DNA from: Vreelandella sulfidaeris
GTDB taxonomy: Bacteria; Pseudomonadota; Gammaproteobacteria; Pseudomonadales; Halomonadaceae
Assembly: GCA_007182875.1 (NCBI GenBank)
Contig: AP019514.1
Span: forward strand, 372,001 to 436,000
Direction of reading: 5' to 3'
DNA length: 64,000 nt
The notes under the pieces were generated by a model, which had not been told where the DNA came from, searched no databases, and worked only from the letters and a program-made list of their open reading frames with translations. Positions 1 to 64,000 of this stretch are shown piece after piece. The position numbers and the translations under genes were made by a program. The first letter of the stretch is position 1. Each line of letters opens with the position of its first letter.

Positions 1-1339
<1,339 letters not shown>

Positions 1340-1492
1340 ATAACACCCAAGGGGTCTGGTCGTGATGATAACGAGACATTAACAACACCGGATACGCAGC
1401 GTGTGGCCAAGCCAATAGGCAATGGCGGCACGATAGAAAGAGACGAACACAATTGAGCAAACGCTAGTCAGCATGATGTACATAGCCAGTTA
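1340..1492 (+). other. 23S-5S internal transcribed spacer
   Basis: About 150 bases between the 23S end and the 5S start. No tRNA cloverleaf is visible. It would be removed from the rRNA precursor by RNase III and RNase E processing, by analogy with other gammaproteobacteria. Confidence 0.8.
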
Positions 1493-1611
1493 CGCCTGAC
1501 GACCATAGCGAGCGTGAACCACCTGATCCCTTGCCGAACTCAGCAGTGAAACCGCTTAGCGCCGATGGTAGTGTGGGGTCTCCCCATGCGAGAGTAGGTC
1601 ATCGTCAGGCA
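1493..1611 (+). rRNA. rrf: 5S ribosomal RNA
   Basis: The ends GCCTGACGA and TCGTCAGGC pair as helix I. The interior carries the conserved stretches TGCCGAACTCAG, GTGAAAC and GCGCCGATGGTAGTGTGGGG, followed by CATGCGAGAGTAGG. Length of about 118 nt fits bacterial 5S (120 nt in E. coli). The exact termini are uncertain by one or two bases. It is the last gene of the rRNA operon and is followed directly by a strong terminator. Confidence 0.96.
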
Positions 1612-1625
1612 CTTATACCGCAGAA

Positions 1626-1651
1626 AACCCAGCCACCCGGCTGGGTTTTTT
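1626..1651 (+). terminator. Intrinsic terminator of the rRNA operon
   Basis: A 9-bp perfect stem AACCCAGCC / GGCTGGGTT with the loop ACCC is followed by a T run. It lies 15 bases after the 5S gene on the same strand. Confidence 0.93.
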
Positions 1652-1680
1652 GTTGGCTGGAAGAAAGTCCACCTCACCCC

Positions 1681-1793
1681 AGATTGCCGCGCTGCGCTCG
1701 CGATGACAGAGTCAACGACCAGTGCCACCCATGCTGCATTGGCGAGCAAAAGGAATCATGTCATGGCGAGGAGCGTAGCGACGTGGCCATCTC
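1681..1793. repeat. REP-like inverted repeat pair downstream of rrn
   Basis: Arm 1 (1681-1708, starting AGATTGCCGCGCTGCGCTCG) and arm 2 (1759-1792, starting TGTCATGGCGAGGAGCGTAG) are reverse complements apart from a few mismatches and two 3-base gaps. Each arm resembles the GTCATTGCGAGGAGCG..GCAATCTC repeat that I know from many proteobacterial genomes. The 50 bases between the arms hold nothing recognisable. It could be a bacterial interspersed mosaic or MITE-like element. No other copy was noticed in this window. Confidence 0.6.
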
Positions 1794-1922
1794 AAGTCTG
1801 CGGCCGCATACTCCAGAGATTGCTTCACTGCGTTCGCTTTTAAAAAAACTGTCGCCATTTGTGATATTAAAGCAGTTGTTTTAAATCAATCTAGAACAAT
1901 AGCTTGTGCATTTACTGTGGTA

Positions 1923-1952
1923 TTGTTGCCAAGCAGCATCTAGTATTATGCT
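1923..1952 (+). promoter_or_regulatory. Candidate sigma70 promoter for the small lipoprotein gene
   Basis: TTGTTG (1923-1928) and TATGCT (1947-1952) are separated by 18 bases, about 38 bases before the start codon at 1991. The rest of the gap 1652-1990 holds the inverted repeat and AT-rich sequence without a convincing gene. Confidence 0.35.
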
Positions 1953-1990
1953 GTACGTATCTAGAAGTGAAATCTCAGGAGGAGAAAAAT

Positions 1991-2179
1991 ATGACGACGG
2001 AATTAGCCAAGAAGTTAGCGATTGCCTTATTTATGGCTTTAATTGCTGGTGGTCTTGCCGCTTGCGATGATCAAGGCCCTGCTGAAGAAGCGGGTGAAAA
2101 TATTGATGAAAGTGCAGAAGAAGCCGGTGAGAGCATGGAAGAGCTCGGTGAAGATATGGAAGATGCTGCCGAAGACTAG
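1991..2179 (+). CDS. Small acidic lipoprotein (62 aa)
   Basis: A short exported protein. Residues 1-25 form a lipoprotein signal: charged start MTTELAKK, hydrophobic core, then the lipobox LAAC, so Cys25 would be the lipidated residue. The mature part is only about 37 residues, almost all Glu, Asp, Ala, Gly and Ser, with an EEAGE / DESAEEAGES pattern at heptad-like spacing that could form a charged amphipathic helix. The start at 1991 is chosen because AGGAGGAG lies just upstream. An upstream in-frame extension to 1904 lacks a signal and is rejected. It has its own terminator. Small entericidin-like lipoproteins look similar, but function is unknown. Confidence 0.8.
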   Translation: MTTELAKKLAIALFMALIAGGLAACDDQGPAEEAGENIDESAEEAGESMEELGEDMEDAAED

Positions 2180-2206
2180 GCTGAGCATGTGTTTACTAAG
2201 TTAGCT

Positions 2207-2238
2207 AAGCAGCCGCTGTAAAGCGGCTGCTTTGTTTT
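2207..2238 (+). terminator. Intrinsic terminator after the small lipoprotein gene
   Basis: Stem AGCAGCCGCT / AGCGGCTGCT (10 bp) with loop GTAA, followed by TTGTTTTG, 28 bases after the lipoprotein stop codon. Confidence 0.88.
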
Positions 2239-2287
2239 GTATCGTGACTATTATTGTCCTCATAACGATAAAAATTAAGGAGGCAAC

Positions 2288-2881
2288 GTGCTGCTACAAC
2301 GTGAGAAAAGTCTATTATTAATGGTCGATTTTCAGGCGGGATTACTGCCTGTGGTCGATGGTGGTCAAGAAGCCGTGAACGAGGCGGCTTGGCTAGGAGA
2401 AATGGCGTGCTTGCTTGATGTTCCGGTATGGTTAACCGAGCAGTCGCCAGAAAAATTGGGAGGATCCTCGGCGTCATTGCTCGCCTGCCTAAATAACTAT
2501 CGGCTCTGGCAGAAACAGCATTTTGGGGCCATGGCGGAAGCTGAATTTCGTGAGGCGCTAAACGCAACGGGCAAAACGCAGATTGTACTGTGCGGAACAG
2601 AAGCACATATCTGCGTGCTGCAAACGGGGTTAGGGTTGCTGGAAGCAGGCTACGAGCTGTACTGGCTGAGTGACGCCTCTGCTAGCCGTCGCGCGCAAGA
2701 AGCCTCGCTTGCTCGTGAACGTGCCTGCGCAAGCGGCGCTGTGGCTGTGACGGCGGATATGGTGGCTTATGAATGGTTGCATCGTTGCGACACGGCACTG
2801 TTTAAAGAGGCGCACCAGCGGCTCTTAAAGCCGCGCTCTTCACGCCTCGTACGTTTTTTTTTAGGCCGACGCTCGCGTTAG
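2288..2881 (+). CDS. Isochorismatase-like cysteine hydrolase
   Basis: A 197-residue protein of the isochorismatase-like alpha/beta hydrolase superfamily. The Asp-Lys-Cys triad can be read: Asp14 in MVDFQ, a Lys in WQKQHF near residue 78, and the nucleophilic Cys in [11 protein letters not shown] near residue 109. The cis-peptide motif GTEAHICV is typical of the YcaC-like branch. Substrate cannot be read from sequence; relatives hydrolyse amides, nicotinamide or isochorismate. The GTG start at 2288 is preceded by AAGGAGGCAAC. The basic C-terminal tail ([15 protein letters not shown]) is unusual. The stop overlaps the 3' end of the convergent yaaA by four bases. Confidence 0.85.
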
Positions 2882-3657
2882 CGATCGGCTTCTTCGCGCG
2901 TAAACACGAAAGTATCGCCCTGGGAAGATGAAGCATCAAAGCGATAGCCTGCAACATCGAACGCCTTGAGCTGTTCTGGGTCGTTAACCTGTTGCTGGAT
3001 AAGCCAAGCGCTCATCAGTCCCCGTGCTTTCTTGGCGTAGAAGCTAATGATTTTAAAGGTGCCGTTTTTCATCTTTAAACACTGGCGTAATGACCCGCGC
3101 ATTGAGTTGCTTGGTATTTACCGCTTTAAAGTACTCATTAGAGGCGAGGTTAACCAGTACGTTGGAGCCGCTATCGGCAATAGCCTCATTTAAAGCAGGA
3201 GCCAAGATGGGCTTCCAATAGGCATAGAGATCCTTACCTGCACTATTGGGCAACTTGGTTCCCATTTCTAGACGGTATGGCTGAATTAAATCCAAAGGCC
3301 GTAGAAGGCCATATAAGCCCGAAAGTATGCGCAAATGCGATTGTGCGTAACGGTTCTCGGCCGCACTAAAGCTTTCCGCTTGCAGGCCGAGTGTAAACGT
3401 CACCCTGAAAAGCCTGTGCAGCGGGTTTGGCATTGTTCAGTGTGAAGGGAGGCTGCCACTCTTCAAAACGAGCGGCATTCAGGCCCGCTAACTTATCGCT
3501 GATGCCCATGAGCTCACTGATCTGCTGCGGCGAATAGTCACGTAAAACATCGATAAGCGCTTGGCTATGTTTTAGGAAATCAGGCTGTGTAACCTGTTTA
3601 GTCGTCGGTGGGGTTTCCAAAATCCAGCGTTTTGGCGGGAGATATAACGCTCAGCAT
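2878..3657 (-). CDS. yaaA: Peroxide stress protein YaaA (DUF328), frame broken
   Basis: Homologue of E. coli YaaA, an OxyR-regulated protein that limits free iron during peroxide stress and binds DNA. The conserved stretches are all present in order: ISPAKTLD at the start, [52 protein letters not shown] and [15 protein letters not shown]. Reading needs at least three frame changes: near 3618 (one T too many in TTTT), near 3380-3400 and near 3070-3090. The start ATG is at 3657. The full-length product would be about 260 residues as in E. coli (258). The disruptions are most likely sequence errors. Confidence 0.9.
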
Positions 3658-3718
3658 TGCATGCTCCTGGTCGTGCCCTGGTAAGTAAAAGCCGCTTATA
3701 AGTGGCCTTAGTATACCA

Positions 3719-3740
3719 AGCCTCGGCAAAGGCCGAGGCT
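3719..3740 (-). terminator. Hairpin downstream of the aldo/keto reductase gene
   Basis: Perfect 9-bp inverted repeat AGCCTCGGC / GCCGAGGCT with loop AAAG, 38 bases past the stop codon of the minus-strand gene. The following bases on the minus strand (TGGTATACT) are only weakly T-rich, so it may be a weak or partial terminator. Confidence 0.5.
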
Positions 3741-3777
3741 ATAATGGCGATAGCCTGCCAATAACCCCACTGGAAGG

Positions 3778-4826
3778 CTAGTTGAGCGGCAATTTTAAGG
3801 GGCAGGGGTTGGGCATGCGGCGATGAATATCGTCGATGGCCTCTAGTACATCGTCATCTAGCTTGAGACTTTCGCTGGCAAGGTTGCTTTCCAATTGTTC
3901 CATCGTGGTCGCGCCAATAATGTTACTGGTCAGGAAGCTGCGCGAATTAACAAATGCCAGCGCCATTTGGGCAGGGTCTAGATCATGCTGCTGGGCCAGC
4001 GACACATAGGCTTGCGTAGCGGTTTCTGCTTCTGGTGAGGTATAGCGCTTGAAGCGCTCGTATAGCGTCAGGCGGCCTTTCGGCGGCTGGGCGCCGTTAA
4101 GGTACTTACCGGAGAGTACGCCAAACCCTAGCGGCGAGTAGGCAAGTAGCCCTACGTCTTCACGATGTGCAATTTCAGCCAAACCGACTTCGAAGGAGCG
4201 GTTGAGAAGGTTGTAGGGGTTTTGCACCGAGGCGACCCGCGGTAGGTCCAGCTTGTCGGCAAGCTGCAGCGAGCGCATCACCCCCAGGGGGTATCGTTAG
4301 AGAGCCCAATGGCCCTTACCTTGCCCGCATCCACCAGCTCTTTTAGCGCAGAAAGGGTTTCTTCTAAGGGTGTCGCGTCTTCGTCTTCACTATGTACATA
4401 GCCTAGCTTGCCAAAGAAATTGGTTTGACGATCTGGCCAGTGCAATTGGTAGAGATCAACATAATCGGTATTCAAGCGATCCAGGCTGGAGTCGATAGCT
4501 TGATGGATATGCTCGCGTGTTAGCCGCGGCCCACCTCGGATATGGTCAAGCCCTGGGCCAGCAGCTTTGGTGGCGATGATCAAATCGTCTCGGGCGCCAC
4601 GCTGTTTTAACCAACTGCCGATATAGCGTTCAGTAAGCCCTTGGGTCTTCGCCATGGGGGGGACGGGGTACATTTCTGCAGTATCAATAAAATTGATACC
4701 AAACGCCACGGCTCGATCAAGCTGTTCGTGGGCTTCGGCTTCGTTATTTTGTTCGCCAAACGTCATCGTGCCTAAGCAGAGTCGACTTACCTCCATGCCG
4801 GTCCTACCAAGTGGGCGCGTTTGCAT
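3778..4826 (-). CDS. tas: Aldo/keto reductase of the Tas family, one frameshift
   Basis: NAD(P)H-dependent aldo/keto reductase, TIM-barrel fold. It matches E. coli Tas closely: LCLGTMTFGEQN, AEMYPVPP, a catalytic Tyr in that segment, LHWPDRQTNFFGKLGY, VQNPYNLLNRSFEVGLAE and GATTMEQLESNL. The start ATG at 4826 has GGGAGAT upstream; a longer frame reaching 4931 adds sequence not found in the family. The frame breaks near 4280-4290, where CCCCCTGGGGG lacks one G: SNDTPWG continues as VMRSLQLADK after correction. Corrected length is about 349 residues (Tas is 346). The physiological substrate is unknown; in E. coli tas was isolated as a suppressor of tyrosine auxotrophy. Confidence 0.9.
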
Positions 4827-5072
4827 TTTTATCTCCCTTACGAAGGCGGAATTGCCAATATAAAAGCCAACATACCAGCGCGGTAAACGGCGTATAGATG
4901 GCATGTTAGCGAGGCTCATTGAAAGCAGCAAATTAATGGGGTTGAGTCGTTGCGAAGGCAGGCGTATGCTTGCCAGCCATCGACCGGCTAAAGGCCGGTT
5001 TCTCGTGTGGTTGGTAGCTATTATTGATGGCTGCTAGCCCAAGGTTCCATCAGATAGGCAGGGTGGTTTGCC

Positions 5073-5567
5073 ATGCTGCAGGCATCAACGTTGTTTACTC
5101 GGCTAGAATTTCGTCTAGCCGAACGTTTGTTTCATAATCGCTGGTTGTTGCCGCGCTCAAAGCGTACCCAGCGTTTGACAATGCGCTTATTTAAGCGATG
5201 TGCGGACGCAGGGCACCCTGATGCGCTGTCCGTTTACGGCCATATGCTGTTTCATCGCAGTCAGACGCCTCAAGACAAGGCGCGGGGCGCACGTTATGTT
5301 CTGGAAGCGGCGCATGCCGGGGATATAAAGTCCCAGTACCAAGTGGCGCAAATCCACGAGCATGGATGTGTGCAGTATCCTCGCCGCGAAGACTATGCCG
5401 TGACTTGGTACGCAAGGGCTGCCCAGTCAGGTCATTTCTTAGCCGCTGAACGCCTTGCACGTGCTTACCGGCTAGGTGAGTTAGGTTTGGCCGTGGATAG
5501 TGAACGAGCGGCTTATTGGCAGCGACAGGCGGAACAGCAGCCGTTAGATGATGTAGCCGTCGCATAG
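5073..5567 (+). CDS. Sel1-repeat protein
   Basis: A 164-residue protein with about three Sel1-like (TPR-related) helical repeats, seen as A.AGHPDALSVYGHM, AAHAGDIKSQYQVAQIHEHG and AAQSGHFLAAERLARAY. Such repeats form a solenoid for protein-protein contacts. The N-terminal 45 residues are basic and may be a membrane-proximal or unstructured part; there is no clear signal peptide. The closest family image is the short Sel1 proteins common in Pseudomonas and Halomonas. Partner and role are unknown. It is followed 32 bases later by an exonuclease gene on the same strand, so the two may be cotranscribed. Confidence 0.75.
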   Translation: MLQASTLFTRLEFRLAERLFHNRWLLPRSKRTQRLTMRLFKRCADAGHPDALSVYGHMLFHRSQTPQDKARGARYVLEAAHAGDIKSQYQVAQIHEHGCVQYPRREDYAVTWYARAAQSGHFLAAERLARAYRLGELGLAVDSERAAYWQRQAEQQPLDDVAVA

Positions 5568-5599
5568 CGCTGCCACACTTTGGTTGAGTGAGGAAGGTT

Positions 5600-6103
5600 G
5601 TGTCCGAGACGCTACCCACAGTACTAGATATTGAAGCGTCCGGATTTGGACGTGGCAGTTATCCCATCGAAGTAGGCATCGCACGTGCTGACGGGAGTTG
5701 CTGCGCCTTTCTCATTCAACCATTGGATGAGTGGACACACTGGGATCCAAAAGCCGAGCTGTTGCATGGTATCTCCCGTGATCGACTTATTCAGGAAGGT
5801 TACCCGGTACGCCAGGTTGCCCGTTGGTTGAACGATGAATTACGTGAGCTGGGCAAGGCTTACAGTGATAGTTGGGGTTATGACAATACTTGGCTTTCAC
5901 TGTTATTCCATCATGCGGGTATGCTGCCGCATTTTCGCCTTGAGGCGTTAAGGATTTTGCTAACCGAAGAGCAGCAGGCGTTATGGAGCGATACTAAAGA
6001 AGCCATGATTGCCGAACAGGGCATTCACCGCCACCGGGCGGGTGAAGACGCTCGTTTGCTGCAACTGACCTACCAGCATACCCGTCGACTCGTAGAGCCA
6101 TAA
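5600..6103 (+). CDS. DnaQ-like 3'-5' exonuclease (DEDDh)
   Basis: A 167-residue protein with the DEDDh exonuclease fold. Exo I motif is LDIEASGFG (Asp and Glu metal ligands), the second Asp is in YDNTW, and Exo III is HRAGEDARLL with the catalytic His and last Asp. The length fits stand-alone exonucleases of the RNase T/DnaQ superfamily. Whether it acts on DNA or RNA cannot be decided. I place the start at the GTG at 5600, behind AGGAAGG, rather than the upstream in-frame GTG at 5588 that lacks a ribosome site. Confidence 0.8.
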   Translation: MSETLPTVLDIEASGFGRGSYPIEVGIARADGSCCAFLIQPLDEWTHWDPKAELLHGISRDRLIQEGYPVRQVARWLNDELRELGKAYSDSWGYDNTWLSLLFHHAGMLPHFRLEALRILLTEEQQALWSDTKEAMIAEQGIHRHRAGEDARLLQLTYQHTRRLVEP

Positions 6104-6144
6104 GCTGCTCGGCCTGTTTTGCGATTGCTATCGGCTCGTTAGCG

Positions 6145-6687
6145 TTATAGCTGGGCTTCCAACGCATCCAGCAGGCTACTCGGCGTTGGTTCATCAAATA
6201 GCATCTCGCGAGTGGTGGGTCCTAAAAACCCATGGCTGACTGTGCTGTCTAGAAAGCTCAGCAGCGGTGAATAGAACTCTTCGATATTGAGCAACCCCAT
6301 CGGTTTTTCATGCAAGCCTAGATAGCCCCAGGTCCATATCTCAAACAGTTCTTCCAAGGTGCCGATCCCGCCGGGCAAGGCAACAAAGGCGTCGGCGTTG
6401 GCTGCCATAGTGGCCTTACGTTCGTGCATATTGCGCACCCGGATTAGTTCGCTTAAGCCAAAGTGTGCCTGTTCACGCTCGACTAAGTGATCGGGCATCA
6501 CGCCAATGACTTCACCGCCTGCCTCTAGTGCTGCGTTCGCCAGTTCCCCCATTAGGCCAATGCGCGCGCCGCCATAAACCAGCGTATGGCCCCGTTCGGC
6601 GAGCGTGCGCCCCAACGTTGTAGTTGCCTGACGAAAGGCTGGGCTATTGCCTTCACGAGAACCAAGATAAACGCAGATTCGGGCCAT
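6145..6687 (-). CDS. LOG family protein (nucleotide phosphoribohydrolase-like)
   Basis: A 180-residue Rossmann-fold protein of the LOG/TIGR00730 family. The family signature PGGIGTLEELFE and the upstream MHERKATM segment (the catalytic Arg/Glu region) are intact. Characterised relatives cleave cytokinin or purine nucleoside 5'-monophosphates into base and ribose 5-phosphate; in bacteria the role is in nucleotide salvage. The ATG at 6687 starts MARICVYLGSREG, the usual family beginning, and has AGGGAATAA upstream; the longer frame to 6870 is discarded. The downstream gene is convergent (exonuclease at 5600-6103). Confidence 0.9.
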   Translation of the reverse strand: MARICVYLGSREGNSPAFRQATTTLGRTLAERGHTLVYGGARIGLMGELANAALEAGGEVIGVMPDHLVEREQAHFGLSELIRVRNMHERKATMAANADAFVALPGGIGTLEELFEIWTWGYLGLHEKPMGLLNIEEFYSPLLSFLDSTVSHGFLGPTTREMLFDEPTPSSLLDALEAQL

Positions 6688-6736
6688 TCGTTTATTCCCT
6701 ATAGCTAAAATAAAAGGGTGATGAATCACTGATTTC

Positions 6737-7258
6737 TTAGGGCAGACAACGATCGACCTGATGATGTTGGTCCATCCATTGCCCAATGACATTATCACCG
6801 CACAAATGGTGCGCATACTGAGTGTGAAGGCAGCGCACTTGATGCCAATTAGTAATACCGCCAATGCCACGTTCGGTCATCACGTCCGTATAGCCTAACG
6901 TCGCGACTTCTTGCCGCTGAGCATCGCTCATATACTCCCAGCGAGCTGCCACATAATCACGATGGCTTTGTAGATAAGCCTCGAGAAATTCTGGCTCTTC
7001 CTGAAGCCGCTGTTCCAGTGCTTTGATAACCCCAACGGCTTCAATGCGCGATATCTCAACTTTAAGAATATCCGAGCAGAGCCAATACAGAGTAGGGAAG
7101 GGTTTGCCATCGACGATGGGGGCCATGCGCAACACTAGCGGGGTGCCTTCACCGTCGGTGGCGGCCACTGCTTCGATACCGCGCGGTGCACGGCCAAGCT
7201 GCTGAGCAATAATGGCGAGCTGACGTTCGTCAGGCGCCTGATTGGTGCGTATCACCAT
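6737..7258 (-). CDS. DUF501 domain protein
   Basis: A 173-residue protein with the hallmarks of DUF501: GRAPRG near the start, PFPTLYWL in the middle and a GIGGI...VRCLHTQYAHHL block near the C-terminus, with conserved Cys and His residues that could bind a metal. The function of the family is unknown. It lies in a minus-strand run with 7230-7556 upstream (29-base overlap) and the LOG gene 49 bases downstream, which suggests one transcript. Confidence 0.85.
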   Translation of the reverse strand: MVIRTNQAPDERQLAIIAQQLGRAPRGIEAVAATDGEGTPLVLRMAPIVDGKPFPTLYWLCSDILKVEISRIEAVGVIKALEQRLQEEPEFLEAYLQSHRDYVAARWEYMSDAQRQEVATLGYTDVMTERGIGGITNWHQVRCLHTQYAHHLCGDNVIGQWMDQHHQVDRCLP

Positions 7259-7556
7259 CGGGTTGGTCTCTCACAAATTTGTTGGAGCGGCCAACGGCAC
7301 GGAAAAAGCAGCGGTTGAGCTGTTCAGGCGACGCGACATAGCACCACGTCCGCTCACAGTACTCAGCGGCTCGTGCCATCAGCACGTCATAAAGGCGGTT
7401 AAAAGGGGCATCATAATCGTAGGGGTCGGCACCGAACAAGCGGATATGCGGATAGTCGGCGAAGCGCTCGACAAAATAGCGCTCAAGATCGTTTTCAACA
7501 GTACGGTGTTGCACGACGTTATCAGGGTCTATCCAGAGGTTGTAGCGGATTGCCAT
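7230..7556 (-). CDS. Hypothetical protein
   Basis: I do not recognise this 108-residue protein. It starts MAIRYNLWIDPDN and is rich in aromatic and acidic residues in the first 60 positions, with a CERTWCYV segment. No signal peptide or membrane segment. Its 3' end overlaps the DUF501 gene by 29 bases, unusually long, so the last residues (about GDTHQSGA) may come from a shifted frame; an uncorrected indel would explain this. Probably cotranscribed with the DUF501 and LOG genes. Confidence 0.65.
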   Translation of the reverse strand: MAIRYNLWIDPDNVVQHRTVENDLERYFVERFADYPHIRLFGADPYDYDAPFNRLYDVLMARAAEYCERTWCYVASPEQLNRCFFRAVGRSNKFVRDQPDGDTHQSGA

Positions 7557-7598
7557 CGTATTGGCTCCTATTGCCCCGATCGCTCGGGGCAGTGGCGA

Positions 7599-8006
7599 TC
7601 AGACGGACTCCGGTGCGTTTTGCAGGTGGGCGGAGAGTGCATCGCGAAGGTCGCCCTCGATCGGCTTGGCGCACTTGGCCTGATGGTCATACTGCACCAT
7701 AACCGTGTGACCAAGATTAGTGAGTATGCCATGCTGCCGCGCCTCCTGGGTCACGGTAAACGAACTATTGCCTAGGCGCGTTAAATACGTACGTATTTCG
7801 ATATCGTGACCGTAAAACAGTTCAGCCCGGTAGTCGACTTCCATGCGCGCCATGATTAAGCGCCAGTTCTTCGGATTTAAGTCAGGGGTAAATAATTTGA
7901 ATAAGTCATTACGGGCTAGCTCAAACCACGCCGGCAGCCGGGTGTTGTTAATATGCCCTAAGGCGTCGGTATCGTAGAAGGCGGGCTCAATGGTACGGGT
8001 AAACAT
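7599..8006 (-). CDS. Hotdog-fold acyl-CoA thioesterase (4HBT, YbgC/FadM-like)
   Basis: A 135-residue single-hotdog protein. The 4HBT active-site motif YDTDALGHINN lies at residues 11-21, with the catalytic Asp in the DTDALGH segment. MEVDYRAELFYGHDIEI is the second typical block. It would hydrolyse acyl-CoA thioesters in the cytoplasm as a dimer or tetramer. Length equals YbgC and FadM of E. coli; chain-length preference cannot be told. The ATG at 8006 is preceded by AAGGATAAGCC. A 7-bp hairpin (7573-7590) after the stop lacks a T run. Confidence 0.87.
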   Translation of the reverse strand: MFTRTIEPAFYDTDALGHINNTRLPAWFELARNDLFKLFTPDLNPKNWRLIMARMEVDYRAELFYGHDIEIRTYLTRLGNSSFTVTQEARQHGILTNLGHTVMVQYDHQAKCAKPIEGDLRDALSAHLQNAPESV

Positions 8007-8100
8007 GGCTTATCCTTATTTTAGCAATGTTATTAGAGACGATGGTTGGAAGCGGTAGTCGCAACAGCGATGTTTAGGATTAACCCAAGCAAGCGCTTGG

Positions 8101-8905
8101 TCAAGCGGTGCAGCGTTGATACCACGCAGTGAGTTGCATCCACCCCAACAGCCATAGCGTGGCAGCAGCGAAGCCGGCCAATGTTCCCCAAAGCAACCCC
8201 AGTGTGCTGTAAGTATAGGAAACACATAGCGTGTAACTCAGTAGCGAGCCCAGTCCCATCGGGTAGTGCTTGATGACAGTCGCCACCGGTGCTGCTCCAT
8301 GGTTCAGGTGTAGGATCAGCAAAAAGGCAGCATCGTGACAGGGAATGCTGCCAACGTTCCTGCCCAGGCGGGCGGCAGCCAGTGGGCTAGGCTGGTAATG
8401 GTAAATATAATCACGGTGGCAAGTGCGGCGCGGGCGGCAAGCGCCGGTAACGAGAATGTTCGGCTGGCGGGTATCCTGACATCAGCAATGTTGCGAAATA
8501 AGCCGCTGAACAGAGCAATAGCGCACAGTGTCACCAGCGTGCCGCTCAGGCGCGTGAAGTTAAGCTGAGCGAGTAGTGTGCTAACGGCGAGCCAAGCAAC
8601 CAAACCGCCCGTCACGCCGCCAATAACACCTTTAACGCCCGGCTGTCGCCCTGCCACCCAATAACCGGCCCCTAGCGCCATTGTGGCCGTAAAGCCTGCC
8701 AGGGTATGCACCGCACTTTGGGTCGCAAACTGAGGGGAACTTTCCAAGCCGATAAAAATAGTGCCAACGCCGTGCCTAATGGGTAGCCCGCTAGCAGGCC
8801 CGCCATGCGCGGGCTTGCGCGCACCGCAATCGCGCCTAGCCCCAGCACCATGCTGATCGAGAGCCCTAATTTCGCGAGCTGCCAAGTGAGAGGGACTTCA
8901 ATCAT
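8101..8905 (-). CDS. Multi-pass membrane protein with internal duplication, two frameshifts
   Basis: Joined over three frames this gives a protein of about 267 residues with around eight hydrophobic segments. The two halves look alike: GLLAGYPLGTALALF in the first and GTLAAFPVTMLPF in the second, each followed by a short polar turn and another helix. The pattern recalls the short GlpM/DUF3147-type membrane proteins in tandem. Frame breaks fall near 8760-8790 and 8320-8330. The start ATG at 8905 gives MIEVPLTWQLAKLG. No motif identifies a substrate. Transport or membrane-scaffold roles are both possible. Confidence 0.65.
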
Positions 8906-8959
8906 GCGGCGTCATCCTTACTGTTATTGTTTGGGGCTGTCAGCCTGCGAGCTTGTTAA

Positions 8960-9430
8960 TTAAACCAAACGCAGGCCTTGCTGGTCGCGCCAAGCGGCTT
9001 CAAGCGCGTCTTGTAGAGGCGCTTGCAAGTGCGCGGGGAGCGCCTCCTGCGCCGCTTGCAGTGAATCAAACGAGCGGTTGCGCAACCAGCAGTACGCCCA
9101 GGCGCAGGCTTCGGCGTCGCTATCGGGGGTCGGACGAGCGGGCATTTGATTGAGCAGAAAGACCGCAGTGCGCGGCGCCCATAGCGGCATTTCACCGAGC
9201 TCATCTTGGCTCCAATGCTCCAGGGTCGCGCCGCTGGGCGTGGCGTCGGGCGTGCCTAATTTAGCTACCCGTGCTGTTTCGGCCAAAATGAGCGCTAGCT
9301 GATCCGTATTCGCTTGGCCAAGCGAGCGCCATTGCCGCAACAGCGCCGATAGCCCCGCCCGCATCTTGGTATAAAAGTCATCTTGCGGCATGCTTGGCAC
9401 AACCCCTATTGAATGAGTGAGATGTTTCAT
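8960..9430 (-). CDS. Hypothetical protein
   Basis: An intact 156-residue frame that I do not recognise. It has no membrane segment and is rich in Ala, Leu, Gln and Trp. It may be all-helical. The start ATG overlaps, in opposite orientation, the start codon of the malY-like gene (positions 9429-9430 are shared), so the two genes are divergent with no spacer. Promoters must therefore lie inside the neighbouring coding regions, or one start is further inside. The GC-rich codon use matches the neighbours. Confidence 0.6.
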   Translation of the reverse strand: MKHLTHSIGVVPSMPQDDFYTKMRAGLSALLRQWRSLGQANTDQLALILAETARVAKLGTPDATPSGATLEHWSQDELGEMPLWAPRTAVFLLNQMPARPTPDSDAEACAWAYCWLRNRSFDSLQAAQEALPAHLQAPLQDALEAAWRDQQGLRLV

Positions 9431-10590
9431 GGTCTACGATTTTGCCACGCCTGTGGAACGACGCCACCAGAAGGTGGCTGGGCATCGCAAAATGGCAACG
9501 CTACGGCGACGACGTACTGCCTCTTTGGGTCGCCGATATGGATTTTCGCTCCCCGCCAGCGGTGATCGATGCACTGCAGGCGCGCGTGGCCCACGGTGTC
9601 TATGGCTATGGCGAAGTGCCCGCTACGTTAACAGAAACCCTGTGCCAGTGGAGCGCCCACCATTACGACTGGCCCATTCAGCCGGAGTGGCAGCAGTGGC
9701 TACCGGGTGTCGTGCCGGCCTTGCACCTGGCCGCGTTAGCGCTGACCGAACCAGGCGACGGTGTGTTGACGGTGGCGCCGATCTACCCGCCATTTTTAGA
9801 GGTTGCAAAGCGAACTGGGCGACTACCCCAGCAGGCGATGCTCCAAGCGCCTTCAACCCCTAATGAGCCTTGGCAGCTCGATATTGCCGCCTTGGAGGCC
9901 GCTATTACGCCCCGTACGCGCATGCTGCTGTGGTGCCAGCCCCACAACCCTACGGGGCGTGTGGCGCCATGAGGAGCTCGCAGCGCTAGCTGAGCTAGTG
10001 GAGCGCCACGACCTTTGGGTGGTCTCCGATGAGCTGCACTGCGACCTGTTATTGGACGAAGGCGCCCAGCACCGCCCGTTAGCCGCGGCCTTTCCTGAAT
10101 TAGCGAAGCGCACCATTACACTATGGGCACCGTCGAAAACCTTTAACCTGGCGGGCTTAACCAGCGCCTGCGCGGTGATTCCCGACCCCACACTGCGTGA
10201 GCGCTTTGCGGCGGCAACTAAAGGGCTACTTCCCGATGGTAACGTACTCGGCTTGGTCGCGGCGGAAGCAGCGTATCGACATGGCGAGCCGTGGCGCCAG
10301 GCGCTGTTAAACGTCTTGCGTGAGCATCGCGCGGCGCTGCAAGCGCGCGTAGCGAATTGGCCGGACGTGCGCTGGAGTGCGCCGGAGTCGACCTATCTAG
10401 CCTGGCTGGATATGCGCGAGGCAGGGTTAGGTGATGCGCCCTGCAAGACGCTGCTAAAAGAGGCGGGGTAGCGCTTTCGAACGGAGCTGCCTTTGGCTGC
10501 CCCGGCTTTGTGCGGCTTAATTTTGGTACCACCGCTTCCCAGCTGGAAGCGGCGCTGTCTCGCATGGATTCCCTGCTGAAGCGGGATTGA
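9429..10590 (+). CDS. MalY/PatB-type PLP-dependent cystathionine beta-lyase, frame broken
   Basis: Fold-type I aminotransferase-like enzyme of the MalY/PatB family, which cleaves C-S bonds of cystathionine or cysteine conjugates. Visible landmarks: WVADMDFRSPPAVIDAL, YGYGEVPATL, WCQPHNPTGR, VVSDELHCDL (PLP-binding Asp) and APSKTFNLAGL (Schiff-base Lys). The end FVRLNFGTTASQLEAALSRM is the usual family C-terminus. Three frame breaks: near 9455-9475, near 9960-9975 and near 10468. Corrected length is about 387 residues, the same as MalY (390). Whether it acts in methionine metabolism or sulfur-compound detoxification is open. Confidence 0.87.
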
Positions 10591-10606
10591 AAGCCTTCAG
10601 AAGACC

Positions 10607-11551
10607 CTAGTAAAGCATCGCAAAGAGCTTACGACGGTAGGCAACGGTTAGTGGGTGGTCGGCGCCGAGGGCGTCGAATACCTGTAGCAGCGTTTTACGC
10701 GCTGCATCATCGTTATAGGTGCGATCCTGCTTCATCAGCGCCAGCAGCGCCTCCAACCCATCATCGTAATGACCGTCGGCCACTTGGCGCAGGGCGCGCT
10801 GGTACTGCGCTTCGCTATCGGTGCGATCACCCAGGGCCGCAATCTCTTCGGCTGAGAGTGCCTGCTCGCTAAACTCGATGCTGGCGCGTACGCCACGCGC
10901 AGGTGCTGCATCGCGCTCTTCCGGGGGCAGGTTATCAAGTACTTCGCGGGCCTCGCTGCCGCGCCCTTCGGCGACTAGTACGCGAGCGAAGGCTACCTGG
11001 TAGGCGTAGTGCTCTGGGTACTGGCCCATCAGGGTTTGGTATATCTCGCGTGCCCCGGCGGTGTCACCGGCTTTAAGCGCTTCTTCCGCCTGCTCTTCAG
11101 GGTAGGCGGCGCTTCGCTCGGGGGCTGGGAAGTAGCGATTGAGCCACTCGCGTACTTCTTTCTCCGGCAGCGCACCCTGGAACCCATCCACCAAGCCGCC
11201 TTGGCTAATCAGCTTCACATCGGGCACTGAACGCACGCCCAGTTGGCCGCCGATTTCGGGGTTTGCTTCAATATCGAGCTTGCCGAGCAGGAAAGCGCCC
11301 GCGTACTCAACCACCAGCTTCTCCAGCACCGCGAGCAGGGTGCTGCTGCTTGCGTTGGACGGCGAGTAGCAGCCCATTAGCACCGGCACCTGCATGGACG
11401 CTTCAAGCACCTGCTGAATATTGCCAGCATTGAGCTCGATAATGACATCTTCAGGGCGCACCGCCGCCTGTTCAGCGTTAGGCGCGGTAGCGGCAGCACT
11501 TCCGGTATCCGCAGTCAGCGGTTTACCTGAGCGGGGATCAATAATCTGCAT
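10607..11551 (-). CDS. cnoX: Thioredoxin-like co-chaperone CnoX/YbbN
   Basis: A 314-residue protein: a short linker, a thioredoxin fold at about residues 35-140 and a TPR-like helical C-terminal half. The thioredoxin active-site position reads MGCYSPSNASS, so the CxxC pair is lost as in E. coli CnoX. The cis-Pro loop is RSVPDVKL. The family works as a chaperedoxin holding proteins for DnaK and GroEL during oxidative stress. The ATG at 11551 (MQIIDPRSG) fits better than the longer frame to 11620. Confidence 0.88.
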   Translation of the reverse strand: MQIIDPRSGKPLTADTGSAAATAPNAEQAAVRPEDVIIELNAGNIQQVLEASMQVPVLMGCYSPSNASSSTLLAVLEKLVVEYAGAFLLGKLDIEANPEIGGQLGVRSVPDVKLISQGGLVDGFQGALPEKEVREWLNRYFPAPERSAAYPEEQAEEALKAGDTAGAREIYQTLMGQYPEHYAYQVAFARVLVAEGRGSEAREVLDNLPPEERDAAPARGVRASIEFSEQALSAEEIAALGDRTDSEAQYQRALRQVADGHYDDGLEALLALMKQDRTYNDDAARKTLLQVFDALGADHPLTVAYRRKLFAMLY

Positions 11552-11697
11552 GGGTAGACTCGATATCAAAAAATGAATAATAGTTCCCCATGATATGCAG
11601 GCATGCCGCGGCGGATTCAAGGAAAAGGGGGGAAATAAAACTCACTGCTAGTGGGTTTCAAGCTACGTGAACCTGATAAAGCAGAAACAGGGCGCGG

Positions 11698-12819
11698 TTA
11701 GGCGCCCTGTTGGAGCTGCTGTTTCTGACATTGTTTCTGGAATTGTTTCTGAAATTGCTTAAGGAATGATGCGCTCCGCGCGTAGGCGGGAGCGAACAGG
11801 TCGAAAAACGCTGCGCGTGTTTCGCGGAAGTGATCAAAACCGAAGTCACGGGACTTGGTGACGTCGTTGACGCACTCAAGCTCGCGCCCCAGGTCGGCAT
11901 CGGTGTGCCACCAGGAAGCCAGTTGGGTGACATCGGCTTCAACGAGCTCGTTTTGTTTGGCAATCTCGGCCCAGGTAGGCGCAATGTCGGTCATCTGGGT
12001 TTCGAGCGGCTGCGGCGTTTCTGGGCAGTCGGCTACTTCGAGCTCGAAGAATTCACCAATTTCATGCCACAACCGACGCCAGCGGAACACATCGCCATTG
12101 ACTGTGTTAAAGGCTTCATTGTGGGCACCGGGCGTTGTGGCTGCCCACTCCATCTGCCGCGCCAACACGAGAGAATCAGTTAGATCGGTCAAGGCGTTCC
12201 ATTGCACCTGCGAGCCAGGGAAAGTGAACGGCTTGCCCGTGGCTTTGCAGATAGAGGCGTAAACCGCCAGCGTCACGCCCATATTCATGGCGTTACCCCG
12301 GGCGTAGCCGATGACCGTGTGCGGACGGTGCACGTTCCAGCTAAAGCCGTCCCGCTCCGCCGTCGCGAACATGATGTCTTCGAGGGTGTAGTAGAAGTTA
12401 TCGCCGGGGACGCGGGGCGCTGACTCACGAAACGGCGTCTCGGTCTTGCCGCTGCCATAGTTCTCGAAGGCGCCCAGGTACTGCTTGGTGCCCGTTACTA
12501 ACGAAACATGCGACAAACCCGCGCCCTGCAAAGCGTCAAGCAAGTTATGCATCATCGCGCCGTTGGCTTCGACATTCGCCTTCTCATTGTCACGCCGCAC
12601 CCAGGTGCAATAGAAAACATGGGTGATGGGGAGCCCCGCCAGCGCTTCCGCCGTGGCCTCACGATCCAATAGATCGGCAGCGACGGGAATGACCCCTGCT
12701 TGTTCAGAAGGGCGACGAGATAATCCATAGACACTCCATCCGCTAGCGGTGAGATAGCTGGCTAAGTTGCCGCCGGTAATGCCGGTCGCGCCGACGACTA
12801 ATGCGGTGCCTTTGCGCAT
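11698..12819 (-). CDS. PRISE-type short-chain reductase (progesterone 5-beta-reductase-like)
   Basis: About 373 residues. N-terminal NAD(P)-binding motif GATGITGG near residue 10, then SRRPSEQ (phosphate/NADP contact). The catalytic region reads NFYYTLEDIMF with the PRISE Tyr, and HRPHTVIGYA follows. The PRISE family reduces enones or iridoid precursors in plants; bacterial members are annotated as SDR oxidoreductases and natural substrates are unclear. The second of two adjacent ATG codons (12819) has better spacing from CAGGAG. The C-terminal 20 residues are a KQFQ-type repeat encoded by a 12-bp tandem repeat. A divergent LysR gene is the likely regulator. Confidence 0.85.
   Translation of the reverse strand: MRKGTALVVGATGITGGNLASYLTASGWSVYGLSRRPSEQAGVIPVAADLLDREATAEALAGLPITHVFYCTWVRRDNEKANVEANGAMMHNLLDALQGAGLSHVSLVTGTKQYLGAFENYGSGKTETPFRESAPRVPGDNFYYTLEDIMFATAERDGFSWNVHRPHTVIGYARGNAMNMGVTLAVYASICKATGKPFTFPGSQVQWNALTDLTDSLVLARQMEWAATTPGAHNEAFNTVNGDVFRWRRLWHEIGEFFELEVADCPETPQPLETQMTDIAPTWAEIAKQNELVEADVTQLASWWHTDADLGRELECVNDVTKSRDFGFDHFRETRAAFFDLFAPAYARSASFLKQFQKQFQKQCQKQQLQQGA
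11720..11767. repeat. 12-bp tandem repeat at the 3' end of the PRISE gene
   Basis: Three copies of TGTTTCTGRMAT (11720-11731, 11732-11743, 11744-11755) and a decayed fourth copy (11756-11767). On the coding strand it yields a repeated Gln-Lys-Gln-Phe pattern just before the stop codon. Confidence 0.85.
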
Positions 12820-12958
12820 CATTAACTCCTGTTGCAGATAATTTTTCGGAGCGGGCATCGGAAATACGCTATGTGCCCGATGAAAAGCAGTCTGGTCGCC
12901 GATGATCATTGCTACAATTGGAAAAATCGCAAATCTTTATTGCGCTAGGAGCAACTTG

Positions 12959-13924
12959 ATGGATCTCAATGCACTACGCATCTTTGAGCGCGTCGCCGCG
13001 ACAGGAAGTTTTACCGCCACCGCCCGCCACTTTCATCGCGCGGTGTCGTCGGTCTCGCGTCAGATTGCCTCTTTAGAGGAGGCGTTAGGCCAGCAGCTGT
13101 TCTATCGCCACACCCGCGCCGTGACGTTGACCGAGGCGGGGTGGCGCTACTATCAGGAAGTTCGCGAGATACTTGAGCGGCTCGATCTAGCGACGGAAGC
13201 GCTAATGGCTCCTAATCGAGAGCCTAGCGGTGTACTGCGCCTCAACGCCCCTGTGGCTTTCGGTCAGCGCCAAATCGTGCCGATTCTGCATCACTTCCAG
13301 CGCCGCTACCCGGCGATTAAAGCCGAACTAATGCTGACCGACCAATTGACCGACCCGGTGCGCGAGGGCATCGATATTACCTTTCGCGTCGGCGAACTGG
13401 CCGACTCCACGCTGGTGGCGCGCCGACTGGCGTCAATGAATTACGTGGTAGCCGCTGCCCCCGCCTATATACAGCGCTGCGGTAGGCCCAACACTCCAGA
13501 TGACCTTGAGCACCACGATTGCCTGCTCTACCAGGGCGAAATGGGCCGCCAGCGCTGGTACTTCCACCATGCCGAGCAGCCGCAAGCCTTCGCTTACAAA
13601 GTCGACGGCAGCCTGTATAGCAACGATGCGGAGAGCCTGGTGAGAGCAGCACTAATGGGGCAGGGATTGGTGATGTTCCCCACCTGGCTGATCGCTGATG
13701 AGCTGGCCTCGGGCACACTGCTGCCCCTGCTCGAAGCGTGGCGTTGTGAAGTCGTGCCGGGTAGACGCGATATCCACGTGCTTTACGCCCAGCGTCGTCT
13801 GCACACCCGCAAGGTGAGTGCTTTTCTGGATCATCTTTTTAAGATGGTTGAGCCTATCCCGCATTGGGATCGCTGGCGTGAGCAGGAGGTTGTTAACGAG
13901 GGTCTTGCCACTCCCCGCTGCTGA
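12959..13924 (+). CDS. LysR-family transcriptional regulator
   Basis: A 321-residue LysR-type regulator. The N-terminal winged helix-turn-helix lies at about residues 1-60 (MDLNALRIFERVAATGSFTA, HRAVSSVSRQIASLEEALG). The effector-binding domain follows from about residue 90. It belongs to the CrgA/AaeR-like group that starts MDLNALRIFERV. The ATG at 12959 follows AGGAGCAACTT. It is transcribed divergently from the PRISE reductase with a 139-base gap, so it most likely controls that gene and itself. The 3' end overlaps the convergent cyclotransferase gene by 32 bases. Confidence 0.93.
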   Translation: MDLNALRIFERVAATGSFTATARHFHRAVSSVSRQIASLEEALGQQLFYRHTRAVTLTEAGWRYYQEVREILERLDLATEALMAPNREPSGVLRLNAPVAFGQRQIVPILHHFQRRYPAIKAELMLTDQLTDPVREGIDITFRVGELADSTLVARRLASMNYVVAAAPAYIQRCGRPNTPDDLEHHDCLLYQGEMGRQRWYFHHAEQPQAFAYKVDGSLYSNDAESLVRAALMGQGLVMFPTWLIADELASGTLLPLLEAWRCEVVPGRRDIHVLYAQRRLHTRKVSAFLDHLFKMVEPIPHWDRWREQEVVNEGLATPRC

Positions 13925-14284
13925 TCAACGCACTTTCATCAATATTCGCATTGTAAAGATAACACCACGCCTCCCCGTGTCGGGTAGCCAACACCGCTCG
14001 GTCGTATACGCCTTTATCAGGGGCATGGTGAAAATAGTCTTCTAATTTATCAAGCCGCGCTAACTGCTGGGCGTTGATGGCATAAATTTCGACCACCGTA
14101 CCGTTTGAAGGCGCTAGCTTAGCGCCTGGGTAAGGGCCAAGGTCATAAAGGGTAATTGCGTCCAGTCGGTCATGGCCGATGAGGGTCGCGCCTTCAAGCC
14201 AATGGTGATTGCGCCGCCCCTTTTCAGCGTACCGTATACAGCGACCCTAGGGCAGTGCTGTATATCGCGTTGCAGGTAATCCAT
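13893..14284 (-). CDS. Gamma-glutamylcyclotransferase-like protein (YtfP family), one frameshift
   Basis: Small protein of about 130 residues with the GGCT fold: VAVYGTLKRGG (substrate loop YGTLxxG) near residue 12, a GPYPGAK segment in the other frame, then GTVVEIYAINAQQLARLDKLEDY where the catalytic Glu of the family lies, and AWCYLYNAN near the end. The frame breaks near 14200-14225. Start ATG 14284 has GGGGAGGCG upstream. Relatives cleave gamma-glutamylamines or glutathione, or are uncharacterised as YtfP is. The tRNA-fMet terminator lies just upstream. Confidence 0.85.
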
Positions 14285-14312
14285 TGTGTCGCCTCCCCTA
14301 ATCGACAAACAC

Positions 14313-14342
14313 AAAAAGCCGCTACCTTTCGGTAACGGCTTT
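14313..14342 (-). terminator. Intrinsic terminator of the initiator tRNA gene
   Basis: On the minus strand AAGCCGTTACC / GGTAGCGGCTT with a GAAA tetraloop and a T run, starting about ten bases after the tRNA 3' end. Confidence 0.92.
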
Positions 14343-14351
14343 CTCTATGTT

Positions 14352-14428
<77 letters not shown>

Positions 14429-14442
14429 TCAACGTGTGGCGT

Positions 14443-14470
14443 ATTCTACAGAAGTTTTATATGAAGTCAA
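14443..14470 (-). promoter_or_regulatory. Promoter of the initiator tRNA gene
   Basis: On the minus strand TTGACT, 16 bases, then TAGAAT, with the -10 ending about 15 bases before the mature 5' end. Close to sigma70 consensus, as expected for a stable RNA. The rest of the gap up to phaB (14471-14701) shows no further gene. Confidence 0.75.
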
Positions 14471-14701
14471 GAAGGGGATTAACACGTTCGGCTTATAGCC
14501 GTTGTGTGGAACCTGCTGCAACATGGAAAGAGTGCAGCTATGCTTTAAGTAGCCATAACAAAAGCTTACGCTGGTGCATTGTTGCTGAACCCAATAGTGC
14601 GCTGGGGTAGTACAAGCGCAATCGCGCTTATTCATAATGGCTTGTGGCGCAATGTGCGTGCGGTTAGATCCAAGCCGTTTGTCATATCAGGGAGGTAGTC
14701 A

Positions 14702-15449
14702 ATGGCCAATCAATCCCCCGTCGCCTGGGTAACAGGTGGAACTGGTGGTATCGGTACGGCAATTTGTCGTTCGTTGGCAGAGGCGGGTTATCTGGTCGTC
14801 GCGGGTTACCGCAACCCCGATAAGGCCAAAACCTGGCTAGAAACGCAGCATGCTGACGGCTATAACAATATTGAGTTGTCGGGTGTCGATCTTTCCAACC
14901 ATACCGCCTGCCTGGAAGGTGCCCGCGAAATCCATGACAAGTACGGTCCCATTAGCGTGCTGGTGAACTGTGCGGGTATTACCCGTGATGGCACCATGAA
15001 GAAGATGTCTTACGAGCAGTGGTACGAAGTGCTCGACACCAACCCTCAACAGCGTTTTTAACACCTGCCGTAGTGTCATTGAGATGATGCTTGAGCATGG
15101 CTATGGCCGTATCATCAATATTTCATCCATCAATGGTCGTAAGGGGCAGTTTGGCCAGGTCAACTACGCGGCTGCGAAAGCCGGTATGCATGGCCTAACC
15201 ATGTCGCTGGCGCAGGAAACCGCCACTAAGGGCATCACCGTTAATACTGTATCGCCTGGCTATATTGCTACCGATATGATCATGAATATTCCAGAAAAAG
15301 TGCGCGAAGCCATTCGGGAGACAATTCCGGTGAAGCGCTATGGCACGCCAGAGGAGATTGGACGATTGGTCACCTTCTTAGCCGATAAGGAATCAGGTTT
15401 TATCACCGGTGCGAACATTGATATCAACGGTGGCCAGTTTATGGGCTAG
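14702..15449 (+). CDS. phaB: Acetoacetyl-CoA reductase PhaB, one frameshift
   Basis: Short-chain dehydrogenase of about 249 residues that reduces acetoacetyl-CoA to (R)-3-hydroxybutyryl-CoA with NADPH in polyhydroxybutyrate synthesis. Seen: cofactor loop TGGTGGIG at residue 11, NCAGITRDGTMKKM, catalytic Ser in NISSINGRKGQFGQVNYAAAK (split here: NISSING, then GQVNYAAAK with Tyr and Lys), and the family end ITGANIDINGGQFMG. The frame breaks near 15045, where AACCCTCAAC has one C too many; removal restores DTNLNSVFNTCRSVIEMM. RBS GGGAGG. No phaC or phaA gene is nearby. Fits better to PhaB than FabG because of the TRDGTMKKM and GQFGQVNY blocks. Confidence 0.92.
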
Positions 15450-15502
15450 TGGTTTTCCATGGACTGCTAAATACCTAAAGTCCCTTGCCAGGGGGAAACG
15501 CA

Positions 15503-15527
15503 AACGGGAGGCTATCAGCCTCCCGTT
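15503..15527. terminator. Bidirectional hairpin between phaB and the DUF349 gene
   Basis: Perfect 10-bp stem AACGGGAGGC / GCCTCCCGTT with loop TATCA, located between two convergent genes. Followed by GTTATT on the plus strand and by TGCGTTT on the minus strand, so it can serve both. Confidence 0.8.
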
Positions 15528-15570
15528 GTTATTGGATTGTCATTAACCGTATTCGTGTTGCCAAGTTACC

Positions 15571-18387
15571 CTAAGGTAGCGGGACACGTGCCAAGCGGCT
15601 TAGCAGATTATCCAGTTCTTCCACTTCCTCGTCCCATAGCTTGGCAGGCATAGGACCCAGTGCTAGAAGTGCGACCAAGATATCGTTGATGTCTTGATCA
15701 CGGCTCCGCTCTTGATTGAAGCCTTCATTTAAACGCTCTACCTGAATAGCCAGACGTAGAGGCTCATCGCTTTGGCGTACGCTACCCACGGCCAGCATCG
15801 AAAGATGTACTCTTAGCCGGGCTAGGGATTCCGCTATCTTGGCGTAATCGGCGTCTGACAGCGGTGCTGCTACCTGATGGCGCTGCAGATTGCGGGTGCT
15901 GTGTGCCATGCTAAAGGCAGCAGGAAGCGAAGCGCTAAGCACCGTTTGCGCATCAACATCGGTCGGTGTGCCTTCGCTGAGATAACGCTGATCTTCAGCT
16001 AAGTGAGCATTCACTAGCGGCATAATGGCATGCCACTGCTGAACTGTGTCGGCGACTGCAAGACGATTTAAGCGCTCTCTACGCGCACGAACGATGCCGC
16101 TTATGCGTTTCTGCATGCCTTCGCTGCGGCGGTTGCGTGGCAGTGGTTCGAGCTGATTGGCCTGCTCGAGGAAACGGTCCAGCGTAGCGGCTTCGCTGGC
16201 CCCATTGGGTTGCCAGCTATCCATTTGATCTATGATTGTTTGCAGCTCATCAAGTTGCTGTTGCTGACGTGTCGCCTGCTCATTTTTATGTGCATCGCGC
16301 TGGGCGAAGAGTTGGTCACACTCATGACGAAAGGTTTTCCATAGCGTTTGCTCTTCGCCTTTGGGCGCACGGCCTAGTGCACGCCACTGCTGTTGTAGCT
16401 GTTTGGTCAAGTGAATGCGCTGTGCCAGCGGTTGGCTGTCGTCGCTGCGCAGCGAACTGACCTGGCTGATCAAATCCCGTTTTTGCGCGGCGATAGTGTC
16501 AGCGCGCTGATCGATCAGTGCCTGTAACTGATGACGAATGGTACCAAAGCGCCGCCCAACGGCCTCGGAGCGTTCGCGTGGTACCGGGCTATGGTGGCGC
16601 CATTGATGGCGTGCTTTGTCGCGAATTTGCCGAAGTACATCGGGATCGGCGTCTTCAGAAGGCTGTGCTAGCAGGCTTTCAAGCTGATCGCACAGGGCTT
16701 CGCGAGCCTTGAGGTTAGCTTCACGCTCCTCACTGAGACGACTCCGCCAAGGGGCAAGACGTTCATGAATGCGATCCGAGGCGCTGCGAAATCGAGCCGA
16801 TTGATCGCGATTAGCCGCTGCATCGCCTAATGATTTCCACTCTTTGACCAGTTGGCGATGGTGGCGGTCGAGCGCTTCTTCCGCCATGTAAATATCATTG
16901 GCCAGTGCTTCGATGCTGGCACATAGCTGTTCGCGCTTTGGCCCAGCGACAAAACCCCGCCAGTCGCGTAACTCCGCCAGTCTGGCGGCCAAATGCTTTA
17001 AGCGCGCTTTAAGCGGTTGAGCGGCGGGGCCTGCCAGCGCTTCTATGCGTGGCTTTAGCCGCTGATGTAGCCGACTAGCACTTTTGAAGGCGCCGCGCTC
17101 TAGTAAGTGTTCAAAGGTGTCGAGCTCGCCCGCATACACGTCGAGATTGGTGTTTTCTTCTTCCGGCTGTAATGGCGCGGTGTTTTCAATGTTGAGTGCT
17201 GCTTGCGCGCGGCCGAGTAGCGCGGGAGGCGTTAAGGCTTCTGGCCATTGGCATTCGCTAACCTGTGTCGCTAGGGTTGCGTAGTCGCCGTTGGATAGCG
17301 AGGTTTTGATGTCATCGCTTATCGCGCACCAGCGCTGCCACGCCTCTAAGCATTGGTCGTAGTGTTGAATCACCAGCGTGTAGCGTTGACGCATAGCATC
17401 GCTTGGCGGGTGCATGTCGGAAAGCGCTTGCCAACGCTGGCCGAGTAGTTGGCGCTGAGCGCGCAGACTGTCGATATCCTGCACGGTCATGGCAGAGGCG
17501 TGGCAAAGGCCGTCTAAGGTTTCTTCGATACCTTCAAGCAATTGCTCGCGGGTGTTTTCGGCTTCCTCACGCCGCTCGTCGCTCTGTTGGCGAGCCTGCG
17601 CTTGGGTTTCGTGGTCGTGTAAGGTTTTGCGACAATTTAGCAAGGCTTGATGGAAACGCTGCTCCTGCTCAGCGCTTGGTGGCTGAGTGAGCTGTTCCCA
17701 CTGCCGCTCAAGATGGCGAAAACGCCCACCATATAGCGGTTCCCAGGGCGCACGTGCATGTTGCTCTAGTTGCTTCAGGAGCGTTTCGCGCTGTTGTTCT
17801 TCAGCTTCCAGCCATTGTGCATCGCTGCGTAAACGGTTGAGGCGATCACGCGCCAAGCGAACCACTTGGCGGTCGCGGCGGGCCTCTTTTAACAACCGCT
17901 TGAGCCCTTCTTCATCGTCAATGCGTTCGGCAGCCTGGTGGCGAACAGCTGCCACGCCGTTATGGCAAGCCTGATGAATTAAGTCATCCTCATCGTTAAG
18001 CTGACTTAGTGCTGTTAAGCGCAAATTGAGGTTGTCGCCCTGCAAAGCAACTGCATTCAGTATCCTGGGCTCATTGATGCGCTCAACCAATGCTTGACGC
18101 TGATGCAGGTCGGTATGACCTTCACGACCGCTGAGCCGTTGGCAAACTGCATTGAACCAGGCTTCGTCCTGATGATGGTGCGGGTAGGCATCGACCAGAC
18201 CTGCACAGTCATCCAGAGCTATCAGCGCGGCAAGGCGAATCTGGCTATTAGTATCTTTCGTGAGCGACTGCAGCGCTTGGCGCTGTTCTGTTTGTTGAGG
18301 GTCTAGTCGCTGAAGGGCCTGACGACGTACTTCGGGGTCGGGGTGTTGCCACCGAGGTGCGAACAGGCGTCTTAACAGTCCGTGCAT
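15571..18387 (-). CDS. Large DUF349 coiled-coil/HEAT protein (938 aa)
   Basis: An intact frame of 938 residues, very rich in Arg, Gln, Glu and Leu. The first 180 residues look like HEAT-type repeats (DPEVRRQALQRL, NSQIRLAALIAL, VAAVRHQAAERI). The rest holds at least three DUF349 units, recognised by Trp-containing helices such as VKEWKSLGDAAANRDQS, RHQWRHHSPVPRERSE and QQQWRALGRAPKGEEQ. The protein is predicted cytoplasmic and elongated. The family is widespread in gammaproteobacteria but its function is not established. The ATG at 18387 follows a weak AGGATGATCC site. It is convergent with phaB and divergent from minC. Confidence 0.85.
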   Translation of the reverse strand: MHGLLRRLFAPRWQHPDPEVRRQALQRLDPQQTEQRQALQSLTKDTNSQIRLAALIALDDCAGLVDAYPHHHQDEAWFNAVCQRLSGREGHTDLHQRQALVERINEPRILNAVALQGDNLNLRLTALSQLNDEDDLIHQACHNGVAAVRHQAAERIDDEEGLKRLLKEARRDRQVVRLARDRLNRLRSDAQWLEAEEQQRETLLKQLEQHARAPWEPLYGGRFRHLERQWEQLTQPPSAEQEQRFHQALLNCRKTLHDHETQAQARQQSDERREEAENTREQLLEGIEETLDGLCHASAMTVQDIDSLRAQRQLLGQRWQALSDMHPPSDAMRQRYTLVIQHYDQCLEAWQRWCAISDDIKTSLSNGDYATLATQVSECQWPEALTPPALLGRAQAALNIENTAPLQPEEENTNLDVYAGELDTFEHLLERGAFKSASRLHQRLKPRIEALAGPAAQPLKARLKHLAARLAELRDWRGFVAGPKREQLCASIEALANDIYMAEEALDRHHRQLVKEWKSLGDAAANRDQSARFRSASDRIHERLAPWRSRLSEEREANLKAREALCDQLESLLAQPSEDADPDVLRQIRDKARHQWRHHSPVPRERSEAVGRRFGTIRHQLQALIDQRADTIAAQKRDLISQVSSLRSDDSQPLAQRIHLTKQLQQQWRALGRAPKGEEQTLWKTFRHECDQLFAQRDAHKNEQATRQQQQLDELQTIIDQMDSWQPNGASEAATLDRFLEQANQLEPLPRNRRSEGMQKRISGIVRARRERLNRLAVADTVQQWHAIMPLVNAHLAEDQRYLSEGTPTDVDAQTVLSASLPAAFSMAHSTRNLQRHQVAAPLSDADYAKIAESLARLRVHLSMLAVGSVRQSDEPLRLAIQVERLNEGFNQERSRDQDINDILVALLALGPMPAKLWDEEVEELDNLLSRLARVPLP

Positions 18388-18569
18388 GGATCATCCTGCT
18401 GGTGCGTAGCATGAAAAAAAATCAGTCGTCGGCGACTTAGGCAGTTGCAGTCATCGGCGCTGTCGCTTAGCTTGGCATTACTATGATGTGGTGAAGGACT
18501 ATTTTCTACACCACAATGCGTGATAGTACGCTACCTTTATCTTATATGAACATGACATGGAGTTCGGCC

Positions 18570-19318
18570 ATGAGCCTTAACGTGGATAGTGCCGCTGTGG
18601 CCTTTACCTTCAAAGGCGGCATGCTGCCGATGACCGTCATGGAGCTAAGTAGCGCCGATCCGGAACGAATTCGACTGCAGTTAGCGGGCAAACTTACCCA
18701 GTCGCCTGCTTTCTTCCAGCATACACCGGTTGTGCTCAGCGTGGAAAAGCTCGATGAACCTCACTTAGCCCTGGAGCGAATTTGCGCTGTATGCCGTGAC
18801 CATAAGCTTTTGCCCGTGGCTGTACGTGGTGGGTCTGAGCCAGTTCGCCAATCAGCCTGGGCATTGGGGTTAGGGTGGTTTCCGCCGGTAGAAGAGGGCC
18901 GCGGTCGCGTATTGGAGAGTGTCAGAAATTCTCCTGTACATGAAGTAACCCCTGAAGAGACAACGTTGAGCGCGGCAGAATCACCAGCGCTTGCTACGCG
19001 GCTATATCGTGGCACCGTTCGTTCGGGGCAACAGGTTAGCGCCGCGGAAGGGGATCTGGTCGTGATTGGGGCGGTAAACGCGGGGCGGAAGTGTTAGCAG
19101 CAGGCAGTATTCATGTATATGGAGCGCTGCGGGGACGCGCTCTGGCAGGTATTCATGGCAATACACAAGCGGGTATTTATTGTCGCGAACTGGAGGCTGA
19201 GCTGCTTTCAGTGGCAGGCAATTACAAACGCTTAGAGGATATTGATTCACAGCTTCTGGGCCGTCCCGCAGAAGTTCACTTTGCAAAAGAGCAACTTGAA
19301 ATTAAGCCACTGGGATAA
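18570..19318 (+). CDS. minC: Septum site-determining protein MinC, one frameshift
   Basis: Inhibitor of FtsZ polymerisation; it is recruited to membrane by MinD and blocks polar division. N-terminal domain (residues 1-110): FTFKGGMLPMTVMEL, HTPVVLSVEKL. C-terminal beta-helix domain: RSGQQVSAAEGDLVVIGAVNAGAEV, GSIHVYGALRGRALAGI, and RLEDIDSQL. The frame breaks near 19085-19090, where GCGGGGCGG lacks one G. ATG 18570 is preceded by TGGAG; the upstream frame to 18516 is dropped. Corrected length is about 249 residues (E. coli 231). First gene of a minCDE operon. Confidence 0.95.
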
Positions 19319-19474
19319 GGTTGGTATATGCGTACGCTGGTGTTATATGCCTAGCGACGCCGATGACACTATCCGTTACAGTATGGCTTGTTGATGATAT
19401 TGACGTTCCCGTTATGCGCTGAGCGTCAACTGATCTCGCGCTCGCGACGAACGACTTCAAGAAGGAAGTGACTT

Positions 19475-20293
19475 TTGGCCAAGATAATTGTAGTGACCTC
19501 TGGTAAAGGAGGGGTTGGCAAAACCACCAGTGCAGCAGCAATTTCTACAGGGCTTGCGCTGCGCGGAAAAAAACCGTAGTGATCGATTTTGATGTGGGGC
19601 TGCGTAATCTTGACCTCATCATGGGCTGCGAGCGACGTGTGGTGTATGACTTAGTTAATGTTATTCAAGGCGAGGCAGGACTCAATCAAGCCTTGATTCG
19701 CGATAAGCGCGTCGAAAATTTGTTTATTTTGCCGGCTTCTCAAACCCGCGATAAAGACGCACTGACCCAGGAGGGCGTTGCGGAAATTCTGGAAAAGCTG
19801 AAAGAAGACTTCGATTATATTCTCTGTGATTCCCCCCGCGGGTATTGAGCGTGGCGCCCAGTTGGCGATGTATTTTGCCGACGAGGCAATTGTGGTCACC
19901 AACCCTGAAGTCTCTTCAGTGCGCGACTCGGATCGTATTTTAGGGCTGTTAGCCTCCAAAACCCGACGTGCTGAGCAAGGCGCAGACCCTATCAAGGAGC
20001 ACCTGCTGGTCACCCGCTATAACCCTGAACGTGTCACCTCCGGCGATATGCTGACATTAGACGATATTCGCGAAATTTTAGCGATTAACTTGCTGGGCTT
20101 GATTCCTGAATCGGAAGCCGTACTGCGCGCGTCTAACCAAGGCGTACCAGTGACCCACGATATCTCTAGTGACGCGGGTCAGGCCTATAGCGACACCGTA
20201 TCGCGCCTGCTTGGCGAAGACATGCCGCTGCGCTTTCATGAGATGCAACGCAAAGGCCTGCTAAGCCGTATGTTTGGGGGAGGTCGTCGATGA
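19475..20293 (+). CDS. minD: Septum site-determining ATPase MinD, two frameshifts
   Basis: ParA/MinD-type membrane ATPase. The start is the TTG at 19475, read [18 protein letters not shown] with the deviant Walker A motif, preceded by AAGGAAG. Then [21 protein letters not shown] and DSPAGIERG, ending in a basic amphipathic helix [14 protein letters not shown], the membrane-targeting sequence. Breaks: near 19570 (seven A where eight are needed) and near 19838 (six C where five are needed). Corrected length is about 272 residues (E. coli 270). It overlaps minE by four bases (ATGA), so the two are translationally coupled. The 156-base gap after minC has no gene. Confidence 0.96.
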
Positions 20294-20541
20294 AACTGCT
20301 TGAGTTCTTGAAGCGTGAGCGCAGGAAATCCGCCTCGGTAGCCAAAGAACGTTTGCAAATTATTGTAGCGCATCAGCGTAGCCAGCGCGGCCAGCCTGAC
20401 TATATGCCGTTGCTTGAGCGTGAACTGCTTGAGGTGATTCGCCGCTACGTGCATGTGGATGATGACGCTATTCAGATTTCGTTGGATAGCGAAGATAACT
20501 GCTCCGTGCTTGAACTGAATGTTACTTTGCCGAAGAGTTGA
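20290..20541 (+). CDS. minE: Cell division topological specificity factor MinE
   Basis: An 83-residue protein, intact. The N-terminal part [29 protein letters not shown] holds the membrane-binding helix and the anti-MinCD region; the C-terminal part ([16 protein letters not shown].., VLELNVTLP) is the dimerisation domain. MinE stimulates the MinD ATPase and drives pole-to-pole oscillation. Start overlaps minD by ATGA. Length fits the family (88 in E. coli). Confidence 0.97.
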
Positions 20542-20636
20542 GTCCCTTACCTAAGTCCAAGCGTTGAAGACGGGGCGAGAGGGGGTGGCGGGTATGCTAG
20601 GCTTGGGCTTTTCATTGCTCAGCGGAGTGTTTGTTC

Positions 20637-22128
20637 ATGGCGCCACCCAATGCTGCCCCTGCCAGTTTTCTCTGGCATGACTATGAAACCTTCGGGGCTG
20701 ATCCGCGCCGCGATCGGCCCGCGCAGTTGCTGCGCTGCGAACCGATGCCAAGTTAAATGAAATCGGCGAGCCGATCGAACTCTATTGCAAACCGGCCGAT
20801 GACTACTTACCCCACCCCGCGGCCTGTTTGATCACCGGTATCACCCCTCAAAAAGCTCAACGCCATGGTCTCCCCGAGGCAGAATTCGCGGGTGAAATTC
20901 AGCGCCATATGAGTGAGCCGGGTACCTGCGTGGTGGGCTACAACAGCCTGCGTTTTGATGACGAAGTCTCCCGCCATCTGTTTTACCGTAATTTGCTCGA
21001 TCCTTATTCCCGCGAGTGGCAAAACGGCAATTCCCGTTGGGATTTGATCGATGTTGTGCGCGCCTTCTATGCGCTGCGCCCGGATGGCATTGAGTGGCCT
21101 TTGCGTGAAGATGGCGCCCCCAGCTTCAAGCTTGAGCACTTAACCGCGGCGAACGGCATTGCCCATGAGGGCGCCCATGACGCCGTGGCCGATGTGCGCG
21201 CTACGATCGCGTTGGCGCGCTTGCTCAAAGAGCGCAATGCGAAGCTGTTTGATTATCTGCTCGGACTTCGTGGTAAGCGCGCAGTGGCCAAACAGCTCGA
21301 TTTGCCCGGCGCCAAACCACTGCTGCATATTTCCCGGCGTTACCCCGCCAGCCGGGGCTGTAGTGCGTTAGTCATGCCGCTGGCTGAACACCCCACCAAT
21401 CCCAATGGGGTGATCGTTTACGATTTAAGCGTTGATCCCCGCGATATGCTGAGCATGTCGGCGGAGCAGATTCGTGAGCGCGTGTTTGTCAGCCAGCAGG
21501 ATCTAGCCGAAGGCGAGGCGCGTATTCCGCTGAAAGTCATCCATATCAATCGCTGCCCGGTGGTCTTCCCCGCCAGTGCCCTAAAAGACGTTGAAGGTCC
21601 CCGGCAGGTGAGTACGGGGCCATCGTTGAACGCTTGGGCTTGGATGTAACCGCCTGCCGTCAACACTGGAAAACGTTGCGAGATGCCAGTGGTGTTGCAG
21701 AAAAAGTCGCCGAGGTATTTAGCGCAGGTTACGAAGATGCACCACAAGACCCGGATTTAATGCTCTATTCAGGCAGTTTTTTCTCGGCTGCTGATCGCCA
21801 GCAGATGGAGCGGGTTCGAGAAATGCAGCCTTGGGATCTGGTAGGGCAGCGCTTTGCGTTTCAAGATCCACGCTTGGAAGAGATGCTGTTTCGCTTTCGT
21901 GCGCGGAGCTACCCGGATACCTTGGAAGGCGAAGAGCGTGAACAGTGGGAGTCGTATCGCTGGATGCGCATTAATGACCCTGCGCTAGCAGGCTTTACGC
22001 TAAAGGCCTTTGCACGAGAAATTGCCCAGTACAATCAGCAAACGCTCAGCGATCGCGAACGGCAGATTCTGGAAGAGCTGGTGATGTTCGTGGAAGCCAT
22101 GATGCCGGCCCAGGCGTTTGACGCCTGA
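20637..22128 (+). CDS. sbcB: Exodeoxyribonuclease I SbcB, two frameshifts
   Basis: 3'-5' single-strand DNA exonuclease of recombination and mismatch repair. Start MAPPNAAPASFLWHDYETFG with the DEDD Exo I motif HDYETFG; CKPADDYLPHP, ITGITPQKAQ, VGYNSLRFDDEVSRHLFYRNL, NSRWDLIDVVRAFYALRPDGI, PSFKLEHLTAANGI and AHDAVADVRATIALARLLK (Exo III) all match E. coli ExoI, and the C-terminal helical part ends AYMMPAQ-like (VEAMMPAQAFDA). Breaks: near 20728 (TT where TTT is expected) and near 21612. Corrected length about 497 residues (E. coli 475). Convergent with the pitrilysin gene, 26 bases apart. Confidence 0.95.
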
Positions 22129-22154
22129 GCCGAGATCAGTAACGGGGTTTAGCG

Positions 22155-25038
22155 TTAAGGAGTCGCTTGGTCGTTACGTGTTTTAGGCAGCGGTGAGCGC
22201 GCTTCTCGGTAATCACTTACATCGCTAGGCTCGTCGCCTGGGTTAAAGCGTATATCCAGAGCGTGCCCGCGAAGCTGGCCAGAGAGCCTTGATATCTTCA
22301 AGGCTAACATCAAGCACTAGGTCGGCCTGTTGTTCACGACGGTCAAAGCGTACGTCCTCCAATGCTGTTGCCTGCCAGTAACGGTTGGCCATACTCTCAA
22401 GACTGGTGTCGCGCTGACGCAGCTGATCGTGTACCGCTTGGCGATAGGGCGCCAGGTCTTCGTCGCTTAACTGGTCGAGTCGCTGATCAGCCTCTTCAAG
22501 AAACGCATCCATACGCTCTGCGATAGTGTCGCTCTCTACATCGGATGACTGAACCACGAGGGCAATCCCCGGTGCTTCGAGTAGCGGCGAATAACCCGCA
22601 TTAACGATATAGCCGAGTTGTTGTTCCGTGCGTAGCTGTTGGTAAAACGGCGTTTCCAACCACTGAGCGATCACGCTAGTCGTTGCTTGCTCTTGCGGTG
22701 TTTGGTCGCGAGCTTGCAGATAGCGCAGGATCAACGACTCATCCCGTGAACTGTGAGGGTGCAGTACATTATGCTCTTCACTAACCGCGAGTGGGGTTAG
22801 GTTGGCTATATCGTCGCGCGTCAATTGCGGCCGGAGCTTTGCACGTATTAGCTGTGTTTGTTCGCGAGCCAGTTCCGCATCGAGATTACCCACTGCCATA
22901 GCATCGACATAGAGGTCGTCTAGAAAACGTTGACGAAAGTCCTCTAAATGGCTTCGTTCAAAGCGATCGCTGGCGGCAAGCAGTTCAGCAGTTGACCACT
23001 GGGGTGTGAGCAAGGCTTCGCCCAGCGTGCGGCTGGCTTGGCCATACAACGATGCCTGGGGCGCGTTGCGCCATTCGCGTTGAAGCTGGTAACGCACGCG
23101 TTCAAAGGCACTGTTCGTGATGGCGGCATTTTCTAATTGCTCAAGCGCCTGTTCAATTAACGGGGTTTGGCCATCCCGCCAGCCTGAGAAAGAGAGCGTC
23201 ATACCGCGTGAGGTGAGGGTAGGCGCTAAACGCTTGACCTGCCAGCCAGGCGGGATAGAGAGATTCGTTCAGGCTGTCATTGAGCCAACTGGCGAGCAGC
23301 CGGGTGAGCACCGCCTCTTCGGCTGAGTAGCTAGCGGTGGGGTTCTGTAGGCTGATTCGCCACTCAACTTTTGGCGTATCAAAACGTGCGCTCTGCATAT
23401 GCCAAGCGGTAAACGAGGGCGTATCGACTAACAGGCTCGGCTGCTCATCCTGCCCTTCCAGCAGCGTCAGGTCACTGGCGATGAAGGGGTTGGGTCCTGG
23501 TAGCGCCAGTCCGCCAAGGGCCTGGCTCGACTGGTCGGGTGTTTGCTCTTTCCATTGCGTATTGAACCAGGGGGGTAACCGTGTCGCTCTCTACATCCGG
23601 CGCAGAGTAAACACGCAGCATATTATCCGACGTTAGCGCATCCAGGTAAGCTTGCTGACGTTCCTCATCGGGGCCGTCCATGCGGTAAGGCGCGTACTGT
23701 ACGTCTTCCACCGGATAGCGTGATAGATTCATGGCGAGACGGGTCGCTTCCTGTTGCGGGGCACCATGCTGCTGAAAGCGGAAAGCCTGCTCATTGAGGT
23801 CTGCCTGTTCCTCGTAGCGCCAATCAGCGAGGCCCTCGTTACGCAGTTGCTCGATGGCCGCAAAGAGGGTGGCTTCGATATCGTCCAAGCGCTCGGCGCC
23901 CGTAGGGGTAAGACTGATGGAAACAGTAAACAGCGCCTCGTTACCATCGCCGCGGCCAACACCGGCTGAAAGTCCATCGGCGAGCCCTGCGTCACGCAGT
24001 ACCGCCAGCAAACTGCCTTCGCTCTCATTGCCTAGTAGGTGGGCGATTAGCTGTGCTGGTTTGGTGCGATAGTCATCTATGGGGTCGGGCACCGGAAAAT
24101 AGAAACGTAACTGACGGCGATCTTGCAGCGACTGACGCTCGATATAGCGGGGAGAGTGTCGGCTTCCACCAGTGGCGCATCAACAGTGGGCACGCTTAAG
24201 TCGTTGTCAGGAATATCAGCAAAGCGTTCGGCTACCCACTCCTCCAGCGTATCGAGCGGCTGTGGAGCCACTACTGCCAGGTTCATCACATTGGCGTCGT
24301 AATGCTGGTGGTAGAAATCGATGACCCGCTCGCGCAGCGTTGCTTCGCCTTCAGGCGGGCTAGCTAAGGTTTCCCGGCTACCCACGGCAAAGCCGGTGGT
24401 GGGGTTGTCAGGGTTGAGCAGTTGATTGAGTACATCGTTTTCGCGCCGGGATTCATCGCGAATACGCGCCATGTACTCCGAGTGAACGATATTGCGCTCG
24501 CTTTCCAATTGATCAGCGTTAAATAGCGGCGAGAGGAAAAATTCGCTGAAACGGTCAAGCGCGCCCGGCAGTGCCGATGGCTCAATATCAAAGAAGTAAT
24601 TGGTATCCTGCTGCGCCGTAAAGGCGTTATGAGAGCCCGCATTATTGGAAATATAACGCTGGTAAGCATCGGATTCTGGATAGGGCTCGGTGCCTAAAAA
24701 CAGCATATGCTCTAGAAAATGCGCTAACCCCTGAAGGTCATCGGGATCTTGGGCGCTACCTACCCGTACATTCATTGACGCCGCCGCCTTGTCCGCTTCC
24801 GGATCACTCACAAGCAGCACATTAAGGCCGTTTTCAAGCGTCAAAACGCGGTAGTCCCGGCTGTCATAAGGGCTAATGATGGGGTGGCTGTTTCCTTAAC
24901 GCCATCAGCAGCCTCCCCGGCAACTGAGTTATCGCTTGCGGCGAATGCGAGTGGCGACATCGCGATGCTTGCGATAACGCCAATTAGGGCGCCCTGGGGC
25001 AGAAGATGCCAACGCTTTAAACAAGTGGAACGCAACAT
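22155..25038 (-). CDS. ptrA: Periplasmic M16 zinc protease, pitrilysin (PtrA-like), frame broken
   Basis: Large M16A metalloprotease of about 960 residues (E. coli pitrilysin 962). It has a Sec signal (MLRSTCLKRWHLLPQ.. ending SPLAFAAS) and the inverted zinc motif HFLEHMLFLG, with the downstream Glu in ESERNIVHSEY. Later blocks include NEALFTVSISLTPTG, ETPFYQQLRTEQQLGYIV and QSSDVESDTI, and the end DIRFNPGDEPSDV. Reading requires about five frame changes, near 24845, 24085, 23580, 23250 and 22265; the true stop is at 22155-22157. The start overlaps the stop of the SRAP-like gene by one base (TAATG). It would degrade short peptides in the periplasm. Confidence 0.92.
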
Positions 25039-25723
25039 TACAGCTCCTGTGACACAGCCCAGCGCAGCATCGACCCAGTAGGGTGGGCACAAGCCGATGA
25101 CTGATAGGCGGGATTATTGACATGGTTAGATACCGGAAAAGCGCCCAACAGTTCCAAAGGAGCAGGCGCTAACAGCGAATTAAGCGTTTCTGAGTCAGTA
25201 TTCGGGTCAAGCCAAGCCGCTAACGCATGGCTGGGAATGACAACTGGCAATCGATCAGTTAAGGGCGATAAAAGTAGATTGGCGGGCACGGTGATCAATG
25301 CCGCGGAATCGGTAAACGCCGTTAACGTGGTGTGGTAACGGCACCATAACGCCCCCAGCAGGAGCGGCGCCCGTGAGACTTGGGTCACTAAATAGGGTTG
25401 TTTACTGCGCGGCTGCGTTTTCCAAAGATAGAAGCCGCTGACAGGAATAACGCAGCGGCGCGAGCTAAAGGCATCGCGAAACATCGCGCGTGAAGCAAGG
25501 GTCTCGGCCCGGGCGCAATGTGGCGCGTGATCCAATACTTCCAACCAAGGCGGCGTAAGCCCCAAAAAAGCGACGAGAGCCGATACTCGCCTTGTTCAAG
25601 GCGAATCGCTGAAATTGGCCGCCGTGGCGCCAGGTTCGGCGACTCAATCAGTGAGTCGGTGGACTCAAGTGTCGGCAATAAACGGGTCAGCGGTAAATTT
25701 TGTACGTGCAGTCGCCCCGTCAT
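25038..25723 (-). CDS. Degenerate SRAP/YedK-family protein lacking all catalytic residues, one frameshift
   Basis: About 228 residues of the SRAP family (HMCES/YedK), which normally shields abasic sites by a covalent bond through Cys2. Conserved blocks are clear: RLSSLFWGLTPPWLEVLDHAPH, ARAETLASRAMFRDAF, RRCVIPVSGFYLWK, ALITVPANLLL, FPVSNHVNNPAYQ. Yet the YedK residues C2, N75, E105 and H160 correspond to Thr (MTGR), Cys (HCARAE), Leu (GFYLWK) and Thr (LTDRLP). It is therefore probably not able to crosslink DNA. The frame breaks near 25565-25570 (GGGG for GGGGG). ATG 25723 follows AGGAGAAGG. It overlaps ptrA by one base, so the two are cotranslated. Confidence 0.82.
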
Positions 25724-25917
25724 ACCCCTTCTCCTTAAAGCAAAATCGTCGTGGAAGTGACCCTGTATAGCGGGGGACTTCGTGCAATTAAGCACGAAAT
25801 GTAGTGTTTTAGTGTCGAAAACAGTGTTCGATGTAAGGTATCCTATAGTATCCCTTGCTCCCGCTAAAGCGCAGTAAGGCATTCCGCCTTGTTTGCCGTT
25901 GACCTTAAGAGATCGCC

Positions 25918-26532
25918 ATGGCCCGTCCTAGACAGCATGCGCCCGATGCCCTCCACTCGCAGGTCATGCACGCTTGTGATGAGTGGTTGGCTGAGCAGCC
26001 AGTCCATGGTCTTTCACTGCGTGCCCTGGCCAGAGACGTTGGCTGTGCCCCTAGTACGCTGCTCAAACTTTATGGCAGCTTCAATAATTTATTACAGCAC
26101 GTCAATGTTGAAACGCTAGCACGCTTACAGCACACCATCACAAGCCTTGCCGATGATGCTCCCGAGCCATGGCTGCGCTCGCTGGCGCATGCGTACTGGC
26201 TATTTGCTGAGCAGGACTGTTACCGCTGGCAGCTGCTTTTTGATTATCCACTAGCGCAAGAGGGTGAGCTTGATCAACGCCAGAGTGATTTGATTGAGGC
26301 GCTGTTTACCCAAGTGGAGGCATCGCTAAAATCCTATCAGCCTGCACTGGATGATCTCGAAGCTCGCCGTTTGGGGCGTACCCTGTGGGGCAGTGTTCAC
26401 GGTTTAGTCCAACTTGGGCTTAATGAGCGTTTAGGCTACTGGCAGGGGCAGCAACTGAAAGTGGATGAGCTGCTGGATCAATTGATGAGCACCATTTTGG
26501 CTGGTCTACGTCATCGTGAGGCGGCGACGTGA
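25918..26532 (+). CDS. TetR-like transcriptional regulator
   Basis: A 204-residue protein. The helix-turn-helix lies at about residues 28-55 (GLSLRALARDVGCAPSTLLKLYGSFNNLLQHV), an atypical TetR domain with LYGSF in place of YxHF. The C-terminal part (WLRSLAHAYWLFAEQDCYRWQLLFDYP) matches the TetR_C/WHG type. It overlaps the acyltransferase gene by four bases (GTGA), so it probably regulates a membrane-lipid function. In the upstream gap (25724-25917) the hexamer GTATCC occurs twice, ten bases apart (25838 and 25848), a possible operator or promoter element. Confidence 0.85.
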   Translation: MARPRQHAPDALHSQVMHACDEWLAEQPVHGLSLRALARDVGCAPSTLLKLYGSFNNLLQHVNVETLARLQHTITSLADDAPEPWLRSLAHAYWLFAEQDCYRWQLLFDYPLAQEGELDQRQSDLIEALFTQVEASLKSYQPALDDLEARRLGRTLWGSVHGLVQLGLNERLGYWQGQQLKVDELLDQLMSTILAGLRHREAAT

Positions 26533-27194
26533 CGGGGTGGGTTAATGCGGCTCGCCAAGTGCTACGGTGGCTGATTTTTGTTTCAATGCGCCTTTGTTAT
26601 CGGCTCCAAATCCATGGCCGTCAGCATATCCCCAAGCACGGGGCAGCGCTTGTGGTGTGTAACCACGTCAGCTTTATGGATGCCTTGGTGCTCGGCGGCG
26701 CGAGTCCCCGGCCTCTGCGTTTTGTGATGGACCAGCCGATTTTTGATTCCCCGTGGTTAAAATGGTGGTTTCAGCTGGTCGGCGCTATTCCTATCGAGTC
26801 GGAGCGGCGAAGCCCTGGCGCCCTAAGGCGCGCATTGGATGACGTTAGCGCCGCGCTACGCGAGGGACAGGTAGTAATGGTGTTTCCCGAGGGCAGGTTA
26901 ACCCCGGACGGCGAGATACACACTTTCCGGCGCGGATTAGAGACGATTTTGGCGCGGGACGATGTGCCGGTGATTCCGGCTGGGCTGGCAGGCCTCTGGG
27001 GCTCGTGGACGTCTCACCATGGGGGCAAGGCGCTAAAGAAGTATCCCAAGCGTTTTCGCGCGCCGGTGAGTTTGCACTTTGGGCCACCGCTTAACCGCCT
27101 GGATGCCGATGATATGGCGCTGCGGCGGTTTTTGGAAGCCAGAGTGAGGGCGTTAAAAGCGGCGGCCGATCAGGATATCGCCAGCCGCCGTTAA
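26529..27194 (+). CDS. PlsC-like 1-acyl-glycerol-3-phosphate acyltransferase
   Basis: A 221-residue acyltransferase. Motif I is NHVSFMDALVL (HX4D), motif III is FPEGRLTPDGEI, and VPVIPAGLAGLWGS is motif IV. One N-terminal hydrophobic helix anchors it to the inner membrane. It would acylate lysophosphatidic acid or another lysophospholipid. It may be a second, non-housekeeping PlsC, because it is coupled to a TetR regulator. Start is GTG at 26529, overlapping the tetR stop. Confidence 0.88.
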   Translation: MTGWVNAARQVLRWLIFVSMRLCYRLQIHGRQHIPKHGAALVVCNHVSFMDALVLGGASPRPLRFVMDQPIFDSPWLKWWFQLVGAIPIESERRSPGALRRALDDVSAALREGQVVMVFPEGRLTPDGEIHTFRRGLETILARDDVPVIPAGLAGLWGSWTSHHGGKALKKYPKRFRAPVSLHFGPPLNRLDADDMALRRFLEARVRALKAAADQDIASRR

Positions 27195-27232
27195 GCTTTT
27201 TTTGGGCTATCTCTTAACTCAATCCTTCGCCT

Positions 27233-28516
27233 TCATTGCCGCCTAACGGCGTGGCGCCCGCAGCTTTGCCAACAGCGCGCCGAGGTAATGAGATTATCGC
27301 GAATCTCTAAAATCTCCATGCGCATATTATCGATCTGCAGGCACGCAGGGCCTTCAGGGAAAGCCTCAAGGTGTTCAAGAATTAAACCATTGAGCGTTTT
27401 TGGGCCATCGGTGGGTAACTGCCAGCCAAGCATCTTATTAATTTCGCGAATATTGGCAGTGCCTTCGATGACGTGGCTGCCGTCATCTTGCTGGTGAATC
27501 TCTTCGTCTTCAGAAACATCGGTGGTGAACTCGCCAACGATCTCTTCCAGAATATCTTCCAGCGTCACCAAGCCTTCTACGTCACCATATTCATCCACCA
27601 CTATGCCAATACGCCGTTTTTGCTTTTGAAAATTGAGCAGTTGGGTATGCAGCGGTGTTGACTCGGGAATGAAGTAAGGTTCCCGGGCCTCTTGAACAAT
27701 TGATGCCTTAGTGACTTCGTCGCGGGAGAGAAAGCGAGCCGCGTTGCGCAAATGCAGCATGCCAATAATATTGTTGATGTCGCCTTTGTAGACGGGTAAA
27801 CGAGTGTGCTGACTGGTACGAATCTGGGTCAAAATATCTTCAAGGGTGTCATCCAGATCGATGCCCAGTACCTCGTGGCGCGGCACCATAATGTCATTTA
27901 CAGTGACGTTCTCAAGATCAAGAATCGATAGCAGCATCGCGCGGTGTCGATAGGGAATCAGTGTGCCCGCCTCGTGGACCACCGTGCGCAGCTCGTCACG
28001 GGTCAGGCTGTCACCGCCGTTATCCACGCTTTTAACGCCCACCAGCCGGAGCAGGCCGTTAGACATCACGTTGACCAGCCACACCAGCGGGTAAAGCAGC
28101 TTTAACAGCGGCTCTAGGGCGTAGGAGGTGGGGTAGGCGATCCGCTCCGGCTTAATAGCTGCATAAGTCTTTGGCGTTACTTCAGCGAAAATCAGAATAG
28201 TAATGGTCAACAGGGCGGTGGAGATGGCTGGTCCCGAGACATCGCCAAAAAAGTGAATGGCAATAATGGTGGCAATCGAAGCTGCTAAATTATTGACGAA
28301 GTTATTGCCGATCAGGATAACGCCAATCAGGCGGTCTGGGCGAGTGAGCAGGCGCATGACCCGTTTGGCTCTACGATCCCCGCTGTTGGCCTGATGGCTC
28401 AGGCGGTAGCGGTTGATCGACATCATGCCGGTTTCAGAGCTGGAGAAGAACGCAGAAAGCAGTATCAGTAAGGCTAGCAGGCCGAACAGTAACCCCAGGG
28501 GGAAGTCGTCGCTCAA
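27233..28516 (-). CDS. CNNM/CorC-type membrane protein with CBS domains (YfjD-like)
   Basis: 427 residues. N-terminal DUF21/CNNM transmembrane domain with about four helices (LLALLILLSAFFSSSETGMMSIN), two CBS domains (VNDIMVPRHEVLGID at about 200 and ARFLSRDEV.. / GIVVDEYGDVEGLVTLEDILEEIVGE at about 290-320), and a C-terminal CorC_HlyC domain. Members take part in magnesium and cobalt efflux or export. The start is TTG at 28516 (MSDDF). The last 15 residues (SARCWQSCGRHAVRRQ) look out of frame and a late indel is suspected. The pairing with ypjD and ffh is as in E. coli. Confidence 0.9.
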   Translation of the reverse strand: MSDDFPLGLLFGLLALLILLSAFFSSSETGMMSINRYRLSHQANSGDRRAKRVMRLLTRPDRLIGVILIGNNFVNNLAASIATIIAIHFFGDVSGPAISTALLTITILIFAEVTPKTYAAIKPERIAYPTSYALEPLLKLLYPLVWLVNVMSNGLLRLVGVKSVDNGGDSLTRDELRTVVHEAGTLIPYRHRAMLLSILDLENVTVNDIMVPRHEVLGIDLDDTLEDILTQIRTSQHTRLPVYKGDINNIIGMLHLRNAARFLSRDEVTKASIVQEAREPYFIPESTPLHTQLLNFQKQKRRIGIVVDEYGDVEGLVTLEDILEEIVGEFTTDVSEDEEIHQQDDGSHVIEGTANIREINKMLGWQLPTDGPKTLNGLILEHLEAFPEGPACLQIDNMRMEILEIRDNLITSARCWQSCGRHAVRRQ

Positions 28517-28620
28517 GTCGAAAAGTCCTTTGTGGCGTATTAGGCTCGATTTGTAGAAGGTGGCGAATGATGTGTCAAGACAACCATAGGCGTGGTTGCA
28601 CTCCGTTAGCGGTTGAGTCG

Positions 28621-29418
28621 CTAGCGGTTGAGTAAAACCTCAAGCACAAACTTGCTGCCAAAATAAGCCAACACAAGCAGGCCACTGCCGCCCAATGTCC
28701 AGCGCACGGCGCGCATGCCGCGCCAGCCAAACCGGTAGCGACCCACCAATAGTGTCGTGAAGATTACCCAAGCCAGCAGTGACAGCACGGTTTTGTGAGC
28801 TAAGTGCTGGGCAAAAAAGTTATCTAGAAAAATAAGGCCACTAACAATAGAGAGTGTTAATAAAATAATACCCGCCCAGACCAGCTCGAAAAGCACCCGC
28901 TCCATGGTAGTTAGCGGTGGTAGCGACTGCACAATTCCACGGATATGGTGATGGCGTAGCGCCTGATTTTGCAGACCAACCAGCACCGCTTGGGCGGCGG
29001 CAATCGCTAGTACGGCAAACGCTAATGCTGAACTTATCGCATGCAATAAAATGCCCGGTGTAAGCCCGGTATGGCCGCCCTGATTGGGCAGCCAAGTGGC
29101 GGCGAGAAGCGCAATACCCGCCAGCGGAAACAGCGCAATCCCGGCATTAAGCACCGGTTTAAACAGGCTGGCTACTAGCACGACGTTGACTGCGACCGCC
29201 ATCAGTAAGGTGGCGCTGGTGCTAAAGCCGGGCAGTAGCCCAGGGGTTTGGCCGACTAATTGGACCACCACCGGAATGTGCAGCAACAAACCCAGCACGG
29301 CGAGCAGGCGTACCATACCCTGACGGGGCGGCACACGCCGGAACAGCGTCATGCCCTGCCAAATGGCAGCCGCAACATAAAGAACAAAAGCAATCGTGGC
29401 GAAAGGGAGCGCCTGCAT
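28621..29418 (-). CDS. ypjD: CcsA/YpjD-like cytochrome c assembly-type membrane protein
   Basis: 265 residues, about eight transmembrane helices. The conserved Trp-poor core HAISSALAFAVLAIAAAQAVLVGLQNQ and the later VSGLIFLDNFFAQHLAHKTVLSLLAWVIF with conserved His residues belong to the CcsA/HemX-type domain. In E. coli ypjD lies between ffh and yfjD, and the same order is found here. Its role is uncertain; a heme-handling function is proposed for the domain. ATG at 29418 is preferred to the longer frame reaching 29574. Confidence 0.9.
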   Translation of the reverse strand: MQALPFATIAFVLYVAAAIWQGMTLFRRVPPRQGMVRLLAVLGLLLHIPVVVQLVGQTPGLLPGFSTSATLLMAVAVNVVLVASLFKPVLNAGIALFPLAGIALLAATWLPNQGGHTGLTPGILLHAISSALAFAVLAIAAAQAVLVGLQNQALRHHHIRGIVQSLPPLTTMERVLFELVWAGIILLTLSIVSGLIFLDNFFAQHLAHKTVLSLLAWVIFTTLLVGRYRFGWRGMRAVRWTLGGSGLLVLAYFGSKFVLEVLLNR

Positions 29419-29661
29419 GATGCTATCCGTGCGCCTTGCAGCGCGTTGCTGTGAATAAATAAACGAATTAAGCGTGATTACGACGAAAATCCATCCAACT
29501 ACTATAACTAATCCAAGCGGCGTCGCCCAGCAGGGTAAACGTACGAAAATAGGCAAGGGTGCTGGATGCCCCATGGAGACTCAGGGCGTGAGCGCGTATA
29601 ATCGCCCCACATCAGTCCATGGCGTACGCGCCGACGGCAGTGACGGAGGCAGAGAGGCCCC

Positions 29662-31098
29662 ATGTTCCAGAATCTAAGTGAGCGTCTTTCCCAGACGCTA
29701 AAAGTCGATTAAGGGTCAGGCTCGCCTGACCGACGACAATATTAAAGACACCTTGCGCGAAGTGCGCCGTGCACTGCTTGAGGCCGACGTTGCATTGCCG
29801 GTCATCAAGGAATTCATTGAACGCGTGCGCGAGCGGGCGGTTGGGCAGGAAGTATCCAAAAGCCTGTCACCAGGCCAGCAGTTCGTCAAAATCGTCCAGC
29901 AGGAGCTGGAAGCGATTATGGGCGAAGCCAACGACGGCTTTGTGCTTAAGGGTTCCCCCGCCGTTGTATTGATGGCTGGCCTGCAGGGGGCGGGTAAAAC
30001 CACCTCAGTGGCCAAGCTGGCCCGTTATCTGCGCGAGCGCGAGAAGAAGAAAGTGCTGGTGGTATCTGCCGACGTTTATCGCCCGGCAGCCATCGACCAG
30101 CTTGAAACCTTGGCCAAAGAGGTCGCGGTGGATTTCTTCCCCTCGCGCTCTGACCAGCAGCCGGTCGCGATTGCCGAAGCAGCCATCAAGCACGCCAAAA
30201 TCCAGTTCCACGATGTGGTGCTGATCGATACCGCTGGTCGTCTGGCAATTGATGACGCCATGATGGCGGAAATTCAGGCGCTACATAAAGCGGTCTCACC
30301 TCAAGAGACGCTCTTCGTCGTCGATGCCATGACCGGCCAGGATGCCGCCAATACCGCCAAGGCGTTTAGCGAAGCGCTGCCGCTGACCGGTGTGATCCTG
30401 ACCAAAGCGGACGGTGATGCCCGCGGCGGTGCGGCGTTGTCTGTGCGCCACATTACCGGTAAACCGATCAAGTTCATGGGGGTCGGCGAAAAGTTGACGC
30501 CCTCGAGCCGTTCCACCCAGACCGGGTTGCCTCGCGCATCCTGGGCATGGGCGACATGCTGTCGCTGATCGAGGAAGCCGAGCGCACCGTCGATAAATCC
30601 AAAGCCGAGCAGTTGGCCAAAAAGGTCAAGAAGGGCGACGGCTTTGATCTGGAAGATTTCCGCGACCAACTTCAGCAGCTCAAGAAAATGGGTGGCATGG
30701 GCGGCTTATTAGGCAAGCTGCCCGGCATGGGTCAGATGGCTGAAATGGCCCAAGGCCCTGGTCCTGAGAAAGAGCTTGGCAAGCTGGAGGCGCTGATTAA
30801 CTCCATGACGCCTAAAGAGCGCCGCAAGCCCGATATTATCAATGGCTCGCGCAAACGCCGTATTGCTTCGGGTGCTGGCCTGCAAGTGCCAGACCTTAAT
30901 CGTCTGCTCAAGCAGCATAAACAGATGCAGAAGATGATGAAGAAAGCCGGCCAGAAGGGCGGCATGCAGAAAATGATGCGCGGTATGTCCGGCATGATGG
31001 GTGGCGGTGGCCCCGGTGGCCCCGGCGGGCCAGGTGGAATGGGCGGCCCCGGTGGCATGGGCGGAATGGGTGGCCCCGGCGGATTGCCCCGGCGCTAA
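29662..31098 (+). CDS. ffh: Signal recognition particle GTPase Ffh, two frameshifts
   Basis: SRP54 homologue that targets membrane proteins cotranslationally with 4.5S RNA and FtsY. N domain MFQNLSERLSQTL.., G domain with GLQGAGKTTSVAKLA (G1), DVYRPAAIDQL, DTAGR and TKADGDARGG, and a methionine-rich M domain from about residue 330. The C-terminus is a long Gly-Pro-Met tail. Breaks: near 29700-29705 (four A instead of three) and near 30497 (missing G). Corrected length is about 478 residues, longer than E. coli Ffh (453) because of the tail. Start ATG 29662 has AGAGAGG upstream. Divergent from ypjD. Confidence 0.96.
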
Positions 31099-31166
31099 AA
31101 CATCAGTCGAGAAGTGCTGATGCGCTTGGTGAGGTTGACGGCCTATCAGTTTTCTGGCTGTCAGGC

Positions 31167-31195
31167 TTTCCAAGCCGAGCGCATTTGCGTAGAAT
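31167..31195 (+). promoter_or_regulatory. Candidate promoter of the rpsP operon
   Basis: TTTCCA (31167-31172), a 17-base spacer and TAGAAT (31190-31195). It would give a leader of about 185 bases before rpsP. The -35 is poor but the -10 is good. Confidence 0.35.
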
Positions 31196-31227
31196 GCGGC
31201 CTCTTCATGCGTGGGTGTTGCCTAAAA

Positions 31228-31305
31228 TACGTTAAAAACGTAGCGGTAACAGTCTCGGTGAAGGCCTTAATGGCGCTAAGCAGGCCTTGCGCAAGCATGG
31301 CGCCA
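31228..31305 (+). other. Structured leader upstream of rpsP
   Basis: The gap between ffh and rpsP (31099-31387) contains no ORF with support. It holds TACGTT-AAA-AACGTA (31228-31242), and TGGCGC (31271-31276) pairing with GCGCCA (31300-31305) around an inner 10-base palindrome CTTGCGCAAG (31286-31295). This suggests a folded 5' leader for the ribosomal operon. Confidence 0.35.
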
Positions 31306-31387
31306 AGAAAACAGCACGACGAGTGTTCCGATAGCGTTAAGCGCTAACAACACACTCTCGTAACCTCAACCGAAGGATAGTTATCGT

Positions 31388-31635
31388 ATGGTTACCATTC
31401 GTTTGGCCCGTGGTGGCGCCAAGAAGCGTCCCTTTACCACCTGACCGTTACAGATTCTCGTAACGCTCGCGACGGTCGTTTCATCGAGCGTATCGGCTTC
31501 TTCAACCCGGTTGCCCGTGGTCAGGAAGAGCGTCTGCGCGTTGATCTAGACCGCGTTGTTCACTGGCAGAGCCAAGGCGCCCAGTTGTCTGGTCGTGTTG
31601 CTGAGCTGGTTAAAGAAGCACGCAAACAGGCATAA
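31388..31635 (+). CDS. rpsP: 30S ribosomal protein S16, one frameshift
   Basis: 82 residues after correction (E. coli 82). Start [21 protein letters not shown], then [19 protein letters not shown], all diagnostic of bS16. The frame breaks near 31434, where CCCTTTACC lacks one T. As an essential ribosomal protein, S16 cannot be a pseudogene here. First gene of rpsP-rimM-trmD-rplS. Confidence 0.97.
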
Positions 31636-31694
31636 GCCTGCTTGTTGGATCTGTTGTTTAAACAACATGAATGCTGGGTTAGCTGAGGTCGTCA

Positions 31695-32251
31695 ATGACG
31701 CGTTCTGAACTACGTCAAGAACTAAGCCAAACTGACGACACGCATGTGGTGCTAGGCAAGCTGACTAGCCCTTATGGGGTGAAAGGTTGGCTCAAGGTGT
31801 ACTCCTACACCAGCCCAATGGACAGCATTCTCGAATACCCAGAATGGTGGGTGCGCCAGGGCGAAACCCTGAAGCGCATAGGCATCGTTCAGGGGCGTCG
31901 ACAAGGTAAGGGAATAATCGTGCAGCTTGAAGGCGTCGATGACCGTAGTGCGGCGGAAGCACTCGCCCAGACGGATATTTTGATGCCCAAAGAAGCACTG
32001 CCTCAACTTGCTGAAGACGAATACTATTGGCATGAGCTTGAAGGCATGGCGGTCTTCACTCAGGCCGGCGAGCGGTTAGGACGGGTAAGCTACCTGTTTG
32101 AAACCGGCGCCAACGATGTCATGGTGGTTCGCGGTGATTCAGACGCAATCGACAAGCGCGAGCGGCTGCTGCCATTTTGCCAGACGATGTCATTGTCGAA
32201 ATCAGTTCCCAAGAGGGCCGTATGGTCGTCAACTGGGATCCTGAGTTTTGA
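31695..32251 (+). CDS. rimM: Ribosome maturation factor RimM, one frameshift
   Basis: Assists maturation of the 30S head by binding S19. N-terminal RimM domain [22 protein letters not shown], then the PRC-barrel part [30 protein letters not shown]. The frame breaks near 32174-32180, one T missing in CCATTTTGCC; correction gives [14 protein letters not shown] and the usual end MVVNWDPEF. Corrected length is about 185 residues. 60 bases after rpsP. Confidence 0.95.
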
Positions 32252-32256
32252 GCGAG

Positions 32257-33100
32257 ATGAACAGTGACAGGATGGCCGACTCGATAGAGCCGGACATGGG
32301 CAATGAGGTGGTGACGCCTGCCATGTGGATTGGTGTTGTGTCGTTGTTTCCCGAGATGTTCGACGCATTAACGCAACAGGGCGTGGTCGGGCGAGCAGTA
32401 GAGAAACAGCGTATCGCACTGGAGTTTTGGAATCCGCGGGATTACGCCACTGACCGCCATCGTAGCGTCGATGATCGCCCCTATGGCGGTGGTCCAGGCA
32501 TGTTGATGAAAGTCGACACCCTGCGCGCAGCGATTTTTGCGGCTCGTGAGCGGGCACAAAAAGCCACCGGTTTAGTGCCGACGGTGATCTATCTCTCGCC
32601 GCAAGGGACGGAAGTTGGATCAGCAGGGCGTTCAAGCACTGGCTTCCGCCGGGCCTTTAGTGGTCGTGGCAGGACGCTATGAAGGCATTGATGAACGCGT
32701 GGTGGAAAGTGACATCGATGAAGAGTGGTCGATTGGCGACTATGTGCTGAGCGGCGGTGAGCTGCCGGCAATGGTGCTGATCGATGCAGCGGCAAGGCTG
32801 ATTCCCGGCGTGCTGGGCCATCAGGATTCCGCTGTCGAAGACTCGTTTAATGACGGTCTGTTAGACTGCCCGCACTACACCCGTCCGGAAGTCATTGACG
32901 GGCGCCAAGTGCCGGATGTGCTGTTAAGCGGTAATCATGCAGCCATCAAGCGCTGGCGGTTAAAGCAGTCACTCGGCCGTACATGGCAACGTCGTCCCGA
33001 TCTGTTGGAAGGGCGATCGTTAGATGCCGAACAGCGTAAGCTGTTGAACGAGTTTATCGAAGAACACGCTCTGTCCACTATTTCAGCTAGAACTGAGTAG
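32257..33100 (+). CDS. trmD: tRNA (guanosine37-N1)-methyltransferase TrmD, one frameshift
   Basis: SPOUT methyltransferase making m1G37 in tRNAs reading CNN codons; prevents +1 frameshifting. Seen: [67 protein letters not shown] (trefoil-knot SAM site), [14 protein letters not shown] and [13 protein letters not shown]. The frame breaks near 32607-32612 (one G too many in GGGACGG). The start is uncertain: ATG 32257 gives a 22-residue extension before MWIG, while ATG 32323 gives the family's usual start. Confidence 0.94.
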
Positions 33101-33268
33101 ATCAGAGCGGCGGTGCAGGGCGGACAAGGCGAGTAGTTTTTTGATAGTAGCCAACGCACCTGTGTCACCCATAACGACTCCCGCATAGCTCGTTTCGAGC
33201 GCCGGGATCACGGCTTCCGCCACCCATGATTGAGCGGTCAAGCCAACACGTTATTCAGGAGTATGATG

Positions 33269-33627
33269 ATGAGCAGCAAAAGCAAAGTGATCCAGGCGAT
33301 CGAATCTGAGCAAATGGGCAAAGAAATTCCTCCCTTTGCCCCCCGGCGACACTATTGTCGTTCAGGTAAAAAGTAAAAGAAGGCACCCGCGAGCGTCTCC
33401 AGGCGTTTGAAGGTGTAGTCATCGGTAAGCGTAACCGTGGCCTGAACTCCGCGTTCACCGTGCGTAAAATTTCACACGGCGTTGGCGTTGAGCGTACCTT
33501 CCAGACCTACAGCCCGCTGGTTGACTCGATCGAAGTCAAGCGTCGCGGTGATGTGCGTCAAGCCAAGCTTTACTACCTGCGCGAGCGCAGCGGTCGTTCT
33601 GCCCGTATCAAGGAAAAGCTGGCTTAA
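33269..33627 (+). CDS. rplS: 50S ribosomal protein L19, two frameshifts
   Basis: About 119 residues after correction. [21 protein letters not shown].., [52 protein letters not shown] and [11 protein letters not shown] are typical bL19. Breaks: near 33340 (six C for five) and near 33371 (one A too many). Three ATG codons in a row stand at 33263, 33266 and 33269; the last has the best distance (7) from AGGAG. It sits at the subunit interface. The 162 bases before it (33101-33262) hold a 5-bp hairpin GCTCG-TTT-CGAGC and no gene. Confidence 0.96.
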
Positions 33628-33686
33628 ACGCCACTCTTCCGTGGGCGTGCGCTGTGCTTTTTTATGCGTCGCGCCCAGATACTAAG

Positions 33687-33717
33687 ACCCCGTCACCGCT
33701 TTGCGGGGCGGGGTTTT
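33687..33717 (+). terminator. Intrinsic terminator of the rpsP-rplS operon
   Basis: ACCCCGTCACCGC and GCGGGGCGGGGT form a stem with an internal bulge and TTT loop, followed by TTTTATC. Placed 60 bases after the rplS stop. Confidence 0.85.
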
Positions 33718-33770
33718 ATCTAAATGCATGTTTATGCCGCTTATCAAAAACGGCTGGAGACTGCTGACGT

Positions 33771-34652
33771 ATGAGCGTTATCGATGCATTTTTAGATGCT
33801 CTCTGGCTTGAGCAGGGCGCCAGCGACCATACGTTAGCCGCCTACCGGCGTGACTTAACCGCCTGGCAGGCGCATTTGGAAAGCCACGGCGAAGCGCTGC
33901 TGGCGCCTCCACCAGCACGCATCAGCGAATGGTTTGCCAGTCGCCGTGAGCAAGGCTACCAACTGCGTAGCAATGCCCGGCTGCTGTCGACGCTACGTAG
34001 CTTCTATCGTTGGGGGCGCCTCAATAATCAAGTGGCGAGTGATCCGCTCACTGACATCAAGCTGCCACGGGTCATCCCCGGCTTGCCTAATACCTTGGAA
34101 GAGGATGAGGTAGAGCGTCTGCTATTGGCGCCCGATACGGACACACCTTTGGGCGTGCGTGACCGTGCCATGCTGGAGTTACTATACGCCTGCGGCCTGC
34201 GGGTATCTGAATTGGTAGGGCTCACCGGCGATGCGGTCAACTTGCGTCAAAACGTGGTAAGGGTACGCGGTAAAGGCGATAAAGACCGCCTGGTGCCGAT
34301 GGGTGAAGAAGCCGCTGATTGGCTGGCCCACTATATGAAGACTGCGCGACTGGATTTAATGAGCGACCCGACACGACCGGCGTTGTTTCCTGGGCGGGGC
34401 GACAAGGCCATGACTCGACAAACGTTTTGGCATCGAATTAAGGTGCATGCCATCACGGCGGGTATTAACCGGCCACTGTCTCCACATACACTGCGCCATG
34501 CATTTGCCACCCATTTATTGAATCATGGGGCCAATTTACGGGTCGTACAGCTGCTACTGGGTCATAGTGATTTATCAACGACCCAAATTTATACCCATGT
34601 GGCTCAAGCGCGCTTGGAAAGCCTACATGCAGAACATCATCCAAGAGGTTGA
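33771..34652 (+). CDS. xerD: Site-specific tyrosine recombinase XerD
   Basis: 293 residues, intact. Works with XerC and FtsK at dif to resolve chromosome dimers. The N-terminal core-binding domain (SAM-like) covers residues 1-90. Catalytic residues: Arg in YACGLRVSELVGL, Lys in RGKGDKDRLVP, HTLRHAFATH (His-Arg), LLGHSDLSTTQ (His) and the nucleophile Tyr in IYTHV. Length matches E. coli XerD (298). It heads xerD-dsbC-hom-thrC-recJ. Confidence 0.95.
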   Translation: MSVIDAFLDALWLEQGASDHTLAAYRRDLTAWQAHLESHGEALLAPPPARISEWFASRREQGYQLRSNARLLSTLRSFYRWGRLNNQVASDPLTDIKLPRVIPGLPNTLEEDEVERLLLAPDTDTPLGVRDRAMLELLYACGLRVSELVGLTGDAVNLRQNVVRVRGKGDKDRLVPMGEEAADWLAHYMKTARLDLMSDPTRPALFPGRGDKAMTRQTFWHRIKVHAITAGINRPLSPHTLRHAFATHLLNHGANLRVVQLLLGHSDLSTTQIYTHVAQARLESLHAEHHPRG

Positions 34653-34659
34653 ATTGATA

Positions 34660-35403
34660 ATGCGTCAACGCCGTTTTTTAGCATTTCCGTTACTGATAGC
34701 GGGCAGCCTACTGCCTGTTGTTGCTCAAGCCGACGCTGTAGGAGACCGCCTGGCTGAATCCCCTAAGCGTTAACGGTCAGGCGATGCCCGTGGAAGCGGT
34801 CACCGAAACGCCGATGGATGGCGTTTATCACGTTCGGCTGGAGAGCGGTGAATCTTTCTATTCCAATGCTGACGGCAGCCACTTCCCTGGTCGGCGACCT
34901 TTACGAAAATGCGCCCGGTGGGTTGGTCAATCTATCCGAGCAAGAGCAAAACCAGGAGCGTGCCGATGCACTGGCGGCGGTGCCAGAAGATGAACGAGTG
35001 GTGTTCCGTGGTGCTGACGAACCCAAGGCCACCGTGGTGGTGTTTACCGACCCGACGTGCCCTTACTGCGCGCGCTTGCATGAAACCATTCCCGAACTCA
35101 ATGAGCGTGGTATCGCTGTTCATTACCTAGCCTTTCCACGTGCTGGCATGGGAAGCCAAGCGGCTACCACACTCCAGCAGGTGTGGTGCTCGGATAACCG
35201 TAGCGAAGCAATGACCCAAGCAAAGGAAGGAGGGCGATTTCCAGCGCAGCGGATTGCGATAACCCGGTCGCTGGTCAATATGAGCTGGGTAAAGCCTTGG
35301 GCGTGCAGGGGACACCAGCGATAATTTTGCCCGATGGGCAGTTAGTGCCTGGATTTGTGCCCCCGATCGGCTCACCGCCATGTTAGGCTTGGATGAAGAC
35401 TGA
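34660..35403 (+). CDS. dsbC: Thiol:disulfide isomerase DsbC, four frameshifts
   Basis: Periplasmic disulfide isomerase that also protects single cysteines. Signal peptide FLAFPLLIAGSLLPVVAQADA, N-terminal dimerisation domain, then the thioredoxin fold with TDPTCPYCARLH (CPYC active site) and GTPAIILPDGQLVPG (cis-Pro loop). Breaks: near 34760 and 34885 (an extra C each), near 35230 (extra G) and near 35362 (missing base). Corrected length is about 247 residues. Starts seven bases after the xerD stop. Confidence 0.93.
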
Positions 35404-35503
35404 AACAAACAATAGTGCTGCCGCGTAAAATAGGTGGCACACAACGCTGAGATACTGTCTTAAGACCAGCACCACCAGGTGCACGACACGAAAGGGAAGT
35501 ATT

Positions 35504-36822
35504 TTGAAACCGGTAAGAGTAGGTATTTGTGGTTTAGGCACGGTCGGTGGCGGCACCTTTAACGTGTTGACCCGCAACGCTGACGATATTGCGCGCCGTG
35601 CTGGCCGCCCTATTGTGATTGAGCAGGTTGCTCACCGCAGTATTCATCCCTGACTGCGATATTACCGGCATCAATACCACTTCAGATGTGTTTGAAGTCG
35701 CTACTAACCCCAATGTCGATGTTCTGGTGGAGCTGATTGGTGGTTACGATATCGCCCGCGAACTGGTACTGACCGCTATCGCCAATGGCAAGCATGTCGT
35801 CACTGCCAACAAGGCGTTGATTGCTGTACACGGCAACGAAATTTTCAAAGCGGCTCATGAGAAAGGTGTCATCGTGGCGTTTGAAGCCGCGGTCGCGGGC
35901 GGTATTCCGGTGATCAAATCGCTGCGTGAAGGCCCTCGGTGCCAACCGCATTGAGTGGGTGGCAGGGATTATCAACGGCACCGGCAACTATATCCTTACC
36001 CATATGCGTGACGAAGGCCGTGCCTTTGAAGATGTACTCGCAGAAGCCCAGGCGTTGGGTTATGCCGAATCCGACCCCACCTTTGATGTGGAAGGCATCG
36101 ACGCCGCGCACAAGCTGACGATTTTGGCCTCGATTGCCTACGGCGTGCCGCTGCAGTTTGAGAAGGCCTTCACCGAGGGGATCTCGCGGATTACCGCGGA
36201 AGATGTCGAGCAGGCCGATAACCTTGGCTATGTGATCAAGCATTTAGGAATCTCCAAGCGCACCGATCAAGGCCTGGAGCTGCGCGTGCACCCCACGCTG
36301 ATTCCCAAAGAACGACTGCTAGCCAATGTTCATGGTGTGAAAAACGCGATTGCGATTATGGGTGATGCGGTAGGGCCGACGCTCTATTATGGTGCCGGTG
36401 CAGGCGCTGAGCCGACTGCTTCAGCGGTCGTCGCCGATCTGCTCGACGTGGCGCGGGATATCTCCACCGATCACCACTACCGGGTGCCTTACCTAGCGTT
36501 CAGCGGTATTGGTGAAGATGTCAGCCAGTTACCCATCATGCCGATGGAAGACATTACTACCGCCTACTATTTGCGTTTGCTGGCGGTGGATCGTCCTGGT
36601 GTGCTGGCGCGAGTGGCAACGATTCTGGCCGAGCAGGGCATCTCTATCGAAGCGTTAATCCAGAAAGAGGCCACCGAAGGTGAGCTGGTCCCTATCATTC
36701 TGCTGACGCACCGCACGAAAGAGAAACAAATGAACGATGCGATTCGTGAAATCGAATCCATGGCCGATATCGCTGGGCCGTTAACACGTATTCGCGTGGA
36801 AAGCCTGGACGAAGGGGAGTAA
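35504..36822 (+). CDS. hom: Homoserine dehydrogenase Hom, two frameshifts
   Basis: Reduces aspartate semialdehyde to homoserine with NAD(P)H, in the threonine/methionine branch. Monofunctional, about 439 residues. NAD motif VGICGLGTVGGG at the start; ELIGGYDIARELVLTAIANGKHVVTANKAL; GIINGTGNYILTHM; DPTFDVEGIDAAHKL; C-terminal ACT domain YYLRLLAVDRPGVLARVATIL for feedback control. Breaks: near 35650 (CCC for CC) and near 35935 (CCC for CC). Start TTG 35504 after AAAGGGA. Followed after six bases by thrC. Confidence 0.96.
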
Positions 36823-36828
36823 GCCCAA

Positions 36829-38216
36829 ATGCGTTATGTCAGCACGCGTGGCCAGGCGCCCGCGCTCTCGTTTGAAGAAGTGGTGCTCACCGGCATGGCC
36901 AGTGACGGTGGGCTGTATGTGCCGGAAACGCTGCCTGAGTTTTCCCGTGAAGAGCTCGCCGAGATGGCCGGGCTCTCCTACGCCGAGATCGCCTTTCGAG
37001 TGATGAAGCCGTTCGTCAATGGCGAGATCGATGATGCGACGTTCCGCAGTATCGTTACCGAAGCCTACGCGACGTTCAATCACGATGCGGTCGTGCCGCT
37101 TAAGCAGCTAGATGCCAATCACTTCCTGCTCGAGCAGTTTCATGGCCCGACGCTCGCGTTTAAAGATGTGGCTCTACAGTTGCTAGGCCGCTTGCTCGAT
37201 CACTTCCTGAAAAAGCGTGGCGAGCGTGCGGTGATTATGGGGGCCACCTCAGGCGATACCGGCTCGGCGGCGATTGAAGGCTGTCGCCACTGCGACAACC
37301 TGGATATTTTTATCCTGCATCCGCACAACCGGGTCTCGGAAGTGCAGCGCCGACAAATGACCTCGGTGCTGGCCAATAACGTCTTTAATATTGCCATTGA
37401 GGGCAATTTCGACGATGCCCAGGCGATGGTCAAGGCAAGCTTTGCCGACCAAACGTTCCTCAACGGTACGCGCCTGGTGGCGGTGAATTCGATCAACTGG
37501 GCGCGCATCATGGCGCAGATCGTTTACTACGTCGCCTCCGGTGTCGCGCTGGGCGCACCGCACCGTGAGGTGAGCTTCTGCGTGCCGTCCGCCAACTTCG
37601 GTAATGTGTTTGCAGGCTATATGGCCTACAAAATGGGCCTGCCGGTGAAGCAGTTCATCATCGCCACCAACGCCAACGATATTCTGCACCGCACGTTGAC
37701 CGACAATGACTTCTCCAAAAGGAGTTGGCGGCCACCCTGGCGCCCTCTATGGATATCGTGGTGTCGTCTAACTTTGAGCGCCTGCTGTTTGACGCCTACG
37801 ATCGCGACGGCTTAGCCGTGGCAGCGCTGCTTGAGCGCTTCCAGCAGGAACCGACGGCGCTGGCTGATGCCCCACTGGCCAAGCTACGCGAGAAGTTCGC
37901 AAGCTATAGCGTCGACGATGCGACAATACTTGAAGTCATTCGTGATGCGCATAAGCGCACCGGTGAGATGCTCGACCCGCACACGGCTACTGGCTATCGT
38001 GCCGCCGAGCGCGCCCGCGCTGATCAATCAACACCGATGATTACCCTGGCGACGGCGCATCCGGCCAAGTTTGCTGAAGCAGTTGTCAAAGCAGGCTTCC
38101 CGGGTGTACCGCTACCGCCGCATATGGAAGATTTGATCGAGCGCGAAGAGCGTTACACCGTGCTGCCCGCCGAGCTTGCCGCCGTGCAGCAGTATGTCGC
38201 GGAAAACCGGCGTTAA
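36829..38216 (+). CDS. thrC: Threonine synthase ThrC, one frameshift
   Basis: PLP enzyme converting O-phosphohomoserine to threonine. MRYVSTRGQAPALSFEEVVL, FHGPTLAFKDVALQLLG (PLP Lys), ATSGDTGSAAIEG, NSINWARIMAQIVYYV and ANFGNVFAGYMAYKMG are intact. The frame breaks near 37720, one A missing in TCCAAAAGG; correction gives FSKKELAATLAPSMDIVVSSNFERLL. Corrected length about 463 residues, the long proteobacterial type. The RBS lies over the end of hom, so the two are coupled. Confidence 0.96.
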
Positions 38217-38223
38217 CACGTTG

Positions 38224-40040
38224 ATGGCAGAGCTACCCCATCACACGCTGTGCGCTAGCACGCTTTCGTTTAGCAAGACCGAGCCACGTTTAGAGCCTCG
38301 TCCAGTGGATGAGGCGCTTTACGCCCGTGCTCAGGCAGAAGGCTTAAGCGAGCTTCAGGCGCGGCTGTTGGCCTCACGCTTATCCGGCTACAGTGGCGAG
38401 TTGGCACCCCTGGTAACGCCCAGCCTGCGATATCTGGTTCATCCTGAAAAGCTCGCTGATGGACGTCGCGCCGCCGAGCGCATTGCCCAGGCCGTTGCCG
38501 AAGGCGAGACGATCGGCATTCTCACCGACTACGATGTGGACGGTATTACCTCCCATGTAGTGATCCGGCGCACGCTGGTGGAGCTGTTCGGGGTACCCGA
38601 GGGCAAACTGCACAGCCTGATTGGCCATCGCATTCACGACGGCTACGGGATTAGCCTGCCGCTGGTAGAGCGCACCCTGGCGCAGAAGCCGTTTCCAACC
38701 CTGGTCATTACCGCCGACTGCGGCAGCAGTGACGAGCCGCGTATCGCGCGGCTAAAAGCGGCGGGTATTGATGTGGTCATCAGCGACCACCACGCGCTGC
38801 CGGTGGAGGGGCCGCCAAGCTCAGCATTTGCCTGTGTTAATCCTACCCGTGATGATTGCGACTACCCCGACAAAACCATCGCTGGCTGCATGGTGGCGTG
38901 GCTATTGATGTCGCTTGCCCGCAGTGTGCTGATCGAGTGGGGGCGCTATCGGAATCGACGCCCAAGCTGTCACCCTGGCTCTCTTACGTCGCGCTGGGCA
39001 CGGTCGCGGATTGCGTCTCCTTGGGCGGTAGCCCCGCCAACCGCGCGGTAGTTAATCATGGCTTAACGCTGATCAATCGCATGGATGCGGCGTGCTGGCG
39101 GGCCATGGCTACGCGCTTAGGCGCCGACAGCGTGCCCTTTAACGCTGAGACGTTGGCGTTTCAGATGGGCCCGCGCATCAATGCCCGCTCGCGGCTGGAT
39201 GACCCCTATGCAGCGCTGCATTTCATGCTGGCCGAGAACGATGGCGTTGCCAACCGTCAGCTCGATGTACTGGATCAGGACAACCAATCCCGCAAAGCCA
39301 TTGAGGCGGATATGGCTGCCGAGGCTCGCACCTTGGCGGCGAGTGCCCTGAGCGCCGATGAACCTGCGGTGGTGGTGCTGCTGGAAGATGGCCATCCCGG
39401 CGTGCAGGGTATTGTCGCCTCGCGGTTGGTGCAGGCTTATGGCCGACCAGCACTGGTGCTCACCCAAGCGGCAGCCCCCGGGATGTTGACAGGGTCGGGG
39501 CGTTCGATCGACGGACTACACTTACGCGATGCTCTGCAGCGCACGTTTGAGCTTGCGCCCCAGGCGCTGCCGCGCTTTGGTGGCCATAGTGGGGCTGCAG
39601 GTGTAGGCGTGCCACGCGACCAGCTTGGCGCTTTTAAAGCGGCCTTTCTGCAGGCGGTAGGCGAGCAGTTGGAGGGGCGAACCCTCTACCCGCGGCTGTG
39701 GACTGACGGCGAACTTTCAACGGCGCAGCTTTCGCTGACCACTTTGCAAGAGATCGAGATGCTTGGGCCCTATGGGCGAGAGTTTGATCCGCCGCTGTTT
39801 GAAGGGCGCTTTATTGTTGAAGCGCTGCGCCCGGTGGGGGCTGACGGCGCACACCTGATGCTGGAACTCTCCACAGGACCTGTGACCTGCAAAGCGATCT
39901 GGTTTCGTGCGTTAACGCCGGGAGAGCTACCTGGGTTTAACGTGGGCGATACGCTTCATTGCGCCTATAAGCTCAACCGTAACCGCTGGCGCGGCCGCGA
40001 AACGCTGCAGTTAATGGTCGAACACGCCAGCCCAATTTAA
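38224..40040 (+). CDS. recJ: Single-stranded-DNA-specific exonuclease RecJ, one frameshift
   Basis: DHH-family 5'-3' ssDNA exonuclease of the RecF pathway. DHH domain motifs: GILTDYDVDGITSH, LVITADCGSSDE and DVVISDHHALP, then DYPDKTIAGCMVAW. DHHA1 domain: GHPGVQGIVASRLVQAYGRPALVLT and LPRFGGHSGAAGVGV; an OB-fold follows. The frame breaks near 38940 (one G missing in GTGGGGGCG), joining IEWG to ALSESTPKLSPWLSYVALGTVAD. Length about 605 residues (E. coli 577). The start ATG 38224 is seven bases after thrC. Confidence 0.93.
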
Positions 40041-40086
40041 GCTGTACGTCGCATCATCTACTAACAATTTAAGTAAGGACGCTCTC

Positions 40087-40715
40087 ATGCGTGTGGAAGA
40101 TTTACCCAGGACCAGCATCGCCCCTACGAAGATGTAATGGCGATGTTGCTGGGCACGTTTTTGTCGCGCTGGGAGTTACTTTTTACACCCATGCGGTGCT
40201 ACTCACCGGCAGTACAGCAGGCTTAGCGCTACTGCTCAGCTATATGACCAGCAGTCTCACCGGCTGGGGGTTTGGGGTGTATTTCTTCGCTATCAATCTG
40301 CCGTTTTACTATTTGGCGGTGAAGCGCATGGGCTGGAGTTTTACCCTGCGCACTTTTGCCGCCATCGGCCTGGTCTCGCTTGTTTTCGGAGCTGACCCAA
40401 GGCTGGGTTCAGTTTGCCAGCGTGCCTTCTATCTACGCCGCCTTGATGGGCGGCGCGCTGATGGGCATCGGAATGCTGATGCTGTTTCGCCACCGTACCA
40501 GTCTCGGTGGTATCAATATTCTTGCGCTCTACCTGCAGGATAAACACGGTCTGCGCGCGGGCTATGTGCAACTAGCCATTGATGGCGTCATTCTGTTAAT
40601 AGCCCTGACCCAGCTGCCGCTGGATCGCGTGGGCTATTCGGTGCTGGGGGCGTTGACGCTCAATCTGATTATCGCCCTGAATCATAAGCCAGGGCGCTAT
40701 ATAGGGGTGAGTTAG
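40087..40715 (+). CDS. YitT-family membrane protein, frame broken
   Basis: About 209 residues with five to six hydrophobic helices: MAMLLGTFFVALGVTFYTHA, GSTAGLALLLSYMT, FAINLPFYYLAVKRMGWSFT, PSIYAALMGGALMGIGMLM, LALYLQDKHGLRAGYVQ. This is the DUF161/YitT pattern. Breaks near 40110, near 40163 (one T missing) and near 40385-40395. Function unknown; some relatives have been linked to small-molecule transport. It follows recJ by 46 bases on the same strand and opens the accessory block. Confidence 0.8.
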
Positions 40716-40740
40716 ATAGCATAGGTGTGAGTTAGATGGC
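40701..40740 (+). repeat. 20-bp tandem duplication over the YitT stop codon
   Basis: ATAGGGGTGAGTTAGATAGC (40701-40720) is followed at once by ATAGGTGTGAGTTAGATGGC (40721-40740); 18 of 20 positions agree. The first copy contains the last codons and the TAG stop of the YitT gene. Confidence 0.85.
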
Positions 40741-40742
40741 GT

Positions 40743-40814
40743 TCAGCTAAGCCAGAACCACCACACAATCAGTGCGATTAATCCCACGCCTGCCAAATTG
40801 ACCAATACACTCAT
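40743..40814 (-). CDS. 23-residue single-helix membrane micropeptide coupled to copA
   Basis: Reads [20 protein letters not shown] plus WLS, then TGA. Nearly all residues fit one transmembrane helix with a Trp-rich (WWFW) end at the membrane border. The start codon overlaps the copA stop as ATGA, and AGGAGGAAG lies seven bases upstream, so translation is well supported. The sequence resembles the N-terminal membrane anchor of cupredoxin-domain proteins that often accompany CopA, but no cupredoxin follows; the downstream bases show no open continuation. It may be an accessory subunit, similar in size to KdpF of the Kdp ATPase, or a remnant of a longer gene. Confidence 0.7.
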
Positions 40815-43387
40815 GAGACTTCCTCCTGGCTGGCTTTCCACCGCCGCAAGCGGTTAGCGTTACTGACCACGGTAATGGAAGAGAGCGACATCGCGGCCCC
40901 GGCTATCATCGGCGAAAGCAGCGTGCCGGTGAACGGATAAAGCACCCCTGCAGCGATAGGGATACACAGCACGTTATAGCCAAACGCCCCACCAGGTTCT
41001 GCTTAATATTGCGCAATGTGGCACGGCTGATCTCGATGGCTGACGCCACCCCGTGCAGCGAGCCACGCATGAGCGTTATTCCCGCGCTTTCAATCGCTAC
41101 ATCGGTGCCTTGTCCAATCGCAAAGCCCACATTTGCTCGGGCCAGCGCGGGGGCATCATTGATGCCATCACCCACCATACCGACGATTTCCCCCGCCTGT
41201 TGACGGCGCTCGATCTCTGCGTGTTTGTCTTCAGGCAACAGGCCCGCGCGAAACTCATCGATGCCCACTTCCCCGGCAATGGCTTTGGCGGTGTGCTCGT
41301 TATCGCCGGTTAACATCACGATGGTTAAGCCGTCTTTTGCAGGCGCTTGATCGCGGCCACGGTATCGTGGCGCAGCGGGTCGCTGACGCCAAACAGTGCG
41401 GCCAGCTTGCCATCCACCGCTAAGTACACCAGCGTGCGTGCCTGTTCTTCCAGGGCACGGGCTTGATCTTTACCTGCGTTAAGATCGACCCCTGCCTCCT
41501 TAAGCAGGCGTGCATTGCCCAGCAGCAGTGCTTTTCCATCAGGCGTCTGGGCTTTCACCCCGCCGCCGGTCACGCTATCGAAATGCGCTATATCAGCAAC
41601 TGGGGCATCATTTTCCTGGGCGTAATTCATCAGCGCCGCCGCCAAGGGGTGCTCAGAGCCACGCTCGAGTGCATGCACTAAACTGAGTGCGGTGGATTGC
41701 TCGACGCCAAACAACTGCGCGTCGGTGACGCTGGGCTTGCCCTGGGTGAGCGTGCCGGTTTTATCGACGACTAACGTGGTCAGCTTGCTGGCGGTTTGCA
41801 GCGCCTCACCGCTGCGCACCAGCACCGTGCTCTGCCGCTTGCCAACGCCAATCATGGTCGAGATGGGCGTGGCCAGGCCAAGGGCGCAGGGGCAGGCAAT
41901 AATCAGTACGGTGGTCGCCGTGACCAACATATGGATGACTTGTGGGACAGGCCCCAGGTTGAACCACAACAGCGCCGTCAGTACGGCAATGATCATTACC
42001 GAAGGCACAAACACACTGGATACCTGGTCGGCGAGCTCGCCAATCGGTGGACGGGAGTTCTGAGCACTGGCTACCTGTTCGGTAATCTGCCCCAGCCGGG
42101 TGTCGGTACCTACCCGCGTTGCTTGATATACCAACCCACCGCGGCCATTCACCGTGCCTGCGCTAACCTCATCACCGACGTGCTTGGCCACTGGTAATGG
42201 CTCACCGGTGAGCATCGACTCGTCGATATGGCTTTGGCCTTCCATCACTTGGCCATCCACGGGCAGGCGTTCGCCAGGACGCACGCGAACGTGGTCGCCA
42301 GCACGCACGGCATCAATCTCAATCTCTTGCTCATGACCGTCGCGAATCACCCGTGCGGTTCGGCTTTGCAAATCAAGCAGGCGCTTTAAGGCATTACTGG
42401 TACGGCCTCGGGCGCGTAGCTCCAATGCATTGCCGAGCAGAATCAGCCCGATCACCATGGCGGAGGCTTCAAAATAGATGCCCTGGGCAACATCCGGCAG
42501 CCATGGCGCGAACAGCACGACCGCCATGGAGTACAACCAAGCGGTACCGGTGCCCATGGCGACCAGTGTGTCCATATTGGCTTGGTGGTGTTTAAGGTTC
42601 TTCCAGGCATTAACGAAAAAGTGGCGCCCCGGGAAGGCTAGAATGCCCAGGGTGAGCAGGCCAATAACTAACCAGTAGAGGCGACCCAGCCCCATCGGGT
42701 GAGGGGTGGAAAAGAACATGCTCAACATCAGCGGAATTGCCAGTGCCAGCGAAATTGCGCTGCCGCGCAGCTCGGCGCTGATAGGTCTTAGCATCCTGTT
42801 CTGCGCGGGTGCGTTCGGCTTCGCGCATATCCACAATCGGTTCTGCCCCATAGCCCACCGCCTCTACGGCGGCGATCAATGCCTGAGGTTCAGCACTGCC
42901 GAATACCTGGGCAGAGTGACTGCCAAAATTCACGCTGGCGGTATCGACACCCTCGGTGCGCTCAAGCGCCTTCTGAACGCTTTTGACGCAGCTGGCGCAG
43001 GTCATGCCGCTAATCGCCAGGCGTTGTTTCTTGCCCTTGCCCTTGAAAAAGGGAATGGGCGTTGGTGGTTTTTTCAGTATCAGTATCGACGGCTGCGGGA
43101 TCTGCTTTGCTAGTCGCTTCGCTTGTGTCTGCTTCCTCTACCGTCATGTCGGCTGGCGAATAGCCAGCCTCTTTCAATCGTTGATCAAGCTCGGCGCTGG
43201 TTAAGGTTGATATAACCTCAAGGCGTTTTTCGCTAGGCGTGCCGGTCACCTCAGCATTGGGGTCGACGTTATGAATCGCCTCGCGCATGCGCTTAACACA
43301 GCCTTGGCAGCTCATGCCTGGAATGGTTCGTGTGGCGACGCCAGGGTTGATTGGATTGGTAGTGTTCAGGCCAGAGGAGTCGCTCAT
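40811..43387 (-). CDS. copA: Copper-exporting P1B-type ATPase CopA, frame broken
   Basis: Inner-membrane Cu(I) efflux ATPase. Two N-terminal metal-binding HMA domains ([11 protein letters not shown] and [11 protein letters not shown]), with an acidic Asp/Glu/Thr linker between. Actuator motif TGEPLPV, TM6 metal motif [11 protein letters not shown], phosphorylation motif [19 protein letters not shown] in the N domain and [10 protein letters not shown]. Frame breaks near 43040, near 42785, near 41330 and near 40990. Corrected length is about 859 residues. ATG 43387 follows AAGGAGACCCC and overlaps the MerR gene by four bases (ATGA). The same promoter drives regulator, pump and micropeptide. Confidence 0.95.
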
Positions 43388-43810
43388 GGGGTCTCCTTGG
43401 TAGATGGTGAGTCAGGAAAGCTTTCAATTAAGCGGCACACACTGTGCCCGTCGGGCGTGCCGTCAGGCATATGCTGCCAACTGGCCAGCGCGTGCTCCAT
43501 GCGTTCGGCGAGTGCCTCAAGTTCAGCAATGCGCGCCCGAATTTGGGGCAGTCGACTAGTGAGTAGATCACGTACTAATGGGCACGGAGAATCGCCTTGG
43601 TCGGCGTGGGTCAGAATGTCGCGAATTTCAGCCACGCTAAAGCCTAACTTGCGTGCCCTCTGAATAAAGCGTAGCCGCTCTAGGTCAGTGTCTGAAAAAG
43701 TTGATAGCCATTATCAGGGTGCCGCTGGGGGCAAGAAGCTGCTCACGAGCGTAATGGCGCACGGTTTCAGCGGTAACACCGCCCCGTTTTGCAAGCTCGT
43801 TAACTTTCAT
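43384..43810 (-). CDS. MerR-family metal regulator (CueR-like), frame broken
   Basis: About 143 residues. Helix-turn-helix MKVNELAKRGGVTAETVRHYA, then the YQLFSDTDLERLRFIQRARKLGFSVAEIRDIL block in another frame, and a C-terminal dimerisation helix. Two likely ligand cysteines stand in DSPCPLVRDLL and GHSVCRLIE, so a soft metal, most simply Cu(I), is expected from the copA coupling; the motif differs from the CueR C-x7-C loop. The frame breaks near 43725-43735. ATG 43810 after AGGGAG. The divergent-looking operator at 43858-43878 lies 48 bases upstream. Confidence 0.88.
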
Positions 43811-43849
43811 GGCCTATTCTCCCTGACCGGTTAAATAATAGTCGATTAG

Positions 43850-43881
43850 AGTGTAAAACCTATGGGTAACCCATAGGTCAA
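43850..43881 (-). promoter_or_regulatory. MerR-type promoter/operator with 20-bp spacer
   Basis: On the minus strand -35 TTGACC (43881-43876), then 20 bases, then -10 TACACT (43855-43850). A perfect dyad ACCTATGGG-TAA-CCCATAGGT (43858-43878) fills the spacer. The overlong spacer with a central palindrome is the known architecture of MerR/CueR-activated promoters, and it points to the merR-copA operon. Confidence 0.82.
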
Positions 43882-43933
43882 GAGGCTTTGGTCGTCGGAT
43901 AGTCTGTCAGCCAAAATGACTAAAACACTGATT

Positions 43934-43985
43934 TAAAACGACCGTGCGACTAATGTATAAGGTAAAAATGAAATAAAACGACCGT
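43934..43985 (+). promoter_or_regulatory. Pair of direct repeats TAAAACGACCGT upstream of the FadL-like gene
   Basis: The 12-mer occurs at 43934-43945 and 43974-43985, exactly 40 bases apart, about four helical turns. A possible -10 TATAAG lies between the copies. The rest of 43882-44087 contains no gene. Confidence 0.5.
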
Positions 43986-44087
43986 TTGCCCTTGAACCTT
44001 TGGCGCCGTTGAGAGAAAACAGTCATGTAGAAAATAACGAGGGTGGATCGACGGTATCCACCGGATCATCGGGAAGAGAGGCCCACT

Positions 44088-45454
44088 ATGAATAATAAAT
44101 TTAATAAGCTCACCCTGGCTGCTGCCATCACAGCCGCCTTCGCCAGCCAAGCCCACGCGGGCGGGTACCAAATCAATGAGCAGAGCGTGAGTGGGCAGGG
44201 CTACGGCCATGCAGGACGCAGCTCGAACATTCATGATGCAACGATTGTGTATGGCAACCCAGCGGGTATGTCGTTTCTAGATCGTGCGCAAATTACGGCG
44301 GGTGGTACTTATTTAAACGTTAATAGTGACATTAGTAATGTCAGCTCTTCCCGCTCCGGGGCTCTTGTTGATACAGATGCAGGGGGTAATGTTACTGGCG
44401 TCATACCTTTCAGTGGTTCAGTTTCTGGTTCTAATGACGGTGATATGGTTCCAGGTACGCTTATTCCTTTTGCCTTCTATGCGCACCCAGTGAATGAACA
44501 GCTAGCATTTGGCTTCGGTGTGTATGCGCCGTTCGGTTCAAAAACTGATTACGAAGACAGTTTCCAAGGCCGTAATCAAGGAAATTACACCGAAGTGAAG
44601 GTAATGACGGCTCAGCCAACCGTTTCTTATCGCTTTACCGAACAGTGGTCGGTTGGCGCAGGTGTTACTTATAATCGCGTAGAAGGTGAGCTTCATCGAC
44701 AGGTTCCGGTTTCAGTGCCCGGTAATCCTTTAATGGATCCTATGGTAACTGAAGTAGATTCAAGGGGTTGAGGGGGGACGATGAGGCTTGGGGCTATAAC
44801 TTGGGGGTGATTTACCAGCCGGTACCTGAAACAACACTAGGTTTAACTTATCGCTCAAAAGTGGATTTCAATCTGGAAGGCGGTTTTACAGCGAGCTCGC
44901 CGGTGTTAGATCAACTGGGAGTCGGTACGGTAACGGATACTGCCGCATTAGATTTAACCACACCTGAAACGGTCAATTTCTCTTTAACGCAGCAGATGAC
45001 CGATAATCTCAAGCTTATGTTTGGTGCGTCTTGGGCGCGATGGAGTCAATTCGACCAGATTCTGGTGACCGGCAGCGATCGGCCTTTAATTACCGATGAG
45101 CAGCAGAACTATTCCAACGCGTGGGCGTTTTCTACTGGTGGTGAATATCAGCTAACTCCGCAGTTGGCTCTACGGGCAGGGGTAGCGCTGGATTTTACTC
45201 CGACTCAAGACTCTACACGCAGCGTGCGTATACCGTCAGATGATCGCCGCATTTTTTCCATTGGCGCGGGTTGGAGCCCCACACCCGATCTAACATTGGA
45301 TGTAGCTTACTCTTACTTGACCGAACGTAGCACTCAGGTGAATCAAACTAAAACTGATGATCTTCTTGGGACTGGGCCTATCACTTCAAACTACTCAGCC
45401 GACTACAAAAATGAAGCCCATGGCTTTGGCGCGCAGCTAACCTATCGGTTCTAA
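44088..45454 (+). CDS. FadL/TodX-type outer membrane porin, frame broken
   Basis: About 455 residues. Signal peptide LTLAAAITAAFASQAHA; mature N-terminus GGYQINEQSVSGQGYGHAGRSS and YGNPAGMSFL, the hatch signature of the FadL family. GTLIPFAFYAHPVNEQLAFGFGVYAPFG, SYRFTEQWSVGAGVTYN and the end FGAQLTYRF with terminal Phe are typical beta-barrel elements. Carries hydrophobic compounds such as long-chain fatty acids across the outer membrane. The frame breaks near 44763-44783, where two G runs appear too long (SRG* instead of SRVEGDDEAW). Confidence 0.92.
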
Positions 45455-45481
45455 GGCGTAAGAGTATTCCAGAACGACCCA

Positions 45482-45506
45482 AACCCGGCTCCGGCCGGGT
45501 TTTTTT
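45482..45506 (+). terminator. Intrinsic terminator of the FadL-like gene
   Basis: AACCCGGC / GCCGGGTT with loop TCCG, followed by a run of seven T; 27 bases after the stop codon. Confidence 0.93.
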
Positions 45507-45536
45507 ATTAAAGAGCACTCATCGTTACGCTGTCGC

Positions 45537-47140
45537 TTATGTCGCGGGGCTATCCAGGAAAGCCGCGCGCATCAGCTCTTGGGTATAAGTCTCGCGGGGA
45601 ATTGAACAGTGATTGGGTGTCGTTTTGCTCGATGATTTCGCCTTGGCGCATGACGATGACCTCATCGGCCAGTGCGCGCACTACGGCGAGGTCATGGCTG
45701 ATAAATAAGTAGGTCAACCCATGGCGTTGTTGTAAATCGCGTAACAGTTCAATGACGGTCATTTGGACTGAACGGTCAAGCGCCGAGGTCGGTTCGTCAA
45801 GCAGTAGGAACTCAGGCTTGACGACCAAGGCTCGGGCAATGGCAATCCGCTGCCGCTGACCACCCGAAAACTCATGTGGGTATCGATGACGGTGGGCGGG
45901 GTCCAGGGCAACTTCCTCAAGGGCTTGGATAACCTCGGCATCGCGTTCGGCGCGGCCGAGTAGCGGCTGGTGAACGCGTAATCCCTCGCCAATAATTTCA
46001 CCCACGGTCATGCGTGGTGAAAGCGAGCCAAAAGGGTCTTGAAAGACAACTTGCATGCGCGCTCGCAGCGGACGCATTCCCGCTCGGTCAAGTTGGGCAA
46101 CGTCGATATCATCGAAACGTACCTTGCCGTGGCTTTTACCAGCCGAAGCAGCGCGCGGCCAAGGGTAGTTTTGCCTGAGCCCGATTCGCCCACAATACCC
46201 AGGGTTTGGCCTTTGCGCAGGGTGAGATCGATGTTTTCACCGCTTCAAAATAGCGGTTAGGGCCAAACAGGCGCTTTTTGAGGGGAAAGCGAACACCAAC
46301 GTGTTGCGCGGTGAGCAGAATGGGGGTTGAGTCGGGAACGGGGGCTTATGGCCACTTGGGTTGGCGTCAATCAGCATCCGGGTATAGGCGTGCTGGGGGA
46401 ATTGAAACAACGCCTTGGTAGCGCCTGATTCGACGATTTCGCCATGTTGCATGACGCACACGCTATCGGCTAGGTGGCGGACAACCCCAAGGTCGTGAGT
46501 GATAAACAGGATCGCCATGCCGTAGCGGGCCTGAAGATCTTTCAGCAGCGCAAGAATCTGCGCCTGGACGGTGACATCCAGGGCGGTGGTCGGCTCATCG
46601 GCAATTAGTAGCTGAGGCTCGCAAGCCAGCGCCATGGCAATCATTACCCGCTGCCGCTGGCCACCGGAGAGTTCGTGGGGTAGCTGTCAATGCGGCGCTT
46701 GGGCTCGGGAATCCCCACTTGTTCGAGCAGCTCTACTACCCGCAGGTAGGCATTGTTGCCCTGGGCGTGTGCTTATGCAGGACTTCACGAATCTGCCTGC
46801 CTACGCGATGCATGGGATTGAGCGAGGTCATCGGCTCCTGGAAGATCATGGAGATCTCATTGCCACGAATGGCCCGCAGACGCTTGCGGTTGACGGTGAT
46901 TAAATTCTCATCGCCCGAGCCGCCATGCCAGCGGATGGTGCCGCTGGCGCGCGCCAGCTCGGGGAGTAGGCCCATCGCGGCAGTCGATGTGATCGACTTG
47001 CCCGAGCCAGATTCACCGACTAACGCCAACGTTTCGCCTTGATGAAGGGTAAAGCTAACGTCTTTGACAGCGGTAACGGTTCCATTGGGAAGATCGAAGT
47101 CAACCCGCAGGCGGTCAAATTCTAGCAATGGCTCTGACAT
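45537..47140 (-). CDS. Fused dual ABC ATPase of a peptide transporter (YejF/DppDF-like), frame broken
   Basis: Two ABC domains in one chain of about 535 residues, as in E. coli YejF (529). First domain: Walker A GESGSGKS, signature LSGGQRQR, Walker B LLIADEPT. Second domain: [38 protein letters not shown] and [12 protein letters not shown]. Several frame breaks: near 46740-46680, 46340, 46250, 46090-46070 and 45580. The true stop is TAA at 45537. Start ATG 47140 with AAGGAACC. Last gene of a four-gene oppA-B-C-F-like operon on the minus strand. Confidence 0.9.
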
Positions 47141-47173
47141 GAAGGTTCCTTGCTTTTGCTAGCGAGTTTTTTG

Positions 47174-48058
47174 TTAACGTGTTTTGGGATCAAGGGCGTC
47201 ACGCAGGCCGTCGCCGAGAAAGTTTAGGCACAGCAGCGTGATCGCTAGAAATACAGAGGGGATAATCAGCATCCACGGCGCTGTCTCCATCATGTCTTTG
47301 CCTTCACTGATTAATACGCCCCAGCTGGTCAAAGGCTCTTGAACGCCGAGGCCAAGAAACGAGAGAAAGCTTTCCAGCAAAATGACTTTGGGAACGGTGA
47401 GGGTCACATAGATGATAACGGGGCCGATGGCATTGGGAATCAGATGGCGTGTGACGATCTTAAAGCTGCTAACACCTAATGCATGGGCGGCTTCAACGAA
47501 TTCACGGCGCTTTAGAGCGAGTACCTGTCCGCGCACAATGCGCGACATGTCTAGCCATTCAACGGCGCCAATGGCGGCGTAGATCAGTAGGATATTCCGC
47601 CCAAACACCACCATCAGCAGGGATGACCATGAACATGAAGGGCAGCGAGTACATGATGTCGACAAAGCGCATCATCAGGTTGTCGACTCGGCCCCCACGT
47701 AGCCGGCAATTGCACCGTAAAGTACCCCGATAACCAAAGAAACAAGGGTCGCTACCAAGGCAACAGAGAGTGAAATCTGTCCACCATGCAATACCCGAGT
47801 GAGCAAGTCTCGGCCGTTGGCGTCAGTACCTGCATAGTGGCCACTTTCGATGCTGGGCGGGGCCAGGAAGGCGTTCCAATCCACTTCATCAAGTGCCCAG
47901 GGCGTTAGCCAGGGACCAAACAAGCAGGCCAGGGCAATGACGACGAGGAGCACAAGGCTGGCGGTTGCTGCACTGTTTTGGCGAAGCCGTCGCCACGCTT
48001 CACGCCCCAGACTATTACTGGCGGCAGGCGGGATCGACGTTGCATTATTCATTATCAT
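47174..48058 (-). CDS. Peptide ABC transporter permease (OppC/DppC-like), frame broken
   Basis: About 295 residues with six membrane helices: TASLVLLVVIALACLFGPWL, GTDANGRDLLTRVLHGGQISLSVALV, then the EAA loop EAAHALGVSSFKIVTRHLIPNAIGPVI that docks the ATPase, and the end LNFLGDGLRDALDPKTR. Breaks near 47680 and near 47620. It overlaps the upstream permease gene by 14 bases, so translation is coupled. Confidence 0.9.
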
Positions 48059-48973
48059 AGCGAATCTGCGGGTCCAGAGCCGAGTAGAGTAAATCGACGA
48101 TTAGGTTGAGAAGTACGATCAAACCGCCGTAAAAAACGACAGTGCCCATCACCAAGGTGTAATCTCGATTGAGCGCCGCCTGGACGAAATAACGGCCAAT
48201 ACCGGGTATGCCGAAAATCTGCTCAATCACCACTGAGCCGGTAATAATCCCAGCAATGGCGGGTCCTAGGTAGGAGATAACCGGAAGCATTGCCGGACGC
48301 AGGGCGTGACGAAAGATGACTTCGCTCTCGCTAAGGCCTTTGGCTCTGGCCGTGCGAACAAAGTGACTACTTAGCACTTCAATCATGCTGGCGCGCATCA
48401 TCCGTGCAATATACGCAATCTGCTGAATAGAAAGGGCCACGACGGGGAGGATCATGTTTTTCCAATGGCCATCGTTCCAACCACCGACGGGTAACCAAGC
48501 CAGAAAGACGCCGAATACCAGCGCGAGTAGCGGGGCAACCACAAAGTTGGGAACAGCCACCCCGGCCAGCGCTGTCCCCATTACCATATAGTCAACGGTG
48601 GAATTGCGTTTAAGAGCGGCAATAACCCCCATGGGGATACCCGTTAGAAGCGCAAGACCGATTGCCCACAAACCAAGTTCGAGGCTGACAGGAAAGCCTT
48701 GAGCGACGAGCTCGGTGACTGAAAAATCCTTGTATTTGAACGAGGGGCCAAGATCGCCTTGAAGCAGGTTCCCCATATAGGTGAAATATTGATCCCAGAT
48801 GGGCTTGTCCAGGCCGTAAGAGGCCATTAAATTGGCCTCGATTTCAGGCGGGAGTTGACGTTCGCCGTCGAAAGGCCACCAGGGGCCAAGTGCATTAAAA
48901 AGAACGACAGGGTAATGACGATCCACAGTGTCGGGATCGCCTGAAGTAAGCGTTTCAACGTGTAGCTAAGCAT
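48045..48973 (-). CDS. Peptide ABC transporter permease (OppB/DppB-like), one frameshift
   Basis: About 309 residues: MLSYTLKRLLQAIPTLWIVI then the PGGPFDGERQLPPEI loop, six helices, and the EAA motif TARAKGLSESEVIFRHALRPAMLPVI. The end LLYSALDPQIRY is standard for OppB. The frame breaks near 48900, one C missing in the Gly-Gly-Pro stretch. ATG 48973 is the family start; the frame reaching 48926 alone is incomplete. Confidence 0.92.
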
Positions 48974-49053
48974 TAGCGGGCCTCGCTCCTCAGGCCGAAG
49001 CCTGAGGATGTAACGGCAGTCAGTCGTGGTAGAGAGCGACGGATTGAAGGGAA

Positions 49054-50635
49054 TTAATTATCGAAGTGAATCCAGCGTGAGCGGTGGATATCTTCAATAT
49101 TAGTTTCCCAGCCACTTAAGTCGGGACTGACAAGGTTGCGCGAGACGTAGTAGTAGATGGGCAATGTTGCGCTGTCTTCCAATGCGATAGTCTCTGCCTC
49201 GGCCATGATGTCGGCTCGCTCCTCAAGGTCCTGGGTATTCGCAGCTTCGCTCATCAACGCATCGAATTCAGGCGAGCTGTAGGCGCCGTAGTTATTCGAT
49301 ACGCCGCTTTCCAACAGGCTTAAAAAGTTTTGGGCGTCATTGTAGTCACCGATCCAGCCAGCACGGGCAACGTCGAAGTCGCCTTGGCGAATATCCGCAT
49401 AGTGAACGGCAACTTCCGAATTATAAAGCTCCACCCTCAACGCCTAGGGGCTTCCACATGGCGGCAATGGCGATGGCGACCTTGCGATGATCTTCGCTGG
49501 TGTTATAGCGCAGCATAAGCTCCAGCGGATTATCCGGGCCGTAGCCCGCCTCTTGGAGTAATTCCTGGGCGCGCTCTAGTCGCTCATCCTGGGATAGGTC
49601 GGCGAAGCTAGCGGTAGGGCCTTCATAGTGGCTAACATTAGGTGGAACGAAACTATAAGCAGGTACTTCACCCGTACCGAGTATTTGGTCGGTAATGACT
49701 TCACGGCGAACGGCTAGACTAAGGGCTTCACGTACACGCGGGTCAGCGGTCGCATGGCCATCTCGGGCATTGAAAGCGTAGTAATAGATGCCGAGATAGG
49801 GCGCTACCTGAACGGCGTCGGGCAGGTTATCCTGCAACCAGTCGTACTGCTGGGTGGGAAACTCACGAGCGATATCGATCTCGCCTGCGCGGAAGCGGTT
49901 CAGTGCCGTGTTGCGCTCCTCGATAGGAAAGTACACGACTTCCTCGAGCGCGACATTGTCAACGTCGTGAAAATGGGGGTTACGCGATGCCGTGATGCGC
50001 GTTTGTGACTGCCATTCCTCCAGTTGAAAAGCGCCGTTGGAGACCATGTTATCTGGGCGTGACCATTCATTACCATGCGCTTCCACCGTGTGGCGTGGCA
50101 CCGGATAGGCGGTATAGTGGGAAAGCTGATCTAAAAAGTAGGGTGTTGAACGTTCAAGGGTGATTTGTAGGGGTGGTCGCGTCTAATGCTTCAACACCCA
50201 GCGTGCTTGGCTCGGCGTCACCTGCATATACCGTTTCGGCATTTTTAATCGGATACAACAGATAGGCATAATCAGCGGCGGTGGCTGGCGATAATATGCG
50301 CTGAAAAGCGAAAACAAAGTCATCAGCAGTAACCGGCTCACCGTCCGACCACTTGGCATCGTCTCTCAGTTTGAAGGTGTAAACCGTGCCGTCATCGGAG
50401 ATTTTCCACGACTCTGCAACGCCGGGAATGCGGCTACCATCAGCGGCTTCAGTGACCAGTCCTTCAAAAGATCACCCACCACATCGTTTTCCCAGGTGCC
50501 GCTAATTTTATGCGGATCGAGCGATGCCGGTTCACCCATAATGGCTAAGCGAAGCGTATCTGCCTGAAGAGGGGTGGCAACGCTAAACGCCAACGCCAGC
50601 GCTACAGGGCCCATAAGAGTGCGAGTTTTAGTCAT
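49054..50635 (-). CDS. Periplasmic oligopeptide-binding protein (OppA/MppA-like), frame broken
   Basis: About 527 residues (OppA 543). Signal peptide PVALALAFSVATPLQA, then LRLAIMGEPASLDPHKISGTW, the SBP family 5 start. SNGAFQLEEWQ, PRVREALSLAVRREVI and DFDVARAGWIGDYNDAQNFL are characteristic of the OppA group. Breaks near 50455, near 50170, near 50100 and near 49440. Gives specificity to the transporter; peptides such as murein tripeptide are possible ligands. Start 50635 with GGAGGGAAC. Divergent from prfB; 50636-50862 holds only promoter sequence. Confidence 0.92.
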
Positions 50636-50862
50636 AGTGTTCCCTCCAAAATTGTTCTAATACGGTTGTTTGACTATGGGGTACTTGTTTAAGTACTAAC
50701 ATCGCTGAAAAGCAGGCGTCTATCAGAAATTACACATGTAGCTATGCGGAATTTCGATAATGACGGAGCGCATGGTTGTTGGAAGCCAATTTAGCTACAC
50801 TATGCGTTTTTCTAATCGTGCACCTTTGTACGGTCAGACACAGACAACGCTAGGGCCACTCC

Positions 50863-51961
50863 ATGTTGGAAACCAATCCGATTCACAACCAGCTCAAGGA
50901 CCTGTCTGAGCGGACAGACGTTCTTAGGGGGTATCTTTGACTATGCCGAAAAGAAAGATCGGCTAGAAGAAGTTACCCGCGAACTGGAAGACCCCAATGT
51001 CTGGAACGATCCAGACTACGCGCAGAAGTTAGGTAAAGAGCGCGCCTCCCTCGAAGCCATCGTGGCGACCATTGATGATCTTGAGCAGGGCCTGGGCGAT
51101 AGCCGGGATCTGCTAGAACTGGCTGAAATGGAAGAGGACGAAGGCACTGTCGAAGAAGTACGTCAAGAACTGGATAGCATGCAGGCCGCGTTAGAAAAGC
51201 TAGAGTTTCGGCGCATGTTTTCCGGTGATATGGACCAAAATAACGCTTATTTGGATATTCAGTCCGGCTCCGGTGGTACAGAGGCGCAGGATTGGGCCAA
51301 TATTTTGCTGCGCATGTATCTGCGCTGGGCGGAGAGCCACGGCTTCAAAGCCGATATCACCGAGATCTCGGCGGGCGAAGTGGCGGGCATCAAATCGGCG
51401 ACGGTACACGTTCAGGGCGACTACGCTTTTGGTTGGCTGCGCACCGAAACCGGTGTGCACCGCCTTGTACGTAAAAGCCCGTTTGATTCCGGCGGCCGTC
51501 GGCATACCTCGTTTGCCTCGGTATTTTTGTCGCCAGAAATTGACGATAGCTTCGAGGTAGAGATTAACCCCTCGGATTTGCGCGTTGATACTTACCGCTC
51601 TAGCGGCGCGGGCGGCCAGCACGTTAATACCACCGATTCAGCAGTGCGGATTACCCACGAGCCGACCGGCATTGTCGTGGCCTGCCAAGGCCAGCGCAGC
51701 CAGCATGCTAACCGCGACTTTGCCATGAAGCAGTTAAAAGCGCGGCTGTGGGAACACGAAATGCAAAAGCGCAACGCCGCTAAGCAGGAGGCTGAAGACT
51801 CCAAAGCTGATATCGGCTGGGGCAGCCAGATTCGCTCTTACGTGCTGGATGATCAGCGCATCAAGGATCTGCGCACCAGCGTGCAGTCCAGCAACTGCGA
51901 TAAAGTGCTCGACGGGGATATTGATCAATTTATCGTCGCTAGCTTGAAGCAAGGTTTGTAA
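50863..51961 (+). CDS. prfB: Peptide chain release factor 2 with programmed +1 frameshift
   Basis: Reads UAA and UGA. The first 25 codons ([20 protein letters not shown]..) end at an in-frame TGA at 50938-50940 and continue in +1 as [12 protein letters not shown]. Later: [20 protein letters not shown], and the peptidyl-hydrolysis loop [17 protein letters not shown] with the GGQ. The codon-recognition SPF-type region lies in the [16 protein letters not shown] segment. Corrected length is about 365 residues, as in E. coli. The frameshift here is genuine and autoregulatory. Followed by lysS as in E. coli. Confidence 0.97.
50926..50941 (+). promoter_or_regulatory. RF2 programmed frameshift site
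   Basis: Shine-Dalgarno-like AGGGGG (50926-50931), three bases, then CTT TGA C (50935-50941). The stop is codon 26, the same place as in E. coli prfB. When RF2 is scarce the ribosome pauses at the UGA and slips +1. Confidence 0.96.
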
Positions 51962-51995
51962 TCTTTTTAGCGTTTGAACATGAACAGGGTGCCCC

Positions 51996-53506
<1,511 letters not shown>

Positions 53507-53589
53507 ACCATTCAATAGCGGATGAAAAGTTGGTAAGGGCGCGTTATAGCGCCCATAATGGTCAACGTTTCGACGGCGAGGAGAATCCC

Positions 53590-53976
53590 ATGAAACTGCT
53601 TAATCGCTCCGCACTGAGCGTCAGGCCGACCCAGCCCTTTGTGGACTGGATCAACGCGCTGGAACCCACCATGGGAGACGACGACCTGACCCTGGACGAC
53701 GTCGAACGTGAAAGTACCATTTACCTGATTCCAGAGATGGACACCCCAGAGGCGCTGGAAACCTTTGTGCGTGATCGCTACGTGGAAATTCTCGAGACTG
53801 AACTACGCGCTTGGGAAGAGGATGAGCGCCAGTGGCCAGATAAGATCGATTGGTCGCTGTTTCAAGAATTTGTGCGCGTCGAGCATAGCTATCTAGCGAT
53901 CGATTTGGACGACGAAACAGCCCTTGAAATTTCTGAAGTCGATGATGCCCTGCTACTCGACAGTGAACAGGATTAG
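53590..53976 (+). CDS. Acidic hypothetical protein
   Basis: 128 residues, intact, about one quarter Asp plus Glu, no membrane segment. It begins MKLLNRSALSVRPTQPFVDW and ends in a very acidic tail (DDALLLDSEQD). Proteins like this are common in Halomonas and Pseudomonas genomes, but I know no function. AGGAGAATCCC is a good RBS. It follows lysS by 83 bases and precedes a strong terminator, so it may be the end of the prfB-lysS transcript. Confidence 0.75.
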   Translation: MKLLNRSALSVRPTQPFVDWINALEPTMGDDDLTLDDVERESTIYLIPEMDTPEALETFVRDRYVEILETELRAWEEDERQWPDKIDWSLFQEFVRVEHSYLAIDLDDETALEISEVDDALLLDSEQD

Positions 53977-54046
53977 CGTGCTAATATTTTAAGCAAGCTA
54001 ATTTCTGCCTGCGCGGCTGTTTAATGACAGTTAGCGAGCGTACTTC

Positions 54047-54074
54047 GAAACCGGCTTAGGCCGGTTTCTTTGTT
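54047..54074 (+). terminator. Intrinsic terminator
   Basis: GAAACCGGC / GCCGGTTTC (9 bp) with loop TTAG, then TTTGTTTT. 70 bases after the acidic protein's stop. Confidence 0.92.
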
Positions 54075-54146
54075 TTAAAATCATTTGCTGGAAGAAAATT
54101 GTGTTGATCGTTTTGTTTAGCAACACGCCTGCCTAGGAACTTTTGC

Positions 54147-55548
54147 ATGCGATTGTTTGAAACCCGTCCCGGTGACGATGGACTGCCTGGGCCCGAACGT
54201 GCCTTGGCCGTGCTGGCGCTAGTGACCGGCACCTTAATGGCGGTGGTCGACACCACCATGATCAATTTAGCCCTGCCCACCATCGCTGCGGATTTAAACG
54301 TGTCGGCCTCCCGTGCCGTTTGGATTACTAACCTTTTTCAGGTTGTCTGTGCCGCGTTTTTGCTCGTATTTGCAGGCATCAGTGAATTGATCACGCGTCG
54401 TAGGCTCTACCTATTTGGACTGGCCACCTTTGTCGTTGCGGCACTGGGGCTGCGCTATCGCGTAATCTGGAAACGCTGCTGGTATTTCGCGCCTTTCAGG
54501 GACTAGGCGCTGCGGCCACGCTATCGATTGGCCCATCGCTCTATCGCGCTATTTTTCCCTCGCGCCTATTGGGCAGCGCCCTTGGCTTGAGTGCCTTGGT
54601 GGTAGCCGGCGGCTACGCTGCCGGGCCCACGTTAAGTGGCGTTATTCTATCATTCGCCGACTGGCCCTGGCTGTTTGCCATCAATGTGCCGCTGGGCCTC
54701 TGCTCGCTATGGCTGGCCAAGCGCGCCTTGCCACATGAGGTGCGTAGGCAAGGCAGCTTCGATGTGGCTGGGGCGTTGCTCTCAATCGTGATGCTGGCGA
54801 GCTTTTTATCGCCATGGACGCCGTCAGTCACGCAGCGCCCATTTGGCAAAGCGGTGGCTGGGCGCTACTGGCGGTGCTGGCCAGTGGCGGGTTTATTGCA
54901 CGCCAGCGTCGTGCGCCTTATCCACTGCTGCCGCTCAGTGTGTTTGCCGAGCCACGCTTTACGCTGGCGGTTTCTGCCTCAGGGCTCGCCTTTATAGGTC
55001 AGGGCCTTACGTTTGTGGCGCTGTCGTTTTTCTACCAGGAGCAGATGGGGTTTTCACCGCTGGAAACCGCTTGGCTATTCACTCCCTGGCCGCTAGCGAT
55101 CATGCTTGTTGGCCCCATCGCCGGACGCCTAGCCGATCGCATTAATCCCAGTATTCTCTCCAGCACAGGGCTTGGGCTGCTGATTGTCGGCTTGATTGCG
55201 CTGGCGCTAGTGGATGAATCGACCGGTGTGGCAGGTAGCTTATGGCGCACCGCGTTATGCGGCATTGGGTTTGGGCTGTTCCAGCCACCCAATAACCGCG
55301 AAATGATGGGCAGCCTGCCGCCGGAGCGCAGCGCCAACGTCTCTGGCGTGATGAGCACTACACGCACCGTGGGGCAGTCGTTTGGCGTGGCCCTAGTCGG
55401 CGCTGCGCTGGCGCTGGGTTGGCCTGTCCAGGTAACGCTCTGGTTGGGGGCGGGGACGACGCTACTGGCGCTTTTAGCAAGCGTGGCACGTATGCCGCTG
55501 GCAAGACGCGCCTTGCACGCTCGTCGGGCATCGTCTACGGAGCAGTAA
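54147..55548 (+). CDS. MFS drug/proton antiporter (DHA2, 14-helix type), two frameshifts
   Basis: About 467 residues with roughly 14 hydrophobic helices. Helix 1 motif D1 ALVTGTLMAVVDTTMINLALPTIAADL is the DHA2 signature. Helix 5 motif C-like GGYAAGPTLSG; later LFAINVPLGLCSL. Breaks near 54460 and near 54800. Relatives export quaternary ammonium compounds, bile salts or antibiotics; the real substrate is not evident. No adjacent regulator is seen. Confidence 0.87.
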
Positions 55549-55589
55549 GCGCGTACAATAAAACGGTTTGTGATCTCAAGGAGAACCCC

Positions 55590-55877
55590 ATGACGCTGCA
55601 GACACAGATTGAGCAGAAATTAGCGGCACTAGCGCCCGACGTGCTGCAGGTTGAAAACGAAAGCCACATGCACAATGTGCCCGCCAATTCTGAAACGCAC
55701 TTTAAAGTGACGCTGGTGAGCGATAGCTTTGACGGCCTGATGCCGGTCAAACGCCATCAAAAGATATATGCGCTGTTGGCCGATGAGCTGTCAGGCCCGG
55801 TTCATGCCTTGGCGATGCATCTCTATACGCCTAGCGAGTGGCAGGCACGTGGCGGTGAACGCCCTAATTCTCCCTAA
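55590..55877 (+). CDS. BolA-family protein
   Basis: 95 residues. BolA fold with HMHNVPANSETHFKVTLVSDSF, then KRHQKIYALLADEL and a conserved His in VHALAMHLYTP. BolA proteins bind [2Fe-2S] glutaredoxins and may act as regulators of iron and envelope functions. AAGGAGAACCCC before ATG 55590. It is closer to BolA than to the shorter IbaG (YrbA). Confidence 0.9.
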   Translation: MTLQTQIEQKLAALAPDVLQVENESHMHNVPANSETHFKVTLVSDSFDGLMPVKRHQKIYALLADELSGPVHALAMHLYTPSEWQARGGERPNSP

Positions 55878-55895
55878 CTGTCGCGGCGGCGGAAA

Positions 55896-56796
55896 GTGAA
55901 CCAGGAAGTTATTCGGCGCCACTATTTGGAGGCCATGGGCATTACCGCCTGGGCCTCGAAATACCAGTTGCCTAATGCGCTGCCTACGCAGGCCTGTGAG
56001 TGGGAGGAGTCTACGCCTGCCCCGATGCCCCCACGCGAACGGCTTCAGGCATTGCTGGATGATGCCCCCTGCGCCAAGGCGACAAGCGCCTGAGTCTCAG
56101 CCAGCCGAGGCTATCGCTTCGCCCTCGGCGGTACGCGCACTGTTGTTGAATGAGTTGAAAGATAAATCCGGTTCAGAAAAACAGGGCCAGGTAAAACAGA
56201 ACCACGTGAAGCAAAGCCAAGCCAAGCAGGTTGATGCTCAATCTGTTACGGCTGAGCCCGCTGTTGATGTAACACCCGCTGCACCAGCCAAGCCCCTTAA
56301 GTTCTCCCTTTCCTGTCTATGCCTTAATGGCCGCTGGTTGGTACTACAGGCGGGCAAAATGAGTTCGCTTGAACAGCAGCTACTTGCCAACCTGCTGCAT
56401 GCCGCCGGTATTCAGCAGAGCGAATTGCCAGAAGTAACGCACTTTACGTGGCCGCAAATGGCCAATGCCTTTGCCGTTGAGGATCCGCTTGATGAAGCGC
56501 GTGAAGGCCTAGCGGCCTTTATTGCGGGTCGTGTTAGTCGTCAGGACTGGCAGCTTGAGCGGCTACTTTGGTGGGGAGAACTCGGCGCTGAGCAAGCGCC
56601 GCTGGATCGTATACTGAACGTGAGCGAAGACCAGAGCCATACGCTCTCGCTACCTGTGTGGCAAGGGCCAGCCCTTGGTTCGCTGCTTGACGGTACCACC
56701 AGCAAGCGTGAACTGTGGCCAGCACTGCAAGCGCTAAGCCAGCAATGGAAGAATGATAATTCGACAATCACTGAGCCAACAATTGATGGTCACTGA
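55896..56796 (+). CDS. holD: Putative DNA polymerase III psi subunit (HolD-like), one frameshift
   Basis: About 300 residues. It lies directly before rimI, like holD in E. coli (holD-rimI). The N-terminal 25 residues YLEAMGITAWASKYQLPNA recall the psi N-terminal peptide QLGITQWSLRRPGAL, which binds the clamp loader. Near the end WQGPALGSLLDGTTSKRELW mirrors psi VASPALTDLRANPTARAALW. The middle is a low-complexity Gln/Lys/Ala linker (about residues 65-125), so the protein is twice as long as E. coli psi (137). The frame breaks near 56070 (five C for four). GTG start at 55896, weak RBS. The stop overlaps the rimI start region by 11 bases. Confidence 0.6.
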
Positions 56797-57236
56797 ATTG
56801 AACATTGAGCATCTAGGCTTGCTGACGGCACTTGAGCGTCAGGCGCTAAGCGGTGCCTCCGACTCACAAATGCTTGAAGCGCTGGGTAATGACGATGCCT
56901 GTGTGCTGGGCTGGTGGCAGAAGGGGGGAATTGCAGGGCTACGCCATTGTGACAAGGTTACCGTTTGAAGCAGAACTGCAGGCGATCGGGGTCTTGCCTG
57001 AATGCCGGCGAAGTGGCGCGGGCTTAGCGTTGATGGAAGCCGTTTTAGCGAAGGCTAAAGGCTGGTCAAGTGAGCGGCTATTGCTGGAAGTGCGGGTGGG
57101 TAATCTGAGCGCTATTCGGCTCTATAAGCGCAGCGGTTTTGGCGAAGATGGGGTCCGCAAGGGCTACTATCCACCGCTACCGTCGCAAGCTGCAGCCGGA
57201 CGTGAGGATGCGCTGCTGATGTCCCAGGTGCTTTAG
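56786..57236 (+). CDS. rimI: Ribosomal protein S18 N-acetyltransferase RimI, one frameshift
   Basis: GNAT acetyltransferase of about 150 residues. The acetyl-CoA binding loop is reduced to the pattern QAIGVLPECRRSGAGLALMEAVL, followed by LLLEVRVGNLSAIRLYKRSGF, both typical of RimI. The frame breaks near 56926-56930 (six G for five). Start ATG 56786 (MVTELNIEHL) overlaps the end of the holD-like gene. E. coli RimI is 148 residues. Confidence 0.92.
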
Positions 57237-57260
57237 GGCAACAGCGCATTTGTCCTGAAG

Positions 57261-57455
57261 TTAGGACGTGCTGGAGGTTTCCAGGCTCTCAAATTTGCTT
57301 AGTAGGCCATTGAGGCGACGCTCCCACTCTTCACGCTCCTCTTTGAGCTTGGCGTTTTCACCGCGTAGCTCTTCATTTTCCAGTTTCATCATTTCCAGCG
57401 CGTCAACGGTATCAGTGACTTTCTGTTCAAGCTGATTAAAGAGTTCCAGGCTCAT
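57261..57455 (-). CDS. zapB: Cell division protein ZapB
   Basis: 64-residue all-helical coiled-coil protein: MSLELFNQLEQKVTDTVDAL..ENEELRGENAKLKEEREEWERRLNGLLSK. It matches E. coli ZapB (81 residues) in its start MSLEVFEKLEAKV and its WQERLQALL end. Part of the Z-ring/MatP network. ATG 57455 has GGAGG; the longer start at 57467 is not needed. Confidence 0.9.
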   Translation of the reverse strand: MSLELFNQLEQKVTDTVDALEMMKLENEELRGENAKLKEEREEWERRLNGLLSKFESLETSSTS

Positions 57456-57565
57456 GTATGCCTCCATAGCGTAAGAATGAGAACCAAACTAGGTAATAAA
57501 AAAGTGCCCAAAAAAACAAGCCAAAAGCTTGCCACTAAGAACGAATGAGGCGAGCGTAACGCCAC
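57452..57565 (-). CDS. Putative 37-residue membrane peptide overlapping zapB
   Basis: GTG start; MALRSPHSFLVASFWLVFLG followed by a hydrophobic segment rich in Leu, Phe and Val, ending TLWRHT and TGA. The stop overlaps the zapB start as ATGA. One transmembrane helix is likely. There is no clear ribosome binding site before the GTG, and the coding sequence is T-rich, so a chance ORF remains possible. It begins 24 bases after the rsmD stop. Confidence 0.4.
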   Translation of the reverse strand: MALRSPHSFLVASFWLVFLGTFLLPSLVLILTLWRHT

Positions 57566-57588
57566 TGCCGCGTGTCGGCAAGCGCTGT

Positions 57589-58209
57589 TTACAGCGGGTG
57601 GCGTTGATAAAGCCGTGCAGTGCTTTCGCCAGCCTGGGTTTCCCGGTATAGCTGCCAGTTGGTGGGCACGTTTGGTGACAGCGACGTCTCGGTTTCGAGG
57701 TAAATTATGGCATCTTCGCTTAGCCAGCCACCAGCCTCTAGCGCAGAGCAACAGGGGTCGGCCAGCTGCTGATGAAAAGGCGGATCGAGAAATACCAGCG
57801 TATAGGGTTTGGCTGGGCGCGTCAGGTAGGCTTGAACATCGTTAACATGCACCGCGCTTGCGGTAATATTGAGCGATGCCAGATTGGTCGACAACTGCGC
57901 CGCTACCCGCGGGTCGCGCTCGACGAAATCGACACACGCCGCGCCGCGTGAGACTGCTTCAATGCCAAGCGAGCCAGTACCAGCAAACAAATCCAGTACC
58001 TGTTGGCCGTAAAGCTGTTGGCCTAGCCAGTTGAACAGCGTTTCACGCACGCGGTCTGGGGTTGGACGCAAGCCTGGGCTATCCAACACCGGCAACTGAC
58101 GGCGGCGGAACTCACCGCCGATGATGCGTAACTTACCAAGTGGTTTGCCCGCCCGGTGAGCAGTTGTGCGTCGGGAAGAGGATGAACGGGAGGAGCGTTG
58201 TTTTGTCAT
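57589..58209 (-). CDS. rsmD: 16S rRNA (guanine966-N2)-methyltransferase RsmD
   Basis: About 206 residues, intact. A basic Ser/Arg-rich N-terminus, then LRIIGGEFRRRQLPV, RPTPDRVRETLFNWL, VLDLFAGTGSLGIEAVSRGA (SAM site), VERDPRVAAQLSTNL and the catalytic LDPPF (NPPY-type). The ATG at 58209 lies only seven bases after a candidate -10 TACAAT on the minus strand, without an RBS. Divergent from ftsY, as in E. coli. Confidence 0.94.
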   Translation of the reverse strand: MTKQRSSRSSSSRRTTAHRAGKPLGKLRIIGGEFRRRQLPVLDSPGLRPTPDRVRETLFNWLGQQLYGQQVLDLFAGTGSLGIEAVSRGAACVDFVERDPRVAAQLSTNLASLNITASAVHVNDVQAYLTRPAKPYTLVFLDPPFHQQLADPCCSALEAGGWLSEDAIIYLETETSLSPNVPTNWQLYRETQAGESTARLYQRHPL

Positions 58210-58297
58210 GCTGTGGATTGTAGCGGGCTGTTTATCCAAAGTCTTGGTTGGCGGTGGTAGGATGGTCACAATGTTCACCTTTTTAGTTGGATGCCCC

Positions 58298-59636
58298 ATG
58301 TTTAGTTTCTTAAAACGTAAAAAAAAGCACGATTCTCAGGAAAAGCCACAAGATCAGCGGGACCCTAACGATTTACCTAGCTCTCCGGAAGAGGCGCCCA
58401 CAGTTGAGCCTACGAGGCCTGAAGTGGAGCCCGAGCCTACTAAGCCTGAAGTAGAGCCCGAACCTACTAAGCCCGAAGTGGAGCCCGAACCTACTAAGCC
58501 TGAAGTAGAGCCCGAGCCCGTTAAGCCCGAAGTGGAGCCCGAACCTACTAAGCCTGAGGTGGAGCCCGAGCCCGTTAAGCCCGAAGTGGAGCCCGAACCT
58601 ACTAAGCCTGAAGTAGAGCCCGAGCCTACGAAGCCCGAAGTAGAGCCAGAGCCCGTTAAGCCTCAAGAAAAACCAGTGGCTGAAAAGGGGTGAGCAGAAA
58701 GGCTGGTTTGCGCGTATCAAATCAGGCCTTGGGAAAACCCGCGCTAATCTCACCGACGGTATCGCCGATCTGTTTTTAGGTAAAAAGCAGATTGATGATG
58801 AGCTGCTGGAAGATCTGGAAACGCAGCTATTATTAGCCGATGTCGGTATTGAGGCGACTACCGAGATTATCGGGCGCTTGGAAGCGCGCGTCTCGCGCAA
58901 AGAGCTAAACAACCCCGAAGCGCTCTACCGTGGTCTGCAAGAAGAGTTATCCACAATGCTGGCACCGGTTGCCAAGCCGCTTGTGCTTGAGAAGGCAGGC
59001 ACAGGTCCGTTTGTCATTTTAGTCGTCGGTGTTAACGGTGTGGGCAAGACGACCACCATTGGCAAACTCACCCAGCGCTTTCAGCGTGAGGGCAAAAGCG
59101 TCATGTTGGCTGCCGGTGATACCTTCCGTGCGGCGGCTGTAGAGCAGCTCAAAGTATGGGGTGAACGTAATCGCGTGCCGGTGATTGCCCAGCACACCGG
59201 CGCTGATAGTGCATCAGTCATTTACGATGCGGTCGCGGCTGCCAAGGCGCGTGGTGTTGATGTGCTAATTGCCGACACCGCCGGGCGGCTGCATAACAAA
59301 AGCCACCTGATGGAAGAGTTGAAAAAGTCCATCGCGTGATGCAAAAGCTAGATGACACAGCGCCTCATGAAGTCATGCTTGTGCTGGATGCGGGCACCGG
59401 ACAAAACGCTATTTCCCAAGCCAGCACTTTTAATGACGCTGTGCCGGTCAGCGGGATTACGCTGACCAAGCTAGACGGTACTGCCAAAGGCGGCATTATT
59501 TTGCGCTCGCTAAACAGCTGGAAACCCCCATTCGCTTTATCGGCGTGGGGAGGGCATCGACGATCTACGCCCCTTCGAGGCCAATGATTTTGTCCACGCA
59601 TTATTTGACCGCCAAGGGGACGATGCTAGCGCATGA
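58298..59636 (+). CDS. ftsY: SRP receptor GTPase FtsY, frame broken
   Basis: Membrane-associated receptor of SRP. Basic N-terminus [10 protein letters not shown], then a Pro/Glu-rich acidic A domain made of nine 9-residue repeats (58412-58654), then the N and G domains: [35 protein letters not shown] (G1), [24 protein letters not shown] and [10 protein letters not shown]. Breaks near 58690 (KG then stop), near 59325-59335, and near 59508. The end is [20 protein letters not shown]. Ends in ATGA overlap with ftsE. Confidence 0.95.
58412..58654 (+). repeat. 27-bp tandem repeat (nine copies) in ftsY
   Basis: Nine head-to-tail copies of a 27-base unit coding (T/V)(K/R)PEVEPEP; copies differ only at silent or Thr/Val positions. 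A candidate VNTR inside the acidic domain. Confidence 0.95.
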
Positions 59637-60301
59637 TCGCCTTTGAGCATGTGGGAAAGCGCTACGGCGGCCGCTTTGAAGCGTTAGCGCATCTTAACTT
59701 CCGTGTTGCCCGTGGCGAGATGGTATTTCTTACTGGCCACTCGGGGGCAGGGAAGAGCTCACTACTGCGTTTGGTTATGCGTCTTGAAAAGCCTAGCCGC
59801 GGGCGCGTCGTCGTGGCGGGGCACGATATTGCCCAACTGCACGCCAGCCAAGTGCCTTTCTATCGACGCCAAATTGGTGTGGTCTTTCAGGATCATCAAC
59901 TGTTGTTTGATCGCAATATTTTTCACAATGTCTCGCTGCCGTTGGAGATCCAGGGGGTTGAGCCCCGTGAAGCTGCCCGTCGAGTGCGCGCCGCCTTGGA
60001 TAAGGTGGGATTGCTACATCGTGAAAAAGCGCTGCCTATAGAGCTGTCTGGCGGTGAGCAACAACGTGTCGGCATTGCTCGCGCAGTGGTCAATAAGCCT
60101 GCATTGCTACTTGCCGACGAGCCCACAGGCAACCTCGATCCCCAGCTATCTGCGGATATTATGGCGCTGTTCGAAGATTTTAACCGGATTGGTACGACGG
60201 TAATGATTGCCAGCCACGATTTGGCCCTTATTGCTCGGCTACGCCATCGGATCCTGCGTTTAAGCGATGGTCGGCTGGTGGCCGATGAGGGGGCCTTGTG
60301 A
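59633..60301 (+). CDS. ftsE: Cell division ATP-binding protein FtsE
   Basis: 222 residues, intact. Walker A TGHSGAGKSSLL, signature LSGGEQQRV, Walker B LLLADEPTGNLD, and the H-loop SHDLALI. Works with FtsX at the septum to control cell-wall hydrolases. Starts with ATGA overlap to ftsY and overlaps ftsX by four bases (GTGA). Confidence 0.96.
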   Translation: MIAFEHVGKRYGGRFEALAHLNFRVARGEMVFLTGHSGAGKSSLLRLVMRLEKPSRGRVVVAGHDIAQLHASQVPFYRRQIGVVFQDHQLLFDRNIFHNVSLPLEIQGVEPREAARRVRAALDKVGLLHREKALPIELSGGEQQRVGIARAVVNKPALLLADEPTGNLDPQLSADIMALFEDFNRIGTTVMIASHDLALIARLRHRILRLSDGRLVADEGAL

Positions 60302-61341
60302 AACATTCCGTCACGCCAAAGCGCCGACAGGGAGCTGCACTAAAAGCGCCGCGTAAAGCCGCTGCCAAGCCAGCCGTCGAAAAGGTCTCACAGCGGGGCG
60401 CAAAGTCTCAGCAAACGCGCTTCTCCAGCCGCCTGCGTGCCTGGGGTCGTCATCACCGCAGTATGGCGTGGGATAGCTTTCAGCGTTTAGTACGCTACCC
60501 GCTGGGAAACTTGCTGACCATGTTAGCCATTGCCATTGCGCTAGTGCTGCCCGCTGCACTGTGGTTGACCTTGGACAGTGCCCGCCTACTGGATGCCGAA
60601 CTCGATGAGAGCGCTACCCTGACGGTTTACCTGGAGCTGAGCACAGATGACGCTCAGGCAAGCCGTATCGAAGAGGCAGTCAGCGCCGAGCCGAGTGTAC
60701 TTGAGACACAGATGATCAGTGCTGAGCAGGGCATGGCAGAGTTTCAGCAGTCGCTGGGGCTCGATGATGCGTTGGCGGGCCTGGATAGTAATCCGCTTCC
60801 CATCAGTATTGTGGTACGGCCGGAAAGCGTTGACCCGGGGACCATGCAGCAACTGGCCAATACGCTGGAAGTACTCTCGGGTGTCGATGAGGTACGCGTC
60901 GATTTAGCCTGGGTGGAGCGGTTAAGAAACTTAGCCGAGTTAGGGCGGCGTGTTGCGCTAGCGCTGGGCGCGTTGTTTGGTCTAGGGGTATTGCTGGTGG
61001 TCGGCAATACGATTCGCCTGTCAGTGGAGAGTCGTCGCCGGGAAATCGAAGTGGTGATGCTGATTGGCGCTACCCATGCTTTTGTAAGGCGACCGTTCCT
61101 ATATAGCGGTGCTTGGTATGGCGTTGGTGGCGGTTTATTGGCGTTAGCACTGTTGAGTATGGGCAATCATTGGCTATCATTACCCGTGGCTGCATTAGCG
61201 GCGAGTTATGGTGCTAGCTTCTCATTGCCCCAACTCGACGTGACAGGCTCTACAATTCTGCTATCTTGCAGTACACTACTGGGCTGGTTGGGTGCTTGGT
61301 TGGCGGTAACTCGCCACCTCTCAAGTATTCGGCCAAGATGA
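60298..61341 (+). CDS. ftsX: Cell division protein FtsX
   Basis: 347 residues, intact. A long basic cytoplasmic N-terminus, four membrane helices (LGNLLTMLAIAIALVLPAAL, VALALGALFGLGVLLVVGN and two near the end) and a large periplasmic loop carrying the ECD. Motif RREIEVVMLIGATHAFVRRPF is typical. GTG start 60298. Binds EnvC-type activators of amidases. Confidence 0.94.
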   Translation: MKHSVTPKRRQGAALKAPRKAAAKPAVEKVSQRGAKSQQTRFSSRLRAWGRHHRSMAWDSFQRLVRYPLGNLLTMLAIAIALVLPAALWLTLDSARLLDAELDESATLTVYLELSTDDAQASRIEEAVSAEPSVLETQMISAEQGMAEFQQSLGLDDALAGLDSNPLPISIVVRPESVDPGTMQQLANTLEVLSGVDEVRVDLAWVERLRNLAELGRRVALALGALFGLGVLLVVGNTIRLSVESRRREIEVVMLIGATHAFVRRPFLYSGAWYGVGGGLLALALLSMGNHWLSLPVAALAASYGASFSLPQLDVTGSTILLSCSTLLGWLGAWLAVTRHLSSIRPR

Positions 61342-61426
61342 TTTGGCACAATAGCTAGCGACGCGAGTACTTTGTGTACACGGTAAGGCGGGGCGATAGG
61401 CAGGTCAGTGCAGCTTCGTAGGAACC

Positions 61427-61455
61427 TTGTCCTCACGATAAGGTCTTAGTAATAC
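61427..61455 (+). promoter_or_regulatory. Candidate promoter of rpoH
   Basis: TTGTCC (61427-61432), 17 bases, TAATAC (61450-61455). Nearby TGTGTACA (61373-61380) is a short palindrome. The gap between ftsX and rpoH (61342-61527) shows no gene. Confidence 0.3.
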
Positions 61456-61527
61456 AGAGTTATTGTAATAGGTTATTGATAACGTGCTACGTCAACCACG
61501 ATGGGTTACAGGGGAGACCACCTGCAC

Positions 61528-62394
61528 ATGAGCACTAGTCTTCTACCGGTTGGGCAACTTTCTCCAGGCGGCGATCTGGGCGGTTATATCCGCGCGGTCA
61601 ATGGAATTTCGGTTTTAAGTGCCGATGAAGAGCGTGAACTGGCGCACCGTCTTTACGACGAGGGTGACCTGGAGGCCGCGCGGCGTTTGGTAATGTCGCA
61701 TCTGCGCTTTGTCGTTCACATCGCGCGTAGTTACTCCGGCTATGGATTACCCCAGGCAGACTTGATTCAAGAGGGTAACGTCGGTTTGATGAAAGCCGTC
61801 AAACGCTTCGACCCGAATCAAGGCGTTCGTCTGGTCTCTTTCGCCGTGCACTGGATCAAAGCTGAAATTCATGAATTTGTGTTGCGCAACTGGCGAATCG
61901 TTAAAATTGCCACGACCAAGGCGCAGCGTAAGTTGTTCTTTAATCTGCGCAGCGCGAAAAGCGTTTGGCGTGGTTGAATAACGACGAAGTCGACGCCATC
62001 GCTAAAGATCTCGATGTTAAGCCAGAGATCGTGCGCGATATGGAAGGGCGTCTCTCTTCCTACGATGCAGGCTTTGATGCCCCGGCAGGCGACGATGAAG
62101 AGAATACCTATCAATCGCCGGTGCACTTTTTGGACGACGCAGCGTCAGATCCTGCCACGCAGCTGGAAGATAGCAACTTTGAGGGAAGACTCAACGCGTC
62201 GCTTACAGCTTGCGCTTGAAGGGCTTGATGAGCGTTCGCGGGATATCTTGCAGCGCCGCTGGCTGGCCGATAGTAAAGAAACGCTGCATGACTTGGCCGA
62301 TGTCTACGGGGTCAGCGCTGAGCGTATTCGTCAGCTTGAAAAAAATGCGATGAAAAAGCTGCGTCAGAAGATGGGTGAGCCCATGGTGGCCTAA
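61528..62394 (+). CDS. rpoH: Heat-shock sigma factor RpoH (sigma32), two frameshifts
   Basis: About 288 residues. Region 1/2 [70 protein letters not shown], the RpoH-box region [13 protein letters not shown], and region 4 [20 protein letters not shown]. Breaks near 61960 (an A missing in GCGAAAAGCG) and near 62185 (an extra G). The start ATG 61528 follows GGGGAGA at a slightly long distance. Confidence 0.96.
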
Positions 62395-62422
62395 GCCATC
62401 CGCGTATTGTTTGTCGTATTAA

Positions 62423-62457
62423 AAAACCGGCCCCTGCAAAGGGGAGCCGGTTTTTTT
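62423..62457. terminator. Strong bidirectional terminator after rpoH
   Basis: AAAACCGGC..CCCT / AGGG..AGCCGGTTTT, GCAA loop, with a long T run after and an A run before, between convergent rpoH and slmA. Confidence 0.93.
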
Positions 62458-62480
62458 GCAACGTGCAACCGCAGCTTGGT

Positions 62481-63086
62481 TTAAGCGGGTTGGACCGCGG
62501 CACGCAGCAAGTGAGCCGATAACAGTGACCACTGATCTTCCCAGTGTTCGGTCGGCAAGCGCTTGAAGTCGCTACGCACATATTGTGAGATTCTCCCTCC
62601 GCCTGGGCCGCTAGTAGATTGGCAGCCGCAGAGGCAGGAATCGTGGGGCGTCGGCCTTCACGCAGCTCAGCTTCACGCAGGATCTGTTTGAGCTGCATTT
62701 CCAGACGTTCAAAAGTTGATTGACCCGCTGGCGTAGCCGCGCAGTTTCACCGGTGAGCACGTCGCCACCCATCACACGAGCCAGTCCTGGGTTTTTTCGG
62801 CAAAGCCGAGCAGCAGGGCAAGTATCGTGCCACAGCGCGTAGTCGCATCGGGTACGTCTTCTAAAATGCGCGTAACGCGGGCAAAAATAGTCTCTTCAAT
62901 ATAGTCAATTAGCCCCTCAAACATACGCGCTTTACTGGGGAAGTGACGGTAGAGTGCCGCTTCTGAAACGCCAACCTGGCGAGCGAGGGCGGCGGTGGTA
63001 ATGCGCTTCCCACTATCTTCTTCAAGCATTAATGCCAGTGCTTGGAGAATCTGCTCGCGGCGGTGAGGTTTACGATCTTCGCTCAT
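62481..63086 (-). CDS. slmA: Nucleoid occlusion factor SlmA, frame broken
   Basis: TetR-fold DNA-binding protein that blocks FtsZ over the nucleoid. [24 protein letters not shown], then the [42 protein letters not shown] matches E. coli SlmA nearly residue by residue. Breaks near 62782-62790, near 62715 and near 62590. The end reads [14 protein letters not shown] then TAA at 62481. Corrected length about 203 residues (E. coli 198). Confidence 0.94.
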
Positions 63087-63105
63087 AATGTGCCCTCCGT
63101 CGCGG

Positions 63106-64000
<895 letters not shown>

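Follow-up and report, generated by a model that had tools for sequence, protein, structure and literature searches.

The 12-bp repeat in front of the fadL-type porin gene is most likely, as judged from sequence comparison, a pair of docking sites for the known fatty-acid sensor PsrA, standing before a gene of fatty-acid uptake. Between the two sites lies a third conserved element that resembles the ACTU motif of the response regulator CrbR/ErdR, and the fadL promoter may be read as a place where two regulators act together. The features discussed below are collected in Table 1; by the window we mean the whole stretch of 64,000 nucleotides that was analysed.

Table 1. Predicted elements of the fadL promoter region (window coordinates) and the psrA gene (genome coordinates)
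Feature	Position	Strand	Description
12-mer copies TAAAACGACCGT	43934-43945 and 43974-43985		Exactly 40 bp apart
Distal half-operator (predicted) TAAAACGACCGTGC	43934..43947	+	40 bp upstream of the proximal operator
ACTU-like box TGCGACTAATGTATAAG, candidate CrbR/ErdR site	43945..43961	+	3-base overlap with the end of the distal half-operator
Proximal PsrA-type operator (predicted) TAAAACGACCGTTTG	43974..43988	+	Palindrome AAACGACCGTTT at 43976-43987
Candidate -35 hexamer TTGAAC	43992..43997	+	4 bp after the proximal palindrome
Candidate -10 element GAAAAC	44015..44020	+	17 bp after the -35 hexamer; weak by sigma-70 standards
fadL-type outer-membrane porin	44088..45454	+	ORFs 44088-44771 and 44768-45454, frame broken near 44768
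PsrA ortholog	G000:C1:2284929-2285549		TetR family

The repeat pair and the porin gene

The initial annotation had described two identical 12-bp sequences 40 bp apart before a FadL-like porin, and both the positions and the porin profile matches bear this out. Pfam Toluene_X/FadL is found in both halves of the porin (E 5e-47 and 2e-63), and the best NCBIfam family of the halves is FadL, with scores far under the cut-off (85 and 99 of 585 bits). Frames are broken in this assembly (completeness 74.6) in fadL, a MerR gene, acs, actP and other genes; these frame losses suggest sequencing errors.

A search for further copies of the 12-mer, proposed as a check, returned none: the whole-genome count of exact TAAAACGACCGT is two in 4,480,770 bases (4.48 Mb), both of them here. 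The pair had also been called unlikely to arise by chance. It is indeed unusual, but not decisive alone, because resampling the window 20 times with a first-order Markov model gave, on average, 0.35 (maximum 2) exact direct repeats that were 12 bases or longer and lay within 100 bp, and the real window holds 28 listed repeats of this class, 24 of them in one block at 58.4-58.7 kb. The spacing of 40 bp corresponds to 3.8 turns at 10.5 bp per turn and not to the four helical turns first assigned to it.

Apart from the fadL region, positions 58421-58660 of the window are densely filled with direct repeats of GAGCCCGAACCTACTAAGCC and its variants, with a period of 27/54 bases, and probably represent a repetitive protein segment.

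Conservation of both sites among fadL promoters

Relatives were collected by scanning named genomes with the first part of the porin, and the best 80 of 295 loci were kept: 73 that belong to Halomonadaceae by their titles (L037-L109) and seven from Pseudomonas (L110-L116). Together with the window this gives 74 Halomonadaceae promoters; since their fadL loci are kin, the promoter fractions given here and below are not independent trials. To count as a proximal site, a sequence had to match AAACGNNCGTTT with no more than one mismatch, keep both AAAC and GTTT unchanged and have TTGA after it. By this rule the proximal palindrome AAAC(G)NN(C)GTTT is present in 73/74 promoters, with a perfect AAACGNNCGTTT in 68, and the sole miss is a Cobetia locus (L106); with the TTGA rule removed, the site was again found in the same 73/74. 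The distal half-palindrome AAACNNNCGT stands exactly 40 bp upstream of the proximal site in 49/73 promoters and is missing or decayed in 24/73 (Salinicola, Chromohalobacter, several Billgrantia and others), and a full palindrome at the distal site occurs in 0/73.

In the window itself the second copy of the repeat lies inside the palindrome AAACGACCGTTT, and the first copy is not palindromic (AAACGACCGTGC). Whole 12-mers are identical between the copies in 5/73 promoters, and the inner two bases agree in 7 of the 49 promoters that have motifs spaced by 40 bp. Mean conservation over 60 non-redundant promoters reaches 0.99 at the defined positions of the proximal site, against a background of 0.41-0.57, and 0.79 at those of the distal site, against 0.44 in the upstream background; it is 0.87 in the box between the copies and falls to 0.53 and 0.43 at the NN positions. 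To our reading such a profile is that of protein-binding sites and not of a recent duplication. The literal 12-mer is ruled out as the functional unit by its identity in so few promoters; on the same reading the identity between the copies is incidental, and what is conserved is a palindrome with a weaker half-palindrome.

That rarity of literal identity among relatives would suit a chance repeat without function. The presence of the proximal motif in nearly every promoter, the fixed spacing across the family and a conservation well above that of the flanks refute this explanation, however, and we give it practically no probability. Cooperative binding had been suggested at first, and an equal cooperative pair is weakened as well: it is unlikely because the distal palindrome is complete in no promoter and even the half-palindrome is absent from 24. 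Conservation before orthologous porin genes had been named in the initial annotation as the point on which its proposal could fall. Within Halomonadaceae the two sites are conserved, but both elements are absent from 7/7 Pseudomonas fadL relatives, and the identity of the 12-mers is not kept.

Match of the proximal core to PsrA operators

Published PsrA operators follow the pattern (G/C)AAAC-N2-4-GTTT(G/C) (PMC13104628, PMC5722320 and PMC3510223, all in excerpt). The proximal site, AAAC-GACC-GTTTG, fits the published core and the right-flank G, whereas its left flank is A and not G/C. A matrix built from 12 psrA-promoter sites alone, run over about 335 positions per promoter, gives the proximal fadL site the top rank in 59/73 promoters and rank 3 or better in 73/73; with 200 column-shuffled matrices the mean number of promoters in which it came first was 0.19 (maximum 24). 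With the same psrA-site matrix the distal site is first in no promoter and among the top ten in 55/72. The earlier statement that the repeats do not match PsrA sites was therefore wrong, at least for the core, since the proximal site both matches the published core and is found by the psrA-promoter matrix. Its more general idea of a fatty-acid-linked element is very probable, but calling the regulator unknown was probably unwarranted, given a PsrA-type core and a psrA gene in the genome. Genome-wide searches with at most one mismatch gave no enrichment over the reversed control, neither for TAAAACGACCGT (21 versus 71) nor for AAACGNNCGTTT (173 per strand versus 189).

The inner CG..CG of the fadL sites, perfect in 68/73 promoters, is missing from the psrA-promoter sites, which mostly read AAACACYTGTTT, and because of this difference a second TetR regulator is possible: a different protein of the family, with the motif AAACGNNCGTTT, would then bind the pair instead of PsrA. 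We consider this quite unlikely, as the matrix made from psrA sites only does find the proximal fadL site, inner bases vary among published PsrA sites (PMC3510223, excerpt), and several of the other palindrome sites precede genes of fatty-acid oxidation.

The psrA gene and other candidate PsrA targets

The PsrA ortholog carries PF17939 (TetR_C_30) at 98 bits. Its best solved match is 2fbq (E 3e-64), which covers nearly the whole length with a near-identical helix-turn-helix, and NCBIfam PsrA is its best family (229 bits, under the cut-off of 300). The gene is flanked by lexA and by a glycosidase read as nagZ, the neighbourhood of psrA in Pseudomonas. In 12/13 genomes of the genus its own promoter has AAACN4GTTT, lying 24-29 bp upstream of the start codon; outside the genus the site is found in 3/4 cases, with the start codon assumed.

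Exact AAACGNNCGTTT occurs at seven places in the genome, one inside a sensor-kinase frame and six in gaps beside genes: fadL, ftsZ-lpxC, etfD-etfBA, maeB-priA, an acyl-CoA dehydrogenase and a hexR-like gene (names read from translations). The palindrome before etfBA/etfD is present in 8/8 loci of the genus with a recognised divergent etfD and in one further locus in which no divergent etfD was recognised, among 22 loci examined of 35 matches. It precedes the acyl-CoA dehydrogenase in 4/5 genus genomes that have the gene and maeB (malic enzyme; L012, G000:C1:3365500) in 11/13, with an inner base altered in two of these. Its occurrence is patchy at ftsZ-lpxC (L010, 1501-1512; G000:C1:1581987), with five exact sites and one variant in 13 genus genomes, and likewise before the hexR-like gene (L014, G000:C1:4116408; 5/13). 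Outside the genus AAACN4GTTT is mostly missing from these places (maeB 0/6, acyl-CoA dehydrogenase 0/4, lpxC 1/6). Sites before etf and the acyl-CoA dehydrogenase are what one would expect of a regulon for fatty-acid degradation; for lpxC, maeB and hexR the fit is less plain.

An ACTU-like box between the copies

In P. fluorescens the ACTU motif, an imperfect inverted repeat, is needed for activation of acs by CrbR (PMC5715377, excerpt). The box CGACYAAWGTATKAG stands at a fixed distance from the proximal fadL site, with ACYAAWG in 70/73 promoters. We scored ACTU matrices over about 568 positions per promoter. The matrix of five ACTU sequences (Table 4 of PMC5715377, excerpt) puts the box first in 49/73 promoters and among the top three in 70, but two of these five sequences are predictions only and resemble the box; alone they place it first in 68/73. 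The five-site matrix, which leans on them, was withdrawn as independent proof. When the matrix is restricted to the three P. fluorescens sites that have experimental support, the box is first in 1/73 promoters, among the top three in 41 and among the top ten in 68, and it ranks fourth in the window. A further matrix was made from the acs boxes of the genus and uses neither fadL promoters nor the sequences of PMC5715377; it puts the box first in 42/73 promoters, among the top three in 64/73, and first in the window.

The acs boxes themselves are regular within the genus: ACCAAKGTCTAA precedes acs in 13/13 genomes (12/12 relatives and this genome). Outside the genus the pattern was present in 2/8 acs loci examined, and a second acs-like group (10 loci with TIGR02188 matches under the cut-off) gave no clear ACTU box. 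The 700 bp upstream of the gene that precedes actP contain ACCAAAGTCTGG in 9/9 loci examined, and in all nine there is also another box, ACYAAAGTA, like that of fadL, continuing as GTAT in seven and GTAG in two. Genome-wide, with at most one mismatch, the box pattern CGACYAAWGTMTWA is not enriched (15 versus 19 in the reversed control).

A candidate protein for the box is encoded in the genome. The response regulator adjoining acs, here and in the relative G001, has RR_TF_ErdR as its best family (268 bits, cut-off 390). Next to this crbR-like gene in G001 lies a PAS/HisKA/HATPase/REC kinase, which is broken in this genome; its best NCBIfam match is NahK, under the cut-off. An N-terminal SLC5 part of the kinase was read by eye, and Pfam gave no such call. 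From its place and length we read this hybrid kinase as CrbS.

The acs promoter has repeats of its own. Upstream of acs (L219), ~75 bp before the ACTU-like box, stands another inverted repeat, AGACCTTGGTCTA, slightly altered forms of which precede acs in the relatives of the genus that were compared; in this genome AAACGTTTGTTT adjoins the box.

The fadL box might instead be part of a promoter, with GTATAA or the like as the -10 and the distal copy as the -35, or the site of another LuxR-type regulator. TATAAG/TATTAG does resemble a -10 hexamer with the distal motif where the -35 would lie, the right half is GTAT versus GTC in published ACTU sequences (PMC5715377, excerpt), and the matrix of the three supported sites prefers another position in 72/73 promoters. 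Speaking against it, conservation across the 60 promoters peaks at ACYAA and at an invariant G and is not confined to the hexamer, and boxes with a GTAT right half also stand upstream of the operon of actP in 7/9 loci (GTAG in the other two). We regard this alternative as somewhat doubtful, though it retains appreciable weight.

Promoter layout and proposed mechanism

TTGA follows the proximal site in 73/73 promoters, at offset 16 (62 promoters) or 17 (11 promoters); it was part of the site-picking rule, and the same 73 are found without it. At the position of the -10 element AAAAC is present in 52/73, AAAA in 11 more and other sequences in 10, and G occupies -14 in 66/73. Because the -10 element is weak and no sigma-70-type promoter was called at the candidate -35/-10 pair, the fadL start near 44027 is a position that we can only infer. 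Relative to it the centre of the proximal site would lie at ~-45, the box at ~-74 and the distal half-site at ~-85.

A separate promoter-like pair was noticed on the minus strand (43851-43881). It faces the MerR-type gene, broken here, of a copper cluster and consists of TTGACC...TTACAC with a 19-bp spacer around the inverted repeat ACCTATGGGTAACCCATAGGT, an arrangement typical of MerR/CueR promoters.

The pair is probably the part of the fadL promoter that serves PsrA as operator, with CrbR as a co-activator. A PsrA dimer would sit on the proximal palindrome just before the -35 element, and the distal half-operator 40 bp upstream would provide weak extra binding that helps to hold PsrA and may block CrbR. 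When long-chain fatty acids are lacking, PsrA would keep fadL low; a fatty acid or acyl ligand would release it. Phosphorylated CrbR at the ACTU-like box could then boost fadL transcription while the acetate system is active. That the proteins bind, that PsrA represses and does not activate, where transcription starts and what CrbR contributes are what we infer here. The PsrA part of the model is ordinary; the one for CrbR is newer and also weaker.

As PsrA activates rpoS, the main alternative on mechanism is that it activates fadL too, in a class-II-like position beside the -35 element, as with rpoS in Pseudomonas. The proximal palindrome abuts the conserved TTGA, a weak -10 would suit an activated promoter, and positive regulation of rpoS by PsrA is described (PMC13104628, excerpt). 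Yet the fatty-acid degradation genes fadBA5 and PA0506, with which fadL groups, are repressed by PsrA (PMC5722320, excerpt), and the start site of fadL used here is an estimate; we find activation unlikely and keep repression by PsrA as the preferred reading.

Discussion

The Pseudomonas PsrA operators (psrA, rpoS, fadBA5, PA0506) have in common with the system described here the AAAC-N4-GTTT core, a PsrA ortholog, a site of psrA at its own promoter and targets in fatty-acid degradation. Here, in contrast, the target is fadL, an imperfect second site stands 40 bp upstream and an ACTU-like box lies between the two. Other bacteria control this gene through a different protein. Shewanella fadL is assigned to FadR (PMC3223726, excerpt), and E. 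coli fadL has two FadR sites 8 bp apart, plus ArcA and CRP (PMC3460868, excerpt). By that excerpt the likeness to E. coli lies in two sites for a fatty-acid repressor and a global activator on one fadL promoter, while the proteins (FadR of the GntR family, ArcA, CRP) and the 8-bp distance of the sites are different.

The fadL box resembles the CrbR/ErdR ACTU sites of P. fluorescens acs and actP in its imperfect inverted repeat of the type GACYAAAGT..., and here too a LuxR-type response regulator is encoded, its crbR-like gene adjoining acs. The box differs in standing before fadL, in the right half and in matching the three experimentally supported sites only weakly. The position is different too: in P. 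fluorescens acs the motif spans -52 to -36, immediately upstream of the -35 (PMC5715377, excerpt), whereas here it would be centred further upstream, with the PsrA-type site in between. Among the papers examined in the open-licence literature we found no report of CrbR control over fadL, which is not proof of novelty; the excerpt of PMC12208996 mentions both CrbR and FadL, without a connection between them.

A broader proposal, which we put forward only tentatively, is that in Halomonadaceae CrbS/CrbR directly co-controls long-chain fatty-acid uptake, the box being locked to the PsrA operator and PsrA and CrbR competing with each other. The distal half-site would in this case be kept imperfect because it overlaps the CrbR box.

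A motif that had been labelled unknown now has a probable regulator and signal, both of them already known. Beyond fadL, the PsrA-type palindrome at ftsZ-lpxC could tie LPS synthesis to fatty-acid status. Bacteria of this group are of interest for polyhydroxyalkanoate production. A joint PsrA-CrbR promoter would be new, if confirmed, and the model predicts that two signals, long-chain fatty acids through PsrA and acetate through CrbR, would meet on one outer-membrane uptake gene.
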